Positions 1-64,000 of a stretch of DNA of 64,000 nt are shown piece after piece. Where the stretch lies: NCBI GenBank assembly GCA_903859705.1, contig CAIONQ010000081.1, forward strand, positions 62,001 to 126,000, given 5' to 3'. The notes beneath the pieces were generated by a model that was not told the origin of the DNA, did not search any database, and saw only the letters and a list, made by a program, of their open reading frames with translations. The translations under genes and the position numbers were made by a program. The DNA is from an uncultured Chthonomonas sp. Lineage in GTDB: Bacteria > Armatimonadota > Chthonomonadetes > Chthonomonadales > Chthonomonadaceae. Numbering within the stretch: position 1 is the stretch's first letter; each line of letters begins with the position of its first letter.

Positions 1-300
1 GTTACACTACAACCCCATAAACGGCTGCAGGCAGCAGCGCAAACCAGGCAGAAACGCCGTGGCGAGAGCACCGTCGCCTATTATATCCCCCCACCGCCAC
101 GGTGTCAAACAATGTGCACGCTTGCCTGTCGTAAGGGCCTAGATTATACAGGCATCCCAAGAACTCCGGCTCTGTATGCTATACTGCCACAAACGACTTC
201 GGGTTCCACCCCAGCCATTATATACGGTGCCTGCAGGTTGCTCGCGGGCCCGGCTGCTTTATGGATCCCAGAACTGTAAAACAGGAGTTATGAACACGCG
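1..300. other. No gene seen upstream of galK
   Basis: I see no coding region or RNA gene here. The last bases hold the galK ribosome binding site (AGGAG at 283-287), which lies rather far (13 nt) from the galK ATG. A four-codon frame beginning at 290 ends in a TGA overlapping the galK ATG; this is probably chance. Confidence 0.5.
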
Positions 301-1482
301 ATGACTACCGCCAATTGTTCGAGGCTGGAAGAACTTACCGCGAAGTACCGAGAGCTGCATGGCACCGAGCCTGAGATTCTGGTGCGTGCTCCCGGGCGAG
401 TCAACCTCATCGGCGAGCATGTGGATTACAACGATGGGTTTGTGTTTCCGGCCGCTATAGATAGAGATGTTATGATTGCTGCCGGCAGAAGGACAGACAG
501 GCAGGTAAAACTGCATGCCATGAACTTCAATCAATCTTCTACGTTTACGCTGGATGGTGTTCAGCCCGCAACCGATGGCCGCGAGAGATGGAGCAACTAC
601 CTACGTGCCATGGCCTGGGTTTTTCATGACGAAGGGCTGGGCACTGCCGGTATCAATGCCGTACTGCTTGGGGATGTTCCCCTTGGTGCTGGCCTGTCTT
701 CCTCGGCAGCAATGCTGGTTGCCAGCGGCAACACCTTCGCTGCCGCCGCCGGCCTGGAGATAGACCCGGTGCGTATGGCCCTACTGGCACAGCGCGGCGA
801 GCGAGAGTTTGTGGGTGTAAACGTTGGCATTATGGATATGTATATCTCTGCCCTGGGGCAGAAGGATCATGCCCTACTTATTGATACACGCTCACTGACA
901 TTTGAAGCCGTTCCGCTGCCAGAAACGGGTGTTTCCATAGTTATTGCGGATACCAATAAGAAACGTGGGCTGGTTGATTCCGAGTACAACACGCGCAGAG
1001 CTGAATGCGAACACGCCGTTGAACTGCTCCGGGAACATATTCCAGGCATCAAAGCCCTGCGTGATGTTACGCCGGCTCAGTTTGAACAATATGCTTCGGT
1101 TTTACCAGAGGTAACACGCAAACGAGCTCGCCACGTAATTACGGAGGATGAGCGAACACTGGAAAGTGTTGCGGCCCTCAAATCGGGAGACATTGCGCGC
1201 TTCGGTGAGTTGATGAATGGATCTCATGAAAGCCTGCGCATAGATTACGAAGTGAGCTGCAAAGAGCTGGATGCCATGGTTGAGGCCGCACGTTCTATTG
1301 AAGGTGTGTATGGAGCCAGAATGACGGGGGCTGGATTCGGCGGCTGCACTGTTAGCCTGGTTGCAGATACCGCCGTTGAACGGTTTCTGGATGAGGTGCC
1401 GGCACTGTACAAAAAGGCCACTGGCCTCACCAGCACCATCTACGTTACCACCGCCGCTCAGGGCGCACAGGTTCTGAATTAA
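301..1482 (+). CDS. galK: Galactokinase
   Basis: A 393-residue GHMP-family kinase that phosphorylates galactose to galactose 1-phosphate with ATP in the Leloir pathway, in the cytoplasm. The galactokinase signature GRVNLIGEHVDYNDG lies at about residues 32-46 (sugar-binding Glu39 and Asp42/43 region). The phosphate-binding GLSSSA motif is near 131-136, and GIMD, with the expected catalytic Asp, near 176-179. The third GHMP motif, TGAGFGGC, is near the C-terminus. The length is normal for the family. The residue after GIMD is Met where Gln is usual. No galT or galE gene is adjacent, so it appears to be transcribed alone. Confidence 0.95.
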   Translation: MTTANCSRLEELTAKYRELHGTEPEILVRAPGRVNLIGEHVDYNDGFVFPAAIDRDVMIAAGRRTDRQVKLHAMNFNQSSTFTLDGVQPATDGRERWSNYLRAMAWVFHDEGLGTAGINAVLLGDVPLGAGLSSSAAMLVASGNTFAAAAGLEIDPVRMALLAQRGEREFVGVNVGIMDMYISALGQKDHALLIDTRSLTFEAVPLPETGVSIVIADTNKKRGLVDSEYNTRRAECEHAVELLREHIPGIKALRDVTPAQFEQYASVLPEVTRKRARHVITEDERTLESVAALKSGDIARFGELMNGSHESLRIDYEVSCKELDAMVEAARSIEGVYGARMTGAGFGGCTVSLVADTAVERFLDEVPALYKKATGLTSTIYVTTAAQGAQVLN

Positions 1483-1637
1483 CACATTCTTATCTGTGGT
1501 GCTCATGGAAGCGTATCTGTTGCATGCAGAAACGCTTCATCTCATTTATAACCATGTGCTATAATTAACAGGTTTTGCCACTCCGCAGAGCTGGCGCCGA
1601 ATGCGCTGCCGCCTGCGGTTTGAGGAGGATTATTTCA

Positions 1638-2468
1638 TTGGCAGTTCAGACCTCTCCGCCTGCAGCCGCAGCCGGTTCGCAGAAAGCCCCGGTTGTTAAG
1701 AGGACCGACAACTGGTGGGGCGGAACACTTTTCTTCTTTATCGTGTTCAGTGCATTTGGCGCATGGGCTACGTTCCGTGCGTTCCAAAATGGCTTTTACG
1801 AGACAGCAGGTGCATCTCAATTTGGCGGAGCATACTACCTCTCCCCGTTGTATTCACCAACCCTCAGGTTGAGCACCAAGATCGCTGGTTTCAACATTTC
1901 CCCGGCGCTGTTCATCCTTCCGTTTCCACTGTGCTTCCGCCTTAGCTGCTACTACTACCGTAAAATGCTCTACAGAGCATACGGTGCAGATCCGCTGGGC
2001 TGTGCTATTGCTGAGCCAGAGCCCCTGGCAAGCATGCGCCGCAAAAAGTACAAGGGAGAAAAATACTTCCCGCTGGTGGTACAGAACTTCCACCGCTACG
2101 CCTTCTTTGCCGCAGCAATTTTTATCATCATGCTCTGGAAGGACACCATTGAGTCGTTCTTCTTTAAGAGCGGCGATTCCATGCACTTCGGTATGGGCCT
2201 TGGCTCCATTGTCTTCCTGACAAATGTTGTGTTGCTCTCCTGCTACACCTTCTCCTGCCACTCCTGGAGGCACTTTGTTGGCGGCAATGCAGATTGCTAC
2301 TCCTGCTCAGTACTTAACCAGACCAAGCATGGATTGTGGAAGAAAGTCAGCTTTATTAACGAGAAGCACGGTACATTCGCAATGGCCAGCCTTATTTCGG
2401 TTGCGCTTACCGATGTTTACGTATTCCTGGTTACCAGCGGACATTTCCACGACATTCGCTTCTTCTAA
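1638..2468 (+). CDS. Membrane protein resembling a succinate dehydrogenase anchor subunit
   Basis: A protein of about 276 residues with five or six hydrophobic segments. The TTG at 1638 is the likely start because AGGAGG (1623-1628) lies 9 nt upstream; the longer frame from 1575 has no such signal. From memory, the pattern LSPLYSP, then FRLSCYYYRK, QNFHRY, YTFSCHSWRH and a final HDIRFF resembles membrane proteins encoded next to succinate dehydrogenase in Actinobacteria and relatives. The His residues in the QNFHRY and CHSWRH segments could bind heme. No sdhA or sdhB is nearby, so the role is inferred from sequence alone. It stands alone and is followed by a strong terminator. Confidence 0.55.
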   Translation: MAVQTSPPAAAAGSQKAPVVKRTDNWWGGTLFFFIVFSAFGAWATFRAFQNGFYETAGASQFGGAYYLSPLYSPTLRLSTKIAGFNISPALFILPFPLCFRLSCYYYRKMLYRAYGADPLGCAIAEPEPLASMRRKKYKGEKYFPLVVQNFHRYAFFAAAIFIIMLWKDTIESFFFKSGDSMHFGMGLGSIVFLTNVVLLSCYTFSCHSWRHFVGGNADCYSCSVLNQTKHGLWKKVSFINEKHGTFAMASLISVALTDVYVFLVTSGHFHDIRFF

Positions 2469-2498
2469 ACCCTTAAACAACTACGGGGTTTGAACCTG

Positions 2499-2535
2499 TT
2501 GGGGGCGCGGCTCTTGCCGCGCCCCCAATTTGTTT
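2499..2535 (+). terminator. Rho-independent terminator
   Basis: A perfect 11-bp GC-rich stem (2501-2511 with 2516-2526), extended by TT/AA, with a four-base loop, is followed by TTTGTTT. It ends the membrane-protein gene stopping at 2468. Confidence 0.85.
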
Positions 2536-2676
2536 ATGGTTACCTATCGTATTTACGAGCAAGCAAATACGGCTAAAATTTCAATTGACAACAGTAAACC
2601 ACATCGCTATAATTCGCAATACGCCGCCCCGGCCGCACGGCAATGGTTTCATCTCACTACTTCAGGAGCTTCGATT

Positions 2677-3390
2677 ATGATGAGAACCGCTTCATGTGCC
2701 GCAACACCTCTGGGTCTACTTAGATTCATGAACAACCTCCGCCCCTCACACCTCGTAAGGCGAGCTATGCCTGTATTGGCCTGCACACTTGCAATCTCTC
2801 TGGCACCGGCTTTTGCACGTGCGCAAAACGCCGGCACCATCACTATTACAGATCTGGATGTCGGCCGAATAACTGCCACCGAGGTGGGTGGCCCGGGCAA
2901 TGCCAACACCAACTTAACCGCAGACATAAACACGCCAGAAACAATTAGCGGAAGCATTGATATAGATGGAACCGTAACGGGCGGAACCGGTTACGCAATC
3001 CTCAAAGAATGGCGCTCCAAAGATGTTAGCGATTTGCTAACGGTGCGCCTGACTCCCCGTGGCCTGCGCGGCAATGGCCAGGCCTACTACACTGCAAGCT
3101 GGACATTCCTTTCGGATACCGATAACACGCCAATCGACCTGAGCACTCTCGGGTTATCAGATGATGTTGTTAAAGCCATCAATGCAGCAGGGATTGAGGA
3201 GAACGGCAATTCGCAGGCAATGGATGGCATTCTAGTTGACTCACAAACGGGCGCCGCATTTGGCGTACCAAACCTATCCATAATGGTTCAAAGCCGAATG
3301 GAAACACCAGAGCCCGGTGCCTGCGCACTGGTTGGTGCAAGTTCAATTGCTGCCCTGAGCGTTTTGTTCCGCCGCCGCAGAAGGCGCTAA
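2677..3390 (+). CDS. PEP-CTERM sorting domain protein
   Basis: An exported protein of about 237 residues. ATG 2677 (or 2680) follows AGGAG at 2664-2668. The N-terminus has a long basic region, then a hydrophobic signal core ending in an Ala-rich stretch before AQNAG. The body is a beta-rich domain I do not recognise. The C-terminus is a classic PEP-CTERM tail: a PEPGA motif, a hydrophobic span and a run of seven arginines. Such tails are recognised by exosortase, which is not encoded in this window. Probable surface or matrix protein. Confidence 0.85.
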   Translation: MMRTASCAATPLGLLRFMNNLRPSHLVRRAMPVLACTLAISLAPAFARAQNAGTITITDLDVGRITATEVGGPGNANTNLTADINTPETISGSIDIDGTVTGGTGYAILKEWRSKDVSDLLTVRLTPRGLRGNGQAYYTASWTFLSDTDNTPIDLSTLGLSDDVVKAINAAGIEENGNSQAMDGILVDSQTGAAFGVPNLSIMVQSRMETPEPGACALVGASSIAALSVLFRRRRRR

Positions 3391-3414
3391 ACGGAAACTA
3401 GCCACACAGCAAGA

Positions 3415-3460
3415 CCGCCGCCTGTAGTGCTCGAAGCATTATGGCGGCGGCTTTGTTATA
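3415..3460 (+). terminator. Terminator hairpin after PEP-CTERM gene
   Basis: CCGCCGCC (3415-3422) pairs with GGCGGCGG (3443-3450), and a T-rich stretch follows. It lies between convergent genes and may serve mainly the plus-strand gene ending at 3390. Confidence 0.6.
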
Positions 3461-3474
3461 TTTATTGTGTTTTA

Positions 3475-4041
3475 CTATTTTATTGTGCGCGATACATACA
3501 GGGCTTTGTCCAGTTCTGCAACACTCATCTGCCCACACAGAATGGCCTCACTTAACGAAATGGACTGTACCCCCTGTAATAGCTCAAGCCGCGTGTTTGC
3601 GGTTTTTATAATGCTAAGTGAGAACTGCAAGCGCGCATTGCTTACTTTGAGCTGCTGTGCGGTGTATGCCGGCTCTGCTTCTGGCAAGGGTAAAACGGGT
3701 GCCATTGCGCGATCAGATTTTCGCCTTCTGGGCTGTGCTGGCCCACTCACAACGGCAAACCGCGCATCGCCCATTCGCTCTCGCGCAAAGTCTTCGGTTA
3801 ACTTTTCTGCTTTCCGCGCAAACTCCATCGCTTTTAAATCATGCCCACCATATAACGGCAGCGCACTCTTCAATATATGGGCGGCCTGGTGATAGGCTCT
3901 TTGGGCATATTGTACGGGATCTGAGTTGCCGGCCAGCACAGGAGAGGGCGTCGGTTCAGTGTTTGCACGCTGTGCTGTGGCAGCAAGCCCGCCAGCAAGT
4001 AACGCCAAACCTAATAGCATTGTGCAGATTATTCGTTGCAT
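3475..4041 (-). CDS. Exported protein of unknown function
   Basis: A 188-residue protein I do not recognise. The start at 4041 (MQRIICTM) is chosen because AAAGGAGGAG sits just upstream; the longer frame to 4104 has no such signal. An N-terminal hydrophobic segment (about residues 5-22) ending in an Ala-rich site suggests secretion. The rest is mostly helical and charged, with a Pro/Arg-rich linker near the middle and a C-terminal helical part. It is transcribed alone. Confidence 0.65.
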   Translation of the reverse strand: MQRIICTMLLGLALLAGGLAATAQRANTEPTPSPVLAGNSDPVQYAQRAYHQAAHILKSALPLYGGHDLKAMEFARKAEKLTEDFARERMGDARFAVVSGPAQPRRRKSDRAMAPVLPLPEAEPAYTAQQLKVSNARLQFSLSIIKTANTRLELLQGVQSISLSEAILCGQMSVAELDKALYVSRTIK

Positions 4042-4193
4042 TGCTCTCCTCCTTTCGAGGACTGGCCGATTTGAGATGTGTACGTTCATTAATTTTTGTT
4101 TCACTTATTCTGACGAATTTCTGAATGCCGCTGTTCTTAAGAAAGGCAACAGTGGCACTGTGAACCAAACAACACCTGGCGCCGGAACAGGCA

Positions 4194-4224
4194 GCAAAAA
4201 GCCCCGCAGATGCGGGGCTTTTCA
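4194..4224 (-). terminator. Terminator of the methyltransferase gene
   Basis: AAAAGCCCCGC pairs with GCGGGGCTTTT around a short loop. The A-run on the left becomes a T-run for leftward transcription, so it ends the minus-strand operon stopping at 4245. Confidence 0.85.
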
Positions 4225-4244
4225 CAAACCAGCTATATGAATAA

Positions 4245-4991
4245 CTAGCGAGGGGCCGTTGCCAGCTTCTGAAACACGATAATGTGCTGGCGAGGAAGAA
4301 TTCGGCTGGTTTCTACCCATTTGAGTGGGAAGATTGCCATTTCCCGCTTCACCTGCGCCTCGGTCATTTTGTGAACCAGTTTGATAGGCACCGATGGATC
4401 TTCTTTGCGATACTCCACAAACACCAGCCTGCCACCGACTTTAAGCGACTTGATCATTGATTGTGTCATCTCAAACGGATGATCAAACTCATGATAAACA
4501 TCAACGAGTATGATGAGATCTACGGAAGAATCTGGAAGTTTGGTTTCTGTAATGGTTCCTAACCACGGAACCACGTTCTGTACTCCTGTGTCTTCCGCTT
4601 TCTTTTTTACGATATCCAGCATCTCTTGCTGAATATCTTCTGCGTACACTTTGCCAGTCGGCAGCACACTCTTCGCCATTTTGAACGAAAGGTACCCGGA
4701 TCCAGCCCCGATATCTGCCACCACATTGCCGGGCTTTAACTTCAGAGCCTTTATAAGCAATGAGGGTGCCTCCTCTGCCTCACGCTCTGGCCTATCCAGC
4801 CAGTCTGCCCCTTCATGCCCCATTACCTGAGCCATTTCACGGCCAAGATAAAACACGCCGGTTCCATCGGGATCGTGTACTGTACGAGTTTCGTATTTTG
4901 GCGGCTTTGCTCCGGCCGTCTGGGCCGTTACAAAACCGGGTAGTAAGCACAGAGTACTGGCAGCAGTAAGCAATCGGAGCATATTTCGCAT
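4245..4991 (-). CDS. Exported class I SAM-dependent methyltransferase
   Basis: A 248-residue protein. The start at 4991 (MRNMLRLL) follows a GAGGGAGAA ribosome site. A signal peptide (about residues 1-23, ending FVTAQ) precedes a Rossmann methyltransferase fold: motif I VADIGAGSG near residues 95-103, then an acidic YAEDI strand and a LIILVDVYHE segment. Proteins of this layout are annotated as exported methyltransferases in several environmental phyla, but no substrate is known. Export of an enzyme that needs SAM is odd. It is the second gene of an operon, 47 nt after the ThuA-like gene. Confidence 0.8.
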   Translation of the reverse strand: MRNMLRLLTAASTLCLLPGFVTAQTAGAKPPKYETRTVHDPDGTGVFYLGREMAQVMGHEGADWLDRPEREAEEAPSLLIKALKLKPGNVVADIGAGSGYLSFKMAKSVLPTGKVYAEDIQQEMLDIVKKKAEDTGVQNVVPWLGTITETKLPDSSVDLIILVDVYHEFDHPFEMTQSMIKSLKVGGRLVFVEYRKEDPSVPIKLVHKMTEAQVKREMAIFPLKWVETSRILPRQHIIVFQKLATAPR

Positions 4992-5038
4992 TGCGGTTCT
5001 CCCTCTCAGCAATCTCAAACAGAGCGCGTTCAGGTGTA

Positions 5039-6067
5039 TCAATACTGCTCCGGCAGGCGGCCGGGTTTCCAGGCATCGTTGTTTCGGAAGCTAAAAGTAC
5101 TGGGATTGAACGGTTCTACGCTGTCTACATTCAAGCTCGGCTTTATTCGTTTCTCCAATCCTACACTCCAGTACACAGCGTTAACCAGCAGGCGGCGTAT
5201 TCCAGCCTCCTTCAGGTCAACGGCTGCACACATGGTGGATGCAAAAACGCGGGCGGTTCTGCCACTGGCCGTTTTGTAGGCACGCGTCCAGGCAACGGGC
5301 ATCATCGGGCTGTTCTTATCGGTGGTAACAGGCGGTGCATCTGGCGAAAGCGTTTGCAGCACCTGCCCCAGCAGAAGTGGCTGCACCGGTTCTGGCAATG
5401 GCAACCGTACCTTATATACATCGGTAGTAACATGGATACTGCCAGATGGGATGCCTGTTAGGAGAACGTTGGATTCGGCTCCCGGAGCGGTGAGTGCTTT
5501 CGTGCCCTCCACCCCATGGTTGCCATGGTGGGCAACCCAGGTTTCCCCGAGTATCTGCCGGCCAAATCCCCCATCGTATCCGGGCTCTTTACTATCCCAA
5601 CTATACTTCTGGTAGGCACTCCCCTTCAAATTGAAGGCATGTGTGGATGTTCTGAGGCCAATTACAGGTTTACCACTCTCTGCATACTCCGCCACATACT
5701 TCATCTGACTATCTGGCAGGTTACGCCACCGCGTTTGAATAATGAGCAGGTCTGCCTTCTGCAGATGCTCCAGACCGGGAATATTATCGTTCACGTTCGG
5801 CGCAACGGTGCCCGTAGCCGGATCCACCGCAAACAGCACTATGCAGTGAAAGCCGTGGCGTTGCGCCAGGATGCGGCCCAATTGCGGAAGCCCTTCTTCG
5901 GATCGGTACTCCTCATCGCCAGATACCAGCACAATGGTTTTCCCTGCACCCGGTCCTTTGCTTCCAGGAATATCCAGCCATGGGTGCCCCTCGGCGGTTG
6001 CGTAGCCTGGCAGAATGAGCAAGCCAAGTGAGGCACAGAATAATGTGGTGCAATATCGCAGGTTCAT
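5039..6067 (-). CDS. ThuA-domain secreted protein
   Basis: A 342-residue exported protein, first gene of the operon with the methyltransferase. The start at 6067 (MNLRYC) follows AAAGG and gives a good signal peptide ending YATAEG. The body, from KTIVLVSGDEEYRSEE onward, matches the ThuA-like class I glutamine-amidotransferase-type fold: the segment LLIIQTRWRNLP, then PVIGLRTSTHAF, and WVAHHGNHG. ThuA-like proteins are linked to trehalose and other carbohydrate use, but most secreted members have no proven activity. The longer frame to 6283 lacks a signal peptide and was rejected. Confidence 0.8.
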   Translation of the reverse strand: MNLRYCTTLFCASLGLLILPGYATAEGHPWLDIPGSKGPGAGKTIVLVSGDEEYRSEEGLPQLGRILAQRHGFHCIVLFAVDPATGTVAPNVNDNIPGLEHLQKADLLIIQTRWRNLPDSQMKYVAEYAESGKPVIGLRTSTHAFNLKGSAYQKYSWDSKEPGYDGGFGRQILGETWVAHHGNHGVEGTKALTAPGAESNVLLTGIPSGSIHVTTDVYKVRLPLPEPVQPLLLGQVLQTLSPDAPPVTTDKNSPMMPVAWTRAYKTASGRTARVFASTMCAAVDLKEAGIRRLLVNAVYWSVGLEKRIKPSLNVDSVEPFNPSTFSFRNNDAWKPGRLPEQY

Positions 6068-6302
6068 AGATCGCCTTTGCAACTCGGGTTGTTCGGGAAG
6101 ATAACTGCACCGGTGCTGTCGAACACACTCAGTGCGGGTGATCCACAAATTCATAATGTGCCGTGATAAATCCTTCGCACCATCTCGAACCATAGGCTTA
6201 ACAAATGCATGAAGCGCATATACGGAAGCAATGCAAGCCCGGCCGCAGGATATTAGCTTGGGTTCACAATAACTACTCATCAATTATGGATAGGAGCAGA
6301 GC

Positions 6303-6941
6303 ATGACTGATCCCGGGACTACCACAAAAAAATTGCCTGTTGTAAAGCTAACGCTTAAGGCAGCACGCGGCAAACCCAACTTCAAGAAGGGGCTGGCTGT
6401 TGCCGCCTCCCTTTATGCCAGCCTGCAGATTGCTGGCATGATTGCTACCGACGCGTTTGAACGTTCATTTCATGAGGCTCGGCTATTTGACGGCGCCGTG
6501 CCATCACCGATCTATCTGGGTATCTCTGTTTCGGCGCTGGTGCTTTTCGCTAAGCGCAACCGGCCCCGATTAATTGAGTGGGGCTTGCCGTTTTCGCTCT
6601 CCATCCTGTTCTGGGGCACGATTGGCCTGCTGAGTGCATTTTTAGTTTCTACACCGCGGGATATAGAAATGCAGTGGTACTGCCTGGCTATGTTCGTCTC
6701 CTGTATTGGGCTGGTGGGGTTGCCGGCGGGCTGGTCCGCGCTCAAATTCTGCTCAGATAACCGCCGTGCACTTGGCGCTGCGATGGGATTTGGTGATGCT
6801 GGCCTGCTGGAAGAGCATGCCACTGAAGAATCAACCCTGCTAAGGGCATCCGATCCATCAAGCGTGCCGATTCAGGAAATGTTGAGGCCCGCTCCTTACG
6901 TTGAGGAGAAACAAGAAGAATCTGTAATAGCCAGGCACTGA
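6303..6941 (+). CDS. Four-span membrane protein of unknown function
   Basis: A 212-residue protein with AGGAG just upstream of ATG 6303. A short basic cytoplasmic N-terminus precedes four predicted membrane segments, at about residues 30-47, 68-84, 94-114 and 124-146. A soluble acidic tail of about 60 residues follows. I do not recognise the family. It stands alone and is divergent from the ThuA-like operon, with a 235-nt gap between start codons. Confidence 0.65.
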   Translation: MTDPGTTTKKLPVVKLTLKAARGKPNFKKGLAVAASLYASLQIAGMIATDAFERSFHEARLFDGAVPSPIYLGISVSALVLFAKRNRPRLIEWGLPFSLSILFWGTIGLLSAFLVSTPRDIEMQWYCLAMFVSCIGLVGLPAGWSALKFCSDNRRALGAAMGFGDAGLLEEHATEESTLLRASDPSSVPIQEMLRPAPYVEEKQEESVIARH

Positions 6942-7000
6942 AATGATTTCTACTAAAGCAAGACTTTTTTTAGTCTAGACTAATAATTTTATTATGGATG

Positions 7001-7030
7001 TTGACTCCTAATATTTAGTTAATGTACAAT
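7001..7030 (+). promoter_or_regulatory. Probable sigma-70 type promoter of the pseudopilin gene
   Basis: TTGACT (7001-7006) and TACAAT (7025-7030) are separated by 18 nt in an AT-rich stretch. This would give a leader of about 75 nt before the ATG at 7114. Confidence 0.5.
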
Positions 7031-7113
7031 TGACAGTGTCATTACCGACCAAAATGGTCGCCATGGATAATCGGATTCAATTGTGTGCATTACGAGTTTC
7101 AGGAGCACCAGAG

Positions 7114-7917
7114 ATGACCCAGAACATCGGGGTCGTGCCAATTCGGCGCGGGTTTACACTTGTAGAACTGCTTGTGGTTATTGCAGTAATCGCGATACTG
7201 GCCGCGATACTGTTTCCCATATTTGCTCAGGCTCGAGACAAGGCCAGGTCGGCGGCCTGTATGTCAAATATGAAACAGCTGGGCACATCTATCCAGATGT
7301 ATGTGCAGGATTACGATGAGCAGATCTTTTTCAGATCGACAAGTAATGCAAACTCAACACGCATACACACCGCCACAACTGGCAACGGACTGAAGTGGTG
7401 GAACATGCTCATGCCTTATATTCGCGATAGAAACGTCTTCCGCTGCCCCTCCGATACGCCAAATCCATCGGTTGATGCAAACGGAGTGGCGAGCATACCG
7501 CGCTCTTATGCGGCATCGGCATCCATGGAGGCGCTTTCACTGGCTCAAGTTTTCCGCGCTGTGGATACCATTGTAATTACAGAAGCGTGGAGCACAAACG
7601 GATCTGGAGCTAAAATCAACACGGAACAGTGGCTCGAGGCTTTTGATGGAGACATGGCGCCAGATCCGCTTCGCCCGGGCTCCATGTTCAAATACGCAAA
7701 CCGACACCAGGGAGGTATGAACTGCACCTTTTTTGATGGCCATGCAAAATGGCTAAAGCCAGATGCAATATGGAATAGCTGGTACCTCTCAGGATGCAGC
7801 CTGGTGCATCAATACCCCACCCTGCGGATGTGTGACAACAGCTATCCTGGCTGCCAGAGCAGCACAGAGAGCAACATCTGTAACAGCCCGCGATACCAAC
7901 CGTATCCAGCCGATTAG
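7114..7917 (+). CDS. DUF1559 (H-X9-DG) prepilin-like protein
   Basis: A 267-residue type IV pilin-like protein. ATG 7114 follows AGGAG at 7101-7105. Residues 10-40 form the prepilin cleavage and methylation segment: [10 protein letters not shown], then a hydrophobic helix ending in an [14 protein letters not shown]-type run typical of Armatimonadota. The C-terminal half carries the H-X9-DG motif (His, nine residues, Asp-Gly) that defines the DUF1559 pseudopilins. It is presumably cleaved by a prepilin peptidase and assembled or anchored at the cell surface. The family is massively expanded in planctomycetes and armatimonads, and its role is unknown. No secretion or pilus genes are adjacent. 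Confidence 0.9.
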
Positions 7918-7928
7918 AATTAAAAATG

Positions 7929-7970
7929 CAATGCCCCCAGCGCCTGCAATACGGGCCGGGGGCATTGTAT
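7929..7970. terminator. Bidirectional terminator hairpin
   Basis: CAATGCCCCC (7929-7938) pairs with GGGGGCATTG (7958-7967) between the convergent pseudopilin and SGNH hydrolase genes. Confidence 0.7.
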
Positions 7971-7994
7971 TCGGTAAGTCCTCGAGATCAGAGA

Positions 7995-9083
7995 TTACTT
8001 GCCACACAACAGCGACTTTATGGATGGCAGCAGCCCTTTTGCATGCTCAACCATTCCGTGATCGTTGGGGTGCACACCATCCACAGTGCCCTCGCCATCA
8101 CCGCTGTACAGCTTAGAGCCATCCAGCAGATGCAGCCCCTTCATGCCTTCGCCTTGCAGTTTTAGCACTACTGCCTGCTGCAACTGCGAACTATGTGTGG
8201 GTTCGGCAGTGGGGTGCACCATAGCCTGGCCTACAAATAGAATAGGAGTGTTGGGATGGGCTGAACGTAGCGTTCGGGCAAAGTTTTCGATTCGCCTGGA
8301 GAGCTCCGCATCTGGCAACGAAGAGGCATTCCAGAGAGCATCCACCACAAAAACGGCCGGATCAGTGGTCGCAATAGTCCGAGCAATCCCCTCTTCCAGC
8401 ATTGCAGACCCCGAGAAGCCAAGATTAATCACATCCCGGTTGAGGCTCCGAGCAAGAATGTTAGAGTATGCCAGCCCGGGCCGTGAGGCACAGCCACCCT
8501 GCGCAATGGATGTGCCGTAATACACAATGGGTTTGCGTGGATCGGCAGGGGCGGCCGCAATCTTCTCGGTTGGCTTCACACCAATCTCTACCGAAGTAGT
8601 ACCGTTATACAGAGGCAAATAGAGTGCGTAGTCTTGCAACCCGGCTGCCGGCGCGCCAAAATTGGCCACATTGCCATCCTGCTGAGCAGGGCGGCCATTT
8701 GCTACGAAGCTCCATTTACCATCGTTTGCTCTAACATATAAATCAACTCCGCTAACACCGGTTGCGGGCATATGTGGCATTGCAAGGTTAGAAGAAGTCA
8801 AAGACCACCGCACCCAAATGCGCGATGCATCCGACTTAAACCGAACGCGCACACCTGCAGAATGGAGCCCGAGGTTCCACACACTTTGCGAGAGCGAATC
8901 TTTGTCCTGCTGCCTAAATCGGCTATACGGAGCACTCGTATTTGGCCAGCACTTGCCTTCAATAAGAAATTCGGTTCCAGAATGCCATACAGTGTCTGAA
9001 GTTGACTGGGCTACTGCAAATTCCGGCGAACAGAGGGAGAGGCCCATGGTGGCACCGAGAACAGCTCTTCGTGTAATTTTCAT
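7995..9083 (-). CDS. Secreted two-domain SGNH/GDSL hydrolase
   Basis: A 362-residue protein that starts at 9083 with a twin-arginine-like leader (KITRRAVLG, then a hydrophobic core ending FAVAQ). Residues of about 30-175 form the beta-rich N-terminal domain often found before SGNH esterases. The hydrolase domain begins at PIVYYGTSIAQGG, with the nucleophile Ser192. A GFSGSA block follows, and the catalytic pair Asp335 and His338 lie in GTVDGVHP. It is probably an esterase acting on acylated polysaccharides or lipids outside the cytoplasm. The ribosome site is weak. It is divergent from the beta-lactamase-like gene. Confidence 0.85.
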   Translation of the reverse strand: MKITRRAVLGATMGLSLCSPEFAVAQSTSDTVWHSGTEFLIEGKCWPNTSAPYSRFRQQDKDSLSQSVWNLGLHSAGVRVRFKSDASRIWVRWSLTSSNLAMPHMPATGVSGVDLYVRANDGKWSFVANGRPAQQDGNVANFGAPAAGLQDYALYLPLYNGTTSVEIGVKPTEKIAAAPADPRKPIVYYGTSIAQGGCASRPGLAYSNILARSLNRDVINLGFSGSAMLEEGIARTIATTDPAVFVVDALWNASSLPDAELSRRIENFARTLRSAHPNTPILFVGQAMVHPTAEPTHSSQLQQAVVLKLQGEGMKGLHLLDGSKLYSGDGEGTVDGVHPNDHGMVEHAKGLLPSIKSLLCGK

Positions 9084-9256
9084 TTGGTTCCAATCCGAAG
9101 CGTTATTTGCTGGCTCCTTCGGCAGACGTGCGCAATTATCCTTGTGAATTGGCAAACGCGGCACAATCACGAAATTAGAACAGACAATACAGCCCCTGCA
9201 ATCGTAAACTAACTGAACAGTAACGGGCGAACAAATAATCTGGAGAACGTTTAACC

Positions 9257-10330
9257 ATGGTGTTGCAAGCTTTGTGTTTGTTGATGGCATTTGCCCAATC
9301 AAGTTATGATGTTGCCTGGCGGGCCTCATCGCATAACAAAATAGATGGCGGTGCTGCGGTAGTTGCTGGCTCTAATGTATGGAAATCAAGTAAGTACGCA
9401 ACAAATGCCAGGCTCCCAATTTGCAGCGTATCCAAGCTGATGACAGCACAGATTGTGCTGGAACTGGCTGCGGAAGGGAAACTGACACTCGGACAACAGG
9501 TTGGCGAAATTCTGCCCTGGCTGCCAGAGCACGTAAAGCCGGTTACTATCTCCAACCTACTTACACATACCAGTGGCCTGCAGAACATGGATAACTCTAC
9601 TGGCAAGAATGAAAACGGCATTCCGTTAATCTATCTTTCAACCAAATCACATCTCAAGCCCCTCAGAACCCGTATCAAACAGCTTTCCGGTGAGCGGCTT
9701 CTGCATGCCCCGGGCACAAACTTTGACTATAACAATCTTGATTTCCTGATTTTGCAGGCGGTGGTTGAACAGGCCTGTAAGCAGCCGTTCGATTTCATTT
9801 TGCGCGAAAGGATAGTCAAACCTGCCGGGATGAAAAATACAAGCGTGGCACCCTGGGGCGCACTGCCTGCCAACATTTTGAAATGTTACACAAATCAGAA
9901 CGGAGCGAAGGTTAGCGGAACTCCCTTCAACTTTGGTATCTATGGCGGCGCTGGCGGCATTTTATCCACGTTAGACGATGTGTGCTTGTGGCTGCAATGG
10001 TCGATGAAACAGCCCGAGAGATGGTCTCCCTTTTTTAGTGGATCAGCCTTCGGCGGATTTCAAGGATACGGTTGTTATGCATATCAAAATTCAATATTTG
10101 GGCAGCAGATGAGCATTATTGAGCGCCCTGGTGCCATCGCAAACTATCAGTGGCAAATAACTGCCATACCCTCTCTAAAAACTGCCGCCGTCGTCTTCGC
10201 TCTTAATGAAGGCGCTGAACCTGGCAGTGTCTACCAAAAGTCGGGAGCGGTAGTTGAGCTCATGCGCCTGGCCTTAAAAACGGAATCCTCAGAACCAGGT
10301 ATTTCCGGTGTGGGAAGAAAAAAACAATAA
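9257..10330 (+). CDS. Serine hydrolase of the class C beta-lactamase family
   Basis: A 357-residue protein with GGAG before ATG 9257. A short hydrophobic leader precedes a beta-lactamase/PBP fold. The nucleophile motif S57-V-S-K60 and Y158-N-N160 (Tyr-x-Asn) are present, as is the family segment LLTHTSGL. The third motif (KTG or HTG in relatives) is not obvious; the best candidate region reads ERPGA. Members include esterases and D-aminopeptidases as well as true beta-lactamases, so antibiotic resistance should not be assumed. The tail after residue 335 is basic and low in complexity. Confidence 0.85.
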   Translation: MVLQALCLLMAFAQSSYDVAWRASSHNKIDGGAAVVAGSNVWKSSKYATNARLPICSVSKLMTAQIVLELAAEGKLTLGQQVGEILPWLPEHVKPVTISNLLTHTSGLQNMDNSTGKNENGIPLIYLSTKSHLKPLRTRIKQLSGERLLHAPGTNFDYNNLDFLILQAVVEQACKQPFDFILRERIVKPAGMKNTSVAPWGALPANILKCYTNQNGAKVSGTPFNFGIYGGAGGILSTLDDVCLWLQWSMKQPERWSPFFSGSAFGGFQGYGCYAYQNSIFGQQMSIIERPGAIANYQWQITAIPSLKTAAVVFALNEGAEPGSVYQKSGAVVELMRLALKTESSEPGISGVGRKKQ

Positions 10331-10686
10331 TCCATGCTCCTCAGGTCTGCATGCCCTGCCAGACGACCGAAAGAAAGTTTTACCACCCGATAACACGGTT
10401 GACGGCAAGCAGTAAACTATGAAACTGGCTTATCCACTCCCGGGCTGAACACCAGTAAGCGGGGATCAACTCTGTGCAAAGCTCCCGGCCATACACCCTC
10501 TTTGCAGCAATCACTCTGGAACGGAATTGTTGTGCGTGCCCACTCATTGGTTCCAGTAATTAGCCGTAAATAACAAGCCTAGTTTACGGACTGAGCTTAC
10601 ATTTACAGCTTGTGTACAGATTTTGATGTGCCAATACGCATCTGTTCTCAGGCACACCACCACATGGACACTATGCGCTAACGAAC
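10331..10686. other. Intergenic, nothing recognised
   Basis: No convincing coding region, RNA or repeat is seen between the beta-lactamase-like gene and the terminator of the next, convergent gene. Confidence 0.5.
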
Positions 10687-10718
10687 AAAACGAGGTGCCA
10701 GCATGGCACCTCGTTTTG
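10687..10718 (-). terminator. Terminator of PEP-CTERM gene
   Basis: AAAACGAGGTGCCA pairs perfectly with TGGCACCTCGTTTT. It would work in both directions and lies 27 nt past the stop of the minus-strand gene ending at 10745. Confidence 0.85.
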
Positions 10719-10744
10719 CTGCCTAACCATTTGAATGTCTTCAT

Positions 10745-11596
10745 CTATTGGATGGATTTGGAGCGCCTTTGGCGGATCGCTGCAAGCCCTGCCATTCCAA
10801 ACACGGAGACTAGCGCCAGAGTACCCGGCTCCGGGGTGCTTGCGCTTATCTGGTAGTTGTCGAAGTTCGATGTGTAATCAGAATGTCTGAAACCCGGAAA
10901 ATCAGCATATGCCAGATTTGCAAGGTTAACCGCCACTGTCTTATCTGTGGCTATAGACCCGGGTATGGACAACGTGCCAAGATACTTGCCGTCTATAAAA
11001 AAGTTGCTGTAAAGCCCAGAGAGGTACATGTCGATAGCAAGATGATGGTACACGCCAAGATCCACTGTTGGCCCATAGACCCAATTTGACGTGCCGTCAT
11101 CGTAGACTACCATTCCGTTGGAGCTTAGATAGATCTCCGCCAGGCCTTCGGTGGCGTTGTATACGTTAACATTAGCAGAGTAGTCATCATCGGCGGGAGT
11201 ATTGCCGGATAGCGGACCATCTAATCTCACGTCTGCAGAAATCCGAAGGAAGTTCCAACCAGAAGTATCGACGCCAGCTGCTGGGCGATATACACCTTCA
11301 AACAGCCCGTCCGATGCAACGTACACGAGATCTGATCCACTAACTTTAAGACTTTGTGATCCCGATTTTGGATTACTCGTGGATATTACACCTGCCAGTG
11401 GCCCAATTGTGCCGCCATTGCCAGCCTCCCATCCATTTTGGCCACTTACCGGCTGCCCTGCAGCCCATTCAGGCGCTTCAAAGCCTGTGTCATAAACAGT
11501 TACTTGCGCACAAGCATTGCGTGGAATAAACCCGATCCATCCCATTACCAGTGCAGCTGCCAGTACTCTGCAAGTAGTGTTGCCAAACGTCCGCAT
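10745..11596 (-). CDS. PEP-CTERM sorting domain protein
   Basis: A 283-residue exported protein; AAAGGTG precedes the ATG at 11596. A signal peptide ends near residue 30 (NACAQ). The body starts YDTGFEAPEW and has a jelly-roll-like, carbohydrate-binding look: alternating strands and a DGKYLGTLSIPG turn as in laminin-G/concanavalin-like domains; this fold assignment is an inference. The C-terminus is a PEP-CTERM tail: TPEPGTLALV, a hydrophobic helix and RQRRSK. It is probably exported and processed by exosortase. It is transcribed alone. Confidence 0.85.
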   Translation of the reverse strand: MRTFGNTTCRVLAAALVMGWIGFIPRNACAQVTVYDTGFEAPEWAAGQPVSGQNGWEAGNGGTIGPLAGVISTSNPKSGSQSLKVSGSDLVYVASDGLFEGVYRPAAGVDTSGWNFLRISADVRLDGPLSGNTPADDDYSANVNVYNATEGLAEIYLSSNGMVVYDDGTSNWVYGPTVDLGVYHHLAIDMYLSGLYSNFFIDGKYLGTLSIPGSIATDKTVAVNLANLAYADFPGFRHSDYTSNFDNYQISASTPEPGTLALVSVFGMAGLAAIRQRRSKSIQ

Positions 11597-12009
11597 GCGT
11601 TACACCTTTCTGTGCGCCTTGTAGACGCAACTCTGAAACAGTAATGTTACAGTTGCATTGTGTACGCCGTTTGCGCGATACCCTGTGCATACGACAGCGA
11701 ATTGTATATCATAGATCGGGTGCGCGAGTCAACACAATGATTGCTTACAAGAACATAAATGCTCTTTGTGGTTGCGCGCGCCAAGTTTGCGCACCGGTAC
11801 ATTCACTTTCGAGGTGACTATCCCAGACTCTTAACCAGGCATCGCCGACCATTTCGAACATCTTGCAACTTTTTCGGTATGGTTTTCCACAATTGGCGCA
11901 CATTTCGCCATTTCATGTGGGATCATAACAATGTGTGGCGCGCTTACCCTGTGGGGATTTGTGCGCCGCAACAGCCATTCGTTGTATTGAAATACGAAAG
12001 TGAGTTATC
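11597..12009. other. Intergenic, no gene recognised
   Basis: This region lies between divergent genes and presumably holds promoters for both. The AT-rich stretch around 11700-11760 is the likeliest place. I saw no repeats or RNA structure that I can name. Confidence 0.4.
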
Positions 12010-12162
12010 ATGCCGAGCCGAGCCAAGGGACGCCATAAGTCCCGCCATCACACCCATGCAGTAAAAGCGGATAGCCTTAAGCCAACCTCTGTGCTTCCGC
12101 CCCTGGCAAAGCCGGCCGCTGCTCCCGCAGCTGCGCCAGCAACACCGCCTGCAAAAGCTTAG
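12010..12162 (+). CDS. Possible small basic protein
   Basis: A 50-codon frame that starts MPSRAKGRHKSRHHTH and ends in an Ala/Pro/Lys-rich tail. The composition (a basic, His-rich start and a PAAAPAAAP-like end) resembles small nucleic-acid-binding or histone-H1-like proteins. The frame is followed 33 nt later by a strong terminator (12196-12234), which supports a real transcript. The ribosome site is weak (a GTGAG-like sequence before the ATG). No family can be named. Confidence 0.4.
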   Translation: MPSRAKGRHKSRHHTHAVKADSLKPTSVLPPLAKPAAAPAAAPATPPAKA

Positions 12163-12195
12163 GCTTTCAGTTCCGGTAATGTCCGATTTACCAGA

Positions 12196-12240
12196 AGCGG
12201 GCGCAATTTGGACTAAACCCAAATCGCGCCCGCTTTCTGT
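12196..12240. terminator. Strong bidirectional terminator
   Basis: AGCGGGCGC (12196-12204) pairs with GCGCCCGCT (12226-12234), and the stem is extended by ATTTGG/CCAAAT around a seven-base loop. It lies between the small basic protein and the convergent DinB gene. Confidence 0.85.
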
Positions 12241-12265
12241 ATTTCACTGCCACGTAAACTATCGA

Positions 12266-12748
12266 TTACCCCACTACCCAATCCACGTAATCCGTATCCA
12301 CCGTCTCACCACCAAGCATATCCACCAGCAGCACTATCTGCCCTCTGTGATAGGCCGCGTGGCCAATCAGCTGCTCTATCTGAATGCGCGTTTGAAGCGG
12401 CCAAAACTTGCCATCTTCAACAGGTATTCCAAAGTTCGCCAGTGCATCCTCTACAGTTAGTGCTTCCAGATACTCGGTCCATGCAGCCTCTGCGCGGGCA
12501 AACTTCTCTGCCAGCCCCTCAAAATTTGCCTCCTGATCAAACCAGGCTTCGTACGGGCCGCCTGCTGCCGTAATAAACTTTAAGTGGTTGATACGGCAAG
12601 CTGCGAGGTGATCGGCAATCACAACGGCGCGCGCAAATCGGGAGTCTGACTTGTTTTCATCTGCCACTCCCGCCATCATCTCCAACATCTTTGCATTGGC
12701 AAACCGCTCATGTTTGAAATGCTCGCGATACAGATCCGTAATATTCAT
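12266..12748 (-). CDS. DinB-family protein
   Basis: A 160-residue four-helix-bundle protein of the DinB/YfiT class. TAGGAGA lies 11 nt before the ATG at 12748. His residues in the DHLAACRINH segment (about residue 47) and in HAAYHRGQI (about 130-134) match the metal-binding His triad of the family. Members are metal-dependent; some act as thiol transferases, but most are uncharacterised. This is the first of four DinB-type genes in 12 kb and stands alone. Confidence 0.85.
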   Translation of the reverse strand: MNITDLYREHFKHERFANAKMLEMMAGVADENKSDSRFARAVVIADHLAACRINHLKFITAAGGPYEAWFDQEANFEGLAEKFARAEAAWTEYLEALTVEDALANFGIPVEDGKFWPLQTRIQIEQLIGHAAYHRGQIVLLVDMLGGETVDTDYVDWVVG

Positions 12749-12972
12749 TCCCGCAATTTCTCCTATTCTGGTGGTGGCGCCGCGCAGCGGCGGCGTTATA
12801 CTACCACAGAAGGATACGTTTGTCTATCATTTTAAACATCTACCATATTGCAGACCATCTATTTGCGAGGCGTTAAACAAAATCTGCAGGATGAACCGCC
12901 TCTCACAAGGAATGCATGGATCGTATTTCTTCAAAAAACTATTGACTTAACAGTTTACGACTGGAGAACCAG

Positions 12973-13826
12973 ATGAAAAGGTTTGCACTGTACGCAGTTC
13001 TTGGCATACTTCTGTTACCAGTGCCCGGCCGTGCTCACCCAATTGATGACAGTTTCTGTTAAAAGAGGGCCGTGCTGCAGGCGATGTCTTTACAGTTAAG
13101 AATGATATGCTGATTACTATCAGGATGACGGCAACCGGCCTCAACCTGGATCAAACGCATATCACCCAGGCCAATCGCGAGTACAAAGAGGAAGTAGTTG
13201 CTGCAACCCCTGCCGCAAGCACGAATGTGCTTCGCTCTTATTCTGTTGCGCGAGACGTTGACACCGAAAATGGCAAGTCAGCCAAAAAAGTACTTAGCTA
13301 TGAAGGCAAATCGGTGCGGCTCAAACGCGTCAACAATGTTTCAAGCGCAACCATTTCCACCGGTGCGCTTAGTGCAGATGACCAAAAAGAGCTGATAACT
13401 ACATTAAAGGGTGACGATGCAGGTTATTTTCCAGAGAAACCAGTTGCCCTTGGGGATACATGGAAACAGTCGTTGAAAAAGATACTTGGAGGTAGTTCAG
13501 ACATTCCAGACGGAGATGCAAACTTAACGTTTCTGGAGTTCACACAGCAAAATGGGCATAAATGCGCCCACATCCAGATGAAGGCAAGCGTGTCTCAGGA
13601 TCTGAGTGGGATTACCCTATCTGGCGACCTCACGGGAGATCTATATTTTGCAGTGGATATCAACCGCACTCTGCAGATGGATCTGGACGGCCCGCTGAAG
13701 ATGAATGGAAAACAAACGGCCGGAGATAAAACCATAGAGATCAATGGCACGGGTAAACTTCATGTGTCTTCCCACATGCTTTTCTTACAGGTTGCTGGCA
13801 AGCCACAGGTACCTGCAACAAAGTAA
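12973..13826 (+). pseudogene. Frameshifted exported protein, paralogue of 14522-15382
   Basis: The gene starts at ATG 12973 after a GGAGA site with an intact signal peptide (MKRFALYAVLGIL, ending GRAHP). The frame then hits TAA at 13060. Alignment by eye with the intact paralogue downstream (HRADDKILLKDLRAAGD) shows that the coding sequence resumes in the -1 frame at CTG 13056 (LLKEGRAAGD). A single T is apparently missing in the TTT run at 13053-13055. From there the frame is open to 13826 and matches the paralogue throughout. It may be a young pseudogene or a sequencing error; no canonical slippery site is visible. The function is unknown. Confidence 0.8.
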
Positions 13827-14005
13827 CCACCCCATGCCTTGAATAGGTGAGACGCGCAGGTGCCAAATATTTGCCCCTGCACCAGGTGAAATTTATGGGC
13901 GCGACAGCAAGGCTGTTGCGCTCATTTATATTCTGGATGTACAGCCCAAATCACACAGCAACGCTGCCACAAATGGCAGCAGCAGTTTTCTGCCAGGAGG
14001 CCACT

Positions 14006-14392
14006 ATGACAGCAATCGTTGGGCTAAGCTACATCAGCCTGTACATAGCAGATTACGATGCATCAATCGCGTTCTACACACGCGTTTTTGGTGAACCAGG
14101 CTACCGTGAGGAAGGCCAACCCATAGTTGGCTGGCATCTGGGTAACACCTGGCTAACTGTATTTGATGCCGCGTATGGACCAGCCCCTGGCGAAAACCCG
14201 CGCGGCACGGAGTTCGCTGTACAGGTTCAGAGCCCTCAAGATGTTGATGCGCTATACGGCCAACTGATTGCCTCCGGTGCCCTCTCCTGCCGCGAGCCTG
14301 AAGATACCTGGATGTACGAATCTATGCGGTTTGCATGCGTCGACGATCCATTTGGGGTGCGAATAGATGTATATGCCGCCCTCCCAGAATAG
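14006..14392 (+). CDS. VOC-family (glyoxalase/dioxygenase-like) protein
   Basis: A 128-residue protein; ATG 14006 follows a perfect AGGAGG (13995-14000). It has the paired beta-alpha-beta-beta-beta modules of the vicinal oxygen chelate superfamily: SYISLYIADYDASIAFYTRVFG at the start, and a C-terminal module ending FACVDDPFGVRIDVY. Possible metal ligands are few, so it could be a binding protein rather than an enzyme. It lies between the two exported paralogues, which may have been one tandem pair before. The substrate is unknown. Confidence 0.85.
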   Translation: MTAIVGLSYISLYIADYDASIAFYTRVFGEPGYREEGQPIVGWHLGNTWLTVFDAAYGPAPGENPRGTEFAVQVQSPQDVDALYGQLIASGALSCREPEDTWMYESMRFACVDDPFGVRIDVYAALPE

Positions 14393-14521
14393 CCCTGAAT
14401 GCAAGTTATCCTGCTCCATGGTGCTGAAGATCACAGGAATTGCATGCCAGCCTGTTGAATGATCTGCACATTGTGCTTGTGCTTCAACTTGTATTGCCTT
14501 ACGACGCTTAAGGAGTGCTAA

Positions 14522-15382
14522 ATGAAAAAGGCCTTTCTTCTGGCAGCCGCAGCAGCTATTGTGCTTTTCCCGCAACCAGGCAAAGCTCATAGAGCTGATG
14601 ATAAGATCCTTTTAAAAGATCTGCGTGCCGCTGGCGATATCTTCACTGTTAAAGACAATATGACGATGAATTTGAAAGCCGTTGTTACAGGACCCGATAT
14701 CAATATTGAGAAGATAAACAACAAGAACGAAGAACGCGAATATAAAGAAGAGGTATTGGCCGCCACCGCACAGGGCCCAACTTCCGCCTTGCGGTTCTAC
14801 ATTACTGCTCGAGATGCAGAAGACGGAGAAGGCGGCCCTAAAAAGACCACCAGGAGCTACGAAGGCAAATCGGTACGACTCACTCGCACTGGCAAAACAG
14901 CCACGGCCACTTCCTCTGTCACACTGAAACCAGAAGATGTGCATGAACTCTCTGAAGGGTTTAAAAACGACGACATGTCGGTGTTTTCAGACAAACCTAT
15001 TGGCATTGGAGATAGCTGGACAGTGCCGCTTTCAAAATTGCTCGGAACCTCAGAGGATCTGCCAGATGGAAAAGCCACGGGAACTTACACCGATATCGTG
15101 CAACAGGGAGGGCACCGCTGTGCACACATCCACATTACCGCAAATATCAGCCAGGACCTTGGGGGAATAGTCTTATCAGGAGAGCTCCAAGGCGATACTT
15201 ACTTCGCTCTTGATATACACAGAACCATTCTCTTAAAGCTTAGCGGGCCATTGAAGATGGTCGGAAAGCAGACTGCGGGCGGTAAGACGATTGAGATAAC
15301 CGGTTCGGGCAAGATCGATGCTGGCATTTCGTTTACATACGCGAAAGTAGCTGGCAAAGCGCAGCCAACTGCGCCAAAGTAG
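14522..15382 (+). CDS. Exported protein of unknown function (intact paralogue)
   Basis: A 286-residue protein with AAGGAG before ATG 14522. The signal peptide is MKKAFLLAAAAAIVLF, ending GKAHR. The mature part is a single soluble domain with conserved blocks shared with the frameshifted neighbour: REYKEE, YEGKSVRLTR, DKPIGIGDSW, LPDGKATG, GGHRCAHI, LSGPLKMVGKQTAG and TIEITGSGK. I do not recognise the family. The layout (signal peptide plus an all-beta repeat of about 120 residues) suggests a periplasmic or secreted role. Confidence 0.75.
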   Translation: MKKAFLLAAAAAIVLFPQPGKAHRADDKILLKDLRAAGDIFTVKDNMTMNLKAVVTGPDINIEKINNKNEEREYKEEVLAATAQGPTSALRFYITARDAEDGEGGPKKTTRSYEGKSVRLTRTGKTATATSSVTLKPEDVHELSEGFKNDDMSVFSDKPIGIGDSWTVPLSKLLGTSEDLPDGKATGTYTDIVQQGGHRCAHIHITANISQDLGGIVLSGELQGDTYFALDIHRTILLKLSGPLKMVGKQTAGGKTIEITGSGKIDAGISFTYAKVAGKAQPTAPK

Positions 15383-15425
15383 CCTGTGCTTACCTGCAGA
15401 TTAGGTGATGCTTGTTGGACATGTG

Positions 15426-15458
15426 GGGCGGAGCGGCGATGCCGCTTCGCCCTTTTTC
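15426..15458 (+). terminator. Rho-independent terminator
   Basis: A 12-bp stem (15426-15437 with 15441-15452, including one G-T pair) and a GAT loop are followed by TTTTT. It ends the gene stopping at 15382. Confidence 0.9.
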
Positions 15459-15494
15459 TATCTACTGGCAGACTTCACTGATTGGTGATTAATG

Positions 15495-15530
15495 TTGACA
15501 AATTAATATTAACTATGCAATATTAATTTC
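15495..15530 (+). promoter_or_regulatory. Promoter and perfect palindromic operator for the MarR operon
   Basis: TTGACA (15495-15500) is a consensus -35 box. AAATTAATATT (15500-15510) and AATATTAATTT (15519-15529) form a perfect 11-bp inverted repeat with an 8-nt spacer, overlapping both the -35 end and the likely -10 region. The palindrome ends one base before the ATG at 15531 and no Shine-Dalgarno is present. The transcript may therefore be leaderless and repressed by its own product, as is usual for MarR proteins. Confidence 0.75.
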
Positions 15531-15971
15531 ATGAAAACCTGTATTACTCTTGCAATCCATGAGATGGTGTGGCGAATGGATGCAGCCGCAGATGGCATCC
15601 TCCTAAAAGCCCATGGTATCGAGTTTGAACTTGCTCGGGTGCTGATGACGTTGCGAGTAGAGCAACCCTGCAGCCAGCGCAGATTGGCCGCCAAGCTGGG
15701 GATAACCCCTGCTGCAATTACGCGATCCCTTCCACGATATCTTGAAGCTGGCTGGATTGTAGTAAATGTAGACCCCAAACAGCCCCGTCGTAACCTGCTC
15801 CAACTAACAGCAGCAGGCAGCGAGCTTGCGGATACATGCTGGCAAACTCTGGAAACAGCATTTCACGATTTACTTAGCGAAGCGCAAATTGCCCCGGAGC
15901 CCTTTACAGAGAGTATCCTCCGCATTTGTACACTGCTGAGCCCCGAAACAAAGAAAGAAGGCTGCAACTAA
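15531..15971 (+). CDS. MarR-family transcriptional regulator
   Basis: A 146-residue winged-helix protein. The HTH lies at about residues 45-75 (CSQRRLAAKLGITPAAITRSLPRYLEAGW), followed by the wing with VDPKQPRRNLLQLT, where the Arg pair is as expected for MarR. It binds DNA as a dimer; the palindrome upstream is the obvious operator. Its TAA shares one base with the ATG of the DUF4188 gene (TAATG), so the two are probably translated together and the regulator likely controls that gene. Confidence 0.92.
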   Translation: MKTCITLAIHEMVWRMDAAADGILLKAHGIEFELARVLMTLRVEQPCSQRRLAAKLGITPAAITRSLPRYLEAGWIVVNVDPKQPRRNLLQLTAAGSELADTCWQTLETAFHDLLSEAQIAPEPFTESILRICTLLSPETKKEGCN

Positions 15972-16459
15972 TGGTATTTCCACAACGAATGACAGCCGAA
16001 ATCGAAGGCAGTTATGTGGTGTTTCTTATAGGTATGCGCATTAACCGGCCACACAAATTCTGGAAGTGGCTGCCTGTAATGGGTGCCATGCCCCGCATGA
16101 TGAAAGAGTTAACACAGCAAAAGGAAAAGGGCCTGCTGCATTCGGAGGTGTGGTTTGGCAGAACCGTAATCACTTTGCAATACTGGCGATCCGTAGAGCA
16201 GCTGATGGAGTACGCTACCGCCTCCAATAGCGAACATCTGCCTGCCTGGCGAGAGTTTAACCAGAAGGTTGGAAACAGCGGCGATGTGGGAATCTGGCAC
16301 GAAACGTACATCATTCATCCTGGCAACTGGGAAACTGTGTACATCAACATGCCCAGGTTTGGGCTAGCACAGGCCGGCAACCATGTGCCTGCCGCTGGCC
16401 ATAAAAAGAGTGCGAGCGGCCGCCTCAACGGCAAAGAACCAGTAGCAGAAACACCATAA
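15971..16459 (+). CDS. DUF4188-family protein
   Basis: A 162-residue protein whose ATG at 15971 overlaps the MarR stop codon. The sequence matches the DUF4188 family as I know it: VVFLIGMRINRP near the start, KWLPVMGAMPRMMKEL, LHSEVWFGRT, YWRSVEQLMEYA, LPAWREFN, GDVGIWHETY and YINMPRFGLA. These are ferredoxin-like, dimeric alpha+beta barrel proteins, sometimes annotated as monooxygenase-like; no activity is proven. Control by the adjacent MarR protein suggests a role in handling a small organic or toxic molecule. Confidence 0.85.
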   Translation: MVFPQRMTAEIEGSYVVFLIGMRINRPHKFWKWLPVMGAMPRMMKELTQQKEKGLLHSEVWFGRTVITLQYWRSVEQLMEYATASNSEHLPAWREFNQKVGNSGDVGIWHETYIIHPGNWETVYINMPRFGLAQAGNHVPAAGHKKSASGRLNGKEPVAETP

Positions 16460-16915
16460 ACGCAGTACGTCCGGGATTCTGGAGCTTAGGTTTTGGGGAT
16501 TGGGGATTGGTTTCTGTGTACTGGCTTTCGGTAAAGCTTCCATCCAATAGGCGGCATTTTGTTTGCGTCCCTGCGGCTTTGCGTGCGAACTTCCTCTGAT
16601 CGTCAGGATGAAGCTACCGGTGACAGCAGACAGCACCTCATCCTGAGGTGGCCTTGCACCAATCCCCCAACACCGATCCACCCGCGTAACCCGCATCGTT
16701 CCGCCCAGCACACCGGAAGGAATACAACTTAATTCAGCAGAATGTGATGTCCACCCGAAAGGCGCGCGAGATATGCGGATGGTAAGTCAGCATCGCTTCA
16801 GGTGCTGTAACTCTAGCGCTACTCGGGCATGCCGTTAACATGGAAGTGAAAGCCAATTCGAAACCTGCATTCTCGACGTGTGTTCTAACGCAAAAACCAT
16901 ACGGGAGACCATCTG
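16460..16915. other. Intergenic, nothing recognised
   Basis: No convincing gene in this stretch of about 450 nt. The end holds the ribosome site of the TTG-started DinB gene (GGGAG at 16903-16907). Confidence 0.45.
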
Positions 16916-17374
16916 TTGGATATCAAAGCAAGCGCACTTGGCACACTCAAAGGTGCCTTCAGCATATTCGAAAAAGATCTGAATGCCCTCCCACCAGAGG
17001 TGTTCACGCGCTGCTTTGGAGGCAAATCCAGAACGGTGGCAGATATCGTACATGAAGTGAACATGGTGAACGATGACATTGGCCGTAATATGCGTGGCGA
17101 GCCAATGATAGATTGGCCAGAAGGCTGGATTACCGCACCAGAAAACCTGCAGAGCAAACCGGAGGTAATCGAGGCGTTTAGAGCATCCACTGCACGAATT
17201 CTTGAACTGGTGGATGGTTACACTGCCGACGACCTCGAAGCCAAAGTAACTACCGAGCATGGGGAAACCACACGCTTTGAACGCTGCCGATTTATGGTAT
17301 TGCATGTGTGGTACCACAGCGGGCAGCTTAACTTCATGCAAACATTGCTCGGCGATGACGGCTGGAACTGGTAA
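16916..17374 (+). CDS. DinB-family protein
   Basis: A 152-residue protein starting at TTG 16916, 8 nt after GGGAG. It has four predicted helices, with His in VADIVHEVN (about residue 46) and two in LHVWYHSGQLNF near residues 129-133, as in the DinB metal site. It is the first gene of an operon: the next start (17380) is 5 nt after its stop. Some family members are thiol-transferases, but this one's function cannot be stated. Confidence 0.82.
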   Translation: MDIKASALGTLKGAFSIFEKDLNALPPEVFTRCFGGKSRTVADIVHEVNMVNDDIGRNMRGEPMIDWPEGWITAPENLQSKPEVIEAFRASTARILELVDGYTADDLEAKVTTEHGETTRFERCRFMVLHVWYHSGQLNFMQTLLGDDGWNW

Positions 17375-17379
17375 CAATT

Positions 17380-19425
17380 ATGATGGCGTTTCGCTTACTC
17401 ATAACCCTTTGCCTGATAGCATGTACACTCACCGCCATGGCAGACAACAGTGCAGAGGACCCATTTCTAAAGTTCATAAAGCTTGAGGCTGCCGATTTAC
17501 GATCCAGGTATGTACCCCATGAGAGCAATGAAGGATGGCTTCAGAAAAGCGTAATTCTCAGAAAGCAGCTGCTACAGGCATGGGGTGGCTTTCCCAAATC
17601 CGCCGTGCCGTTGATACCGCGCACACTCGGGGTTCTCAATAAAAATGGCTACCACATAGAGAAGCTGGTATTCCAGACTATGCCCGATGTGTGGATAACG
17701 GCCAATGCCTATGTGCCTGCTTCGGCAGGCAAACACCCTGCCGTGCTGGCAGTGCATGGCCATTGGCCCGGTGCCAAACAAGATCCCATGGTGCAATCGC
17801 GCTGCATTGGGTTGGTTAAACAGGGATACTTTGTGCTGGCGGTAGATGCATTTGGTGCTGGTGAAAGGGCCACCGGCAAAGCGCTCGGCGAGTATCATGG
17901 GGAAATGAGCGCCGCCACACTCTTCCCAACTGGCTTAACGCTTTCCGGTATTCAGGTGTATGAAAACTTGCGCGCGGTGGACTATCTGCTTACCCGGCAA
18001 GAGGTAGATGGCACACGCATTGGCATCACCGGCGCAAGCGGCGGCGGTAACCAGACAATGTATGCTGCAGCCTGGGATAAGCGGCTGAAAGCTGCAGTTC
18101 CTGTGTGCTCGGTGGGCAACTATCAGGCTTACCTGGGCAGTGCCTGCTGCCTGTGCGAGGTAGTGCCCGGTGCGCTGCGTTTTACCGAGGAGTGGGGAGT
18201 TCTGGCCCTCACAGCACCCCGGGCGCTGCTGATCATAAACGCAACTCGGGATGCACACCAGTTTTCCGTGCCAGAGGCAAACAAATCGGTGGATGGAGCA
18301 CAAGAGATCTATCAGCTGCTTGATGCTCCCGATGCTATCCGGCATGTTACTTTTGAATCCGGCCATGACTACAGCAGCCCAATGCGAAGCGCAATGTATG
18401 GTTGGATGGATCTACACCTGAAGGGCGTGGGCGATGGCTCACCAAAACCTGAGCCAGAAATACAAACAGAAGACCCGGAAATACTCCGCTGTTTCCCCGG
18501 CAATTCCCGCCCGGATAGCTGGGTTACCTTGCCTCGCTATGCGGCTACCGTTGCCACCCGTGTCGTGGCCACTCACACCAAATCCGCCACACTTTCAGAA
18601 TGGCAATCAGCCAGCGCGAGATATCGCCAGGCATTAAAATCAAAGGTGCTCGGTGGTATCCCTGCAGGCAACGCCACAACGCTAAACGCCTCACTAACCA
18701 GAGATGCGGAAAACAACCGCGTTTCTCACCTGGCATTTACGCCAGAACCTGGCCTGCAGCTGCAGGCGCAGATAGAGCAGGCAAGTTCGGGGAACGGCCC
18801 CCTTAGCATCATCCTCGATCTGGATGGCAGCAAATCCATGGCAGTTCAGGCACGTGCACGTGCGTTGCATGAGGCTGGCAATACTGTAATTACGCTGGAT
18901 TTACGGGCTACAGGCATCCATGCTTATGGCAAGGATGCCATCGGCAGCGCCCCGGATCACAACACCGCAGAATGGGCGCTGTGGATTGGCAGGCCACTGC
19001 TTGGCCAGTGGACCTGCGATGTGTTGCGCCTCCTGGATGCGCTTAAGTCTGCACGAATTAAGGGAGCAAACTCAGTACATCTCACTGGCATCGGCCCTGC
19101 AGGCATGGTTGCCCTGTGCGCGGCTGCGCTGGATAACCGCATATCACAGGTAACCACCGTAGGCACGCTCGCAAGCTATATCACCGATGTTCCCTTTAAG
19201 AGTCAGCGCCTGGGGATTATGGCACCCGGCATTTTACGCGAAGTCGGCGATGTGGCACAGATTGCCTCGCTTATGGCTCCTCGAAAACTCACCATCGAGT
19301 CTCCAGTAGATAGCGTGGGCATACCTCTCTCGCCCGCCTCCTGTGGGTCCACATTTGCTCCTGCAGAGTATATATGGCGATTGTATGGCGAGCCTGGCAG
19401 GTTAATCACTTCAACATCAAACTGA
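17380..19425 (+). CDS. Secreted tandem alpha/beta hydrolase
   Basis: A 681-residue exported protein with a signal peptide (about residues 1-21, ending TAMAD). The first hydrolase domain (about 60-350) resembles acetyl-xylan-esterase-like enzymes: VLAVHGHWPG forms the oxyanion region, the nucleophile Ser lies in GITGASGGGN, and Asp in NATRDAHQF and His in ESGHDYS complete a triad. A second, degenerate hydrolase-like domain (about 390-680) has GIGPAG where the nucleophile elbow would be and probably lacks activity. Probable role: ester cleavage on plant or microbial polysaccharides. It lies between two DinB genes in the same operon. Confidence 0.82.
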   Translation: MMAFRLLITLCLIACTLTAMADNSAEDPFLKFIKLEAADLRSRYVPHESNEGWLQKSVILRKQLLQAWGGFPKSAVPLIPRTLGVLNKNGYHIEKLVFQTMPDVWITANAYVPASAGKHPAVLAVHGHWPGAKQDPMVQSRCIGLVKQGYFVLAVDAFGAGERATGKALGEYHGEMSAATLFPTGLTLSGIQVYENLRAVDYLLTRQEVDGTRIGITGASGGGNQTMYAAAWDKRLKAAVPVCSVGNYQAYLGSACCLCEVVPGALRFTEEWGVLALTAPRALLIINATRDAHQFSVPEANKSVDGAQEIYQLLDAPDAIRHVTFESGHDYSSPMRSAMYGWMDLHLKGVGDGSPKPEPEIQTEDPEILRCFPGNSRPDSWVTLPRYAATVATRVVATHTKSATLSEWQSASARYRQALKSKVLGGIPAGNATTLNASLTRDAENNRVSHLAFTPEPGLQLQAQIEQASSGNGPLSIILDLDGSKSMAVQARARALHEAGNTVITLDLRATGIHAYGKDAIGSAPDHNTAEWALWIGRPLLGQWTCDVLRLLDALKSARIKGANSVHLTGIGPAGMVALCAAALDNRISQVTTVGTLASYITDVPFKSQRLGIMAPGILREVGDVAQIASLMAPRKLTIESPVDSVGIPLSPASCGSTFAPAEYIWRLYGEPGRLITSTSN

Positions 19426-19482
19426 GCACTGCCCAATCTTGCATTTCCGGCAGGCACCTATTAATACTACCAGGGACACATC

Positions 19483-19980
19483 ATGATCGAAGCTTACATA
19501 AAACTTCTTGACCAGGGCTACTACGAACTGCAATTCGCCCTGGAGGGCATGGCTGCCGATAAGGTGTGGGTACGCCCAGCGCCCAACCTACTTTCTGTTG
19601 GGGAACTGGCAGGGCACATCGCCTACTGGGAGGCCGTTCGCCTGGCGGGTGAGGGAACTGATCTCGACAAATGCTCGATAAAAAGCCCGCTGGTGGATAG
19701 CAGGTTCATGTATTATCCACATACCGTCCCAGAAGCACCCGGCCCAGAGCACCTGGCCCTAACTGCTGTGGATGTACATGCCGAAGTGTTGCGTGTGCAC
19801 CAGGAGGCAATGGCTGCCTTCCGGGCTCTGGCCCCTGATCCGGATAGCCCCATCCCGGGTTGCCCAACGGGCTTTACCTACAGTCAGTACCTGGAGTATG
19901 CATGCTTCCACATTGCATACCACATTGGGCAGATGTACTCTGTACGGCATCTGTTTGGCGAAGAAACACCCGATAACTGA
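19483..19980 (+). CDS. DinB-family protein
   Basis: A 165-residue DinB-type bundle. His residues in ELAGHIAYWE (about 46) and in CFHIAYHIGQM (about 147-151) give a complete metal triad. GGGA precedes ATG 19483. It lies between the tandem hydrolase (57 nt upstream) and the GH42-like gene (30 nt downstream), all on the plus strand, so co-transcription is likely. The function is not known. Confidence 0.85.
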   Translation: MIEAYIKLLDQGYYELQFALEGMAADKVWVRPAPNLLSVGELAGHIAYWEAVRLAGEGTDLDKCSIKSPLVDSRFMYYPHTVPEAPGPEHLALTAVDVHAEVLRVHQEAMAAFRALAPDPDSPIPGCPTGFTYSQYLEYACFHIAYHIGQMYSVRHLFGEETPDN

Positions 19981-20010
19981 GCACTCTTCAAACTGTTCCG
20001 AGGCGACTAT

Positions 20011-22617
20011 ATGGTGCGGCGAACTCTCTTAGTCCTGGCTTCTGCGCTCACTTTCTTTCTGTTGTCTAACACACATGCAACAGCACAACAGAAGCATCCG
20101 GTTATTGGCGAAGGCAAGCTGTTTCTGCGGGTAACCAACCCTAAGGCAGCCCTCGCTCCCATATGCCCGCGTATCTATTTCAACCCCAATCTGGATCCCT
20201 GGTTGGGAGATACCCTGTATGCAGGTGCAGAAGGGGAAGCCAAATCTCCCTTGCCCGAAACCGCCTGGTTAAGACCAGGGCAGGCCTCTGCCTGGTTGGA
20301 TATTGGCACCCACATATCGGCCCGCCCAACGTTCCAGACTAAGCAGGAGTACCTGGCTCCGGTATTTGTGGCAGCCTTAACAAAGTCTTCTAAAGAGGGT
20401 CTGTACATCCGTGTTGAAATAGCATCTGGCTCAGACCACCGCCTTCTTCGCCGCATCACAATCAATACCGCAAAACAGATCAAACTCGGCAACAGCGTCT
20501 GGCTGGGCGGCGAGCCGCTCCCAACTCTTGGCCTGCTGGTACCTACCTCGTCTCCATTCACATCGCGCATCCTCACCCTGGAAGAGGCGGCAGCACAGCA
20601 ACTTTCCTGGGTTAAGTCATTTGGGCCAAAGCCGGCACTCTCCACCCACATCTGGTTCATCTGCAATCAGGCCCTCGCAGATCAATCTGGTTCACTGCCG
20701 CTCAGGCAAACCCAGTTGGATATCTTAACGCAACTTGGCTACGCCAACAGCGTGCAATTCGCTGCCAACCAGGCAGATCTGAATAGGATTCGTGCAGCCA
20801 ACAGCGGCCCAACACAAACTCGGGTAGAACAGGCCGAAGCCGATGAAGCGGCTGCCGCAGATCGCCTGAAGAAGGGTGGCGTCTGGGAGTATGTGCGAGC
20901 CGTTACCCTTGGTGATGAGATAGACCTCGAGTTTAAAACAAAAGAGCCGGAACTAAACGCTGCATTTGTTGCCGATCTCAAGGCGCGTGGGCTTCTGCCG
21001 GATGATTTTGTTCTGCCACAGAATGCCTTAGAGGCAGCAGGCCTGCCAACTGCAGATAGGTGGAAACTCGTTAAGCTCCTTGGTCCTTTGCCCCCATCAC
21101 GCCCTAAGCTGCTGTTTGAGGCCGCTACTTTTCGTTACAAGCTATGGTCCCGAGATCTTGCAGCCAGAACAGTGCAAATTCGCAAGCTCTTCCCGGCCAG
21201 TGTGCAAACTGGTGCCAACTTTAGCCCACACCTATCTGTTTGGCCGGATGTACGCAAGTGGATCGATCCATTCCGGGATGGCGCCATGACAATGCCCTGG
21301 TCGGAAGACTGGTGGTGGCAGGTGCCCGAAGCTGGCCCGCAAGCATATGGTTACTTACTGGATGCTCTGCGGCATGCAGCCGATTATCACAATGCCCCCT
21401 ACTGCTTCTACACCATTCCGGATAGTGGCGAAACGGCATCTAATCTGCTCCGGATGAACTACTTCGCGCTCGGCCATCAGGCAAAAGTTATCGATCATTT
21501 CGCCATATATCACCAGGCATATGGCACCTGCGACTATATAGATTATCTGGATAGCAAAGAAAAGTATCGATCCATACATCGCATCCTCACTGATGTGGGC
21601 AAGATAGATGCAAGGTTAGAGCAGGCGCGATTGCGCAAGGCTCAAATAGCAATCCTTATGCCAGTGGCAAACGATGTTTGGAACAACGAAGATCTACTTT
21701 CAGAGCCGAAGCAGGAACATACAAACAACCTGTATTATGCGGATTTGAACGTAGAAAACCACGAGCGTAAGGCCCTGTGGCTCGCGCTGCGCCATGCAGG
21801 TTACCCTGTAGATTTGATTACCGATGAAGACGTTGCTGCCGGTAAACTGGAAGGTTACAAGGTGCTGTTTGCCGTGGGGCAGGAGATGCTTGGCGCCGCA
21901 GTAATGCCAGTAAAGAGCTGGGTACACAACGGCGGCATTCTGTTTGGTGAAAGCGGCGGAGGCGTGCTTAATGAACACCGGGAACCGCAATCAGAAATGC
22001 TCAGCCTCTACGGCATAAAAGCCAGCCACCTTAGGCGCCCCATTCGCACACTGCAGCCTGCCGACGATCTGCCAGGTATGAAGCCCCTGGGCACCATTCA
22101 TAGCCTTACAGCCCTGGTTGATTTCCCAGCGTATTGCAGCCAGGATGCGTTTGAGCCTGCAGATGCCACCATTGCAGGTACCTGGGAGGATGGCCGACCG
22201 GCAATTCTCTACCAATCTTTCGGGAAAGGTGCGGCAATAAGCTGTGGCGCGCTTGCCGGGCTGGCATATATTCAGCCAGCACTTGTTGGCAAACCAGAAC
22301 TGCCAACCAAATTTTCAAGCAATATTCTAAGCATCATCACATCTGCCGTTTCGCTAGCAGAACCCATTAGCCGACCAGTGCTCTGTTCGGATGCTCTCGT
22401 AGATGCAACCTTGCAGGAGGGCAGTCTTGGCGCAGTGATTACGCTCACACGGTTTCGGCCGGGGCTGCCGGGCAAGGTAACAGTTACCTTGCCCGGGCTG
22501 CCGAATGTAAAATCGGTGCGAAGCGTCCGCCACGGGCTGCTGGCAATTAAGAAAACTCCCGGTGGCCCGCAGGTTACCCTGCTGCTGGATGAAGGCGATT
22601 TCTTATTGCCGGAATAA
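20011..22617 (+). CDS. Secreted GH42-like (beta-galactosidase-like) protein
   Basis: An 868-residue exported protein with a signal peptide ending near THATAQ (about residue 25). The central part is a TIM-barrel-like region: TGANFSPHLSVWPDVRKW, then MPWSEDWWWQVPEAGPQAYGY. The later segment IAILMPVANDVW to VLFAVGQEMLG, LFGESGGGV resembles the glutamine-amidotransferase-like trimerisation domain of GH42 enzymes. An all-beta C-terminal domain follows. The assignment rests on fold pattern; catalytic Glu residues cannot be fixed by eye. It is probably a polysaccharide-acting enzyme and the last gene of the DinB/hydrolase operon. Confidence 0.6.
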   Translation: MVRRTLLVLASALTFFLLSNTHATAQQKHPVIGEGKLFLRVTNPKAALAPICPRIYFNPNLDPWLGDTLYAGAEGEAKSPLPETAWLRPGQASAWLDIGTHISARPTFQTKQEYLAPVFVAALTKSSKEGLYIRVEIASGSDHRLLRRITINTAKQIKLGNSVWLGGEPLPTLGLLVPTSSPFTSRILTLEEAAAQQLSWVKSFGPKPALSTHIWFICNQALADQSGSLPLRQTQLDILTQLGYANSVQFAANQADLNRIRAANSGPTQTRVEQAEADEAAAADRLKKGGVWEYVRAVTLGDEIDLEFKTKEPELNAAFVADLKARGLLPDDFVLPQNALEAAGLPTADRWKLVKLLGPLPPSRPKLLFEAATFRYKLWSRDLAARTVQIRKLFPASVQTGANFSPHLSVWPDVRKWIDPFRDGAMTMPWSEDWWWQVPEAGPQAYGYLLDALRHAADYHNAPYCFYTIPDSGETASNLLRMNYFALGHQAKVIDHFAIYHQAYGTCDYIDYLDSKEKYRSIHRILTDVGKIDARLEQARLRKAQIAILMPVANDVWNNEDLLSEPKQEHTNNLYYADLNVENHERKALWLALRHAGYPVDLITDEDVAAGKLEGYKVLFAVGQEMLGAAVMPVKSWVHNGGILFGESGGGVLNEHREPQSEMLSLYGIKASHLRRPIRTLQPADDLPGMKPLGTIHSLTALVDFPAYCSQDAFEPADATIAGTWEDGRPAILYQSFGKGAAISCGALAGLAYIQPALVGKPELPTKFSSNILSIITSAVSLAEPISRPVLCSDALVDATLQEGSLGAVITLTRFRPGLPGKVTVTLPGLPNVKSVRSVRHGLLAIKKTPGGPQVTLLLDEGDFLLPE

Positions 22618-22640
22618 GTGGATTGAAGATCCTGGCCGCG

Positions 22641-22799
22641 TCAGATGTCCGATCTGTTACGCATAATCACGTCGTACGCAAACAGGATTACAGCAAGCAC
22701 CAGCAGCAGGTGGATGAATGACCCCGTAAATTTGGTTATAAAACCAATTATCCATAACACAAACAGAATAGATACAATCGTTCGAAGCAGATTGCTCAT
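22641..22799 (-). CDS. Small two-span membrane protein, lmo0937 family
   Basis: A 52-residue protein starting at 22799 after GGGAG. The sequence MSNLLRTIVSILFVLWIIGF, then GSFIHLLLVLAVILFAYDVI, matches the lmo0937-type small membrane proteins: two hydrophobic helices around a Gly-rich turn and a FIHLLL motif. The family is common in stress-induced regulons; its function is unknown. A second copy is at 48165-48323. Confidence 0.8.
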   Translation of the reverse strand: MSNLLRTIVSILFVLWIIGFITKFTGSFIHLLLVLAVILFAYDVIMRNRSDI

Positions 22800-23066
22800 T
22801 TCACATCTCCCAGATGACTACAGAGTAAGAAGGCCACCTTTGGATCGTGCCGAGCCCTTCTCCGGTTCCATTAAAATCCGGGTTCCAACTGCGTAGCCAA
22901 AAGTGGCTGCGACTCGCTCTACGGCTATCAGCACAAAAAACAAACGGCAATTATTAACGGAACATAGCATGTGGCATTGGTGTCCTGCTGTTGCACAGCA
23001 ATATCCATTTAATCACACGCTCAAAACCATGGCAACTTAAAGCCAGGGCGAGCGGGGAGCAAACAT

Positions 23067-23399
23067 ATGATGAACACTAGAAAACTAACCACGGGCGTTA
23101 TGGCCGGGTTGCTACTCGGCACCCTAATGGGTGCATCACTGGCCACAGTTGCACAGGGCAACAGCCACCATCAGCGAAACCAGGGCCAGAACAAAGACTG
23201 GGTTCGTGCAGGCAACGGAGACTTTGCAACCCATTACTCCAGCAAGCAGATGGATAGAGATCGAAGAAGCAAAGACGCTGCCGATCAGGCACGCGTTCGC
23301 ATCTACAATCAGAAGTCTTTCATGCACAATGGCCACCGGTACATTCGCCACAGCCGGCGCACCAATGGGGTGCTTTCGTTCTTCTTCTCTATTGGATAG
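23067..23399 (+). CDS. Small exported basic protein of unknown function
   Basis: A 110-residue protein; ATG 23067 follows GGGGAG (23053-23058). A signal peptide or membrane anchor lies at about residues 8-29. The rest is hydrophilic, rich in Asn, Gln, His, Arg and Lys, and ends in a short aromatic tail (LSFFFSIG). No family is recognised. A strong terminator follows at 23460. Confidence 0.65.
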   Translation: MMNTRKLTTGVMAGLLLGTLMGASLATVAQGNSHHQRNQGQNKDWVRAGNGDFATHYSSKQMDRDRRSKDAADQARVRIYNQKSFMHNGHRYIRHSRRTNGVLSFFFSIG

Positions 23400-23459
23400 G
23401 AACGGTAAAGGCTTTCATATCGGGATACTACAGTTGCCGTAAACGCGGATTTAAGGGTT

Positions 23460-23496
23460 GGGGATGCACTTTAATCAGTGCATCCCCTATTTTTAT
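23460..23496 (+). terminator. Rho-independent terminator
   Basis: A perfect 11-bp stem, GGGGATGCACT (23460-23470) with AGTGCATCCCC (23477-23487), has a six-base loop and is followed by TATTTTTAT. Confidence 0.9.
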
Positions 23497-23584
23497 AAGT
23501 GGGGTTTATTCACTTTGCCACTTATGGCCGGGCACACAACGTGTAAAATATATAATCGCAATCCCGCAAACAAAGGCTCGCCCA

Positions 23585-24145
23585 ATGCCCGACTCAACCA
23601 GTAATACAGATGCAGCACCAATAACCAATCGCGATATTGCAAGCGTACCGGCCCGCAATCCAGAGATTGCGCTCCTGCTTGCTGAGATGGAGCATGGAAC
23701 GCGCAAGTTACGGGGGCAGCTTGGTGAGCTGGATGAGGACGCGTTAATTTGGCAGCCATACCCCAATGCCCACAGCATTGGTGCAATATTAATACATATA
23801 GCAGGGTGCGAAGCCGGGTGGCTGCACGAGGTAGCCGCAGGTATTTCTCTTAATGGAGACCCAGAAGCAAAGTTGATGGGCGGCCAGCCGATTGATCAGT
23901 TTGCAGAAATCTGGCCAACTCCTCCCCGTAAGCCGTTATCCTGGTACTACGAGCAACACGATGCCATTCGCAAACAGACCATTGAACTGCTGAGCCTGAT
24001 GGAAGATTCCACGGAACAGAAGCCGATAACATGGAGCCCCAAAAACCACGTATCCATACGGTGGATACTGCACCATGTTACCGAGCACGAGGCTTACCAT
24101 ATGGGCCAGGCCGTGCTACTGTCCCTGATAAGACACAAACTGTGA
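23585..24145 (+). CDS. DinB-family protein
   Basis: A 186-residue DinB-type protein with an N-terminal extension of about 25 residues. His in ILIHIAGCEAGWLHE and in VTEHEAYHMGQAVLL (near the C-terminus) fit the metal-binding triad. AAAGG precedes ATG 23585. It is the fourth DinB gene of the window, transcribed alone and convergent with the small membrane protein at 24159. Confidence 0.85.
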   Translation: MPDSTSNTDAAPITNRDIASVPARNPEIALLLAEMEHGTRKLRGQLGELDEDALIWQPYPNAHSIGAILIHIAGCEAGWLHEVAAGISLNGDPEAKLMGGQPIDQFAEIWPTPPRKPLSWYYEQHDAIRKQTIELLSLMEDSTEQKPITWSPKNHVSIRWILHHVTEHEAYHMGQAVLLSLIRHKL

Positions 24146-24158
24146 ACGCCGAGCTCCC

Positions 24159-24335
24159 TTAGCCGCGAGGTTCTCGGGCTTTTGCAAAGCAAGCAAATGT
24201 GCCACAGCCTGCCAGAATTGTTATGCCGAAACCTGCTAACGACGGACCAATACCCAGCACACCCAGCAATTGAAGCAACTGTAATAGCGTAAACAGGCCA
24301 AGCAATACCCCACCAAGCAGATATCCAGGTTTCAT
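24159..24335 (-). CDS. Small two-span membrane protein
   Basis: A 58-residue protein. The ATG at 24335 is preferred to the GTG at 24347 because GGAGG lies 5 nt before it. It is almost entirely hydrophobic (two predicted spans, LLGGVLLGLF and FGITILAGCGTF) with a short basic tail (AKAREPRG). It lies 119 nt downstream of the response regulator gene and on the same strand; it may be an accessory membrane protein of that operon or independent. Unknown function. Confidence 0.6.
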   Translation of the reverse strand: MKPGYLLGGVLLGLFTLLQLLQLLGVLGIGPSLAGFGITILAGCGTFACFAKAREPRG

Positions 24336-24454
24336 GAATGCCTCCACTGCAGGTATAGATACAACAGATTGGGATGTAGTTTAACACATCCATTCATAAA
24401 AATCCATACGCTACATATGCAATTTATGATCGAGTGGGGTTGTACTGCATGGCC

Positions 24455-25162
24455 TTAGTCACCGCCGCCATCGCTCAATCTATACCCATACCCACGCACT
24501 GTTACAAGCAGCTTCGGTTCATTCGGATCCGCCTCTATTTTCATCCTGATGCGGCGGACGCACACTACCAATGCCTTCATGCCTAGCTCTGCATCATAAC
24601 CCCACACTTGCTCAAATATCCATTCGTTAGAAAGTGCTCGCCCCGAGCTTCTGGCAAGCAGATGCAATGTTTCAAATTCCCTGGACGTAAGCCCAACGGG
24701 ATTACCATAGGTTACGGCATCGTGCAGATCCAGATCGACTACAAGGTTCCCAACCGTTATTTTGCTGGCTGCGCGTTCTCGCTCCAATATCCCATATTCC
24801 CGCGTTCTACGTAGATGCGCTCGTACACGGGCAAGTATTTCCCCGGGCTCAAAGGGTTTTGTAATGTAGTCATCCGCCCCCACCTCCAGGCCAATCACTT
24901 TATCCGAAGAGGCATCCCTTGCGGTAAGCAATACAATTGGCAGGTGGTGCTTCATTCGAGTTCTGCGGCAAACGGTGAGGCCATCGATATCTGGCAGGCC
25001 AATATCGAGCAGCATCAGGTCGAACGGTTCTGTATCCAGCAGGCGCAGTGCATCGGCTCCGGTTACAGCAGCGGTGCAATGATATCCATCTGCAGTAAAG
25101 AGCCTTATTAAGGGGTTCAGGATATATCGATCGTCATCAACGAGTAATAGCTTGCCACTCAT
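24455..25162 (-). CDS. OmpR-family response regulator
   Basis: A 235-residue two-domain regulator. The receiver domain (about 1-120) has the acidic pocket at residues 9-11 (DDD), the phosphoacceptor Asp53 (LLDIGLP), Thr80 and Lys102 (ITKPFEPGEI). The C-terminal winged-helix domain (about 135-232) carries LTSREFETLHLLARSSGRALS and VCVRRIRMKIEADP, ending in VRGYGYRL, all typical of OmpR/PhoB. Its ATG overlaps the kinase stop by four bases (ATGA). It likely binds the direct repeats at 27627-27645 and 27714-27730. Confidence 0.95.
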   Translation of the reverse strand: MSGKLLLVDDDRYILNPLIRLFTADGYHCTAAVTGADALRLLDTEPFDLMLLDIGLPDIDGLTVCRRTRMKHHLPIVLLTARDASSDKVIGLEVGADDYITKPFEPGEILARVRAHLRRTREYGILERERAASKITVGNLVVDLDLHDAVTYGNPVGLTSREFETLHLLARSSGRALSNEWIFEQVWGYDAELGMKALVVCVRRIRMKIEADPNEPKLLVTVRGYGYRLSDGGGD

Positions 25163-26307
25163 AATCTTGCCACTGCTGCATCTGTAAGCTCTACAGCAGC
25201 ACCCGGCAGCACAACGGTTACCATTGCACCGCACCCGGGTAAGTTTGCAATTGTTATCTCGCCGCCGTGGCTTTCAACAATACGGCGGGCGCTAAACAAA
25301 CCAAGGCCCGTACGGTTGCTGCGAGTTGTAAAGAATGGCTCGAACAGTCGGTTCAGATGTTCCGATGGTATTCCCGGGCCAGAATCTGCAATTTTGATTT
25401 TGATACCGCCTGCATCTCTCCCTATTTCGGCCTTCAGCTCTCCGCCGGTAGCAGCCATAGCGTTAAGCGCATTGAGAACAAGGTTGATAAACAGATGTTC
25501 CATACGGCGTGCATTGGCAATTACATATGGTAGGTCATCTTCTACATTAAGGCTGAGTGTAATGCCATCTATCTCGGCCTGACCACGCACCAGCTGAAAC
25601 ACAAAGCAAATAGTGTCACCAATATTTACGTTCCCACAATCGGTTGCAGCCTCTTCCGAAAGGGCGAGCAAAGAGTGGGTTAAGGCATATAGCCTGTCCA
25701 ATTGCCCGGCAAGGTATCCATTGCTCTGGCCATTTACCGCAGCCTCCAGCCTGAGGGTAGTTAAGATGTTCCGCAGATCATGAGCAATCCCTGTTGCCAG
25801 AGTTGCCACGGCCCGCATCTGGGCCGTTTCCAGTAGTATCTGTTGAGCGTTCTGAAGTTCAAGAGCCTGTTCTTCCAGCCGAAGTTCTAACTGAACCGCA
25901 TGTGTTTTCACCTGGGTTTGCAGGCGCCTTGTTTCCGTTATATCAAGAAAGCTCCATATTCTTCCAACTATCTCTCCGCTTGCATGCCGCACAGGTGCCG
26001 TATGTCTTCGCAATATGCGGGGTGAAGGAATACAAACCTCAATTTCATCTTCCTGTTCAAGTGTGGGGTCTCCGTACACTCTCTCTATCACTTCCGAAAA
26101 CTCTGCAGGATCTTTCACACGCTCAAGTGCCAGGCGGCGCATCTCTGCACGCGGGAGAACGCCAACAATGGCAGGATCGATACCAAACAAAACCGCAAAC
26201 CTATCGTTGCAAAGCAGATCGGTGCCATGCACATCTGTCATCAAAATGCCATAGTCGGTGGCCTGAAAAAGCGCCTGAAGAAATACGTTATTGTGTTTGG
26301 TTGGCAC
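25159..26307 (-). CDS. PAS-domain sensor histidine kinase
   Basis: A cytoplasmic kinase of about 382 residues. The GTG at 26307 is the likely start (GAGGA eight bases before); a longer TTG start at 26343 is also open. Order: a PAS domain (about 10-125), a coiled coil, HisKA with the phospho-His at about 176 (GIAHDLRN), then HATPase with NLVLNALNAM, DSGPGIP, FEPFFTT and GLGL motifs. No transmembrane segment is visible, so it senses a soluble ligand or acts downstream of the first kinase. Its start lies inside the 3' end of the GAF kinase (20-nt overlap). It probably phosphorylates the regulator at 24455. Confidence 0.9.
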   Translation of the reverse strand: MPTKHNNVFLQALFQATDYGILMTDVHGTDLLCNDRFAVLFGIDPAIVGVLPRAEMRRLALERVKDPAEFSEVIERVYGDPTLEQEDEIEVCIPSPRILRRHTAPVRHASGEIVGRIWSFLDITETRRLQTQVKTHAVQLELRLEEQALELQNAQQILLETAQMRAVATLATGIAHDLRNILTTLRLEAAVNGQSNGYLAGQLDRLYALTHSLLALSEEAATDCGNVNIGDTICFVFQLVRGQAEIDGITLSLNVEDDLPYVIANARRMEHLFINLVLNALNAMAATGGELKAEIGRDAGGIKIKIADSGPGIPSEHLNRLFEPFFTTRSNRTGLGLFSARRIVESHGGEITIANLPGCGAMVTVVLPGAAVELTDAAVARL

Positions 26308-27556
26308 CGGTACCGTCCTCAAGCATGATGATGGGTAGTTCAACCCGGAAACTAGCGCCGGATCCCGCTTGGCTGCTGATTGAAAGTACTCCGTGCAGTG
26401 CCGTACAGAGCCGTTGAGCTATGGCAAGGCCCAGGCCAGCTCCGGAAGCAGTACCGCCGCCGGTGTAGTAAGGCTCGCAAGCATATGGGATCTCTGCATC
26501 GGTTATACCGATACCCGTATCTATCACCTCAAGAACCCAGCTGTTGGCCTCTGTGCGCTTGCTTCTCACGGTGATGCTCCCCACTTGAGTGTATTTTATG
26601 GCATTTCCAAGTAAGTTCATCACCACATGTCTGAGCTTTGTTGCGTCCGTTATAACGGGTGGCAGAACGGGGTCATGCTCAAGAATCAGATCCACTTCCG
26701 TGTTGGCCATGGGAGATGCCGCTGCTGCAACGCATTCTTTCAGAAAGCTGCCGATATTGATGGCTTCCACTGAAAAGTGGCTCTTGCCGGCCTCAACTTG
26801 ATCGTACAGCATAAGCTCATCTAATAGCCTGGCGAGCATGTGCGCGCGCTCATCGATTGCATTCAGATGCGTACTGATTGCGCCTGCATCGGAACTGCGC
26901 TGAACCAGATACAGCTCAGTCAGCATTGCTGTAAGTGGCTGGCGCAAATCATGAATCACCATGGCAACAAAATTCCGCTTCTCTTCGGCTGTTCTCTCCA
27001 GGCGATGTGCATAACGTTGCTGTTCTGTAAGGCGTGCAACAATGCTCTTTTCGCGCTCCAACTCATTACTCACACGCATGGCCAACAGGGAGAAGAACTG
27101 AACGTCATCATCGCCTAACAGGTCTTCCACCCGGTCGTCCATAAGGCACAGAGTACCAATCGCCTCACCCTCCGTACTCCATAGTGGCACACCCAGATAA
27201 CGCCGAAGTTTCAGCCGAACTACGGGGTGATTACGAAAATCCGGATGTTCGGCAGCATTTTGAATCAACAACGGCTTGCCGCTACTCAATGCAAACTTGC
27301 ACAGAGTATGCTGCAAATCCAGCTGATTTCCGCGCATGAAGAAGCGGTGCCGGTTGGCAACTGTTCTGGCACGCACACAACTGCCTTCAAGCAAGTTTAA
27401 CATCACCATAGGCGGCCGCCCGGGTTGGGACGCTGAATTTGAGATGCTGCCGTAGTAAGCGGCAACCGCTTCTACTACGCGAGAGCATACCTGCTCAGGA
27501 TCGGCCGAGTAGAACAGGCTGGTATGGATTAATGCTTCAAGCATCCCTGGTGTCAT
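26288..27556 (-). CDS. GAF-domain sensor histidine kinase
   Basis: A 422-residue soluble kinase; GGGGAG lies 7 nt before the ATG at 27556. An N-terminal GAF domain (about 20-170: LLIQNAAEHPDF, YLGVPLWS, IGTLCLMD) is followed by a coiled coil (160-195). HisKA has phospho-His202 (MVIHDLRQPLTA), and the ATPase domain has NLLGNAIKYT, DTGIGI and GAGLGLAI. GAF domains bind small molecules, gases or heme. It is the first gene of a three-gene operon with the PAS kinase and the regulator, all overlapping, which suggests a two-kinase input into one regulator. Confidence 0.92.
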   Translation of the reverse strand: MTPGMLEALIHTSLFYSADPEQVCSRVVEAVAAYYGSISNSASQPGRPPMVMLNLLEGSCVRARTVANRHRFFMRGNQLDLQHTLCKFALSSGKPLLIQNAAEHPDFRNHPVVRLKLRRYLGVPLWSTEGEAIGTLCLMDDRVEDLLGDDDVQFFSLLAMRVSNELEREKSIVARLTEQQRYAHRLERTAEEKRNFVAMVIHDLRQPLTAMLTELYLVQRSSDAGAISTHLNAIDERAHMLARLLDELMLYDQVEAGKSHFSVEAINIGSFLKECVAAAASPMANTEVDLILEHDPVLPPVITDATKLRHVVMNLLGNAIKYTQVGSITVRSKRTEANSWVLEVIDTGIGITDAEIPYACEPYYTGGGTASGAGLGLAIAQRLCTALHGVLSISSQAGSGASFRVELPIIMLEDGTGANQTQ

Positions 27557-27626
27557 CCGTTAACTCCCCTGGTATTTCCACAAAGCACTAGCACGCGGGC
27601 CCACACTGGTTATGTTGTAGCTGATC

Positions 27627-27645
27627 AAGGTTACAACAAGGTTAC
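27627..27645 (-). promoter_or_regulatory. Direct repeat, probable OmpR-type box for the kinase operon
   Basis: Read toward the kinase operon this is GTAACC-N5-GTAACC (GTAACCTTGTTGTAACCTT): two copies with an 11-bp period, the spacing used by OmpR/PhoB dimers. It lies about 70 nt upstream of the GAF-kinase start. Confidence 0.7.
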
Positions 27646-27713
27646 GAACCAGCTATTCCCGAGGACAGTGGCGTTACAAAATTTTAGTTTATTGCCGCCA
27701 CAAGGCGACTATT

Positions 27714-27740
27714 GTAACCTGCCTGTAACCGCACGGTTAC
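27714..27740 (+). promoter_or_regulatory. Direct repeat, probable OmpR-type box for the ferritin-like gene
   Basis: GTAACC-N5-GTAACC at 27714-27730, again an 11-bp period, facing the gene at 27865. A further inverted half-site, GGTTAC, follows at 27735-27740. This mirrors the box on the other side of the intergenic region. Confidence 0.7.
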
Positions 27741-27864
27741 TCCACGTACACCTCTGCACCATATTCTGAAGATGCAGGCACCAATGCCCAGAGCTAATTG
27801 CCAGGGCAACTGCATGAAGATCAAGTAGGTTTAGATTCTCAGAGTTTTAATGGGAGATAGATCG

Positions 27865-28677
27865 ATGCAAGGCACTGACAAAATGGATTCTCAGCAGGTA
27901 AATCGCCGCAGTTTTGCGGCTCGGGTAGGCTCTGCCGCAATCGGCATGGCTGCTACTGCCATGGCAGTAGGCTGTGGCGGGGGAAATAACAGCGCAAACG
28001 CTGCCCCAACCATGGATCAGAGCATTTTGAATGCCGCCGCTACTGCAGAAGCGCTTGCCACCGTGATGTATTACAACATCATCAACTTTCCCGGCTCGAT
28101 TTACCAAACCGGGCCACTCAGCACCAACGCTCCGGATAAAGCCTACCTGGTGGCAGGGTATGAGCAGGAACTGAACCACTACAACTTCCTGGTGGCAAAC
28201 GGTGGCAAGGCACTTGCTCTCACTTTCTACTTCCCAACGGGCATGTTTACGGATCCGCAGGTAACCGTAAACACCCTGGTTACTCTGGAAGATGCATTTA
28301 TTACAGCGTACTTAATTGGGGTTCGAGATTTCTCCAGCACGGGCCTGAAAGTGATTGCCGGGCAGATTATGGGCGTGGAAGCCGAACACCGCTCCCTTGC
28401 GAGGGTAATAACGAACGACCTTAACCTTACCTCGGTCACGGGCCTAGCCGGTTCCGAGTATGTTTCTGCACCCGGGTTTACAGCCAACAATCTGGCTTAT
28501 GAGCGCACGTTTAGCTCTGCTCTGCCAGATATTTCCCATGTGGTTAGTGCTCTCGGCCCGTTTGTTACCCCTGGCAGTGCAGGGTATGGTGCCACGTCCT
28601 TCCCATTCAGCACGGCAAATGCGGCAGCACCCTCGGCAGGGCAAACACCGGTAACTCTAGCCGGCATAACGCCATAG
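27865..28677 (+). CDS. Ferritin-like domain protein with Tat/lipoprotein leader
   Basis: A 270-residue exported protein. ATG 27865 follows GGGAGA; an ATG at 27850 lacks a good site. The leader carries a twin-arginine motif (NRRSFAARVG), a hydrophobic core and then AVGCGGGNN, a plausible lipobox Cys. The rest has helices typical of the ferritin-like (Ferritin_2/DUF4439-type) bundle: ILNAAATAEALATVMYYN, GYEQELNHYNFL, LEDAFITAYLIGVRDF and IMGVEAEHRS supply Glu and His residues that could form a di-iron site. The C-terminal third is low in complexity. It is divergent from the kinase operon and shares its regulatory boxes. Confidence 0.8.
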   Translation: MQGTDKMDSQQVNRRSFAARVGSAAIGMAATAMAVGCGGGNNSANAAPTMDQSILNAAATAEALATVMYYNIINFPGSIYQTGPLSTNAPDKAYLVAGYEQELNHYNFLVANGGKALALTFYFPTGMFTDPQVTVNTLVTLEDAFITAYLIGVRDFSSTGLKVIAGQIMGVEAEHRSLARVITNDLNLTSVTGLAGSEYVSAPGFTANNLAYERTFSSALPDISHVVSALGPFVTPGSAGYGATSFPFSTANAAAPSAGQTPVTLAGITP

Positions 28678-28704
28678 GCACGTTTAGGGCACGTTTCTAA
28701 TACA

Positions 28705-28773
28705 GGACAGCAGTAAGGAAATCAACGGTTCATCCGAATACCCACCGGATGAACCTGCCGCCTATTGCTGTCC
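28705..28773. repeat. Nested inverted repeat between convergent genes
   Basis: GGTTCATCCG (28727-28736) pairs with CGGATGAACC (28746-28755), flanked by an outer pair GGACAGCA (28705-28712) and TGCTGTCC (28766-28773). It probably acts as a two-way terminator; the outer arm extends into the end of the minus-strand gene. Confidence 0.55.
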
Positions 28774-29466
28774 TTCTGCTCTCCAGTGAACGCCGGCACT
28801 GTTCCAGCTGTTATCTTCACAGTTACACTCCCACGTGAAGCTGTTGGGCGTTGTCTCAACTATCCGGATTTTTGCCATATCGCTCAACCCAGGTAGCTCC
28901 ACATTCGGGGTAAGCCGATAAGGGCTCGCAAAGTAAACGGTGCCACGCTTACCTGCCATTGATCGGAACTCACCGCTCTGGAAACGCGTGGCGGATGGCG
29001 TAGTGGCCGAGGTTGCTTCTGTAACAGGGGCAAGTGTAGGTGCCGCTACGTCGGCCACTGCAGGCGATTCGGCACTGATTGTTTCGGCACTGCCAGCAGG
29101 GCTTAGCCAGCTGGTTGTTGTTTCAACCGGCAGTTCGCTGCGTAAGCGCATCGAACGCAGCAGTAAGAAGTTGGCGGCAAGCGACAGGCAGAGAACAACC
29201 CCAACGGAGGTCTGAACTACCTTTCGTTTCAGTTCTCTTGCTCGCTGCACCGCGCGCTCCTGCTCGGCACGGCGTGCGCGAACCAGTACAAGAACCTCTT
29301 CCGGGCGCACATCAATGCCGAGCTGCTGAATGGCATCTTCAACCTCAATGTGCTGATCATGCAAATCCGATCGGCTATTTTCAATGTGAGCCACAGCCTC
29401 GGCAAATTCACGCGGTGATATGGTGGTTGTATCTGCAAGGTTCTCGTTAGACTGATGCTTGAGCAT
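28762..29466 (-). CDS. Single-span membrane protein of unknown function
   Basis: A 234-residue protein; CAGGAGTG precedes the ATG at 29466. A cytoplasmic N-terminal region (about 1-83) is charged and helical. One membrane span follows (about 86-106), then a Ser/Thr/Ala/Pro-rich linker and a small C-terminal domain with two cysteines (WECNCED) that ends in GVHWRAEG. The topology resembles anti-sigma-factor-like or sensor proteins, but no domain is recognised. It may lie in the same unit as the gene at 29627. Confidence 0.6.
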   Translation of the reverse strand: MLKHQSNENLADTTTISPREFAEAVAHIENSRSDLHDQHIEVEDAIQQLGIDVRPEEVLVLVRARRAEQERAVQRARELKRKVVQTSVGVVLCLSLAANFLLLRSMRLRSELPVETTTSWLSPAGSAETISAESPAVADVAAPTLAPVTEATSATTPSATRFQSGEFRSMAGKRGTVYFASPYRLTPNVELPGLSDMAKIRIVETTPNSFTWECNCEDNSWNSAGVHWRAEGQQ

Positions 29467-29626
29467 GGTTCACTCCTGAGCGCTACCTGCGGCAGCACTA
29501 ATTCGTAGCGACTACACCTCTTATATCCAATCATTCATGATCTGGTTTCAATAATGCATTGAAAGCCATTATTTCGACTAAATTCCCAGCAACTACGGTT
29601 CAATCGGTGCTAATTGAAAGAGACCG

Positions 29627-30286
29627 CTAAAAGCGCCAAACAACGGTGTACCTATCGATCAGGCGATACTGCTCAAGAGTCATTGGTATTCGGCCATCAT
29701 AATCCAGACCAAGCTTTACACCATTTTCTATTCTCGCAATCACATCGGATGTATCGAGATCTGCCTCTGTGAGTTTGAAGTTTTCAGAGTTTTGAAACTC
29801 CAGTGTTACCAGGCGTTGATTCGCATCATAGGCCTCACGCATCTTTCCGTTGAGCGGCGTAAAATATGCCTGCACGCGTAAAGAGCCTTCGATGTAAGCA
29901 ATCTGCACGTTTGCCTTGTACTCATTGTGATCTCCAAAGATCACATCTTTCAATTCCTTACCGCGGGCAAGTTCCTCTTGCTTTTTGAACTCGGCTTCAT
30001 GTGCTGCCTGATCTGCAGCCTCCTTTGCCCGGGCGTCTGCCGCCTGCTGCTGCTCTGCCTTTAGCTGATTGGCACGGTTAATAGCCTCGATCTGGTCCTC
30101 AGTTTTCCAACCGGCAAACGTGCTGGTCTCTTTTACTCCTGTAATGCGGTTTACTCGGTAAATATCCTGTGCCTGATGTATATACACATAGGGCGTTGGC
30201 CATACCAGGTATGCAAATACAACAACTGAAATACCTACCGCCGCACGCAATCGCGCAACCGTCTGGGGCTGATTCGCATCCTGCAT
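29627..30286 (-). CDS. Membrane-anchored coiled-coil protein
   Basis: A 219-residue protein; AAGGAGAG lies just before the ATG at 30286. One N-terminal membrane span (about 13-34) is followed by a region with an Ala/Lys/Glu/Gln-rich coiled coil (about 60-110). A C-terminal globular domain follows (DVIFGDHNEYKANVQIAYIEGSLRVQAYF, ending YTVVWRF). The family is unknown. It lies 160 nt upstream of the single-span protein on the same strand; both may act at the envelope. Confidence 0.6.
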   Translation of the reverse strand: MQDANQPQTVARLRAAVGISVVVFAYLVWPTPYVYIHQAQDIYRVNRITGVKETSTFAGWKTEDQIEAINRANQLKAEQQQAADARAKEAADQAAHEAEFKKQEELARGKELKDVIFGDHNEYKANVQIAYIEGSLRVQAYFTPLNGKMREAYDANQRLVTLEFQNSENFKLTEADLDTSDVIARIENGVKLGLDYDGRIPMTLEQYRLIDRYTVVWRF

Positions 30287-30432
30287 CTTGCTCTCCTTGC
30301 AATATATTGCTGCTTATGCACAGCACGGTGAGGTTACTGTGCGTTTAATTGCGCGCACAGCATAGCACTGTTGCGCGGTTTCTACATAAGGGTGTACCTA
30401 CAAATTGGGATATGTTTGTCCCGGTTGAATCG

Positions 30433-31448
30433 TTACTGGCATGGTTCTGCCAGCAAAATTGCCTGGCGAGCATCCGCAAGGAGTACCCGTATAGCTGCCT
30501 GTAAGCCGGCATTTACAGAAACAGGGTTGAGAGCCATTTCGACAACCGGCACGCCTAACAGCGTATCCCCGATACCAATAATGCGCCCTATCCCATCGCC
30601 AACCCCGGTGTACAGCCCCATGTTGCCGCCAGCGGTCACGCCTACTGCCAGGAACCTGCCATCATTGGCTACATACGCACTACGAAAAGCCTCAAATTGA
30701 GAACCGCAATTTACCACAAGCCGGCTATTGTCTACGCTTCCCATATAAATGCCACCGAAACCATCGGCGGTCACTGCCCCAAAACTCACCTGCCCCTCGT
30801 CATCCAACCCTGGATGATAGGACATCTCAACGAAATCATGTTGCTCAGAGGCAATCGCATCCACCTGCGTACCGGTAGTCAAGAACAGGCGTGCGCCGTT
30901 TCTTCCATGGTCTGCCCGAAAAGCCACTTGCCCGAGTTGATTAATTACGGGTATCCCAGGAAACTCTCCAAGCTCAGATCCAGATAATGCAACACGGGCA
31001 ACACCCTGTTTGTTCGCCACAAACATCGCATTCCCTTCCTCCTTTATCGTGGCCCTGAAAGCAATTTCATTAATGTTATTCATACTCGGACCAAGCGGAC
31101 CGATGCACTCGATTTCTCCACTACAGTCAAACACAACAGATAACAGCCCACTTGCTCTTAATGCAACCACCTGCGATCCATCTGGCTGTGTGGCATAGAA
31201 GCACACGTCACCCTGATCTTAATATCTGGATGGCCGTTAAACGCGGTAAAATCGCCAGTATACGTGGTGACAACAGGCTGTGCCTCCCCGGCGTGTGCAA
31301 CGAAAATTCCCGAGCTTCCATCCGCACACTCCGCCTGAAATGCCACCGTGCCAGCATCATTTATCGAAGCCACGTATGGAGCAAAGTTTGTAAACTCTGT
31401 ACCTGTTACTGCAATGGGTGAAAGCCTCTACCCTGCCCGAAGTTCCAT
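30433..31448 (-). pseudogene. Broken repeat protein, possibly of the beta-propeller-like DUF7453 type
   Basis: A good ribosome site (GAGGAG) precedes ATG 31448, but codon 7 is TAG (31428-31430), and the reading frame shifts near 31221. There ATTAAGATCAGG appears to have lost a T from an ATT-AAT-GAT sequence (INDQGDV). After allowing for both, the protein has repeats of the form (I/M)ND-G-V-F-A, such as SINDAGTVAFQA, NNINEIAFRA, INQLGQVAFRA and DDEGQVSFGA. These are typical of secreted repeat proteins of the DUF7453 kind. About 338 codons are implied. Two lesions argue against a simple sequencing error. Confidence 0.75.
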
Positions 31449-31607
31449 AAAATCAGCTCCTCAACAGGTCTTCTGCACGCAATCGATATTTAAGCCTCAA
31501 GCAACAAGCAGCCAGAACACTAATTTTACCGCCTGCACATGATACATGCGTGGCACTCACCAAAAGATCTAATCAAGGTTGTGGACCATGTGCTCAGCAT
31601 TCCAATA

Positions 31608-32909
31608 CTACTCGTTAGATTGCCTACCACACACGAGCCCAGATGTCTGCAGGAATTCATCCACGCGCGTTCGGACATAAGCGAATGGCGATGCATTGGC
31701 AATTGTGCTTGCTCTCGATGCTAACATGAAACCCTGGTGCCGCTCCCCCATAAGAAGCGCTGCTTCTGCTTGATAACACAGGTAAAATGGATCGTTAGGA
31801 TCATGTTCTGTAATGGTCTTGAGGCTGTTCATGGCCCTATCCAACATACCCAATGCGAGATAAACCCGCCCGCTGGAAAGCTCATAATAGTGATGGTGGC
31901 CTTCATCATCCCCAAGAGATTGCAGCTCACGATGTGCATGTATCAAAAGGCGCTTTGCTTCATCATTCCTGCCCGCTTTTGTAAGATATAACGACATATC
32001 ACAGTACATTCTTAATCTCATAGGGCCGGAGGCACCTGGCATCAGATGCTGCTTTAGAAAGCTGACTTTGCCGAGATAGTCTTGTTTGCTTTTACCCACA
32101 AAATTAGATGCAAGGTTGAGGGCAAGCGCCCAGCAATCATCTTGCTTATTAACCGATCTGAACAGTTCCAGTGAATGGCGAACAGCCCTTTTGGCCTCAG
32201 TAGTTTGCGAGTTAAGATTGAGGGCGTGGGCGTGTGACATACGCGATCTGGCAAGCATGTAGACCGCTTCGGGTTCCGTGAGGGACAACTGGCTAAGCTT
32301 ACGCTGCAGAATGAGAATGGACAGCTCCACGTTCTGCTGATGGAGTGAGATGGCTTTGATTATGCTATTCAACTGTTGCTGACAGGAGTCAATATCTGAA
32401 TACAGTTCACCTGAATAACTGGATAGTTGCTTGCGTACCAGCAGAAATGCTTCCTCAGCATTTGCGTTTAGAAGCGCGCAAAACCTCTCAAGATTTTGCT
32501 CCGATGGCGCATTGCGCATGGTTTCCCACCGCATAATAGTTGTGAGCGAAACTCCCAATTGAGTAGCAAGCCATTGCTGTGAGGCCCCTTTACGCACGCG
32601 CATTGCGCGCATTAAATCGCCTGGGTGAGACATAAATACCGGAGGGTGAAGGGCAGCCTCCGCACTCAGTTTTATGTGCTGGTGGCCGCGTGGAGCTTTA
32701 ATTAAAGAGAGATAATAGAGAGCCTCCTGGGGGTTAATCCCCATTGCCTGCAGAACACTCTGAAGCTCAACAACTCTGGGTACCTTTTCTCCAGATTCCC
32801 AATATCGGAGCGTCCGTGCCGATACACCCGACAGGTTTGCCAACTGCGATTGTGAAAGCTTACACTGCTTTCGACGTGTTCTAAGGAGCAGACCGAGATC
32901 TTCGCTCAT
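31608..32909 (-). CDS. Regulator with two HTH domains and TPR-like repeats
   Basis: A 433-residue cytoplasmic protein. Two XRE/Cro-type helix-turn-helix domains lie at about residues 8-60 (LSQSQLANLSGVSARTLRYWESG) and 98-150 (ASQQWLATQLGVSLTTIMRWE). The C-terminal half (about 170-420) is all-helical with TPR-like repeats (SLYLTKAGRNDEAKRLL, YLALGMLDRAMNSL). This matches quorum-sensing-type regulators in which the repeats bind a peptide, though no peptide gene is seen. No clear ribosome site precedes the ATG at 32909. Confidence 0.8.
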   Translation of the reverse strand: MSEDLGLLLRTRRKQCKLSQSQLANLSGVSARTLRYWESGEKVPRVVELQSVLQAMGINPQEALYYLSLIKAPRGHQHIKLSAEAALHPPVFMSHPGDLMRAMRVRKGASQQWLATQLGVSLTTIMRWETMRNAPSEQNLERFCALLNANAEEAFLLVRKQLSSYSGELYSDIDSCQQQLNSIIKAISLHQQNVELSILILQRKLSQLSLTEPEAVYMLARSRMSHAHALNLNSQTTEAKRAVRHSLELFRSVNKQDDCWALALNLASNFVGKSKQDYLGKVSFLKQHLMPGASGPMRLRMYCDMSLYLTKAGRNDEAKRLLIHAHRELQSLGDDEGHHHYYELSSGRVYLALGMLDRAMNSLKTITEHDPNDPFYLCYQAEAALLMGERHQGFMLASRASTIANASPFAYVRTRVDEFLQTSGLVCGRQSNE

Positions 32910-33490
32910 ATGTGTTAATTACCGTATTGTGACAGTTTGTTTTGGCACATGCGCAGGCTGAGGCCCGTCTCACAGAAATAGCGGGAGGAGTATTGGCTGT
33001 GCATTCAACCGATATGCAACCGACATGTGCAACTATTGCGCAATTACTGCTCTGCGATACGCATAGATTCTACCTAAAGCAGACAGGCAATAACTCTGCA
33101 AATACGGCAACAAACACGTATTGACCCTTACATTTCTGTAATTGACTTCAGTTATTACTGTAACATTTTGGGTACCGGTAGAGCGCTGAACCTGCCACAC
33201 ATGGCGGTTAGGGCGGACCAGCATATCGGGTATAGACCGGCTGCAGCCTGTCTCAAACCGTATCACTTCGCACACAAAACAAGGGACCTGTGTGCCTCAC
33301 TGGTCTTGCGGATTGCAATGCGCTTTATACCCGGGCTCAAACATTTCTATGCATCGCCGCTGACAGCCCAATGGGGCCTTTCACCTGCCATGCGTTAGAG
33401 TGTTGAGATGGTTCAAAGGTGTAATACAGGACCCGTGAACGGTAAAACATGCCATTGGTTACACCCAATGAGTTTTTAAGGAGATCTACG
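32910..33490. other. Divergent intergenic region, no gene recognised
   Basis: About 580 nt between the two-HTH regulator and a PEP-CTERM gene. I see no convincing small gene or structured RNA. The last 15 nt hold the ribosome site (AAGGAG) of the gene at 33491. Confidence 0.4.
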
Positions 33491-34237
33491 ATGAAGAGCG
33501 CCTTTCGCGCATCTATCAAAACTGTCCTGCCGGCTGTAATCGGTATGGTTTTGGCGCCATTCACTGCCCAGGCACAGTCCTTTTCTGATAGTCTGACTCA
33601 CCCACTGAACCCTACTTACTGGACAGTTAGCAGCACTACACCAGGTATGTATGGTGCAACAACGGGTGTTAACGGCCTAACAGTGTTCAAGAATGCCGGG
33701 TTTAATTCGCCAGGCGGGCTGCAGAATGTTGGAGCTCATCTCAATCTGGCGGCCCTTGGTGGATCTATCGCTGGCGATTTCGATGTTCAGGTGCACTTCT
33801 CTGGTGCAAACCTCAATGGAGGCATTACAAATCAGGTAGAACTTCAAACATTCTATCAGAATGGTTCGATGTTCATCGATTCTCTGGATAACACTGGTGG
33901 CCTGAATGCGCATGTATTCAACGGCAGCATCCAGGCACGCGATTACTCCGTAACCAACGCAGGAGTCTTCGACATCTCGCGTGTTGGCGGAATAATTACT
34001 GGCACATACGATGGCACAGTTCTCTTCTCAGAAGCGAATGCGAGTGCACTGACTGCCGTAGATGCGATCGTGCAGAATAACAGCACCAACGATAACATCT
34101 CCGTTAGTTTTAAGGACTTCGCTATCAGCGGCCTGAATACACCGGCAGCCACACCTGAGCCAGGCTCCGTTGCGCTGATCAGCGGACTCGCAGTAACAGG
34201 CTTCGCGGCCCTTCGCCGCAACAAGCGCCGCAAGTAA
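33491..34237 (+). CDS. PEP-CTERM sorting domain protein
   Basis: A 248-residue exported protein with AAGGAG before ATG 33491. The signal peptide ends near residue 29 (FTAQAQS). The body (FSDSLTHPLNPTYWTVSS and on) resembles a jelly-roll glycan-binding domain (DUF1349/LamG-like appearance), which is an inference. The C-terminus is a PEP-CTERM tail: ATPEPGSVALI, a hydrophobic span and LRRNKRRK. It is followed by a strong terminator. Confidence 0.88.
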   Translation: MKSAFRASIKTVLPAVIGMVLAPFTAQAQSFSDSLTHPLNPTYWTVSSTTPGMYGATTGVNGLTVFKNAGFNSPGGLQNVGAHLNLAALGGSIAGDFDVQVHFSGANLNGGITNQVELQTFYQNGSMFIDSLDNTGGLNAHVFNGSIQARDYSVTNAGVFDISRVGGIITGTYDGTVLFSEANASALTAVDAIVQNNSTNDNISVSFKDFAISGLNTPAATPEPGSVALISGLAVTGFAALRRNKRRK

Positions 34238-34302
34238 CGTGCACCAGTTATAGCGTATATCTGCCTAACTATCTAGATACGAGCGTAATTGCAGGCAATA
34301 AT

Positions 34303-34336
34303 AAGGCGCAGTACAGAGTGTACTGCGCCTTGAAAA
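34303..34336 (+). terminator. Terminator hairpin
   Basis: A perfect 13-bp stem, 34303-34315 with 34319-34331, has a GAG loop and lies between convergent genes. It probably serves both directions. Confidence 0.8.
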
Positions 34337-34355
34337 TGTAGGTACTGTGGTGAAA

Positions 34356-35258
34356 TTAACCTAAGGCAGATTTATAAAGCGCCACCAGCTTTGTCCAGGC
34401 TTTCTCCGCATCTGGCTTATTATAGATTGGGGCTCCTTCACGCGCAGGCATATCTGGCACGCACCATCCATGAACGCCTTTATAAACTTCTATATCTGCA
34501 CCCACCATTGCGGTTGCAAATGCCTCTTTAAGCTTGTCCTTCGCATCTGGCTGCCGTTCATCGTCGTTAGAAGCAATACCAATGTAAAGGTGTGCCTTCA
34601 TCTTTGGAATTAGCAGATGTGGGCTGCTGGGTTGATCCGTTACCAGGCCACCACCATGGAAGGTGGCCCCCGCACCAACGCGACCGGGCACAGCTGCGCA
34701 GGTTTTGAATACCAGCGGGCCACCCATGCAATACCCCTGAGTTCCAATTTTCTTCTTCTTGTTTACCTGCTTCTGAGCGTCCAGAAAGGCGATGTATGCC
34801 GCAGCATCTCGCTCTGCTGCACCGGGCTGGCTTATGCCACCCATGTACTTGCGCAGCTTTGCCATATCATCGGCATTCTGAAAGCTAAACTTGGTGGTAT
34901 CCAACTCGCCATGCGTTACCGATGCCTTTGCGGCACGGTAATACGGGTTGGGAACCAGCACAGAGTAACCTTCGGCAGCTATTCTTTTGCCAATATCACG
35001 CATGGCTGGGCGCAGGCCAAAGGCATCCGTCCAGATCAGCACACCAGCATGTGATCCTTTTGTAGGATGTATAAATACTGCATCACACACGCCATCCGGG
35101 GTCTTTACCTCGACTTCTGTTTCTATCACCTCCACTTCAGCAGCAGAAGCGGGAGTAACGGTAGATACTATGCCGGCGGCAAGTGCCATCCCAACAAGCT
35201 CGCGGCGCGACAAATCGCCCGCGGCATCATTCTGGTTGCTATTATCTGTGTTTGCCAT
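34356..35258 (-). CDS. Dienelactone hydrolase family protein, Tat-exported
   Basis: A 300-residue protein. The twin-arginine leader (DLSRRELVGM, ending TPASAAE) suggests export. The alpha/beta-hydrolase body has the DLH nucleophile Cys177 in GYCMGG, Asp at about 232-233 (ASNDDE) and His263 (GVHGWC), the Cys-Asp-His triad of dienelactone hydrolase. Hydrolysis of cyclic lactones or similar esters is likely; the natural substrate is unknown. The ribosome site is weak and distant. Confidence 0.88.
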   Translation of the reverse strand: MANTDNSNQNDAAGDLSRRELVGMALAAGIVSTVTPASAAEVEVIETEVEVKTPDGVCDAVFIHPTKGSHAGVLIWTDAFGLRPAMRDIGKRIAAEGYSVLVPNPYYRAAKASVTHGELDTTKFSFQNADDMAKLRKYMGGISQPGAAERDAAAYIAFLDAQKQVNKKKKIGTQGYCMGGPLVFKTCAAVPGRVGAGATFHGGGLVTDQPSSPHLLIPKMKAHLYIGIASNDDERQPDAKDKLKEAFATAMVGADIEVYKGVHGWCVPDMPAREGAPIYNKPDAEKAWTKLVALYKSALG

Positions 35259-35834
35259 GGCTGGAAACGTATCCTTTCAAGATAAGAAACAGACTGAACA
35301 ATTGTTGCAGCCGGTAGAACGCGCTCGCAATTGCGAACTTGCGCAACCCATAGCAATAATTGTAAGCATAGGTACATTTTAGCACTTTGGAACCACACAA
35401 TGGACGATTGTGAGCGCAATCACCTTATTTACCGGGCCCGGTAGAGGCACCACTGCAGTAGCTGTAACTTACATTGTTGATACCGGGTCATCCGCGCTGA
35501 GGGCCTCACAAACGAACCAACGCGCTCTCGAATAGGGGCCAATGGCGAATTCGCCACCATTGCGATTGCTCGCTAAACCAGCAGCTCCCCGCCTGCACGC
35601 TCTCCCGTGCCAATGGCAGCACCTGCCTGGTAACAGAGCTAGATCGGTTCGTTGTGATAAGGATTTACAGTGCCCTGAAGCCGTTACCGACGTATACCCC
35701 AAACGCTATTCGCAGGCTATACGGGAAAGGCCCTCCGGCACATGTTATGCATGGCCCGGAGAGCTTTTCTTGCCTCACAATTTACGTTGCAAAGGTTCGC
35801 TCATACATACTTGTCCAAAGAATTTGTGGGGGAT
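35259..35834. other. Intergenic, nothing recognised
   Basis: About 576 nt between the hydrolase start and the sigma factor stop. I find open frames but none with a ribosome site, a conserved motif or a sensible composition. Confidence 0.4.
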
Positions 35835-36467
35835 CTACGCCGTCAACGATGAAATGGGTGCGGCATCCAGGCGCTCACGTAACATTATCCGCGCTCGGTT
35901 GAGGCGAGACTTAACGGTTCCGATTGAGATGTTAGTAATAATCGCGATCTCGGCGTAAGACTTCCCCTCCATGTGATAGAGGTGCATCATCCTGCGCTGT
36001 ATTGTTGGCAATCGCTGAATTGCCAGGGATAGATTATTCCGCGTTTCACGGTCTATACAAAGCTGCTCCGGGCCATCCTGTGGGTCTGCCACTTCCCTTG
36101 CAGGTGAAATCCAATCGCCATTGCCGGCCGGTACATCAATGCTTATATCATTTTTGTGCCTGGCCCGCATACAGAGATCGATGTGTGCGTTCCTCACAAT
36201 TCGAAACACCCAGGCGGTAAAGGCTGCCTCGTAACGAAATGAACTAAGGTTAAGGTAGATGCGCAGAAATACCTGACCGGCGATATCCTCTGCATCATCG
36301 TGATTGTGACAAAGTGAATAAGCAAACTTGTAGACGGGCATTTTGTAAAGATTAATCAGTGCATCCCAGGCACGGGGATCACCAGCTTTACAACGGGTGA
36401 GGATGCACGCAAGCGGTGTGCTGACTGAACTGTCTGCTGCTGCCGCACTCTGCTCAAAACTTACCAT
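35835..36467 (-). CDS. ECF-type RNA polymerase sigma factor
   Basis: A 210-residue protein, start chosen at 36467 (MVSFEQS). The sigma-2 region (about 30-100: ALINLYKMPVYKFAYSLCHNHDDAEDIAGQVFLRIY, ending RNAHIDLCMR) and the sigma-4 region (about 150-205: LPTIQRRMMHLYHMEGKSYAEIAIITNISIGTVKSRLNRAR) are both clear. It directs RNA polymerase to an unknown regulon, probably for envelope stress. No anti-sigma gene is adjacent. The ribosome site is weak. Confidence 0.92.
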   Translation of the reverse strand: MVSFEQSAAAADSSVSTPLACILTRCKAGDPRAWDALINLYKMPVYKFAYSLCHNHDDAEDIAGQVFLRIYLNLSSFRYEAAFTAWVFRIVRNAHIDLCMRARHKNDISIDVPAGNGDWISPAREVADPQDGPEQLCIDRETRNNLSLAIQRLPTIQRRMMHLYHMEGKSYAEIAIITNISIGTVKSRLNRARIMLRERLDAAPISSLTA

Positions 36468-36713
36468 CTTACATCTTCTGTTTCCCCGGCTGCCATCGGT
36501 ATTCAGCTGGCACTGCCAAAGGCAACACCAGGCACGTCTCCTGTACGCCGGAATGCAGGAAGGCGGTTCAGGCGAAACAGTTACGTCCCGAAGCAGTGCA
36601 GGTATCGTGGGGTTAATGCCTGTATTCAATCGCTAGTGGTTGTTTTGATCGCCACCTTATGTTATCACGCATGCTCCCGACAGCACGCCCATCGTTGGTA
36701 CCGACTTTATTAC

Positions 36714-36742
36714 CCAAAAAGACCAGTCGGGTGACTGGTCTC
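36714..36742 (-). terminator. Terminator of the DUF3300-DUF2950 operon
   Basis: GACCAGTC (36721-36728) and GACTGGTC (36733-36740) form a stem; AAAAA on the left is a T-run for leftward transcription. Confidence 0.85.
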
Positions 36743-36795
36743 AGGTACAGGCAAAAGCCTGCAAACGAAGGTAAGTTGCGCCATACCTCCGCAGT

Positions 36796-37596
36796 TCATT
36801 TCTCAATTGTCCACGATGAATCCGGTCGAATCGCAGTAGGCTTTTTGGGGTCGATTATGCTATCTGGGCCCAGATCCCTGGCGTAAACAACACCCTCTGT
36901 ATTGACCATGAAGGTCATTACACCGCTAGACCGGTACTCCTCTGGGTAGGCAACGAATAGCATTTTTCCCATACTACTTCCGCCTGTACCGGCCGATCTC
37001 CACCCCTTTGATTTCCGGCCAACAACTCTAAGAATGATATAGCCGTGGGATGTTTTGGTTATTCCAGCAGGCAGGTTATCACCGGGGCCATCAGGCCGCA
37101 CAAGAGATTTGCACATCGCGATCGCTGCTGATTCATTTTCGCCAATACGGCGGAACACAACCTCACGCATGCCCGCATCAGAGTCAAAGTGCCACGATCC
37201 TTTCGTGCCTATTAGCGGAAACGGAAACTGCCAGTTCTCTGCGCCAATAATAAGCACCGTTGTGCCATCTGGCTCCCGAACAAGCCGGTGCATTTCCTGA
37301 TACTTCTGGACAAACCGGGCTCGTTCATCTTTATATCGATCTTCTTTATCTGTGCTTACCAGCGACTTCCTTGCTCCTAAAATCGCCATGATAGTGGCTT
37401 TATCATCTTGCTGAACCGCTTCAAACAGGGCGTGAGCGGCAAGAAGTGGAGAATCGAAAGACTTCTGCTTTGTGGGACCGCTCTGCGCCACACATGTGCC
37501 CAATGCTGTGGCGGCAAACAGGGCTACCAATAGGGCTGTTCTTGCTCCCACTTCTTTAATTAACATTGCCGCCTTATTCATTTTCATAGTTTTCAT
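36796..37596 (-). CDS. DUF2950-family exported protein
   Basis: A 266-residue protein with a signal peptide (about 15-38, ending TCVAQ). The sequence has DUF2950 traits: FDSPLLAAHALFEAVQQDD near the start, NWQFPFPLIGTKGSWHFDSDAG, a Gly-rich region (SHGYIILRVVG) and FMVNTEGVVYARDLGPDS near the end. DUF2950 genes very often sit beside DUF3300 genes, as here (41 nt after it). The function is unknown; an envelope role is assumed. It is the second gene of the operon. Confidence 0.88.
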   Translation of the reverse strand: MKTMKMNKAAMLIKEVGARTALLVALFAATALGTCVAQSGPTKQKSFDSPLLAAHALFEAVQQDDKATIMAILGARKSLVSTDKEDRYKDERARFVQKYQEMHRLVREPDGTTVLIIGAENWQFPFPLIGTKGSWHFDSDAGMREVVFRRIGENESAAIAMCKSLVRPDGPGDNLPAGITKTSHGYIILRVVGRKSKGWRSAGTGGSSMGKMLFVAYPEEYRSSGVMTFMVNTEGVVYARDLGPDSIIDPKKPTAIRPDSSWTIEK

Positions 37597-37637
37597 CGGT
37601 TTTGATCCTTTGAGGCAATCCTCTTCAATACATCAAA

Positions 37638-39116
37638 CTATTTTCGACGAACGCCCCCGCCGCTATTGCCACCACTGTTTCCGCCACTGTTAGCGCCACT
37701 GGCACCTCCACGTGGAGTTGCACCACCGCTATTGCCGCCCGCATTGCCACCACCGCTAAACCCTCTGCCAACACTGTTTTGCCCACGCGCAGACTGGGTG
37801 CGAGTAACTCCACCATTGTTAAAACCACTGAAGGCACCAGGAGCTGGCCCGGCAGTGCGTGTTGCAGGTGGGCGAACAGGGCTTGCGCCGGGCTGACCAA
37901 TAGGGTTGCGCGTTGGTGCTGGCCTAACAGCAGGCAGCGGATTGCCGGTATTGCCTGGCCGAACCACAGGATTGCGATTGCCGGTATTTCCGGGGCGCAC
38001 AGCAGGCGGCGGATTGCCGGTATTGCCTGGCCGAACCACAGGATTGCGATTGCCGGTATTTCCGGGGCGCACAGCAGGCGGCGGATTGCCGCTATTGCCT
38101 GGCCGAACCACGGGGTTACGAGTACCATTATTCCCGGGGCGAACAACAGGGGGCGGATTGCCGCTATTGCCTGGCCGAACCACGGGATTGCGAGTACCGG
38201 TATTTCCGGGGCGTACAACAGGGTTGCGTGTTCCGTTATTGTCCTGACGGCCAATGGGAGTGCGAGAACCACCCCGAATACCTCCGGCCAGGATTGAGCC
38301 AGGATTTACCCGATTGATGCTGTTGCGGCGTACGAATGTTGGGCTGTGCGATACAAAGGCGCTGTTGTTGAACATAACGTTGCGCCGGCGCCAATCCATT
38401 CCCCAGTTTCTCCATCCCCATCCAAAACGCGGCACAAGCCCAAAGTTCAATCTAATTCCAAACTCAATTCCTGGGGTAACGATGTAAAGTCCTGGGTAGG
38501 GAGACCACCCCGGGTACATCACAATAGGATATCCATACCCCTGCCATGGATTGTACTGCGGCACATATACTATCTGAGGATCTACAGGCTGAATGGAGAT
38601 GAAGGCATCATCCATGTTTACCGTTTGCTGAACATTTGATTGCAGGTTTCCAGCCTTTTGCGCACGCTGACGCATCACCTGGATGGCATTTAATACATCC
38701 TGCTGTTGGTTAACGTAGGCATCGCCCAGAGTGGAAGTCCAGGCAAGGTTCTGATCCATATTTGCAAGAACATCGGGAAACTGTGTAAGTTCCTTTATGC
38801 TTGCTTCCCATGGCTGCCTATCTACAGCCTGCGCCAGGTTTGCACCGGAAAGGCCATTGTTCTGCTGCATCCAGCGTTGAGCCTGAACAACTTGTGCGGG
38901 ATACGTAGATGCTGAGAGTATTTGCCCCACAAGGTTATCTGGATAAAGAGCGATCGGTGCTACCATTTGCTGTAGCTCTTCCGGCGACTGATACGCAGCC
39001 TGCACATCGGCTTGCGAGGCGATTTCGCCCTGGTCTTGCGCTCCAACAATTGCCCCGGATGCCAGAATTATCGATGTCAATAGAGGCAATGTCATCAATC
39101 TATAAAGTGGTTTCAT
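37638..39116 (-). CDS. DUF3300 exported protein with Arg/Pro/Gly/Asn repeats
   Basis: A 492-residue protein with a signal peptide (about 1-27, ending VGAQD). Residues of about 35-250 are the DUF3300 domain (LQQMVAPIALYPDNLVGQILSASTYP, VYVPQYNPWQGYGYP). The C-terminal half is a basic low-complexity region: about nine tandem copies of a 12-residue unit of the form (T/N)(R/P)NPxVRPGN(T/S)G, then a Gly/Ser/Asn-rich tail ending GGGVRRK. DUF3300 proteins are abundant in soil bacteria, with no known activity. The repeats suggest a disordered, positively charged surface or DNA/polysaccharide-binding tail. Confidence 0.88.
   Translation of the reverse strand: MKPLYRLMTLPLLTSIILASGAIVGAQDQGEIASQADVQAAYQSPEELQQMVAPIALYPDNLVGQILSASTYPAQVVQAQRWMQQNNGLSGANLAQAVDRQPWEASIKELTQFPDVLANMDQNLAWTSTLGDAYVNQQQDVLNAIQVMRQRAQKAGNLQSNVQQTVNMDDAFISIQPVDPQIVYVPQYNPWQGYGYPIVMYPGWSPYPGLYIVTPGIEFGIRLNFGLVPRFGWGWRNWGMDWRRRNVMFNNSAFVSHSPTFVRRNSINRVNPGSILAGGIRGGSRTPIGRQDNNGTRNPVVRPGNTGTRNPVVRPGNSGNPPPVVRPGNNGTRNPVVRPGNSGNPPPAVRPGNTGNRNPVVRPGNTGNPPPAVRPGNTGNRNPVVRPGNTGNPLPAVRPAPTRNPIGQPGASPVRPPATRTAGPAPGAFSGFNNGGVTRTQSARGQNSVGRGFSGGGNAGGNSGGATPRGGASGANSGGNSGGNSGGGVRRK
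37916..38236 (-). repeat. Coding 36-bp repeats (72-bp higher-order period)
   Basis: Tandem units inside the DUF3300 gene; two alternating versions (NRNPVVRPGNTG and NPPPAVRPGNTG) give a nearly perfect 72-bp repeat. Copy number is likely to vary between strains. Confidence 0.85.
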
Positions 39117-39312
39117 TTCCTGATCTACTTCTTTCTCACACAGTTACTGAATGCAGACCAGAGCATTAATGCGTGCCGCTGCGTCTAGTACACAGGTATT
39201 TTTTGATACTTATGTGTGTGGGCAAGGAGATGACAGCGGTTGCCAGGCGAATGTTCCACGCGAAGTCGGCCAGGGTACACCTTTAAGATACATTTGCGGT
39301 ATTGAGCACAAA

Positions 39313-39342
39313 GGCGGTTCTGGAGAGTAAGCCAGAACCGCC
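39313..39342 (-). terminator. Probable terminator
   Basis: GGCGGTTCTGG (39313-39323) pairs perfectly with CCAGAACCGCC (39332-39342); leftward transcription then reads TTTGTG. It lies downstream of the PRC-barrel gene. Confidence 0.65.
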
Positions 39343-39398
39343 ATCACAATGCATACAATCAACTTTATGTAAACTGAGCCAGCCGCTCTAACCTCTGC

Positions 39399-40211
39399 CT
39401 AAACCATGGGAATGAGGTCATCCTTTTTTGGCTCATTTGCTGGCACCGCTGCAGGCCATTGCCGAACACAGTAGCAGTAGAGGCTATCTTCAAACTCTGC
39501 ACTTATTGGCACATGATGGTCCCATTCCGGTGCGTTCTCTATTTGATCGCAGGAGATGTTCATCTTTACTGTGTGATCTGGCCAATCCACGCTTTCAATC
39601 CAGTTAAGTGGTAGCAGAACACGTTTATCTGGCCAGATAACACGTGTATCGGCCGCGATATATCGAATTCGCCAGGACTGATCATCAACAATAAAGTCGT
39701 CTACATGGCCAATATATCCATCTGTTGCAGCTATGCGGTATCCAATTACTTCTTTGGAACTGCGCAGATGGCAATCGCCTTCAGATACATCCACACGGGC
39801 GGTATCTAATACCGCAACCCCGGCAAACGATGCGGGTGCCGGAGCCGTGCCGTTAAGAAACGAGAAGGATCCCCACCCGCCTGGGCCACCCCAGTAATAG
39901 GGCCAGCCATAGTACTCGTGGTATCTGGCTTCCCAGTGGCGAGAAACAGGTTCATCGGTTTCAACATCCGGGCTATTCTCTATTTGTGTTCGTGTGAGGT
40001 TAACATTTAGAATATTGTTTTCCCAATTACTAAAGCCTATAGCAATCGGTGATAGCAGTACCTTTTTCTTGTTTAACCACGTACCGGTTTCAACTACCAG
40101 GTACCGAACGGTCCACTGTGCATCATCAAAAAGTATCTCATCCAGGTTACCAACGATGCCATCTCGGGCGTGGATTACCACTCCGTGAAGTTCGTGTGCG
40201 CGTCTTAACAT
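39399..40211 (-). CDS. Twin PRC-barrel domain protein
   Basis: A 270-residue protein; the start at 40211 (MLRRAHELHG) follows AAAGGA. Two PRC-barrel beta domains are present: the first, at about 10-75, includes GVVIHARDGIVGNLDEILFDD and WTVRYLVVETGTW. The second, at about 165-235, includes VIGYRIAATDGYIGHVDDFIVDD and WRIRYIAADTRVIWPDKRVLLPL. A Gly/Trp/Tyr-rich linker separates them. PRC-barrels occur in photosynthetic reaction centres and in RNA-processing or stress proteins; here a stress-related role is inferred from neighbours. It is cytoplasmic by sequence. Confidence 0.85.
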   Translation of the reverse strand: MLRRAHELHGVVIHARDGIVGNLDEILFDDAQWTVRYLVVETGTWLNKKKVLLSPIAIGFSNWENNILNVNLTRTQIENSPDVETDEPVSRHWEARYHEYYGWPYYWGGPGGWGSFSFLNGTAPAPASFAGVAVLDTARVDVSEGDCHLRSSKEVIGYRIAATDGYIGHVDDFIVDDQSWRIRYIAADTRVIWPDKRVLLPLNWIESVDWPDHTVKMNISCDQIENAPEWDHHVPISAEFEDSLYCYCVRQWPAAVPANEPKKDDLIPMV

Positions 40212-40430
40212 TTGGCCCCATCCTTTTGAGTCGGCGATATCCAGCCTACACTCCACACACATCATGGAGTGCTTTGTATTGCAGCAGAGAACGTAATTCC
40301 CCGGGGAATGAAACCAGCGCGCCCCTCTGCTCGGATGACTTGGTGAGCAAATAGCGTGTTCCACTATTTCTGCAATTCTGCCAGATAGCGTAGACTGTTG
40401 CATTGCCTGGTGGGCGACTGCCCTCTTTCA

Positions 40431-40470
40431 AATAAATGGCGATGCCTCCCATCGAAGAGACATCGCCATC
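40431..40470 (-). terminator. Terminator of the stress-protein gene
   Basis: ATGGCGATG (40436-40444) and CATCGCCAT (40461-40469) form a stem; the leftward strand then reads TTTATTTGAAAG. It lies 32 nt past the stop at 40501. Confidence 0.75.
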
Positions 40471-40500
40471 ATGTTAATGCACACATGTAAGCAGTGTGAG

Positions 40501-41061
40501 CTAACTGGAGTATTCAGTAACACCCATATGATCCGTACTGGTTAACTTTGCCTTAGCGCTCTGCACATCTTTGCGTGTGCCATGTGCAAGAAGTACGTAC
40601 CGGCCAGCCTCAAGCTCTGTTTCATACTTAAGTACGCTGTCCTTTGGTATCCCTGCGCTCACAAGGGCTGCTCCAAGCGCACTTAGCCCGCCAATAACTG
40701 CAGCTCCTTCAAGAGCTCCAATCACCCACCCTACCAGTGGGCCGGCAACAAGGATTGGCCCTATGCCGGGCACAACAAATAGGGCGCCAAACATAAATCC
40801 CCAGAGTCCACCCCAGAAGGCACCGGTCTTACCCCATGCCTTCATTCGATCACCCGTGTTGTAGTAACCAACTACGTGCTCACTGGTGTGGTTATCTCTG
40901 CCGGCTATCGATAGCTTTGTCATATCAAAGCCAGCCTGTTCAAGATCCTTCACCGCAACTTCCACCTCTTCATGCGTGCGGTAAACAGCAACAACGGAGT
41001 TACGGTCGTTGCCTGCCGCCGGCTTGTGCTCTTTGTGAGCCGGTTTAGTGATAGTAGTCAA
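40501..41061 (-). CDS. General stress protein, YflT/GSP17M-like
   Basis: A 186-residue protein that starts at TTG 41061, 7 nt after GGGGAG; an upstream TTG at 41079 would overlap that site. The N-terminal domain (about 22-65: NSVVAVYRTHEEVEVAVKDLEQAGFDMTKLSIAGRD) matches the general-stress-protein fold. A Gly/Ala-rich hydrophobic region (80-125) follows, then a soluble tail. Proteins of this type are induced by heat, salt and acid stress. They occur beside PRC-barrel genes in many soil bacteria, as here. Confidence 0.85.
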   Translation of the reverse strand: MTTITKPAHKEHKPAAGNDRNSVVAVYRTHEEVEVAVKDLEQAGFDMTKLSIAGRDNHTSEHVVGYYNTGDRMKAWGKTGAFWGGLWGFMFGALFVVPGIGPILVAGPLVGWVIGALEGAAVIGGLSALGAALVSAGIPKDSVLKYETELEAGRYVLLAHGTRKDVQSAKAKLTSTDHMGVTEYSS

Positions 41062-41179
41062 TGGTATACTCCCCGGCAACGTGCTATCACGTTTCGTGCA
41101 GATGAACCGTGAAATGCCCCTGCCTCACAACCAATAAAACACTGAGCTTAGCAACAGATTAACAACAACTAGTTTCGCT

Positions 41180-41992
41180 CTATTTCATCCGCCTGCGTGC
41201 TGCGAAACATGCCGTGCCAAAACACAGAAGCAAAACGGATGCCGAAGGCTCCGGAGTTCTGCCGCCCGGGTCTGGTGAAGTACCAGAACATCCACCACCT
41301 ATCGTATTTGAATCGAGCGTTACTGCTCCCGTGTGTGCCAAAAGCCTACCGCAAGGATCCGTGGCACCAGTATTCGCAGTTATGCTTGCAAATGCAAGAA
41401 CGTTTCCTTGAAAGCTGGTAGTGGTACCCAGCGTTGCGGAACTGCCTACCGCCCAGAAAACATTGCTTCCCGAAGCACCGTTCTCCAAGATTACCGATGA
41501 GCCAGAAGCCGTCGTAAGCGTACTGCCAATGATAAAATCGAACCGAGAATTGGCGTTACCAAGCGCATTGAGGGTGAGCGCACCTGTAAGCTGTGCTGAA
41601 CTGCTGAAGAAGTAGACTCCCGGTGTTAGGGTTAACCCACCCAGGTCCTGGCCAGTTAACGCCAGAGTAGCCCCCTCAGCGTTGATAGCGGTAAAGGCAG
41701 TAAACATATCAACCTGCGCCTGCGCGGCGGAAGCATCATTAGAATGCTGCGTTCCGCCGAGAATGATCCCCGGAGGAAAACCAGTGATTGCCGTTCCTGC
41801 ACTTACGCCAACGTTTCCTGTAATCACAGATGCGCCGGTATTTGTTACAGTGGAACCAGCGAGTACTCCATAGTTGGCGGCGGAGCCGAGAACCTGTGCC
41901 TGTGCAGTAATTCCCGTAACAGCGAGCGCAGCCATTACGATAACCGGGTTAGTAGCGGTGACAAATCGACCAATACGCGATGAGAGCTTCAA
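41180..41992 (-). CDS. DUF3494 (ice-binding-like) PEP-CTERM protein
   Basis: A 270-residue exported protein. TTG 41992 is the likely start, 7 nt after AGGAG. After a signal peptide (ending ITAQAQ) comes the ice-binding/DUF3494 beta-helix: VLGSAANYGVLAGSTVTNTG, TGNVGVSAGTAITGFPPGIILGG and LTPGVYFFSSSAQLTGALTLNA, a typical pattern for the family. A Ser/Pro/Gly linker and a PEP-CTERM tail (RTPEPSASVLLL, ARRRMK) end it. DUF3494 proteins bind ice or act as adhesins; many have no ice activity. Confidence 0.9.
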   Translation of the reverse strand: MKLSSRIGRFVTATNPVIVMAALAVTGITAQAQVLGSAANYGVLAGSTVTNTGASVITGNVGVSAGTAITGFPPGIILGGTQHSNDASAAQAQVDMFTAFTAINAEGATLALTGQDLGGLTLTPGVYFFSSSAQLTGALTLNALGNANSRFDFIIGSTLTTASGSSVILENGASGSNVFWAVGSSATLGTTTSFQGNVLAFASITANTGATDPCGRLLAHTGAVTLDSNTIGGGCSGTSPDPGGRTPEPSASVLLLCFGTACFAARRRMK

Positions 41993-42386
41993 GATGCTTC
42001 TCCTTTTCAAACAGATGACATGGCGTGAGAACCACAAACGTGCCTCACACCTGCCCATCACTGGAACATGCAATTGTTTCGGTCATATCGACACCGAATA
42101 GGAACGGCATCGGTTGAATGTAACTGTTGGATGCCCCAACCGGGTGTGAGCCCAAAACAAGTGGAAATGAGCACATGATCGCAACGTACCAGAGGTTGCA
42201 CATTCGGAAGCAAGACACAGCCAGAGGCATCAATGTTCCATTTAATATTCCCTGGGTTAGTTACCTAACATAACATGATCCACAACAGCACCAGCGATGC
42301 AATTAGAGGCTGCGGATTAAACCGCGGCCAGTTACCATACTCCCAAACCTATTGCGGCTGCAGGCGCCTCATGAATAGACCGTTGG
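41993..42386. other. Intergenic, nothing recognised
   Basis: About 390 nt between a PEP-CTERM gene start and the stop of the exporter gene. No coding or RNA signal is convincing. Confidence 0.4.
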
Positions 42387-43007
42387 TTAGCGCAACTGCC
42401 ATAACCCAAGGCTAATCATCATTATTCCAGATACCACCTGTGCATGGCGGCCCAAGTTAGTGGCATAAAAGTGAGCCCCAACGCCTTGCCCACTTAGCAG
42501 GCAGATTACGTTAAATATCACCGAGAGAGCCGCCATTTCAAATGGGTTGATATGAAGCACTCCCGCGCTCATTCCGCCGAAGATGTTGTTAACCGAAAGA
42601 GCAATCCCCAGCAATAAGGCTTCTTTCAGCTCGATAGTGCGCGAGCCATCTACATCCGCAGTCTCAGGATCTTTTAGCAGATCTACCGGTGATACTGCGC
42701 GATCTATAGGCACATCTCGGCCGGGTGCTGCAATGCCAGGCTTCTTGTGCATAAGTGGCAACAGTATCCATATGCCGGTAACGGAAAAGCTGATGGCACC
42801 AATGCCCCGTGCCACTGCTTCTGGCAGATAGGTAGAAACCTCGTTGCCAGCGGCAACGGCTCCCCACGTTATAGCCATCATAACCGCACATATACATAGA
42901 TGGGAAGCAACCCGAATGCGAATGCCGCCCAGGCCATAGATAACCCCCACCCCAAGACTATCCAGACTGGTAGAAATTGCTAGCACAAGTAGAGTTACTA
43001 TTTGCAT
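42387..43007 (-). CDS. MntP/YtaF-type membrane exporter
   Basis: A 206-residue protein with six predicted membrane spans. The first repeat has STSLDSLGVGVIYGLGGIRIR, typical of YtaF-type members of the MntP (DUF204) family; the second repeat has LLGIALSVNNIFGGMSAG, where Asn stands in the place of the usual Asp. MntP exports Mn(II); YtaF is a sporulation-associated relative of unknown substrate. The change in the second acidic site makes Mn export less certain. It shares a strand with the metal-ATPase group upstream, with gaps of 50-60 nt to its small neighbour. Confidence 0.8.
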   Translation of the reverse strand: MQIVTLLVLAISTSLDSLGVGVIYGLGGIRIRVASHLCICAVMMAITWGAVAAGNEVSTYLPEAVARGIGAISFSVTGIWILLPLMHKKPGIAAPGRDVPIDRAVSPVDLLKDPETADVDGSRTIELKEALLLGIALSVNNIFGGMSAGVLHINPFEMAALSVIFNVICLLSGQGVGAHFYATNLGRHAQVVSGIMMISLGLWQLR

Positions 43008-43064
43008 AGCGTCATTTGCACTCTCCGCAGACTAAAACAAACACTCTGGTTATTGCTTCCGGGC

Positions 43065-43247
43065 CTACCGTGAAACAGTGTCGATAGAGCGGCGTTCGGA
43101 GATGGCTTTAATCTCCTGATGCTGCCTCTCACGCTGCCTGTGTGCACGCTGCTGATTTTTGTGTGAAACCCAGGTAGCAACAGAAGCAACACCGGCAAGC
43201 ACAAGTGTTGCAATCTCTATCTCTACAACTAGAGAAATCGGATCCAT
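43065..43247 (-). CDS. Small single-span membrane protein
   Basis: A 60-residue protein; GGGAG lies 7 nt before the ATG at 43247. A hydrophobic N-terminal half (about 3-28: ISLVVEIEIATLVLAGVASVATW) is followed by a charged helical tail rich in Arg, Gln and Glu. No family is recognised. It lies between the YkvA gene and the MntP/YtaF-like gene on the same strand and may be part of that group. Confidence 0.65.
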   Translation of the reverse strand: MDPISLVVEIEIATLVLAGVASVATWVSHKNQQRAHRQRERQHQEIKAISERRSIDTVSR

Positions 43248-43287
43248 AGTAATTCTCCCTTACCACAAAACAATGCTGTGCATACTT

Positions 43288-43797
43288 TCAAACAGGCTGG
43301 CTACGCAGGCGCCCCGCAACCCTACGAGTCAATCCGCCTGCAACCTTGCCTGCAAAGGTAGCTTGCTTACCCATGCGTTTAACCATGGGCGCCTTTGCCT
43401 CAAGGGATATGTATGCTGCTGTGCTTCCATCATGCACGAGGCGTGTTAGTGTTTCAATATCTGCGTGCAGCTGCTCTGGGTGCAGCTTTACCGAGCTGTA
43501 CAACTTAGCAAGTACCGGGGCAGGACAGTGATTTATGGCCTGCCGAATGCTGAACATAAGCAGCATTATCCAATCTACCTGGCCAATAATTGGCACTACG
43601 TTCATAACAAAGTGAGCAGGAGAAAGTATGTACACCACGGTGGCATAGAGCCACGACCTGTGCATCAGCGGAATTGTTGGTTCAAACGCCAGCGCCCACG
43701 ATAACTTTACATATGCCGGCAGTCGCTTGCCGATTGGAACCAGTTGCGCTACAATCTGCCTGTAACTCGGCATCCGTACTATTGTGTTGCTCATCAT
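43288..43797 (-). CDS. DUF1232 (YkvA) protein
   Basis: A 169-residue protein. The DUF1232 core lies at about 25-80: LPAYVKLSWALAFEP, then the membrane-like YILSPAHFVMNVVPIIGQVDWIML. A helical, basic tail follows. Asp in the usual SPxD position is replaced by His. It overlaps the 3' end of the P-type ATPase gene by 116 nt in a different frame, so the true start or the ATPase stop may be misplaced. The function is unknown; these proteins are common in envelope and stress clusters. Confidence 0.8.
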   Translation of the reverse strand: MMSNTIVRMPSYRQIVAQLVPIGKRLPAYVKLSWALAFEPTIPLMHRSWLYATVVYILSPAHFVMNVVPIIGQVDWIMLLMFSIRQAINHCPAPVLAKLYSSVKLHPEQLHADIETLTRLVHDGSTAAYISLEAKAPMVKRMGKQATFAGKVAGGLTRRVAGRLRSQPV

Positions 43798-46147
43798 AAG
43801 TCTCTGCTTCTTTCACGCTGATTGCGGCGTTGTTTAGCTTTGATAACATCACCGGGGACTTCTCTTTTGGGAACATCGGCCTCAATGCATTTAAGCCTGT
43901 TATTACTGTGGTACCGTTATTGATCAGCGTTGATATCAGTGGGCTGGAAAGGCCCACCGCTGCGGCTGCGATGCCCACAACGGTGGGCGCGATTATGATA
44001 TCGACATTTTGCTTCAGTATTGCAATGGCTTTACGCGAAAGGTCGATAGCAAGGGGAAGGCCAAGTAGATCACCATCCAGCAATATCACATCTGCTGTTT
44101 CTTTCGCAACATCGGCTGCATCCCGTAAAGATATCGCAACATCGGCCCTCGTAAATGCCGGTGAGTCGTTTATACCATCACCAATTACGGCAACCTTAAA
44201 ACCTTCACTCTTTAGCTGATCAACAACATCTGCCTTTTGTTCGGGAAATGCATCCGCAATAATATCTGTAATCCCAAGTTGTTGGGCAATTGTTTCGGCC
44301 GCGCGGCGGTTATCGCCCGTTAGCATCACAATTCGCTTCACGCCCCTTTCCCTCAGGGCACATATTACTGCAGCACTTTCCTCTCGAGGCGGATCGGTGT
44401 ATGCAATGAGGCCTATTAACTGCCCATCCATCGCGCAGAACACCATGGAACTTGAGAGCGCGATACACCTCGCAACAATCGGAAGTGCTCCCTCCAACTC
44501 TATACCAAGCTCCTGCATGAACTTCTGGCTGCCAACGTTTAGTTTGTAACCTTGAACGGATGCTGAAACGCCTTTTCCCATAACGTATTCCATAGAATCA
44601 AGCCTGGGAATACTAAGGCCACGTGCAACTGCTGCCTCAACAACAGCCTTTGCTGCCGGATGTTTTAGGTTTGCCTCTGCAGATGCTGCCCATTGCAGCA
44701 CTTCGTCGCCAGTGTAGTCTCTTGTTGTTACCAGCACCTCTGTAACCACAGGCGATCCCATGGTTAACGTGCCTGTTTTATCAAATACAATTGCGTCTAC
44801 CTCGGCAAGGTTTTCCATGGCTTTACCGCCCTTTATAAAGATGCCCTGCTTGGCTGCACCCGTCATGGCGCTCAAAATTGTTGTTGGAGCAGATACCCGG
44901 ATGCCCGTAACAAAATCCAGTATCAAAATGGAAGCCATGCGCGATAGGTCGGCACTAAACAGTAAAACACCACCAGCCAGGGCAAAAATGGCAGGCACAA
45001 GCCTATCGCCCACTTTTGCTGCGTAGTTAGAAACCCGTGTATCGGATAGTGGAGCATTCTCTATCATTTCAACAACGCGTCCGGCACGCGTTTTTGAACC
45101 AATATGCTCAACCATTATCCTAATCTGGCCATCCACCACGGTGGTAAGAGCAAATACCGCATCACATTCCATCTTTACCACCGGCACAGATTCTCCCGTC
45201 AAGAGTTTCTGATCCACCAGTGCGCGCCCACCCACAACAATTCCATCAACGGGCACATGGTCACCAGGATAGGCAACAACAATATCTCCCGGCTGCAGGC
45301 TATCCAGAGGCACAGAAAGCATTGTGCCGTTGCACTCTACCCACGCAAATTGCCCGGCAGGAGACATCAGCTCAGAAATTGCCTTGCGCGATGTGCGCAT
45401 TGTCTTCATCCTGATGAGCTCGCCAAGGCCAATTAAGCCCGTCATGATTCCACCAGTGGTAAACTGCCCCAATGCTCCCAGCGTTATCAAGGCACCAATA
45501 TCAAGTTGTGCCACATTAAACCTTCGCTGCTTAATTCCCTCAAGAGCCCCAAGCGCAGTTGGCAAACTTGCCAGGGCGAGGGCACCAACTACCAGCACAA
45601 TAGGCAATCCACCAATCGCAGAAATAGCAATTGATATTGCGGGGAATAGCAGCGGATGAATACCCGGGCCGGACTCTTGAATGAGATCACTGCCCGTGGC
45701 TGGCACCGATGCCGAACTGAAACGCGGGTTATTACGATCTGGCGACGCGAGAGCGTGCAGAGCAGCCTTAAGAACATTACGAACGGTTGGAATAATGCCC
45801 GCTGGCCGGTGGGTTTCTGCATTGTAATGAACAACCACAAACCCACTCTCGGCCGATACCTCTACCTGCGTAACTCCCAGAACGCACTTTAGATGCTGTT
45901 CAAACTCACGAGCGAGCACTTCATTTCGGCGCAGGCGCGGCAGTTGCAAGCGCAATCGCCCGGGGAAGTGGTGCTTCACTAGCACCACACATGCAGGCTT
46001 TGATGCGCCAATTGAGCCCTCCGCATGCTGGCGCTGTTTTGTGGTTGCTATAAACTGCGTATTGTTAGAGCTTAAACGAGCTGTCACTATTACACTCTTT
46101 CCGAGATGTTTGGAACACGCGCCTGCAATTCGCCCCGCATCCAACAT
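43682..46147 (-). CDS. P1B-type metal ATPase lacking the CPC motif
   Basis: An 821-residue membrane pump. An N-terminal heavy-metal-associated-like domain (about 50-110: VKHHFPGRLRLQLPRLRR) precedes eight spans. TGES lies at 317-320, the phosphorylated Asp456 in DKTGTLT, HP at 496-497 (typical of P1B) and GDGINDSPA after it. In the sixth span the usual CPC/SPC position reads F-V-T (residues 412-414, before GIRVSAP), so metal coordination must differ. This resembles CtpC-like pumps linked to Mn. The ATG at 46147 lacks a ribosome site; a GTG at 46087 with GGAAAG is an alternative. The last about 55 residues are unusual. Confidence 0.85.
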   Translation of the reverse strand: MLDAGRIAGACSKHLGKSVIVTARLSSNNTQFIATTKQRQHAEGSIGASKPACVVLVKHHFPGRLRLQLPRLRRNEVLAREFEQHLKCVLGVTQVEVSAESGFVVVHYNAETHRPAGIIPTVRNVLKAALHALASPDRNNPRFSSASVPATGSDLIQESGPGIHPLLFPAISIAISAIGGLPIVLVVGALALASLPTALGALEGIKQRRFNVAQLDIGALITLGALGQFTTGGIMTGLIGLGELIRMKTMRTSRKAISELMSPAGQFAWVECNGTMLSVPLDSLQPGDIVVAYPGDHVPVDGIVVGGRALVDQKLLTGESVPVVKMECDAVFALTTVVDGQIRIMVEHIGSKTRAGRVVEMIENAPLSDTRVSNYAAKVGDRLVPAIFALAGGVLLFSADLSRMASILILDFVTGIRVSAPTTILSAMTGAAKQGIFIKGGKAMENLAEVDAIVFDKTGTLTMGSPVVTEVLVTTRDYTGDEVLQWAASAEANLKHPAAKAVVEAAVARGLSIPRLDSMEYVMGKGVSASVQGYKLNVGSQKFMQELGIELEGALPIVARCIALSSSMVFCAMDGQLIGLIAYTDPPREESAAVICALRERGVKRIVMLTGDNRRAAETIAQQLGITDIIADAFPEQKADVVDQLKSEGFKVAVIGDGINDSPAFTRADVAISLRDAADVAKETADVILLDGDLLGLPLAIDLSRKAIAILKQNVDIIIAPTVVGIAAAAVGLSSPLISTLINNGTTVITGLNALRPMFPKEKSPVMLSKLNNAAISVKEAETYDEQHNSTDAELQADCSATGSNRQATAGICKVIVGAGV

Positions 46148-46211
46148 TGCTATTCACGGCTGCCCGGGCCAATAGACAGAGTGATAGTTTCTTTTAGTCC
46201 ACCTACCTGAT

Positions 46212-47033
46212 CTAATGGTTAGGCGGAATAAAATCCGGGTCGCTGTCAAGTGCTGTCGCTACCGGCGGCATCGAGGAAGCAGCGCCATCAGCTGCCCCGT
46301 TTACCGGCACTCTAACAGGTGCCTTTTTTGCAGGCTTTGCGGGTGAGTTGCCGTTCTCTGAAGCAGCCATCTTCACACTCCGTACCCGCTTTGGCTTCAC
46401 AACTACCGGTATTTCTATAGCAATCGGCACGGCTTCTACAAATACGGGCACAAGCACTTCCGGTTCAATAATTACTGTAAAATCCAGCAAGTCTAACTCG
46501 TCTGCCAGCGTATTTTCTTTCTTGCTTGCGCTCTGTTCACGTTCGTAGCGGGCCTCTTCCATAGCATCCCGCATATCTTCACGAACATGAGTTGCTGCAT
46601 TGCGGGTGATATCCGCAATCTTCATAAAGCCTTTTGCTACGCCCTTCATTAGCTGCACAGATGCCCGTTGCCCAGCTTGCGTGCATTCTGCGTCTAAGTC
46701 CGCACACGTTGCTTCCATATCAAGATTGTTCGGATCTCCACCCGTAATGATGTTTTCAACTACCGTTAATGTAGGCGTGGACACCACATAATCCGCGTTC
46801 ATCTCATTTTGATCCAGCATCACATCGCATTGTGAGTCCATCGCCTCAAGCTCGATTGCCGCGGCTTCGCGAGCCTGATCGGCCCTGGCTTCAAGGATTG
46901 CATCATTGAGATCCTGGCGCAGATGGCTGGATGTTTCTGCCATTGCCAGATATCCCTTTGCCATTGCTTTCGTAACAGACTTGCGCCTTGCAGCGCCCGC
47001 ACCAATAAGCACGCCCAGTACCAGTAATTCCAT
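46212..47033 (-). CDS. DUF5132-like protein with two repeated helical motifs
   Basis: A 273-residue protein. Two similar segments, at about 22-52 (TKAMAKGYLAMAETSSHL, then a DLNDAILEAR end) and 127-166 (KGVAKGFMKIADITRNA, then a DMRDAMEEAR end), match the pattern of DUF5132-like partners of P-type ATPases, as I recall them. An acidic middle (CADLDAEC) and a basic Pro/Ala tail follow. It lies 64 nt upstream of the ATPase gene on the same strand and probably forms an operon with it. No ribosome site is clear. Confidence 0.6.
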   Translation of the reverse strand: MELLVLGVLIGAGAARRKSVTKAMAKGYLAMAETSSHLRQDLNDAILEARADQAREAAAIELEAMDSQCDVMLDQNEMNADYVVSTPTLTVVENIITGGDPNNLDMEATCADLDAECTQAGQRASVQLMKGVAKGFMKIADITRNAATHVREDMRDAMEEARYEREQSASKKENTLADELDLLDFTVIIEPEVLVPVFVEAVPIAIEIPVVVKPKRVRSVKMAASENGNSPAKPAKKAPVRVPVNGAADGAASSMPPVATALDSDPDFIPPNH

Positions 47034-47165
47034 AGTATTATTTCAGCAGAGGCAATCGGTAACTCAGGCAGAGAGCACATCCAATTTGGATTGCACCAGT
47101 GCCTTAGCTGTAAGAGCGCCTCCGCCATTCTCCTTATTCCAGGTTTCGAATAGAACAGATGTAAA

Positions 47166-48110
47166 TCAGAACGCGTGACAGCAGTTCCGCTCGAAGTGTG
47201 ACCATGCATCCACCGGCACAAAACCACATCGAGCATTCAGCGCCTCAACAGGTGCATTTTGGGCTGAGCAAAATGACTTGATGCACCGGTAACCATTCTC
47301 GTGGCCATAGCGAATTGAGCACTGTTTAAGTTGCGTTGCCACCCCTCGCCGTCGGTACTCTCGTTTCACACCGGTCAAACCCATGTAAAGGCTCGCATTG
47401 CCGTCGCCAATCATGCAGGTGTACCCAATGTAGTCACCGCGCCCATCAATTGCTACAAAGGCGGCATCCGCATCATAGGAGCTATCGCCAAGGTAACCTT
47501 CGGTAAACTCTTCATAATCAACAAGCGTGGAAGACATCGGGATGTCTTGCCGAATATATTTCACAAGGCTATAGAGCTTCCGATTTCTCTCCGGATCACC
47601 CTTAAGTCCAGCTACGGTATCAATTGCAATTTCTGCCACCGCTGTTGTGTCCGTCTTAACACTTTGCGGTGGATGTATTGCATCCAGATCTAAGCACCAT
47701 TCAACTATCTGCATTAGCGGCCGGTACTTCCGGTGCTCCAAAAATGCCATGCTCGCCACATCAGCAGTGCGCGCGGTGCACCTTATGGCAATTGGGTTTA
47801 ATGGCCCCAGTTGAGAAACTGCATGTGCATATAGCCGAGATCCTATGCCGCGCCCACCACAGCCCGGTTGCACAGCAACATTTACACTGAAGTTACCCAG
47901 TTGATACAGTGCAGGCGTCTGGCGGTACTCGCAATAACCTACAACTTCATCGGCTATAACTCCAACCCAGCGTTGCTGCCTGCAGTAATCTGGCAATGCA
48001 TCATCTTGAGCAGCAAGGCCACATGCTGCAAAGGTATGACCGGGATACACCATTGTGAGAATGCGTTCCAGATCGGAATAGTGATCAGGTGCAAACGCCA
48101 GGATTTTCAA
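47166..48110 (-). CDS. Double GNAT-domain acetyltransferase
   Basis: A 314-residue protein starting at TTG 48110, 10 nt after AGGAGAG. Two GNAT folds are present: the first with NVAVQPGCGGRGIGSRLY (acetyl-CoA loop) at about 75-95, the second with LTGVKREYRRRGVATQLKQ near 245-263. Such tandem GNAT proteins acetylate small amines or protein N-termini; substrate not known. It stands alone. Confidence 0.88.
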   Translation of the reverse strand: MKILAFAPDHYSDLERILTMVYPGHTFAACGLAAQDDALPDYCRQQRWVGVIADEVVGYCEYRQTPALYQLGNFSVNVAVQPGCGGRGIGSRLYAHAVSQLGPLNPIAIRCTARTADVASMAFLEHRKYRPLMQIVEWCLDLDAIHPPQSVKTDTTAVAEIAIDTVAGLKGDPERNRKLYSLVKYIRQDIPMSSTLVDYEEFTEGYLGDSSYDADAAFVAIDGRGDYIGYTCMIGDGNASLYMGLTGVKREYRRRGVATQLKQCSIRYGHENGYRCIKSFCSAQNAPVEALNARCGFVPVDAWSHFERNCCHAF

Positions 48111-48164
48111 TTACAAAACTCTCCTGATGGGTGTGTATGCTACATGCTGCAAGATCAGACTTCC

Positions 48165-48323
48165 TTACAGCGTTGCCCGACCACGAGTTACGAAATTGTA
48201 GACGACCAACACAGCAGCAACTACAAGCAAAATGTGAACCAGGCCACCGCCAATATTCAAAACCAATCCAACTACCCACAATGCGAACAGAATAACGATT
48301 GCGGTCCAGATAAGATTTACCAT
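48165..48323 (-). CDS. Small two-span membrane protein, lmo0937 family
   Basis: A 52-residue protein; GAGGGA lies 8 nt before the ATG at 48323. MVNLIWTAIVILFALWVVGL and GGGLVHILLVVAAVLVVYNF form two helices with the family's Gly-rich turn and VHILLV motif. It is a paralogue of the protein at 22641-22799, about half identical by eye. Confidence 0.8.
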   Translation of the reverse strand: MVNLIWTAIVILFALWVVGLVLNIGGGLVHILLVVAAVLVVYNFVTRGRATL

Positions 48324-48584
48324 TTCATGTTCCCTCTTTTGTTTCTAATAACACCTGTACACCCACTTCCACACTACTCAGCAGCGGCAGCAATTGGTGG
48401 TTTGCAGCAGTGGGATCGGTGCTTGTAGTGTGCCGGTTCCATTTTCTTGTGCCCACGCTTCGATTGAGTACACCTCCGAATTGATGGAACAGTAGAGTTA
48501 AAACCGAGCGTCCTATACCGGAACACGCGTAAAATTCTGTAAATCGAAACTGCAGGGCTGGATACGCTATTCCAGAGAGCACTT

Positions 48585-49493
48585 ATGGATCGACTAAAAA
48601 ATGCCATCTTGATTGTAAATGCTGGTTCCAACCATGGGGCCCAGCAGTATGTTGCAGCAAAGAGCATGCTTGTGGCGTTGGGCCTGAGAGAGGCCTATGC
48701 ATGGCAGATGGACCGCACAGCGGACATCCAGGCGAAGGTGAGCGAGGCAATATCTGAGGGTGTAAAGCTTATTATTGTTGGTGGCGGGGATGGCACGCTT
48801 AATTCGGTTGTTAACCTGTTTGTTGGTACGCAGGCCGTTCTTGGGGTGCTGCCGCTTGGAACAGGAAACCAGTTTGTAAGGGATCTGGGTATAGAGCCTG
48901 CGCTGGAACCTGCGTGCAAAGTACTGATGGAAGGTAAGGTTTCCCACGTAGACCTTGGCACAGCCGGGAATGGTTTTTTCCTTAATATTGCCACAGTTGG
49001 GCTTACCACCCTTATTACAGAGGGGCTGGATGAAAGTGAAAAACGCAGACTGGGCCGTTTTGCCTACACCTATGCAATTGCTCGAGCAATGCTGCTTGTA
49101 CAACCATTCCGAGTAACGTTAACTATGCCAGAGGGCAGATGCAGTTTTAGGGCATTACAGGTGGTTGTTGGTAATGGACGGTTTCATGCTGGCCCATTTC
49201 CGGTAGGCACCGAAGCAACCATTGTTGATGGCAAACTTACGGCTTATGTGGTGGCTTCAAGAAGTAGGTGGGGGTTGGTATGGTGTGCCCTTCGTCTGCC
49301 AGGTGGGCATCAGGATACTCTGAACGAAGTTCACACTTTTACTACTACCGACATTTTGCTCGAGACAAAGAAGCCCATACGTATAACCGTAGATGGGGAT
49401 ATCAAATACAAAACACCCATGCACTTCGGCATAGCACGTCGCGCGCTAAGGGTTATGACACCGCAGGCATTTGCCCAGGAGACTGAAGGTTAG
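48585..49493 (+). CDS. Diacylglycerol kinase-family lipid kinase
   Basis: A 302-residue protein of the DagK/YegS/BmrU class; GAGAG precedes ATG 48585. The nucleotide-binding GGGDGT motif is near residues 66-71, followed by LGVLPLGTGNQFVRDL. The C-terminal all-beta domain ends with TVDGDIKYKTPMHFGI, again as in the family. It phosphorylates a lipid (diacylglycerol, sphingosine-like or other), probably at the inner membrane. No obvious partner gene. Confidence 0.9.
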   Translation: MDRLKNAILIVNAGSNHGAQQYVAAKSMLVALGLREAYAWQMDRTADIQAKVSEAISEGVKLIIVGGGDGTLNSVVNLFVGTQAVLGVLPLGTGNQFVRDLGIEPALEPACKVLMEGKVSHVDLGTAGNGFFLNIATVGLTTLITEGLDESEKRRLGRFAYTYAIARAMLLVQPFRVTLTMPEGRCSFRALQVVVGNGRFHAGPFPVGTEATIVDGKLTAYVVASRSRWGLVWCALRLPGGHQDTLNEVHTFTTTDILLETKKPIRITVDGDIKYKTPMHFGIARRALRVMTPQAFAQETEG

Positions 49494-49522
49494 CGTGCAA
49501 TGAACGTAACCTAATCGATTCC

Positions 49523-50290
49523 TCACTTATTTCGAACCATAGAAACACGGTACCACAGGCTTCTCTTTAACGTGTAGTCGGTACCGGGTTTTAACCCCAG
49601 CGATTGAGGCATTGAATGATACTCCGCCACAGAATAGGCGCGTAGCACTGAGGCTGGTCCATCATGCCGGGTCATTCTGTTCATTCTGGCAATAAATGAA
49701 ACGATCCGAAAAAGGTACCAGGCCGACCATGCACGCCGCAAATCGTTAACCAGCCATCCTCGCCGTGAAACACGCTCCATCTCACGCAGCACCGCAGTGC
49801 TTCCATCCTGGCCAAAGTGATGAAATGCCAGTGAGCACACCACATAATCTACGCTCGCATCCGCAAACGGAAGCTCAAAAGCATCGCCGCGCACAAGCCG
49901 AATTGCTTGTTGCCTTCCAACTTGTTCAGGTTCTGATGCAAACCGCAGTATTGGCCCACTAAAGTCCAAACCTATGATGTTTACCGGCACCTTTTCTCGT
50001 GCAGCGGCCGCAAGCACCGCTAAAGGCAAATCACCAGACCCCGTAGCAACATCCAAAAACGATACTGGCTCTGCTGTTTCTTTGCGCTTTACAGCTGCAG
50101 CACGCAGCCACGATACGGCCTGATGCTTGATCACCGATGTTCCGCCCAGATACCTGTTTGCCCGCTGAACATCGATCATGCTTTGCCGCAGGTCCTCATA
50201 GGGCTGTTTCGGATCATCGATAAGTTCAGGCATATCTATCCTGGCAGGGGTATCCCATGCGGATAGCGTGCGGGGTTTGCGTGATTTCAT
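49523..50290 (-). CDS. Class I SAM-dependent methyltransferase
   Basis: A 255-residue cytoplasmic enzyme; start chosen at 50290 (MKSRKPRT). Motif I FLDVATGSGDLPLAVL is near 75-90, then IIGLDFS, LVRGDAFELPF and VVCSLAFHHF as in UbiE-like enzymes. The N-terminus (LRQSMIDVQRANRYLGGTSVIKHQ) resembles methyltransferases found with type II/III polyketide genes. It is divergent from the ketosynthase gene, 137 nt between start codons, and could methylate a product of that cluster. Confidence 0.85.
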   Translation of the reverse strand: MKSRKPRTLSAWDTPARIDMPELIDDPKQPYEDLRQSMIDVQRANRYLGGTSVIKHQAVSWLRAAAVKRKETAEPVSFLDVATGSGDLPLAVLAAAAREKVPVNIIGLDFSGPILRFASEPEQVGRQQAIRLVRGDAFELPFADASVDYVVCSLAFHHFGQDGSTAVLREMERVSRRGWLVNDLRRAWSAWYLFRIVSFIARMNRMTRHDGPASVLRAYSVAEYHSMPQSLGLKPGTDYTLKRSLWYRVSMVRNK

Positions 50291-50427
50291 TGGCCACGTT
50301 AGCTTTCTGCGTTTTCTCGCCACGCACAATATTCGAACATAGTTTGCCGTTTTTCCGTCGTCTCCATATCTTTCGTGAGTTATTCCACCTTGCCGCATGG
50401 CAATGGCGGTTTGGGGGACGCATTACG

Positions 50428-51774
50428 GTGTTTAAACAGGCTACCTGTGAAGGCAATACTCTGCAGTATGACAGAATTCATTTTGCACAACCCGGGGAAG
50501 AGACTTTACGTGCATCCTACCCCGGTCCAACCCCTGGCAAACGGCGCGTTGTTGTTACTGGCATTGGGGCAATCACGCCCATTGGTGTTGGTGTGGATGG
50601 TCTGCGTGCTGGTCTGCACTCCGGGCAGTCTGCAGTGCGCACAGTCACTGATTTCGATACCTCTCACTTTGTGACCCATGTTGCAGCAAGTGTTGATTCC
50701 TTTGACCTTACACCTTTCCTGTGTGGCAAGAAACTGAAACGTCTTGATAGATTTTCACAATTTGCCGCAGCTACCGCAAGGATGGCTATTGCAGATGCAT
50801 CCCTTGATCTGGAAAAAGCAGACCGAGACCGCATTGGAGTATGCCTGGGTACCGCCCTCGGCGGAATCGCTTTTGCCGAGAAGCAATACGCCGGTTTCAT
50901 GGAGCGAGGCACTCGCGGTGTAAACCCTATGCTTGCGCTAAGCGTGTTCAACGGTGCAGGTTCATGCAACATCGCCATCGAGCTGGGACTTACGGGCCCT
51001 TCCACCGCTAATGGAGACTCCTGCGCGGCATCGCCTATCGCAATTGGCCATGCGATGGATCTCATAAGGGACGGAACAGCGGATGTGATGCTTGCTGGCG
51101 GAGCCGAGGCACCTCTCTCCCCACTCTGTTACGGAGCATTCGCAATTATCCACGCCATGAGCACCCGTAACGATGATCCCGCAACGGCATCGCGCCCATT
51201 TGATAAAGATCGAGATGGGTTTGTAATGGCAGAGGGCTCGGCAATTCTTGTGTTGGAAGAGTTTAACCACGCAATGCTACGTGGTGCGCGCATCTATGGC
51301 GAGCTCTTATCACATGCATGTACAAACGATGCGCACCATATGACGCACCCAAGGCCAGATGGAGAGCAAGCAGCACGCTGCATGCGAGAGTGCCTGCGTT
51401 TGGGTGGTGTGGCTCCGCAGGATGTGGGATATATCAACGCACACGGATCCAGCACGCAATTGAATGATGCTACCGAAACTCAGGCCATAAAACAGGTGTT
51501 TTTGGAAGGCGCCTACCAGGTGCCTATTAGCGGAACAAAGGGTTACCACGGGCATGCACTTGGGGCCACAGGAGCATGGGAAGCCGCCATATCTCTCCTG
51601 GCTATTCATGATGGTTGGTTACCACCAACGCTTAATTTAACTACACCAGATTCTGCTTGCGATCTCGATTACATCGCAGAGCCATCCGGCCGTACCGCAC
51701 AGGTTGATACCGTTCTCTCAAACTCATTTGGGTTTGGCGGCATAAATGCATGCCTGCTATTTGGCCGGGTTTGA
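50428..51774 (+). CDS. FabF-like beta-ketoacyl-ACP synthase
   Basis: A 448-residue condensing enzyme. GTG 50428 follows GGGGGA by 9 nt; an open frame to 50257 has no ribosome site. The active-site Cys199 (NGDSCAAS), His339 (INAHGSS) and His376 (KGYHGHALG) keep the FabF spacings (140 and 37 residues). It condenses malonyl-ACP with an acyl-ACP, either in fatty acid synthesis or in a small polyketide pathway. No acyl carrier protein, malonyltransferase or chain-length factor is nearby; its neighbours (methyltransferase, P450, SRPBCC) point to specialised metabolism. Confidence 0.9.
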   Translation: MFKQATCEGNTLQYDRIHFAQPGEETLRASYPGPTPGKRRVVVTGIGAITPIGVGVDGLRAGLHSGQSAVRTVTDFDTSHFVTHVAASVDSFDLTPFLCGKKLKRLDRFSQFAAATARMAIADASLDLEKADRDRIGVCLGTALGGIAFAEKQYAGFMERGTRGVNPMLALSVFNGAGSCNIAIELGLTGPSTANGDSCAASPIAIGHAMDLIRDGTADVMLAGGAEAPLSPLCYGAFAIIHAMSTRNDDPATASRPFDKDRDGFVMAEGSAILVLEEFNHAMLRGARIYGELLSHACTNDAHHMTHPRPDGEQAARCMRECLRLGGVAPQDVGYINAHGSSTQLNDATETQAIKQVFLEGAYQVPISGTKGYHGHALGATGAWEAAISLLAIHDGWLPPTLNLTTPDSACDLDYIAEPSGRTAQVDTVLSNSFGFGGINACLLFGRV

Positions 51775-51844
51775 GGTGCAAACGGAGCCTAATTTTGTCC
51801 GCAAAGTCCCATAAACAAGAGGCAACCATATTCCGGAGATAAAG

Positions 51845-53209
51845 TTGACACATCCTATGAGAATTGGTAGATCTGATTTCAACACAGATGTTCCTCATGC
51901 CATAACCGGCCATTTACCGGCCTTCAATGCAGATCCACTATGGTTCTTAACCGATTGCGGCCGATATAACCGTGGTGTGCTTTCGCTTCGTATTCTCCAC
52001 AAAAAGCTGTTTCTATTGCTCGAGCCTGCAGATATCGAGCAGGTGCTGATAACAGATCATCGTAACTTCATAAAGCCAGAATGGCTTCGAACCCCCTTTG
52101 TAAACCGATTGCTGGGCGATGGGCTTGTTAACAGCGAGGGACCTGTATGGCGCACCCGCCATGATGGTTGCCGCCATGCTTTTGAAAACAGCCGTATGGA
52201 GCGATATGCTGAGATGATTTCTGAACTATCACTTCAGCGGATCGATACATGGACTGCCGGTGAGGCGATTAATCTACAGCGAGAGATGACTCAACTCACA
52301 CTGGAAGTTGCAGGCAGATTGCTGTTTGGGGCAGATCCAACAGTGCCAGATTGGGTAACCGAGGTTGCCGATGCGCTGGATACCCTGATGGTTTGCTTCG
52401 GCTCCCGATATAGCCTGTTTGGTATGGGGCCTCTGCCTGCAAGCAGCCGGGAAATACGGGCGGCGCGGAGGCTGGATTCCGTTATAACAAATCTCATTTC
52501 GCAGCGTCTGGAGCAAAGCGGTTCTGATAGCCAGAGCTTCGCACGGCAGGATCTTGTTTCGATGATGCCAGGATACCAGTGTGAAGGCAGTGACCGAGCT
52601 CAGCTCCACGGCCAGGTTAAAACGTTTCTTGGTGCGGGCAGCGAGAGTTCGTCTGTAGCACTAACCTGGGCACTTGTGCTGCTTGCCGGGCATCCCGAAG
52701 AAGATGCGCGGCTCTATACGGAGGTTCGAAGCGTACTTGGCAACACTATGCGCTCGCCTACTTTATCAGATTTAACGAATATGCCCTACACGCGGGCCGT
52801 AATCTCAGAAGCCTTGCGGCTGTACCCGCCACTGTGGATGATCGGGCGGCAAGCCATTGAGGCAACAACCATTGGTGAATGCGCTATCCCTGCCGGGGGG
52901 ATTGTAATGACCAGCCCGTGGTTAATGCAAAGGTCGGCACGGATATTCTCTGATCCAAACACATTTCGGCCAGAGCGGTGGCTGGGCTCAGAAACCGAGT
53001 CCATTCCCAGGGGTGCGTACTTCCCATTCGGTGCCGGCCCACGCATCTGTATGGGTAGAAATTTCGCAATGATAGAATCGTGCCTGGTACTTGCAGCCAT
53101 AGTAAACAGGTATCAGGTTGAGATACCCCGCGATGAACCCATAATTCCCTGGCCCACCGTTACTCTGCGCACCCCTCACGGCTTAAGGGCTCAGCTAATT
53201 GCACGGTGA
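51845..53209 (+). CDS. Cytochrome P450
   Basis: A 454-residue protein starting at TTG 51845, 7 nt after GGAG. The I-helix reads FLGAGSESSS, with Ser for the usual Thr. The K-helix ExxR is in SEALRLYPP, and the heme-thiolate loop FPFGAGPRICMGRNFA puts Cys402 as the ligand. It is a soluble monooxygenase needing ferredoxin and a reductase that are not in the window. It lies 70 nt after the ketosynthase gene on the same strand, so co-transcription is likely and it may oxidise that pathway's product. Confidence 0.93.
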   Translation: MTHPMRIGRSDFNTDVPHAITGHLPAFNADPLWFLTDCGRYNRGVLSLRILHKKLFLLLEPADIEQVLITDHRNFIKPEWLRTPFVNRLLGDGLVNSEGPVWRTRHDGCRHAFENSRMERYAEMISELSLQRIDTWTAGEAINLQREMTQLTLEVAGRLLFGADPTVPDWVTEVADALDTLMVCFGSRYSLFGMGPLPASSREIRAARRLDSVITNLISQRLEQSGSDSQSFARQDLVSMMPGYQCEGSDRAQLHGQVKTFLGAGSESSSVALTWALVLLAGHPEEDARLYTEVRSVLGNTMRSPTLSDLTNMPYTRAVISEALRLYPPLWMIGRQAIEATTIGECAIPAGGIVMTSPWLMQRSARIFSDPNTFRPERWLGSETESIPRGAYFPFGAGPRICMGRNFAMIESCLVLAAIVNRYQVEIPRDEPIIPWPTVTLRTPHGLRAQLIAR

Positions 53210-53243
53210 TATTTATGGTTTGTAGGTTAGTGCACACTTTACG

Positions 53244-53699
53244 TTAATGGAGTCCCTCCAGTAGCTGTTTAAAGCACTGAAGCGTTTGATCCGCTATGTG
53301 TTGTACAAAGTACTTACCAACAACATTTCGGGCAAACAGTGGGCCTAGCACCGGTATTGGGTAACTTAATTCGTGGTAAATGGTTACCCGCAATCCGCCT
53401 TCGCATGGTTGCATTCGCCACTCCACCTGCATACGCCGGGTAATCCCACCCGTATGTTCAAAAGTAATTCTGCTTGTTTCCGGGTACAGGTTTTGCCGGG
53501 CCTTCCAGTATACCGGGAAGTAACCACGGCGGGCTCCAAACTTGGCGACCTTATGCCGCCGAGATTGCTCCAATACCCTCACGTACCGGTAATGAGGCAG
53601 TATTGATGGCCACTCCTGAATGTTAGCCGCAAGTTTGTAGACGTGCGGTTTCAATGCGTCCGGGTCGCCCAGTATTGTAATCTCATTCGTCGACTGCAA
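53244..53699 (-). CDS. SRPBCC-family (START/Bet v1-like) protein
   Basis: A 151-residue protein starting at TTG 53699 after GAAGGG. It has the alpha/beta grip of SRPBCC proteins: a helix early (NIQEWPSILPHYRYVRVLE), central strands and a long C-terminal helix (YFVQHIADQTLQCFKQLLEGL). Family members bind hydrophobic ligands and include polyketide cyclases/aromatases. It is convergent with the P450 gene and may act in the same pathway. Confidence 0.82.
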   Translation of the reverse strand: MQSTNEITILGDPDALKPHVYKLAANIQEWPSILPHYRYVRVLEQSRRHKVAKFGARRGYFPVYWKARQNLYPETSRITFEHTGGITRRMQVEWRMQPCEGGLRVTIYHELSYPIPVLGPLFARNVVGKYFVQHIADQTLQCFKQLLEGLH

Positions 53700-53772
53700 T
53701 TAACGAGCCCTTCTACTACAACAGGTAAGTGTAAGGTACTTACCCGTGAATGCGGTGGCAAACCAATACAGA

Positions 53773-53807
53773 TAACGAGAGGCCGGGTATTACCTTGCCT
53801 CTCGTTA
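53773..53807 (-). terminator. Hairpin downstream of the 53836 gene
   Basis: TAACGAGAGGC (53773-53783) pairs perfectly with GCCTCTCGTTA (53797-53807). Leftward transcription from the gene stopping at 53836 would meet it, although the T-run after it is weak. Confidence 0.6.
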
Positions 53808-53835
53808 CCTCATTCACATTTCATTGTGCTTAAAA

Positions 53836-54513
53836 CTAATTCCGCCTGCGGTCATAATCATCCTCACTCGGCCTAATCCAACCGCGCATGGCACGCGCCA
53901 CAGCAATTTGAACTGCCCTCTGCTCGTGGGGTGTTTTTGGCCCACCGCTTACTACGGTAACCAGCGGAGTCAGCAGCAGATCTGCAGCGGCCTTAACCAC
54001 ATCAAACTTCTCGTCGCTGCGGGCGGCAACATCTTCTCGAGAGTAAACGGTGTGAGCTGTTTTCACGTCGGTAATCATGATGTCAACGGTTGCGGTAGAT
54101 ACCGTCTTCGGCCCAAGATCCACCCAGATACTTCGTGTGTGGAAATCCACCACGGCAGTTACTACGTAGCGGGCCTTCAGGGCCTCGCCATAACGGGCAA
54201 GATCGGCGGCACTTACCGGCGTTTCAGCAGTGGGGTTGGCTATGCCCATTCGCCGCCAGGTATTTGCTGCCACATTGCGTGAAATGAGGGAATATCCACC
54301 CTTTTGCATGGCCTCTTCAATGCAATCTATGGCGGTTTTGCGTGAGGTTGCGTTGCCACTGTTACGTGCAAATACCACGGGATAGATAACCACACTTCCG
54401 CGTTCTCGCTCCTGAGCAGATAAAGATTGTGTTAATCCCGCACCAAAAAATAATCCAGCTGCCACCATGCCAATGGCGGTGCGTCTGTTAGTACTCATCT
54501 GACAATAACTCAT
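53836..54513 (-). CDS. Exported protein of unknown function
   Basis: A 225-residue protein. ATG 54513 (MSYCQMSTNRRT) follows GAAGGA by about 8 nt; a second ATG at 54495 is less well placed. A twin-arginine-like leader (TNRRTAIGMVAAG, ending SLSAQE) suggests export. The mature part is alpha/beta (VVIYPVVFARN, then YVVTAVVDFH and TATVDIMITDVKT), like proteins that assemble at the outer membrane, but I do not recognise the family. It is divergent from the repeat lipoprotein. Confidence 0.6.
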   Translation of the reverse strand: MSYCQMSTNRRTAIGMVAAGLFFGAGLTQSLSAQERERGSVVIYPVVFARNSGNATSRKTAIDCIEEAMQKGGYSLISRNVAANTWRRMGIANPTAETPVSAADLARYGEALKARYVVTAVVDFHTRSIWVDLGPKTVSTATVDIMITDVKTAHTVYSREDVAARSDEKFDVVKAAADLLLTPLVTVVSGGPKTPHEQRAVQIAVARAMRGWIRPSEDDYDRRRN

Positions 54514-54813
54514 AGCTTTTTCCTTCTCTCACACCTTTGGAAACGATGCAGAGTACACACCTGCACTTGTTAACATTCCGTTCCAGGTAGTAGAAGGACG
54601 GTGTCACACAAGGGATGTTCCATTGTTCTCAAACTTGCAGCAAGCACGAATGAAGGCTACCCGTGGCAGACAGCCCATACATTGATTGAGCCGCTAGCGG
54701 ATGGAACAAAATGAGCACATTGCCATGTCATCCATAAGCGAAGAGGCTCGAGCACCATACCGTTTGATGCTGCGCAGTAATATCGCCCGTGCGGAAAAAT
54801 GGAAGTGCGTATT
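54514..54813. other. Divergent intergenic region
   Basis: 300 nt between two divergent exported-protein genes. I see no coding potential; it should hold both promoters and the GGAAG ribosome site of the lipoprotein gene. Confidence 0.4.
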
Positions 54814-56703
54814 ATGAAACTAACACTTAAATCACTGCTTGTTGGCACTGCCGGGTTGGCGTGTACCGTATTCGCAACGGGCTGCCGCTCTCACGCAACT
54901 CCTGTTGCCCTCTCCTCGGGTGCCAGCACCGCAGTTGTTGCAACGGCAGCTACCGAGGAATTGCCCACCGAAGTGAATGGGCCGGAGATGACCCAATCCG
55001 TGCCGCCACCACCACAGGTGGCCGCTAACCCAAACGCCATTGAGATTGTGCAGCACTTACCGCCAGTGCCAGCCCATGTAACCCAGCGCCACAAGAAGCT
55101 TAGCCTGGTGAAGTACCAAAATAAGTACTGGCTACAAGATGTTGATCACCATCTGTACGCTGCTGCAAGAGATAATAATGGCCATTACTACGCGGCAACA
55201 TACCTTCCATCCACGGGAGCAATGTACCCACTGTACTATGATTCCGCTCGCGACGATTATTACCGTGCAAGCTCAGATGCCGATCATCACTACTTCCGGA
55301 GTTACGAAGACGAACCAAACTACGTTTATTACTATGATAGGGATCCAATTTATAGGCGCCACGGACGCCAGTGGAATGCCGATTATGAACCAATAATTGT
55401 GGCCCCGGTATACAGTGTAGGCTGGGGTGTATCCATCCCAATCTTTGCTGCTTCCGTATTTCTATTTCCCAGGTGGCACAGCCAGTGGTGGGTTAGCGCA
55501 GGTTGGTCCAACGGTGACGATACCTTTGTAGATATCAGCTTTGGCCGCCCCTATTTTCACTACTATTCGGTTCCTTCCCACTACCCATTTGTTTATGCAA
55601 ACACACTCTATGTTGCCAATCCCGGGTGGCGCACAAATCCTGTTTGGTATAGCCACAACACGTTTGTCCGTGCGGCATACCAGAGTGGTTCGTATAGGTC
55701 GTTCAGTGGCTATGGCCGCGCCGCTGCACCAGGCACCCTCGCAGCATCTTACGCCGGTACACGTGCATTCACAAGGGGTATAAACCCTGCTCCGAGCGGC
55801 TTTGCGGGCCGGGCGGCAATTGCTGCAACAACTAATAATGTTGCAAGGCGTGCCAACTCGGGTTCATTCAATTCACCAGGATTGAACCTGCGCGGCATGC
55901 CAGGCATAAATGGTACATCTACTTCACTAACACGCACTGCACCAGGCAACGCAATTAGGGGCGCCACCGGCAATGCGGTAATTCGGGCCGCAAACAATCG
56001 TGGCAACAACCTGGGACAGATAGTTCCCGGCAGAACCACTTCAATAACGCGGGCACCGGCTGGCAGATCACCTTCGAACACGGGATCTTTTGCTGGCAGA
56101 AGAGCCGTTGCACCGCCGACCGCAACACGGCCACAGCAACGAACTACCCCCACGAATATTGGAACCCGGCCAGGTGGCCGCGTTCAACCCGGTGCCGGCC
56201 AGCGCGCTGTACAAAAACCCATTGGCGGAATGCAGCGTGGTGGTGGGGCGGTACAAAAACCTGTTGGTGGCATTCCGCGTGGCGGCGGAGTCCAGAAATC
56301 CTATCATGGTGTACAAAATGGAAGCGGAGTTCAGCGGGGTGGAGCCGCTCCAGCGCAAAGGACCAATCCTGCGGTACAGCAGCGTGGAAATGCTCCAGCA
56401 CAGCGATCTAACCCTGCCGGCCAGATGCGTGGAAATGCACCAGTACAGCGATCTAATCCTGCCGGCCAGCAGCGTGGTAACGCTCCAGCACAGCGATCTA
56501 ATCCTGCCGGCCAGATGCGTGGAAATGCTCCAGCACAGCGATCTAATCCTGCCGGCCAGCAGCGTGGAAATGCTCCAGCGCAACGGCCAAACAACGGCGG
56601 TCAGCGGGGCGGATCTGCACCCCAAAAGTCTGGGGGCGGTCAGCAACGCGGTGGGGGCGGTGCCCCTCAGAAGAACGGGGGCGATCGTAACAAACGTCCG
56701 TAA
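54814..56703 (+). CDS. Lipoprotein with YXXXY-rich domain and Arg/Gly/Gln/Asn repeats
   Basis: A 629-residue protein; the start at 54814 (MKLTLKS) follows GGAAG, and the frame from 54799 is longer by five residues. The lipobox ends FATGC, so it should be lipid-anchored. Residues of about 90-290 are rich in Tyr and His (HHYFRSYEDEPNYVYYYDRD). Then comes a basic low-complexity tail of about 300 residues with five 15-residue repeats of the form RGNAPAQRSNPAGQ(M/Q), ending GGDRNKRP. No domain is recognised. Tail and repeats look like the DUF3300 protein's, suggesting similar surface binding. Confidence 0.8.
   Translation: MKLTLKSLLVGTAGLACTVFATGCRSHATPVALSSGASTAVVATAATEELPTEVNGPEMTQSVPPPPQVAANPNAIEIVQHLPPVPAHVTQRHKKLSLVKYQNKYWLQDVDHHLYAAARDNNGHYYAATYLPSTGAMYPLYYDSARDDYYRASSDADHHYFRSYEDEPNYVYYYDRDPIYRRHGRQWNADYEPIIVAPVYSVGWGVSIPIFAASVFLFPRWHSQWWVSAGWSNGDDTFVDISFGRPYFHYYSVPSHYPFVYANTLYVANPGWRTNPVWYSHNTFVRAAYQSGSYRSFSGYGRAAAPGTLAASYAGTRAFTRGINPAPSGFAGRAAIAATTNNVARRANSGSFNSPGLNLRGMPGINGTSTSLTRTAPGNAIRGATGNAVIRAANNRGNNLGQIVPGRTTSITRAPAGRSPSNTGSFAGRRAVAPPTATRPQQRTTPTNIGTRPGGRVQPGAGQRAVQKPIGGMQRGGGAVQKPVGGIPRGGGVQKSYHGVQNGSGVQRGGAAPAQRTNPAVQQRGNAPAQRSNPAGQMRGNAPVQRSNPAGQQRGNAPAQRSNPAGQMRGNAPAQRSNPAGQQRGNAPAQRPNNGGQRGGSAPQKSGGGQQRGGGGAPQKNGGDRNKRP
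56383..56595 (+). repeat. Coding 45-bp tandem repeats (90-bp higher-order period)
   Basis: Units start at 56383, 56428, 56473, 56518 and 56563, alternating QM and QQ at the end of each unit. They are inside the lipoprotein gene. Copy number may vary. Confidence 0.85.
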
Positions 56704-56732
56704 CACTTATTAATAGTTTGCGCCATCAATAG

Positions 56733-56760
56733 TGTGGGGAACCGTATCCGGTTCCCCACA
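56733..56760 (+). terminator. Hairpin after the lipoprotein gene
   Basis: A 12-bp perfect stem (56733-56744 with 56749-56760) has a TATC loop. No T-run follows, so it may be a terminator of weaker type or an RNA stability element. Confidence 0.6.
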
Positions 56761-56832
56761 ACCATGCGCCATTCACTTTCATAATTATCACCCGAGTTCG
56801 CAGTTATCGGGGTTTGCAAAGGACTTTATGCA

Positions 56833-57708
56833 ATGCACAGGCTCGCGCGATTGCCCCTGTCTGCCATGCTTCTAATTGGCTTATCGGTGCTGGCGTGTTT
56901 GCCATGCCGCGCCGACCGCGAAGTGATTGCTGAACCGGCAGTTATAACACCTGGCCAAACTGTAAAGCTACGGTGGTATTTCACAGGTACAAAAGTGGTT
57001 GTTTCAGGAGGGCGGTTTGGAGCTGGCCAGGTGGTTACTGGCAAAACTCTTGTTACAGATACACCCAAAGTAACAACAACGTATCGTTTTGATGTTTATT
57101 ACACGGTAACAAAACCGGCCGAAACCGGTGAAATTAGATCGCAAGCACTTCATCAACACTACTCGGTTACTGCTCTGGTAGATACCAGCCCCCCAGATCA
57201 CTTCAAACAGTATGTAGGCACAAGGGGCTGGAAAATAGACTATCTGGCTGCCTGGCATTGCGATGTATCTACGCCTGATAACGGCTCAAAATCGCTGCTA
57301 TTTTTCCAAAAAGAGTTCGATAGCGTGGAAAGAATGGCAGTGGCTATACTGCCAGCCGCTGAGAACACTCCGGACAAGATCATAGCAAAGGCCCTGTTGG
57401 ATGCACCAGCCCGCTACAACAATCTGGCTTTTGAGCCTACCACAAGCTTCAAGTTTGATGGATTGGATGCATCAACGGCAACTTTTAGCGGAGATGACGA
57501 TAGCCACCCTGGAGTTCGTACAACATCGCTGCTGTATGCCATTGTCTTCGATGGAAGAGCATATGTACTGAGCGTACGTACCCGCGCAAGTAACTTCCTT
57601 CTTCGCAGATCGCATCTTGAGCACATGCTAAAGAGTTTCGTGCTGCCTCGAAATGCATCAGAATACCCACCAACCGATGACACACGGCGGCGTACAAGGC
57701 GCATTTAA
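56833..57708 (+). CDS. Exported protein with Ig-like and DcrB/PsbP-like regions
   Basis: A 291-residue protein; AAAGGA precedes ATG 56833. The signal peptide ends near residue 28 (CRADRE). The first half (about 30-115: VIAEPAVITPGQTVKLRWYFTG) is an Ig-like beta domain. The second half (about 125-275: HFKQYVGTRGWKIDYLAAWHCD, then LRRSHLEHMLKSFVLP) resembles DUF1795/PsbP-like domains. Neither assignment is certain. It has a basic C-terminal tail. It is convergent with the next gene. Confidence 0.65.
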   Translation: MHRLARLPLSAMLLIGLSVLACLPCRADREVIAEPAVITPGQTVKLRWYFTGTKVVVSGGRFGAGQVVTGKTLVTDTPKVTTTYRFDVYYTVTKPAETGEIRSQALHQHYSVTALVDTSPPDHFKQYVGTRGWKIDYLAAWHCDVSTPDNGSKSLLFFQKEFDSVERMAVAILPAAENTPDKIIAKALLDAPARYNNLAFEPTTSFKFDGLDASTATFSGDDDSHPGVRTTSLLYAIVFDGRAYVLSVRTRASNFLLRRSHLEHMLKSFVLPRNASEYPPTDDTRRRTRRI

Positions 57709-57728
57709 CTACCCGAAACGGCATATAC

Positions 57729-57784
57729 AAAAAGGCCCCCTGCCTATCGCCTGTATAGACGACAGGCCGGGGGCCTTTTGTTTT
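57729..57784. terminator. Bidirectional terminator
   Basis: AAAAAGGCCCCC (57729-57740) with GGGGGCCTTTTGTTTT (57769-57784), between convergent genes. Both strands show T-runs. Confidence 0.85.
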
Positions 57785-57799
57785 CATGAAATCTTATGG

Positions 57800-58252
57800 T
57801 TACACACCAAAGTCGCTGGGTTCAGGTGCAATCGCCGGTAAAACCTGGCTAAGCCTAACAGCCCACTTATCCGCCAGTGCTGATCGGCTCATCTTCTCAG
57901 CCCCTGCATCTTCGGTCTTAACTTCCATTAGCAGGTACTGGCGAACCACAATAAAGTGCTTGCCGTCTTTGTTCATAACCCGCACATCTGCAGAGCGCAG
58001 CTTTGGCGCCTGTGTTCTGCACAGTATCTCAACTGTGCGCGCATCATATACTTCCGTGCGCATGATGGGTGTATATCCGCCATCTGTATACTTAATTGTG
58101 AAGATCGAAAGTCCACCAATACCCCACAGTATCGGGGTACGGTCTTCCACTTTTGAAATCTTGCCGATGGCAACAACAGTTTGTGCTTTCACTGGCGTAG
58201 CAAACAGGGCAGTGGCCGCACAGGCAGTGGCTATAATCCATGATACTTTCAT
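57800..58252 (-). CDS. Exported protein of unknown function
   Basis: A 150-residue protein; ATG 58252 (MKVSWIIATACAATALF) gives a good signal peptide ending PVKAQT and follows GGAA. The mature part is a small beta-rich domain (VVAIGKISKVEDRTPILWGIGGLSIFTIKYTDGGYTP, then FIVVRQYLLMEVK). The family is not recognised. It stands alone. Confidence 0.6.
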   Translation of the reverse strand: MKVSWIIATACAATALFATPVKAQTVVAIGKISKVEDRTPILWGIGGLSIFTIKYTDGGYTPIMRTEVYDARTVEILCRTQAPKLRSADVRVMNKDGKHFIVVRQYLLMEVKTEDAGAEKMSRSALADKWAVRLSQVLPAIAPEPSDFGV

Positions 58253-58443
58253 CTTATTCGTTTCCATTCTCAAAAAACAGCACCGGCAAACGCCTGCAAA
58301 AGGAAGCTCTTGCCACATAGCATGGGCCGCCAATTGCGCGACATCCGGCTGGCTTACGCTGGAAATGTCATCAGCATGTAGTGCTGCTTAATCGACGTTT
58401 TCATGGAAAGAGTTGTTCCAGTGTTATACTCACACAGGCGCAA

Positions 58444-59445
58444 TTAAGGCTGCAGAGGATCCTTTTTCTGCCGCGCTTGCGCTTTCCCTGTGGTCGCAGA
58501 TGCTTTGAGGGCTACATGCCCCCTTTCGCAATGTTCGTGATACATCTTGCAGAGTATCGGGCCAATCAGCAGCACAGAACAAGAGTAGTACACCCAGCTA
58601 ATTAAGACGAAGGCACCACCCAACGCACCATAAGCGCTGCTAGCCGCGCCGGCATATTTAACATACGTGGCGAATGCGCGCTTCAACAGTTCCCAACATA
58701 TTCCAGCTATTGTGCCACCGAAGAAGGCAGATTTCCAGCTAATACGCGTATTCGGCAATGCCCTGTAAAGCACAACAAACATGCATATATCCGTTGCCCA
58801 CGCAATAAGCTCAAACCCCGCCCGTATTCCCATATGAAGCGGCTGATGCGCTACAATCCAGGGAACATGCTGGTTCTTGATAAACCCTGGCCCATAAGCA
58901 GGCAGAAACGATAGCACAAACAGAACCGCTGTGTATACCAGTGCTCTCAGGCACACAAACCGCAGATAAATGTATCCACGGGTCTCCTGAACTTCCCATG
59001 CATTATTCATGGGTGTGGTTGCGCTCACCACCAGCGATAAAGCAGCCCAAACAAGGCCACCAATGCCAAGTATTATCGCCCACCATTTACCATGCATCAG
59101 CACCCTGGCGGTTTCAACCACGTTAGATTGCCGAATAAGATCATCCGCCACTCGGGTTGCTTCCTCACTTGGAAGAAGCCCAGTAACGGCACTATGCAGA
59201 TACCCAACCACTTGCAACGGATCGTGAATGAGAAAACTGAGCGCCGCCAACCCACAGAGTAACAGAGGAACTATAGAACCTACGGCTACAAACGCAAGCG
59301 CCTGGGCACGCATGCCGCATTCGTTGGCATTGTACCGAGCTATAAGCTCCCGGGCAAGCCGCAGAGTGGGCCGCTCCATCAATAAAGCTAACCCAGCTTT
59401 GCGATGTTTTACCGCCGCCTTTGCGGGCCTGTGATTAACGGACAC
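58444..59445 (-). CDS. YihY/BrkB-family membrane protein
   Basis: A 333-residue protein with about six spans. The family segments are visible: RAQALAFVAVGSIVPLLLCGLAALSFL, then AIILGIGGLVWAALSLVVSATTPMNNAWE and YGALGGAFVLISWVYYSCSVLLIGPILC. It starts at GTG 59445; an ATG at 59379 has no ribosome site. The basic C-terminal tail is typical. The role in the envelope is not known. Confidence 0.88.
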   Translation of the reverse strand: MSVNHRPAKAAVKHRKAGLALLMERPTLRLARELIARYNANECGMRAQALAFVAVGSIVPLLLCGLAALSFLIHDPLQVVGYLHSAVTGLLPSEEATRVADDLIRQSNVVETARVLMHGKWWAIILGIGGLVWAALSLVVSATTPMNNAWEVQETRGYIYLRFVCLRALVYTAVLFVLSFLPAYGPGFIKNQHVPWIVAHQPLHMGIRAGFELIAWATDICMFVVLYRALPNTRISWKSAFFGGTIAGICWELLKRAFATYVKYAGAASSAYGALGGAFVLISWVYYSCSVLLIGPILCKMYHEHCERGHVALKASATTGKAQARQKKDPLQP

Positions 59446-59720
59446 ATCGGCCTACATGCAGATGGTTATGCCTGCGGGCATGCTTAAATGCCAATGCAAA
59501 TGGGATAACTGTGCTCAATGTTGCCCTTCCATTCACCATGCGTCTTAAATGCAACAGTACTCACACTTAATGTCGATGCACGGTCGCCTACAACAGGACG
59601 CTATCAACGGAGAAGCTGTTCCTCATTCACTCACTGCATACAAAACTCAACATAATCTGATGCACACAGGGCTATCCGAGTGTTCGCAATAGCACGTCAA
59701 TTTATGTACTCTAGTGGAAT

Positions 59721-60056
59721 TTAGCGGCCCACCTGTTCAAGCGCGATGTACGAGAACCTGTCAAAAACCACGTACCAGATAGCGAGGAACGCTCTAAGCC
59801 CGCGTAAACTGCTTCCCGTACGGAAATTAACGGTATCGCCTTCACCTGCTGTGAAGTTGAGGCTGCGGGACCCAAGCCAGTCGATTTTCATCGTGATAGT
59901 ATGCTCTCCAGGCGGAATGGAGAAACTACTGCTTCGCCCGTTTTTTACAGTTCCAACTTTCTTGCCATCCACAACTACCCAGTAAGCGCGCATCGCGTCC
60001 ATAGAAGCTGCATATCGAGCAACATTAACCGTAACCAATTGTGCTTGCCCCTCCAT
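59721..60056 (-). CDS. Small protein with PEGA/DUF2846-like domain
   Basis: A 111-residue protein. VVVDGKKVGTVKNGRSSSFSIPPGEHTITMKIDW (about 26-60) is a carbohydrate-binding-like beta sandwich as in PEGA or DUF2846 proteins. The C-terminal third is hydrophobic (LRAFLAIWYVVFDRF), possibly membrane-associated. No signal peptide is seen. A loose ribosome site (GAGAAAAG) precedes the ATG. Confidence 0.65.
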   Translation of the reverse strand: MEGQAQLVTVNVARYAASMDAMRAYWVVVDGKKVGTVKNGRSSSFSIPPGEHTITMKIDWLGSRSLNFTAGEGDTVNFRTGSSLRGLRAFLAIWYVVFDRFSYIALEQVGR

Positions 60057-60114
60057 CTACTTTTCTCATGTGCACCACACTGCATCGGCCCGACTATTTA
60101 TACTCCATGGTGCC

Positions 60115-61233
60115 TCAATTGTGCGTGTTCTTCCTGCGTTTTGCCACAACTATACTGCTCAGCCAGATGCCCACCGCCGTAACCAGCACAACCCCCTCCA
60201 GCGGCACAATAATGCGCTCATCAATTATGTGAACAATCGGCTGCGGTTCAATGGGGGTCTGATCTATAGATGATGAGAAGATAACGTCATCTGTTCCCAA
60301 TCGTGGCGAAGAGAGGTCTTCAAAGGCATTCAGCCACCCACCCTCAGGCAATTGGCCAGCATCGAGTTTACTGTGCGTTTTCAGCGCTGCAAGCAGATCT
60401 GCATTCAATGGCTTTGCGAATTTGAGGGTGGCTCCCCAGGCATTCCCGGTTTTAGTATCTCCGAGGGTGGCCTGCATTCTACCTTGTGCCAGCAAGTAAA
60501 CCCGTAACGAGCGCGGCACAAAATTGCCATCGTTTGCGCGAGTTTCTGCTGGCTCGCGATATGGAAAAAAGGGTTTATCGGCTGTAAACGACATCCGCAC
60601 TGCATAACTTGCAGCCATTGGATCGGTTTGGCTGTCTTTAGATATCTTAAAAGCGGTAATAATCCAGTGGTTCCGAACATATGGCTCCAGCCAGCCATTA
60701 AGGGCAGGGCGAGATTCATAGCCATGCTTTTTTAGCCACTGAAGCAGTTCCCCGGCATCCGAGGCGGCAATAACAGCAGCATCGTAACCGGCAACATGCT
60801 GCATCTCCAGCAACCGCACACCACCGGTAACAGTTTTGATTGAACCCTCCTGCTTGCCAGCAGCAAATATCTTTCCGATTAGCAGCCCGGGGGCAAACCC
60901 GGTTAGCCTGCGCTCCACTACTCGTGGCTTAATTGCATCCTCAAGGGATGTAAACACATTGTCGTCTACCGCAGAGAGGGTTGGTCTGGTGGGTGTTGGC
61001 ACCAGAAATCCGAAGTGTTGAGTGTTGGAGTTAAAGGTAGCTCTTCTGATAAAGTGCATCTGATGAGCTGTTGCGTTCCAAACGATTAACGCCGACTCAT
61101 CCACCACTCCTACCTGGGCACCCTTCCAGGCAACCGTGGCACAGGCAATGGCAGGTGCCGCACCTCGGGTGGTAAAGCCAACCAGCAACGTCATCAAAGC
61201 CAATGGGGTTATGCGACCACAAATATGCTGCAT
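60115..61233 (-). CDS. DUF2330-family exported protein
   Basis: A 372-residue protein; AAAGGA precedes the ATG at 61233. The signal peptide ends near residue 30. VVDESALIVWNATAHQMHFIRRATFNSNTQHFGFLVPTPT at about 42-82 is typical of DUF2330. One C-terminal membrane span (VVLVTAVGIWLSSIVV) and a short basic tail (AKRRKNTHN) anchor it. The function is unknown. Confidence 0.85.
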   Translation of the reverse strand: MQHICGRITPLALMTLLVGFTTRGAAPAIACATVAWKGAQVGVVDESALIVWNATAHQMHFIRRATFNSNTQHFGFLVPTPTRPTLSAVDDNVFTSLEDAIKPRVVERRLTGFAPGLLIGKIFAAGKQEGSIKTVTGGVRLLEMQHVAGYDAAVIAASDAGELLQWLKKHGYESRPALNGWLEPYVRNHWIITAFKISKDSQTDPMAASYAVRMSFTADKPFFPYREPAETRANDGNFVPRSLRVYLLAQGRMQATLGDTKTGNAWGATLKFAKPLNADLLAALKTHSKLDAGQLPEGGWLNAFEDLSSPRLGTDDVIFSSSIDQTPIEPQPIVHIIDERIIVPLEGVVLVTAVGIWLSSIVVAKRRKNTHN

Positions 61234-61394
61234 GTTGGCTGTATCCTTTGCCAGAAGCTCAAATAGCCACAGGTTTTCTATGACCAGTCTTGCTCCCTTT
61301 ACGATACAGCCTCTTCAAATTCCTGTTATGCCTGTTGTTTAAGTGCAATCTACAATTTTAGGGCCACTTATCTAGACTGCCGCGCAACGATCAA

Positions 61395-62042
61395 TTAAGC
61401 GGCCAAGTTGGTGGTTCTTGACCGTCTCCGCCGAAGCCATCCAAATGCACTGCCAATCAGGCTCACACTAAACAAGAGTGTTATACTGCCTGGCTCTGGT
61501 GCAGGGGCAAGCACTTCAACACTTAATTCAAAGTCCGAAGGCCCACCGTTCGCCTCAATGTATGGCGAGAGATTAAACCAGCCACGTGGCACCTGAAGAT
61601 TATAAAGCAGCGTTATTGGTCCATCCGGAAGTGGGGTGAGCAAACCAAAATAGTTTGAACGCGCATGAACGTCAAACGACATGTTATCGGGATCAAATCT
61701 ATCTGGAGATTCCCCGGTAAGCACAATATTCAATGTCTCTACCAATGTAGCGCCATCGTACAAATTGAAGTTTCTTACAATTGTCGACCCCGGGGCAAGC
61801 ACCTTTGTACTTACATAATCGCCGCCAAAATCCAGCAAGCCAGCATGGTGCTTTATGCTTAACTCCGCTGCATCGCTTCCATAAGCAGGCGTGCCTACCG
61901 GAATTAAACTTGGGCTGCCAGGTACACTATCAACCCCAATCACAACCGGGCCATACCCACCCTGCGCATACGCCATGGAACCTGAACCAACGAGTGCCAA
62001 CATCCCAACAGTAACATACAGGAAACGCCTATTCCACATCAT
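61395..62042 (-). CDS. PEP-CTERM sorting domain protein
   Basis: A protein of about 215 residues; ATG 62042 (or 62039) follows GGGAG. The signal peptide ends SMAYAQGG. The body is beta-rich (an anchor-type domain with APGSTIVRNFNLYDGATLVETLNI). The C-terminus reads APEPGSITLLF, a hydrophobic span and WLRRRRSR, the PEP-CTERM pattern. It is the fifth such protein in the window. Confidence 0.85.
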   Translation of the reverse strand: MMWNRRFLYVTVGMLALVGSGSMAYAQGGYGPVVIGVDSVPGSPSLIPVGTPAYGSDAAELSIKHHAGLLDFGGDYVSTKVLAPGSTIVRNFNLYDGATLVETLNIVLTGESPDRFDPDNMSFDVHARSNYFGLLTPLPDGPITLLYNLQVPRGWFNLSPYIEANGGPSDFELSVEVLAPAPEPGSITLLFSVSLIGSAFGWLRRRRSRTTNLAA

Positions 62043-62200
62043 CACTATAAAACTCCCAACTACCATTACACAAAAAGGGCATGATTACCCAGAGCTGGCT
62101 CCATCTCTTGAGCAACTCGGGTACGGGACGTAAAAAGATCACCAATTGTTCCTAATTGTTTTTCACTATGAGTCTGGCAGCATAAATATCATCTGCCGCA

Positions 62201-62956
62201 TTACCACTTGCCAGATGCACCACCCCCACCAGAGCGCCCGCCTCCACTGCTAAATCCACCACCGCCACCGCCACCCCCACTATTCCTGCCAATCATAGAT
62301 AACAGAAAGTAAGCAAACACAGGGTGCCGTATGGCAAACCACAAAACTGCAACAGCCAGCAACACAAGTATCAAAACCTCATACCATGGCATGGGCTGAG
62401 CGGGTGGAGCATTACCGCCAAATCCCGCACCCGGGGCAACTGCCGCCGCGCTACTGGCTGCTCCAGGGCTGAGCAGTGCCAATATCTTATCTACCCCGCC
62501 AACAATGGCGCCATCATGGTCGCCAGCTTTGATCTTCGGCAAGATTGTCTCACGCAATACTCGCGAGGTTGCACTATCTGTAGCCACCCCCTCCAACCCA
62601 TAACCCACTTCAATGCGCACCGTATGGTCGTCGCTAAATACAAACAGCACCAGCCCATCGTCAAGCCCTTTGCGCCCAACCTTCCATGCCTGAAAGCTGC
62701 GTACAGCCCAATCCTCCAGTGAATCGTCGCCTGTTGATTTGCTGATCCACACCAACACCTGATGTTTCGAGGTCTGCTCATACGCCTCCAACTTCGCATT
62801 GAGGGTTGAGCGCGCACTATCACTCATAAACCCGGCCGTATCGGTTACCCACTGTGTGGGTGCTGGCGGTATGGGGGGCGCGGCCAGTGCACGCACACCC
62901 CCCAATAACATCATAAACACCGTAAGCATCAACAAATGTGAGCATCGGCGTCTCAT
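62201..62956 (-). CDS. TPM-domain membrane protein (YgcG-like)
   Basis: A 251-residue protein with a signal peptide, then the TPM domain (about 36-165: VTDTAGFMSDSARSTLNAKLEAYEQTSKHQVLVWI, then DDGLVLFVFSDDHTVRIEVGYGLEGVATD). One membrane span (about 192-210) and a Gly-rich tail ending GGASGKW follow. It overlaps the LemA stop by four bases (ATGA), so the two are translated together. This pair is common; the role is envelope-related but undefined. Confidence 0.92.
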   Translation of the reverse strand: MRRRCSHLLMLTVFMMLLGGVRALAAPPIPPAPTQWVTDTAGFMSDSARSTLNAKLEAYEQTSKHQVLVWISKSTGDDSLEDWAVRSFQAWKVGRKGLDDGLVLFVFSDDHTVRIEVGYGLEGVATDSATSRVLRETILPKIKAGDHDGAIVGGVDKILALLSPGAASSAAAVAPGAGFGGNAPPAQPMPWYEVLILVLLAVAVLWFAIRHPVFAYFLLSMIGRNSGGGGGGGGFSSGGGRSGGGGASGKW

Positions 62957-63561
62957 GGCTGAAACGATACCTTAGGCGCGGTAGCTGCCTGAGCATCCGC
63001 CCTAAAATAAACCTTGTCCTTAAACCGTGCTGAGGAAAGCCCCGCAATAACATTTGCCGGGAAGCTGTCTCGCTTTGAGTTAAAGCCCTGTGCCGCCTCG
63101 TTAAACCGCATTCGCTCCACGGTTATCCGGTTTTCGGTGCCTTCCAACTGTGCCTGCAAATCCCTGAAGTTCTCGGTTGCCTTCAAATCGGGATATGCCT
63201 CCACCACTACCATCAGCCGAGATAATGCGGAGGAAAGATTGTCTTGAGACTTCTGGTAATCCGCAAACTTTGCCGGGTCGTTCTGTGCCCCCGTCGATGG
63301 CGCAACATGCCCCGCATTCGCCCGTACTTCGGCAACCGCAGTGTAGGTACTTTTCTCAAAAGCAGCCGCACCTTTTACTGTAGAAACAAGGTTCGGAACC
63401 AGATCCAAGCGCCGCTGATAGGCATTTTCTACCTGAGCCCATTGCGATTGCGCCTGCTGGTCCAGCCTTATCAGGGAGTTGTAAGTGCCAATCCCATATA
63501 AAAAACACAACACAACAACAATCAGCACAATCAGCGCCGGACGCTTACTTCGATTAACCAC
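62953..63561 (-). CDS. lemA: LemA-family protein
   Basis: A 202-residue protein starting at GTG 63561 with GGGGG before it. One N-terminal span (about 9-25) is followed by the helical LemA domain: YNSLIRLDQQAQSQWAQVENAYQRRLDLVPNLVSTVKG, then YPDLKATENFRDLQAQLEGTENRITVER. It is anchored to the membrane with the domain outside. First gene of the LemA-TPM operon. Confidence 0.95.
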   Translation of the reverse strand: MVNRSKRPALIVLIVVVLCFLYGIGTYNSLIRLDQQAQSQWAQVENAYQRRLDLVPNLVSTVKGAAAFEKSTYTAVAEVRANAGHVAPSTGAQNDPAKFADYQKSQDNLSSALSRLMVVVEAYPDLKATENFRDLQAQLEGTENRITVERMRFNEAAQGFNSKRDSFPANVIAGLSSARFKDKVYFRADAQAATAPKVSFQP

Positions 63562-63654
63562 GTTATTACCCCCAGGTTACTGTTAGCCTGCGTTACTGTT
63601 AACCAACGGGATAAACCCGCTAATCAACCGCCGCACAGGCCAGACGGAGGCAAC

Positions 63655-63837
63655 ATGCAAACATGTTCCGGCCAGGTTCTAACAATCAGGGGCAGGCTGG
63701 CAAAGTGGGGCAGACGCTGCCACATAGAATATGATGAGGGCCGCAAACCACTTCTGGTTCACGGCCCCATTGGCACTCACTCTGTAATGGATGTGCTTTA
63801 CTCTATTGGCGATATCAACTGCCGCTGGTGCCAGTAA
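63655..63837 (+). CDS. Small protein of unknown function
   Basis: A 60-residue protein; CGGAGG lies 5-6 nt before ATG 63655, an excellent site. The sequence has three Cys residues (C4, C22, C58), a central charged beta-like segment and a C-terminal helix ending NCRWCQ. The final CRWC looks like a metal- or redox-active pair. No family is recognised. After it the window ends without another clear gene. Confidence 0.55.
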   Translation: MQTCSGQVLTIRGRLAKWGRRCHIEYDEGRKPLLVHGPIGTHSVMDVLYSIGDINCRWCQ

Positions 63838-64000
63838 CTTTTATAGTGGTTTCACGGGTGGTGTGCTCTCCACCATCCATCTCTCGTGGTGACGCTTTTA
63901 TGTACTTCCACTCAATGCGGAGTCTTCATAACTGCCGCCATTTGCGCTACGTGCCGAACTACGAGCATGAAAGTGAACCCGGGCTGTGGCCCGAAGCCTG

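Follow-up and report, generated by a model that had tools for sequence, protein, structure and literature searches.

A cysteine-free P1B-type ATPase beside P1B-6 in a conserved five-gene cluster of an uncultured Chthonomonas

The window analysed here, a 64,000-nucleotide stretch of DNA from an uncultured Chthonomonas sp. (contig CAIONQ010000081.1), encodes an 821-aa P1B-type ATPase with no cysteine at its transmembrane transport site. Judging from the sequences compared, the protein is one of a Cys-free clade and no isolated oddity, and it is a variant beside P1B-6 rather than a member of that class. We incline, with modest confidence, to the view that it pumps cations at the expense of ATP and belongs to a Cys-free branch sister to P1B-6, and that its hard-ligand site would carry Mn2+ or Fe2+ out of the cytosol in company with a scaffold protein and a YtaF/MntP protein. 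The features concerned are given below in window coordinates, the congener being record L034, a Chthonomonas-like MAG of the Armatimonadota.

48585..49493, plus strand: YegS/diacylglycerol-kinase-like lipid kinase, divergent; also near the congener cluster and the Gloeothece cluster
47166..48110, minus strand: GNAT acetyltransferase, upstream on the same strand (domain match; conserved in the congener)
46212..47033, minus strand: membrane-anchored helical protein of 273 aa with two copies of an AKG(Y/F)...RxDxxDAxxEA unit (sequence)
43682..46147, minus strand: Cys-free P1B-type ATPase of 821 aa with an N-terminal HMA_2 domain (sequence, domain matches, congener)
45950..45961, minus strand: G63-R64-L65-R66, arginine-rich HMA_2 motif replacing CxxC (sequence, alignment)
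44897..44917, minus strand: TM4 signature D411-F-V-T414-G-I-R417, replacing the CPC region (alignment)
44762..44782, minus strand: DKTGTLT phosphorylation site, D456 (sequence)
43916..43921, minus strand: N743-N744, located in the last TM helix where P1B-6 pumps have HN (alignment)
43288..43797, minus strand: DUF1232/YkvA-like membrane protein of 169 aa, whose gene shares 116 nt with the end of the ATPase gene (Pfam, alignment)
43065..43247, minus strand: protein of 60 aa with one N-terminal TM helix and no family (88% identical in the congener)
42387..43007, minus strand: YtaF/MntP-family protein of 206 aa with D16 kept, Asn at the second site and a DxDxSxxI EF-hand-like loop between the halves (Pfam, TIGRFAM, alignment)

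Five of these genes, encoding the 273-aa protein, the ATPase, the DUF1232-like protein, the 60-aa protein and the YtaF/MntP protein, follow one another on the minus strand from 47033 to 42387 with spacings of 64, -116, 40 and 57 nt. Overlapping or tightly spaced as they are, they probably form an operon, which may begin with the GNAT gene. Every gene was found where the initial annotation had placed it, including the small membrane protein with its single helix. Promoter and terminator scans of the window remained at shuffle level, and an Rfam search of the window gave no match. Downstream of the cluster (41180-42073) lies a gene for a DUF3494-like protein with a C-terminal anchor, which we take to be of the ice-binding type; it is kept in the congener, where a YflT protein follows.

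The congener shows the five genes in an identical order, and both the TM4 motif and the 116-nt overlap are unchanged there. Records L008, L039 and L059 (genome G001) carry the same cluster as L034, and all were counted as one. In the contig search of genomes the congener was the only match, and in a search of the phylum at a strict threshold (291 genomes) the ATPase was found in the congener, with relatives in just three further genomes. Compared with L034 the ATPase is 75% identical (dN/dS 0.064), the 60-aa protein 88% (0.046) and the YtaF/MntP protein 67% (0.110), ratios of about 0.05-0.11 that come from a comparison in which dS is near saturation. By this measure the ATPase is under strong purifying selection. 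A misassembly or a pseudogene is ruled out by the conserved motif and the dN/dS, and chance or an assembly error is excluded, as a second species has these same five genes together with the motif. Conservation within the overlap is good for the DUF1232-like frame and poor for the ATPase tail, which fits a coupled pair. The cluster proposed at first is borne out by this recurrence, and parts of it recur independently in other genera.

The ATPase matches HMA_2 (PF19991, 8.4e-11), E1-E2_ATPase (1.9e-33) and Hydrolase (9.5e-32), as well as the heavy-metal P-type model TIGR01525 (4.4e-145; 484.7 bits, above the cut-off of 346.25). TGES (317), DKTGT (456), HP (496), TGDN (610) and GDGINDSPAF (656) are all present, in agreement with the earlier statement that DKTGTLT, TGES and the HP motif are intact. 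The start codon is uncertain, and the first ~50 residues lack conservation. Ten cysteines were counted (11, 53, 88, 272, 328, 561, 571, 596, 799 and 813), none of them in TM4.

In a residue-by-residue alignment F412-V413-T414 fall under the CPC of CopA structures, of E. coli CopA and of E. coli ZntA; the F-V-T reported in place of CPC is therefore genuine, and CPC, the TM4 trait of P1B-1 and P1B-2, is absent from the ATPase. Around it, D411, G415, R417 and P421 are invariant in the eight aligned clade members. In the N-terminal domain P-G-R-L-R-L stands at the place of the CxxC of metal-binding HMA domains, with G63 and R66 invariant across the same number of clade members. Hard O/N ligands would replace the CPC thiolates, most likely D411 and T414 of TM4 together with N743/N744 of TM6, and such a hard set would be suited to Mn2+ or Fe2+. 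D411 and R417 could also pair structurally rather than bind metal. An AlphaFold2 model made from two window-type sequences (pLDDT 33, pTM 0.23) was set aside.

The signature D-[FL]-x-[TS]-G-[IL]-R is common to seven relatives from Armatimonadota, Deinococcus, Gloeothece and Methylobacterium. The plasmid-borne relative from Deinococcus peraridilitoris (53% identity) reads LDFASGIRVSAPTT in TM4, that from Gloeothece (43%) LDFGTGIRVSVPTA and that from Methylobacterium ADLGTGIRMAAP; the relatives within the phylum read DFATG (G077) and DFGTG (G233 and G062). Genomes beyond the phylum were plasmids only, and the spread of the clade is a lower bound. Viral contigs yielded distant P-type ATPases only. 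Adjoining the Cys-free ATPases of the Armatimonadota genome G077 (L056:3334-4998) and of Gloeothece (L036:11429-12997) are dead P-type ATPase paralogues with HMA_2, which are without the A-domain TGES and have IFFSTNRF or VFAAKS at the place of DKTGT. They are presumed, from their sequences, to be pseudo-ATPase partners in two phyla.

With P3A-like pumps from the studied genome as the outgroup, a maximum-likelihood tree places the Cys-free clade (96/96) beside the DYSCA pumps of Vibrio, Azospirillum and Arcobacter as their sister group (99/97). All P1B-6 and Cys-free rows form a less well supported 12-row clade (89/79), and the whole P1B-6/CtpC-like group, which includes a CtpC-like Rhodococcus pump with CPC and a DUF1490 partner, stands at 100/99. 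CopA (P1B-1) and ZntA (P1B-2) fall in separate clades, and membership in either class is ruled out by the tree and the TM4 motif. The aligned proteins of Fusobacterium, Priestia, Vibrio, Azospirillum and Arcobacter have D-[YF]-[SI]-C-[AG]-[IL]-[KR] in TM4 and HN in TM6, and two Armatimonadota ATPases (L088 and L089) have DYSCG in TM4. An HN motif in TM6 has been given for P1B6 (PMC9374683); it is found in L037, L038, L045, L046 and L050, where the ATPase under study has NN. D411 and a basic residue at 417 are common to the five aligned P1B-6-type proteins and to L088/L089, and absent from CopA and ZntA. As for a metal motif of another known class, which the initial annotation had considered, the alignment with other P1B classes thus gave a partial match: the D and the basic residue agree with P1B-6, and the TM6 histidine and the single TM4 cysteine (D-[YF]-[SI]-C-[AG] as observed in the aligned sequences, DFVTG in the ATPase) are absent. 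Because of these two absences P1B-6 membership is not claimed, the features of that class being taken from secondary papers and from the sequences compared here. A stepwise loss from CPC through YSC to FVT is plausible. The altered specificity first suggested is likely for a CPC-free metal-pump homologue in a conserved cluster, and can now be refined to a Cys-free clade sister to P1B-6, where (D)YSC already replaces CPC.

The 273-aa protein had been called DUF5132-like. It matches neither Pfam DUF5132 (PF17195) nor any other Pfam family, and the likeness holds at the profile level: its G062 counterpart (L058) matches DUF5132 at 1.2e-11, and hhalign of the 273-aa group against the DUF5132 group gives 85% (E 5.8e-6), a match that is weak because both sides are charged helices. 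DUF6110, the P1B-6 partner, did not match the protein at E 1, and neither did DUF1490, for which a Rhodococcus control gave 2.6e-40. In Deinococcus (L035:7338-7661) and in G077 (L056:483-833) the gene immediately upstream of the ATPase encodes a counterpart with a single unit. P1B6 genes adjoin DUF6110 PacL-like genes, and PacL1 is needed for the membrane foci of CtpC, which it gathers there (PMC9374683). From its similar build we infer that the 273-aa protein is a scaffold of the DUF5132/PacL style; the duplicated helical protein would assemble the pumps in a membrane platform, by analogy with PacL1 and CtpC.

P1B-6 is listed as Fe(II) (PMC7558416), and FezB is described as a putative ferrous iron transporter (PMC10979944). 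The ATPase could be a true ferrosome pump, FezB-like and minus the P1B-6 cysteine, that supplies Fe(II) to an internal store with the help of the scaffold protein, and its sister position to the DYSCA pumps, its HMA_2 domain with the arginine motif and its companion membrane protein would all agree with this. Nevertheless we consider it unlikely, as the TM6 HN is lost, the companion is without a Pfam DUF6110 match, no DUF4405 cytochrome (FezC-like) was matched among the scanned cluster proteins, and the YtaF partner speaks for Mn at least as strongly as for Fe.

This 206-aa partner scores 45.5 bits with PF02659 (MntP; cut-off 24.4) and 148.5 bits with TIGR02840, just below the cut-off of 149.6, the similarity being whole-length. 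The Asn noticed earlier at its second acidic site is real, but it is not unusual for the family and occurs also in YtaF of Brevibacillus and Alicyclobacillus, so that it was dropped as a sign of special function. The DxDxSxxIxxxE EF-hand-like loop is kept in most aligned YtaF homologues and is possibly a Ca2+ or Mn2+ sensor. Among the ten HMA_2-bearing genomes of the phylum (the two congeners counted as one) four genera have an MntP-family gene, always one per genome, and in three of the four, namely at the studied locus and in G065 and G080, the gene adjoins an HMA_2 ATPase. In G065 a classical MntP lies beside a P1B-6 ATPase. In G080 a YtaF-like gene overlaps by 4 nt a P2-type HMA_2 ATPase, of another class than the Cys-free pump, with Nramp directly upstream; the three genes (L084:4475-9514), abutting or overlapping, are an apparent operon and possibly a manganese module. 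A rough estimate, with a 10-kb neighbourhood in a 5-Mb genome (~0.002 per gene), puts two of three by chance near 1e-5. Across 151 genomes of the phylum TIGR02840 matched only in the studied genome and G080, which suggests horizontal gain. No annotated MntP was found within 8 kb of the Deinococcus and Gloeothece clusters. G080 and G048 also encode P-type ATPases of ~1,615-1,638 aa (L085 and L086) with an N-terminal HMA_2 and PEGLP motifs, recalling mycobacterial CtpH/CtpI in size, and a small Cys-rich protein is encoded upstream of L086.

The cargo would most likely be Mn2+ or Fe2+ rather than Cu, Zn or Cd; taken together these two ions are the probable substrate, and the MntP/YtaF and Nramp neighbours lean to Mn. 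The initial annotation had left the choice between a metal and a non-metal, and for this part the repeated neighbours argue for Mn/Fe. A cargo that is not a transition metal or not a metal at all (Mg2+, Ca2+, K+, H+ or an organic cation), carried by a hard-ligand site unrelated to heavy metals, appears still less likely than a ferrosome role. It would suit the complete loss of TM4 thiols and the acidic and Asn residues found there, P2/P3-type pumps being known to use acidic and Asn ligands, but the HMA_2 domain, the position nested inside the P1B group, the repeated MntP/YtaF neighbours and the Nramp neighbour in G080 speak against it. That the protein has lost transport and now acts as an ATPase with a regulatory or structural part in a membrane platform is improbable, since every catalytic motif is kept and the TM4 and A-domain residues are invariant under purifying selection, even though the dead HMA_2 paralogues beside Cys-free ATPases in G077 and Gloeothece indicate that the group tolerates non-transport roles.

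For the preferred pump of Mn2+ or Fe2+ the direction would be outward from the cytosol, with the periplasm or a membrane compartment as the destination, because P1B pumps in general export from the cytosol. The YtaF/MntP protein would provide a second, non-ATP route for the same metal. For the 169-aa protein the earlier label of YkvA falls short in Pfam (DUF1232, PF06803; 19.2 bits against a cut-off of 23) and is supported by a relative, L087, which passes the cut-off and aligns at 1e-25; tblastn with the 169-aa protein gave no match in plasmids. The relative L087 adjoins an HMA_2 P2-type ATPase in G032, in a cluster (L087:3858-8838) that also holds HMA_2-type proteins, and proteins with DUF1232 may be partners of HMA_2 pumps in general. 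In Gloeothece (L036:14554-16056) a YegS-type lipid kinase is fused to a C-terminal HMA_2, a fusion that ties lipid phosphorylation to HMA_2 pumps; the kinase is unfused beside the window cluster and that of the congener.

A wider and more tentative proposal, which we regard as possible but doubtful, is that pumps with the signature above form a distinct P1B subclass lacking thiol ligands, with Mn2+ or Fe2+ as the cargo and a scaffolded membrane platform or organelle as the destination. This structure would be built by a modular set of HMA_2 components (scaffold, lipid kinase, dead ATPase and YtaF) spread horizontally over at least four phyla. Cysteine motifs in TM4 are commonly taken as the code of P1B specificity, and a clade with the whole engine and no thiol at the site, beside iron-organelle pumps, is a natural test of the choice between soft and hard metals. 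The sequence predicts a Mn/Fe-type site and names defined residues. Moreover the recurrent pairing of HMA_2 ATPases with MntP/YtaF suggests an unrecognised manganese or iron module, in a phylum, the Armatimonadota, that is little studied.

Among the known systems, P1B-6/FezB shares with the present ATPase the HMA_2 domain with its arginine motif, the D and basic residue of TM4, the intact P-type motifs, a neighbouring place in the tree and a small membrane-protein partner, whereas the Cys-free ATPases have no TM4 cysteine (FVT for YSC in the present one), NN, SH or SN for the TM6 HN, and other partner genes. The CtpC/PacL1 efflux platform (P1B6-like, DUF1490) is alike in its pump with an upstream membrane-anchored, Glu/Ala-rich helical partner and falls in the same larger clade (Rhodococcus L052). 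However, the CtpC type keeps CPC, and the partner at the studied locus is not DUF1490 but a tandem duplicate, in which no His/Asp metal-binding tail is obvious. CopA (P1B-1) and ZntA (P1B-2) share the overall architecture and the catalytic motifs and differ by the CPC that both have. The plasmid cluster of Gloeothece PCC 7822 (DUF5132, HMA2, YegS-HMA_2, DUF1269) has an extra dead HMA_2 ATPase paralogue and no annotated YtaF or YkvA within 8 kb, but resembles the present one in its Cys-free DFGTG ATPase, its scaffold-like gene, its YegS kinase and a general-stress-type protein nearby. Finally, the YtaF/MntP Mn2+ exporters are similar over their whole length to the 206-aa protein, itself a putative exporter, and share D16 with it, whereas the latter has Asn at the second acidic site, as some YtaF do, and lies in one probable operon with an HMA_2 ATPase.
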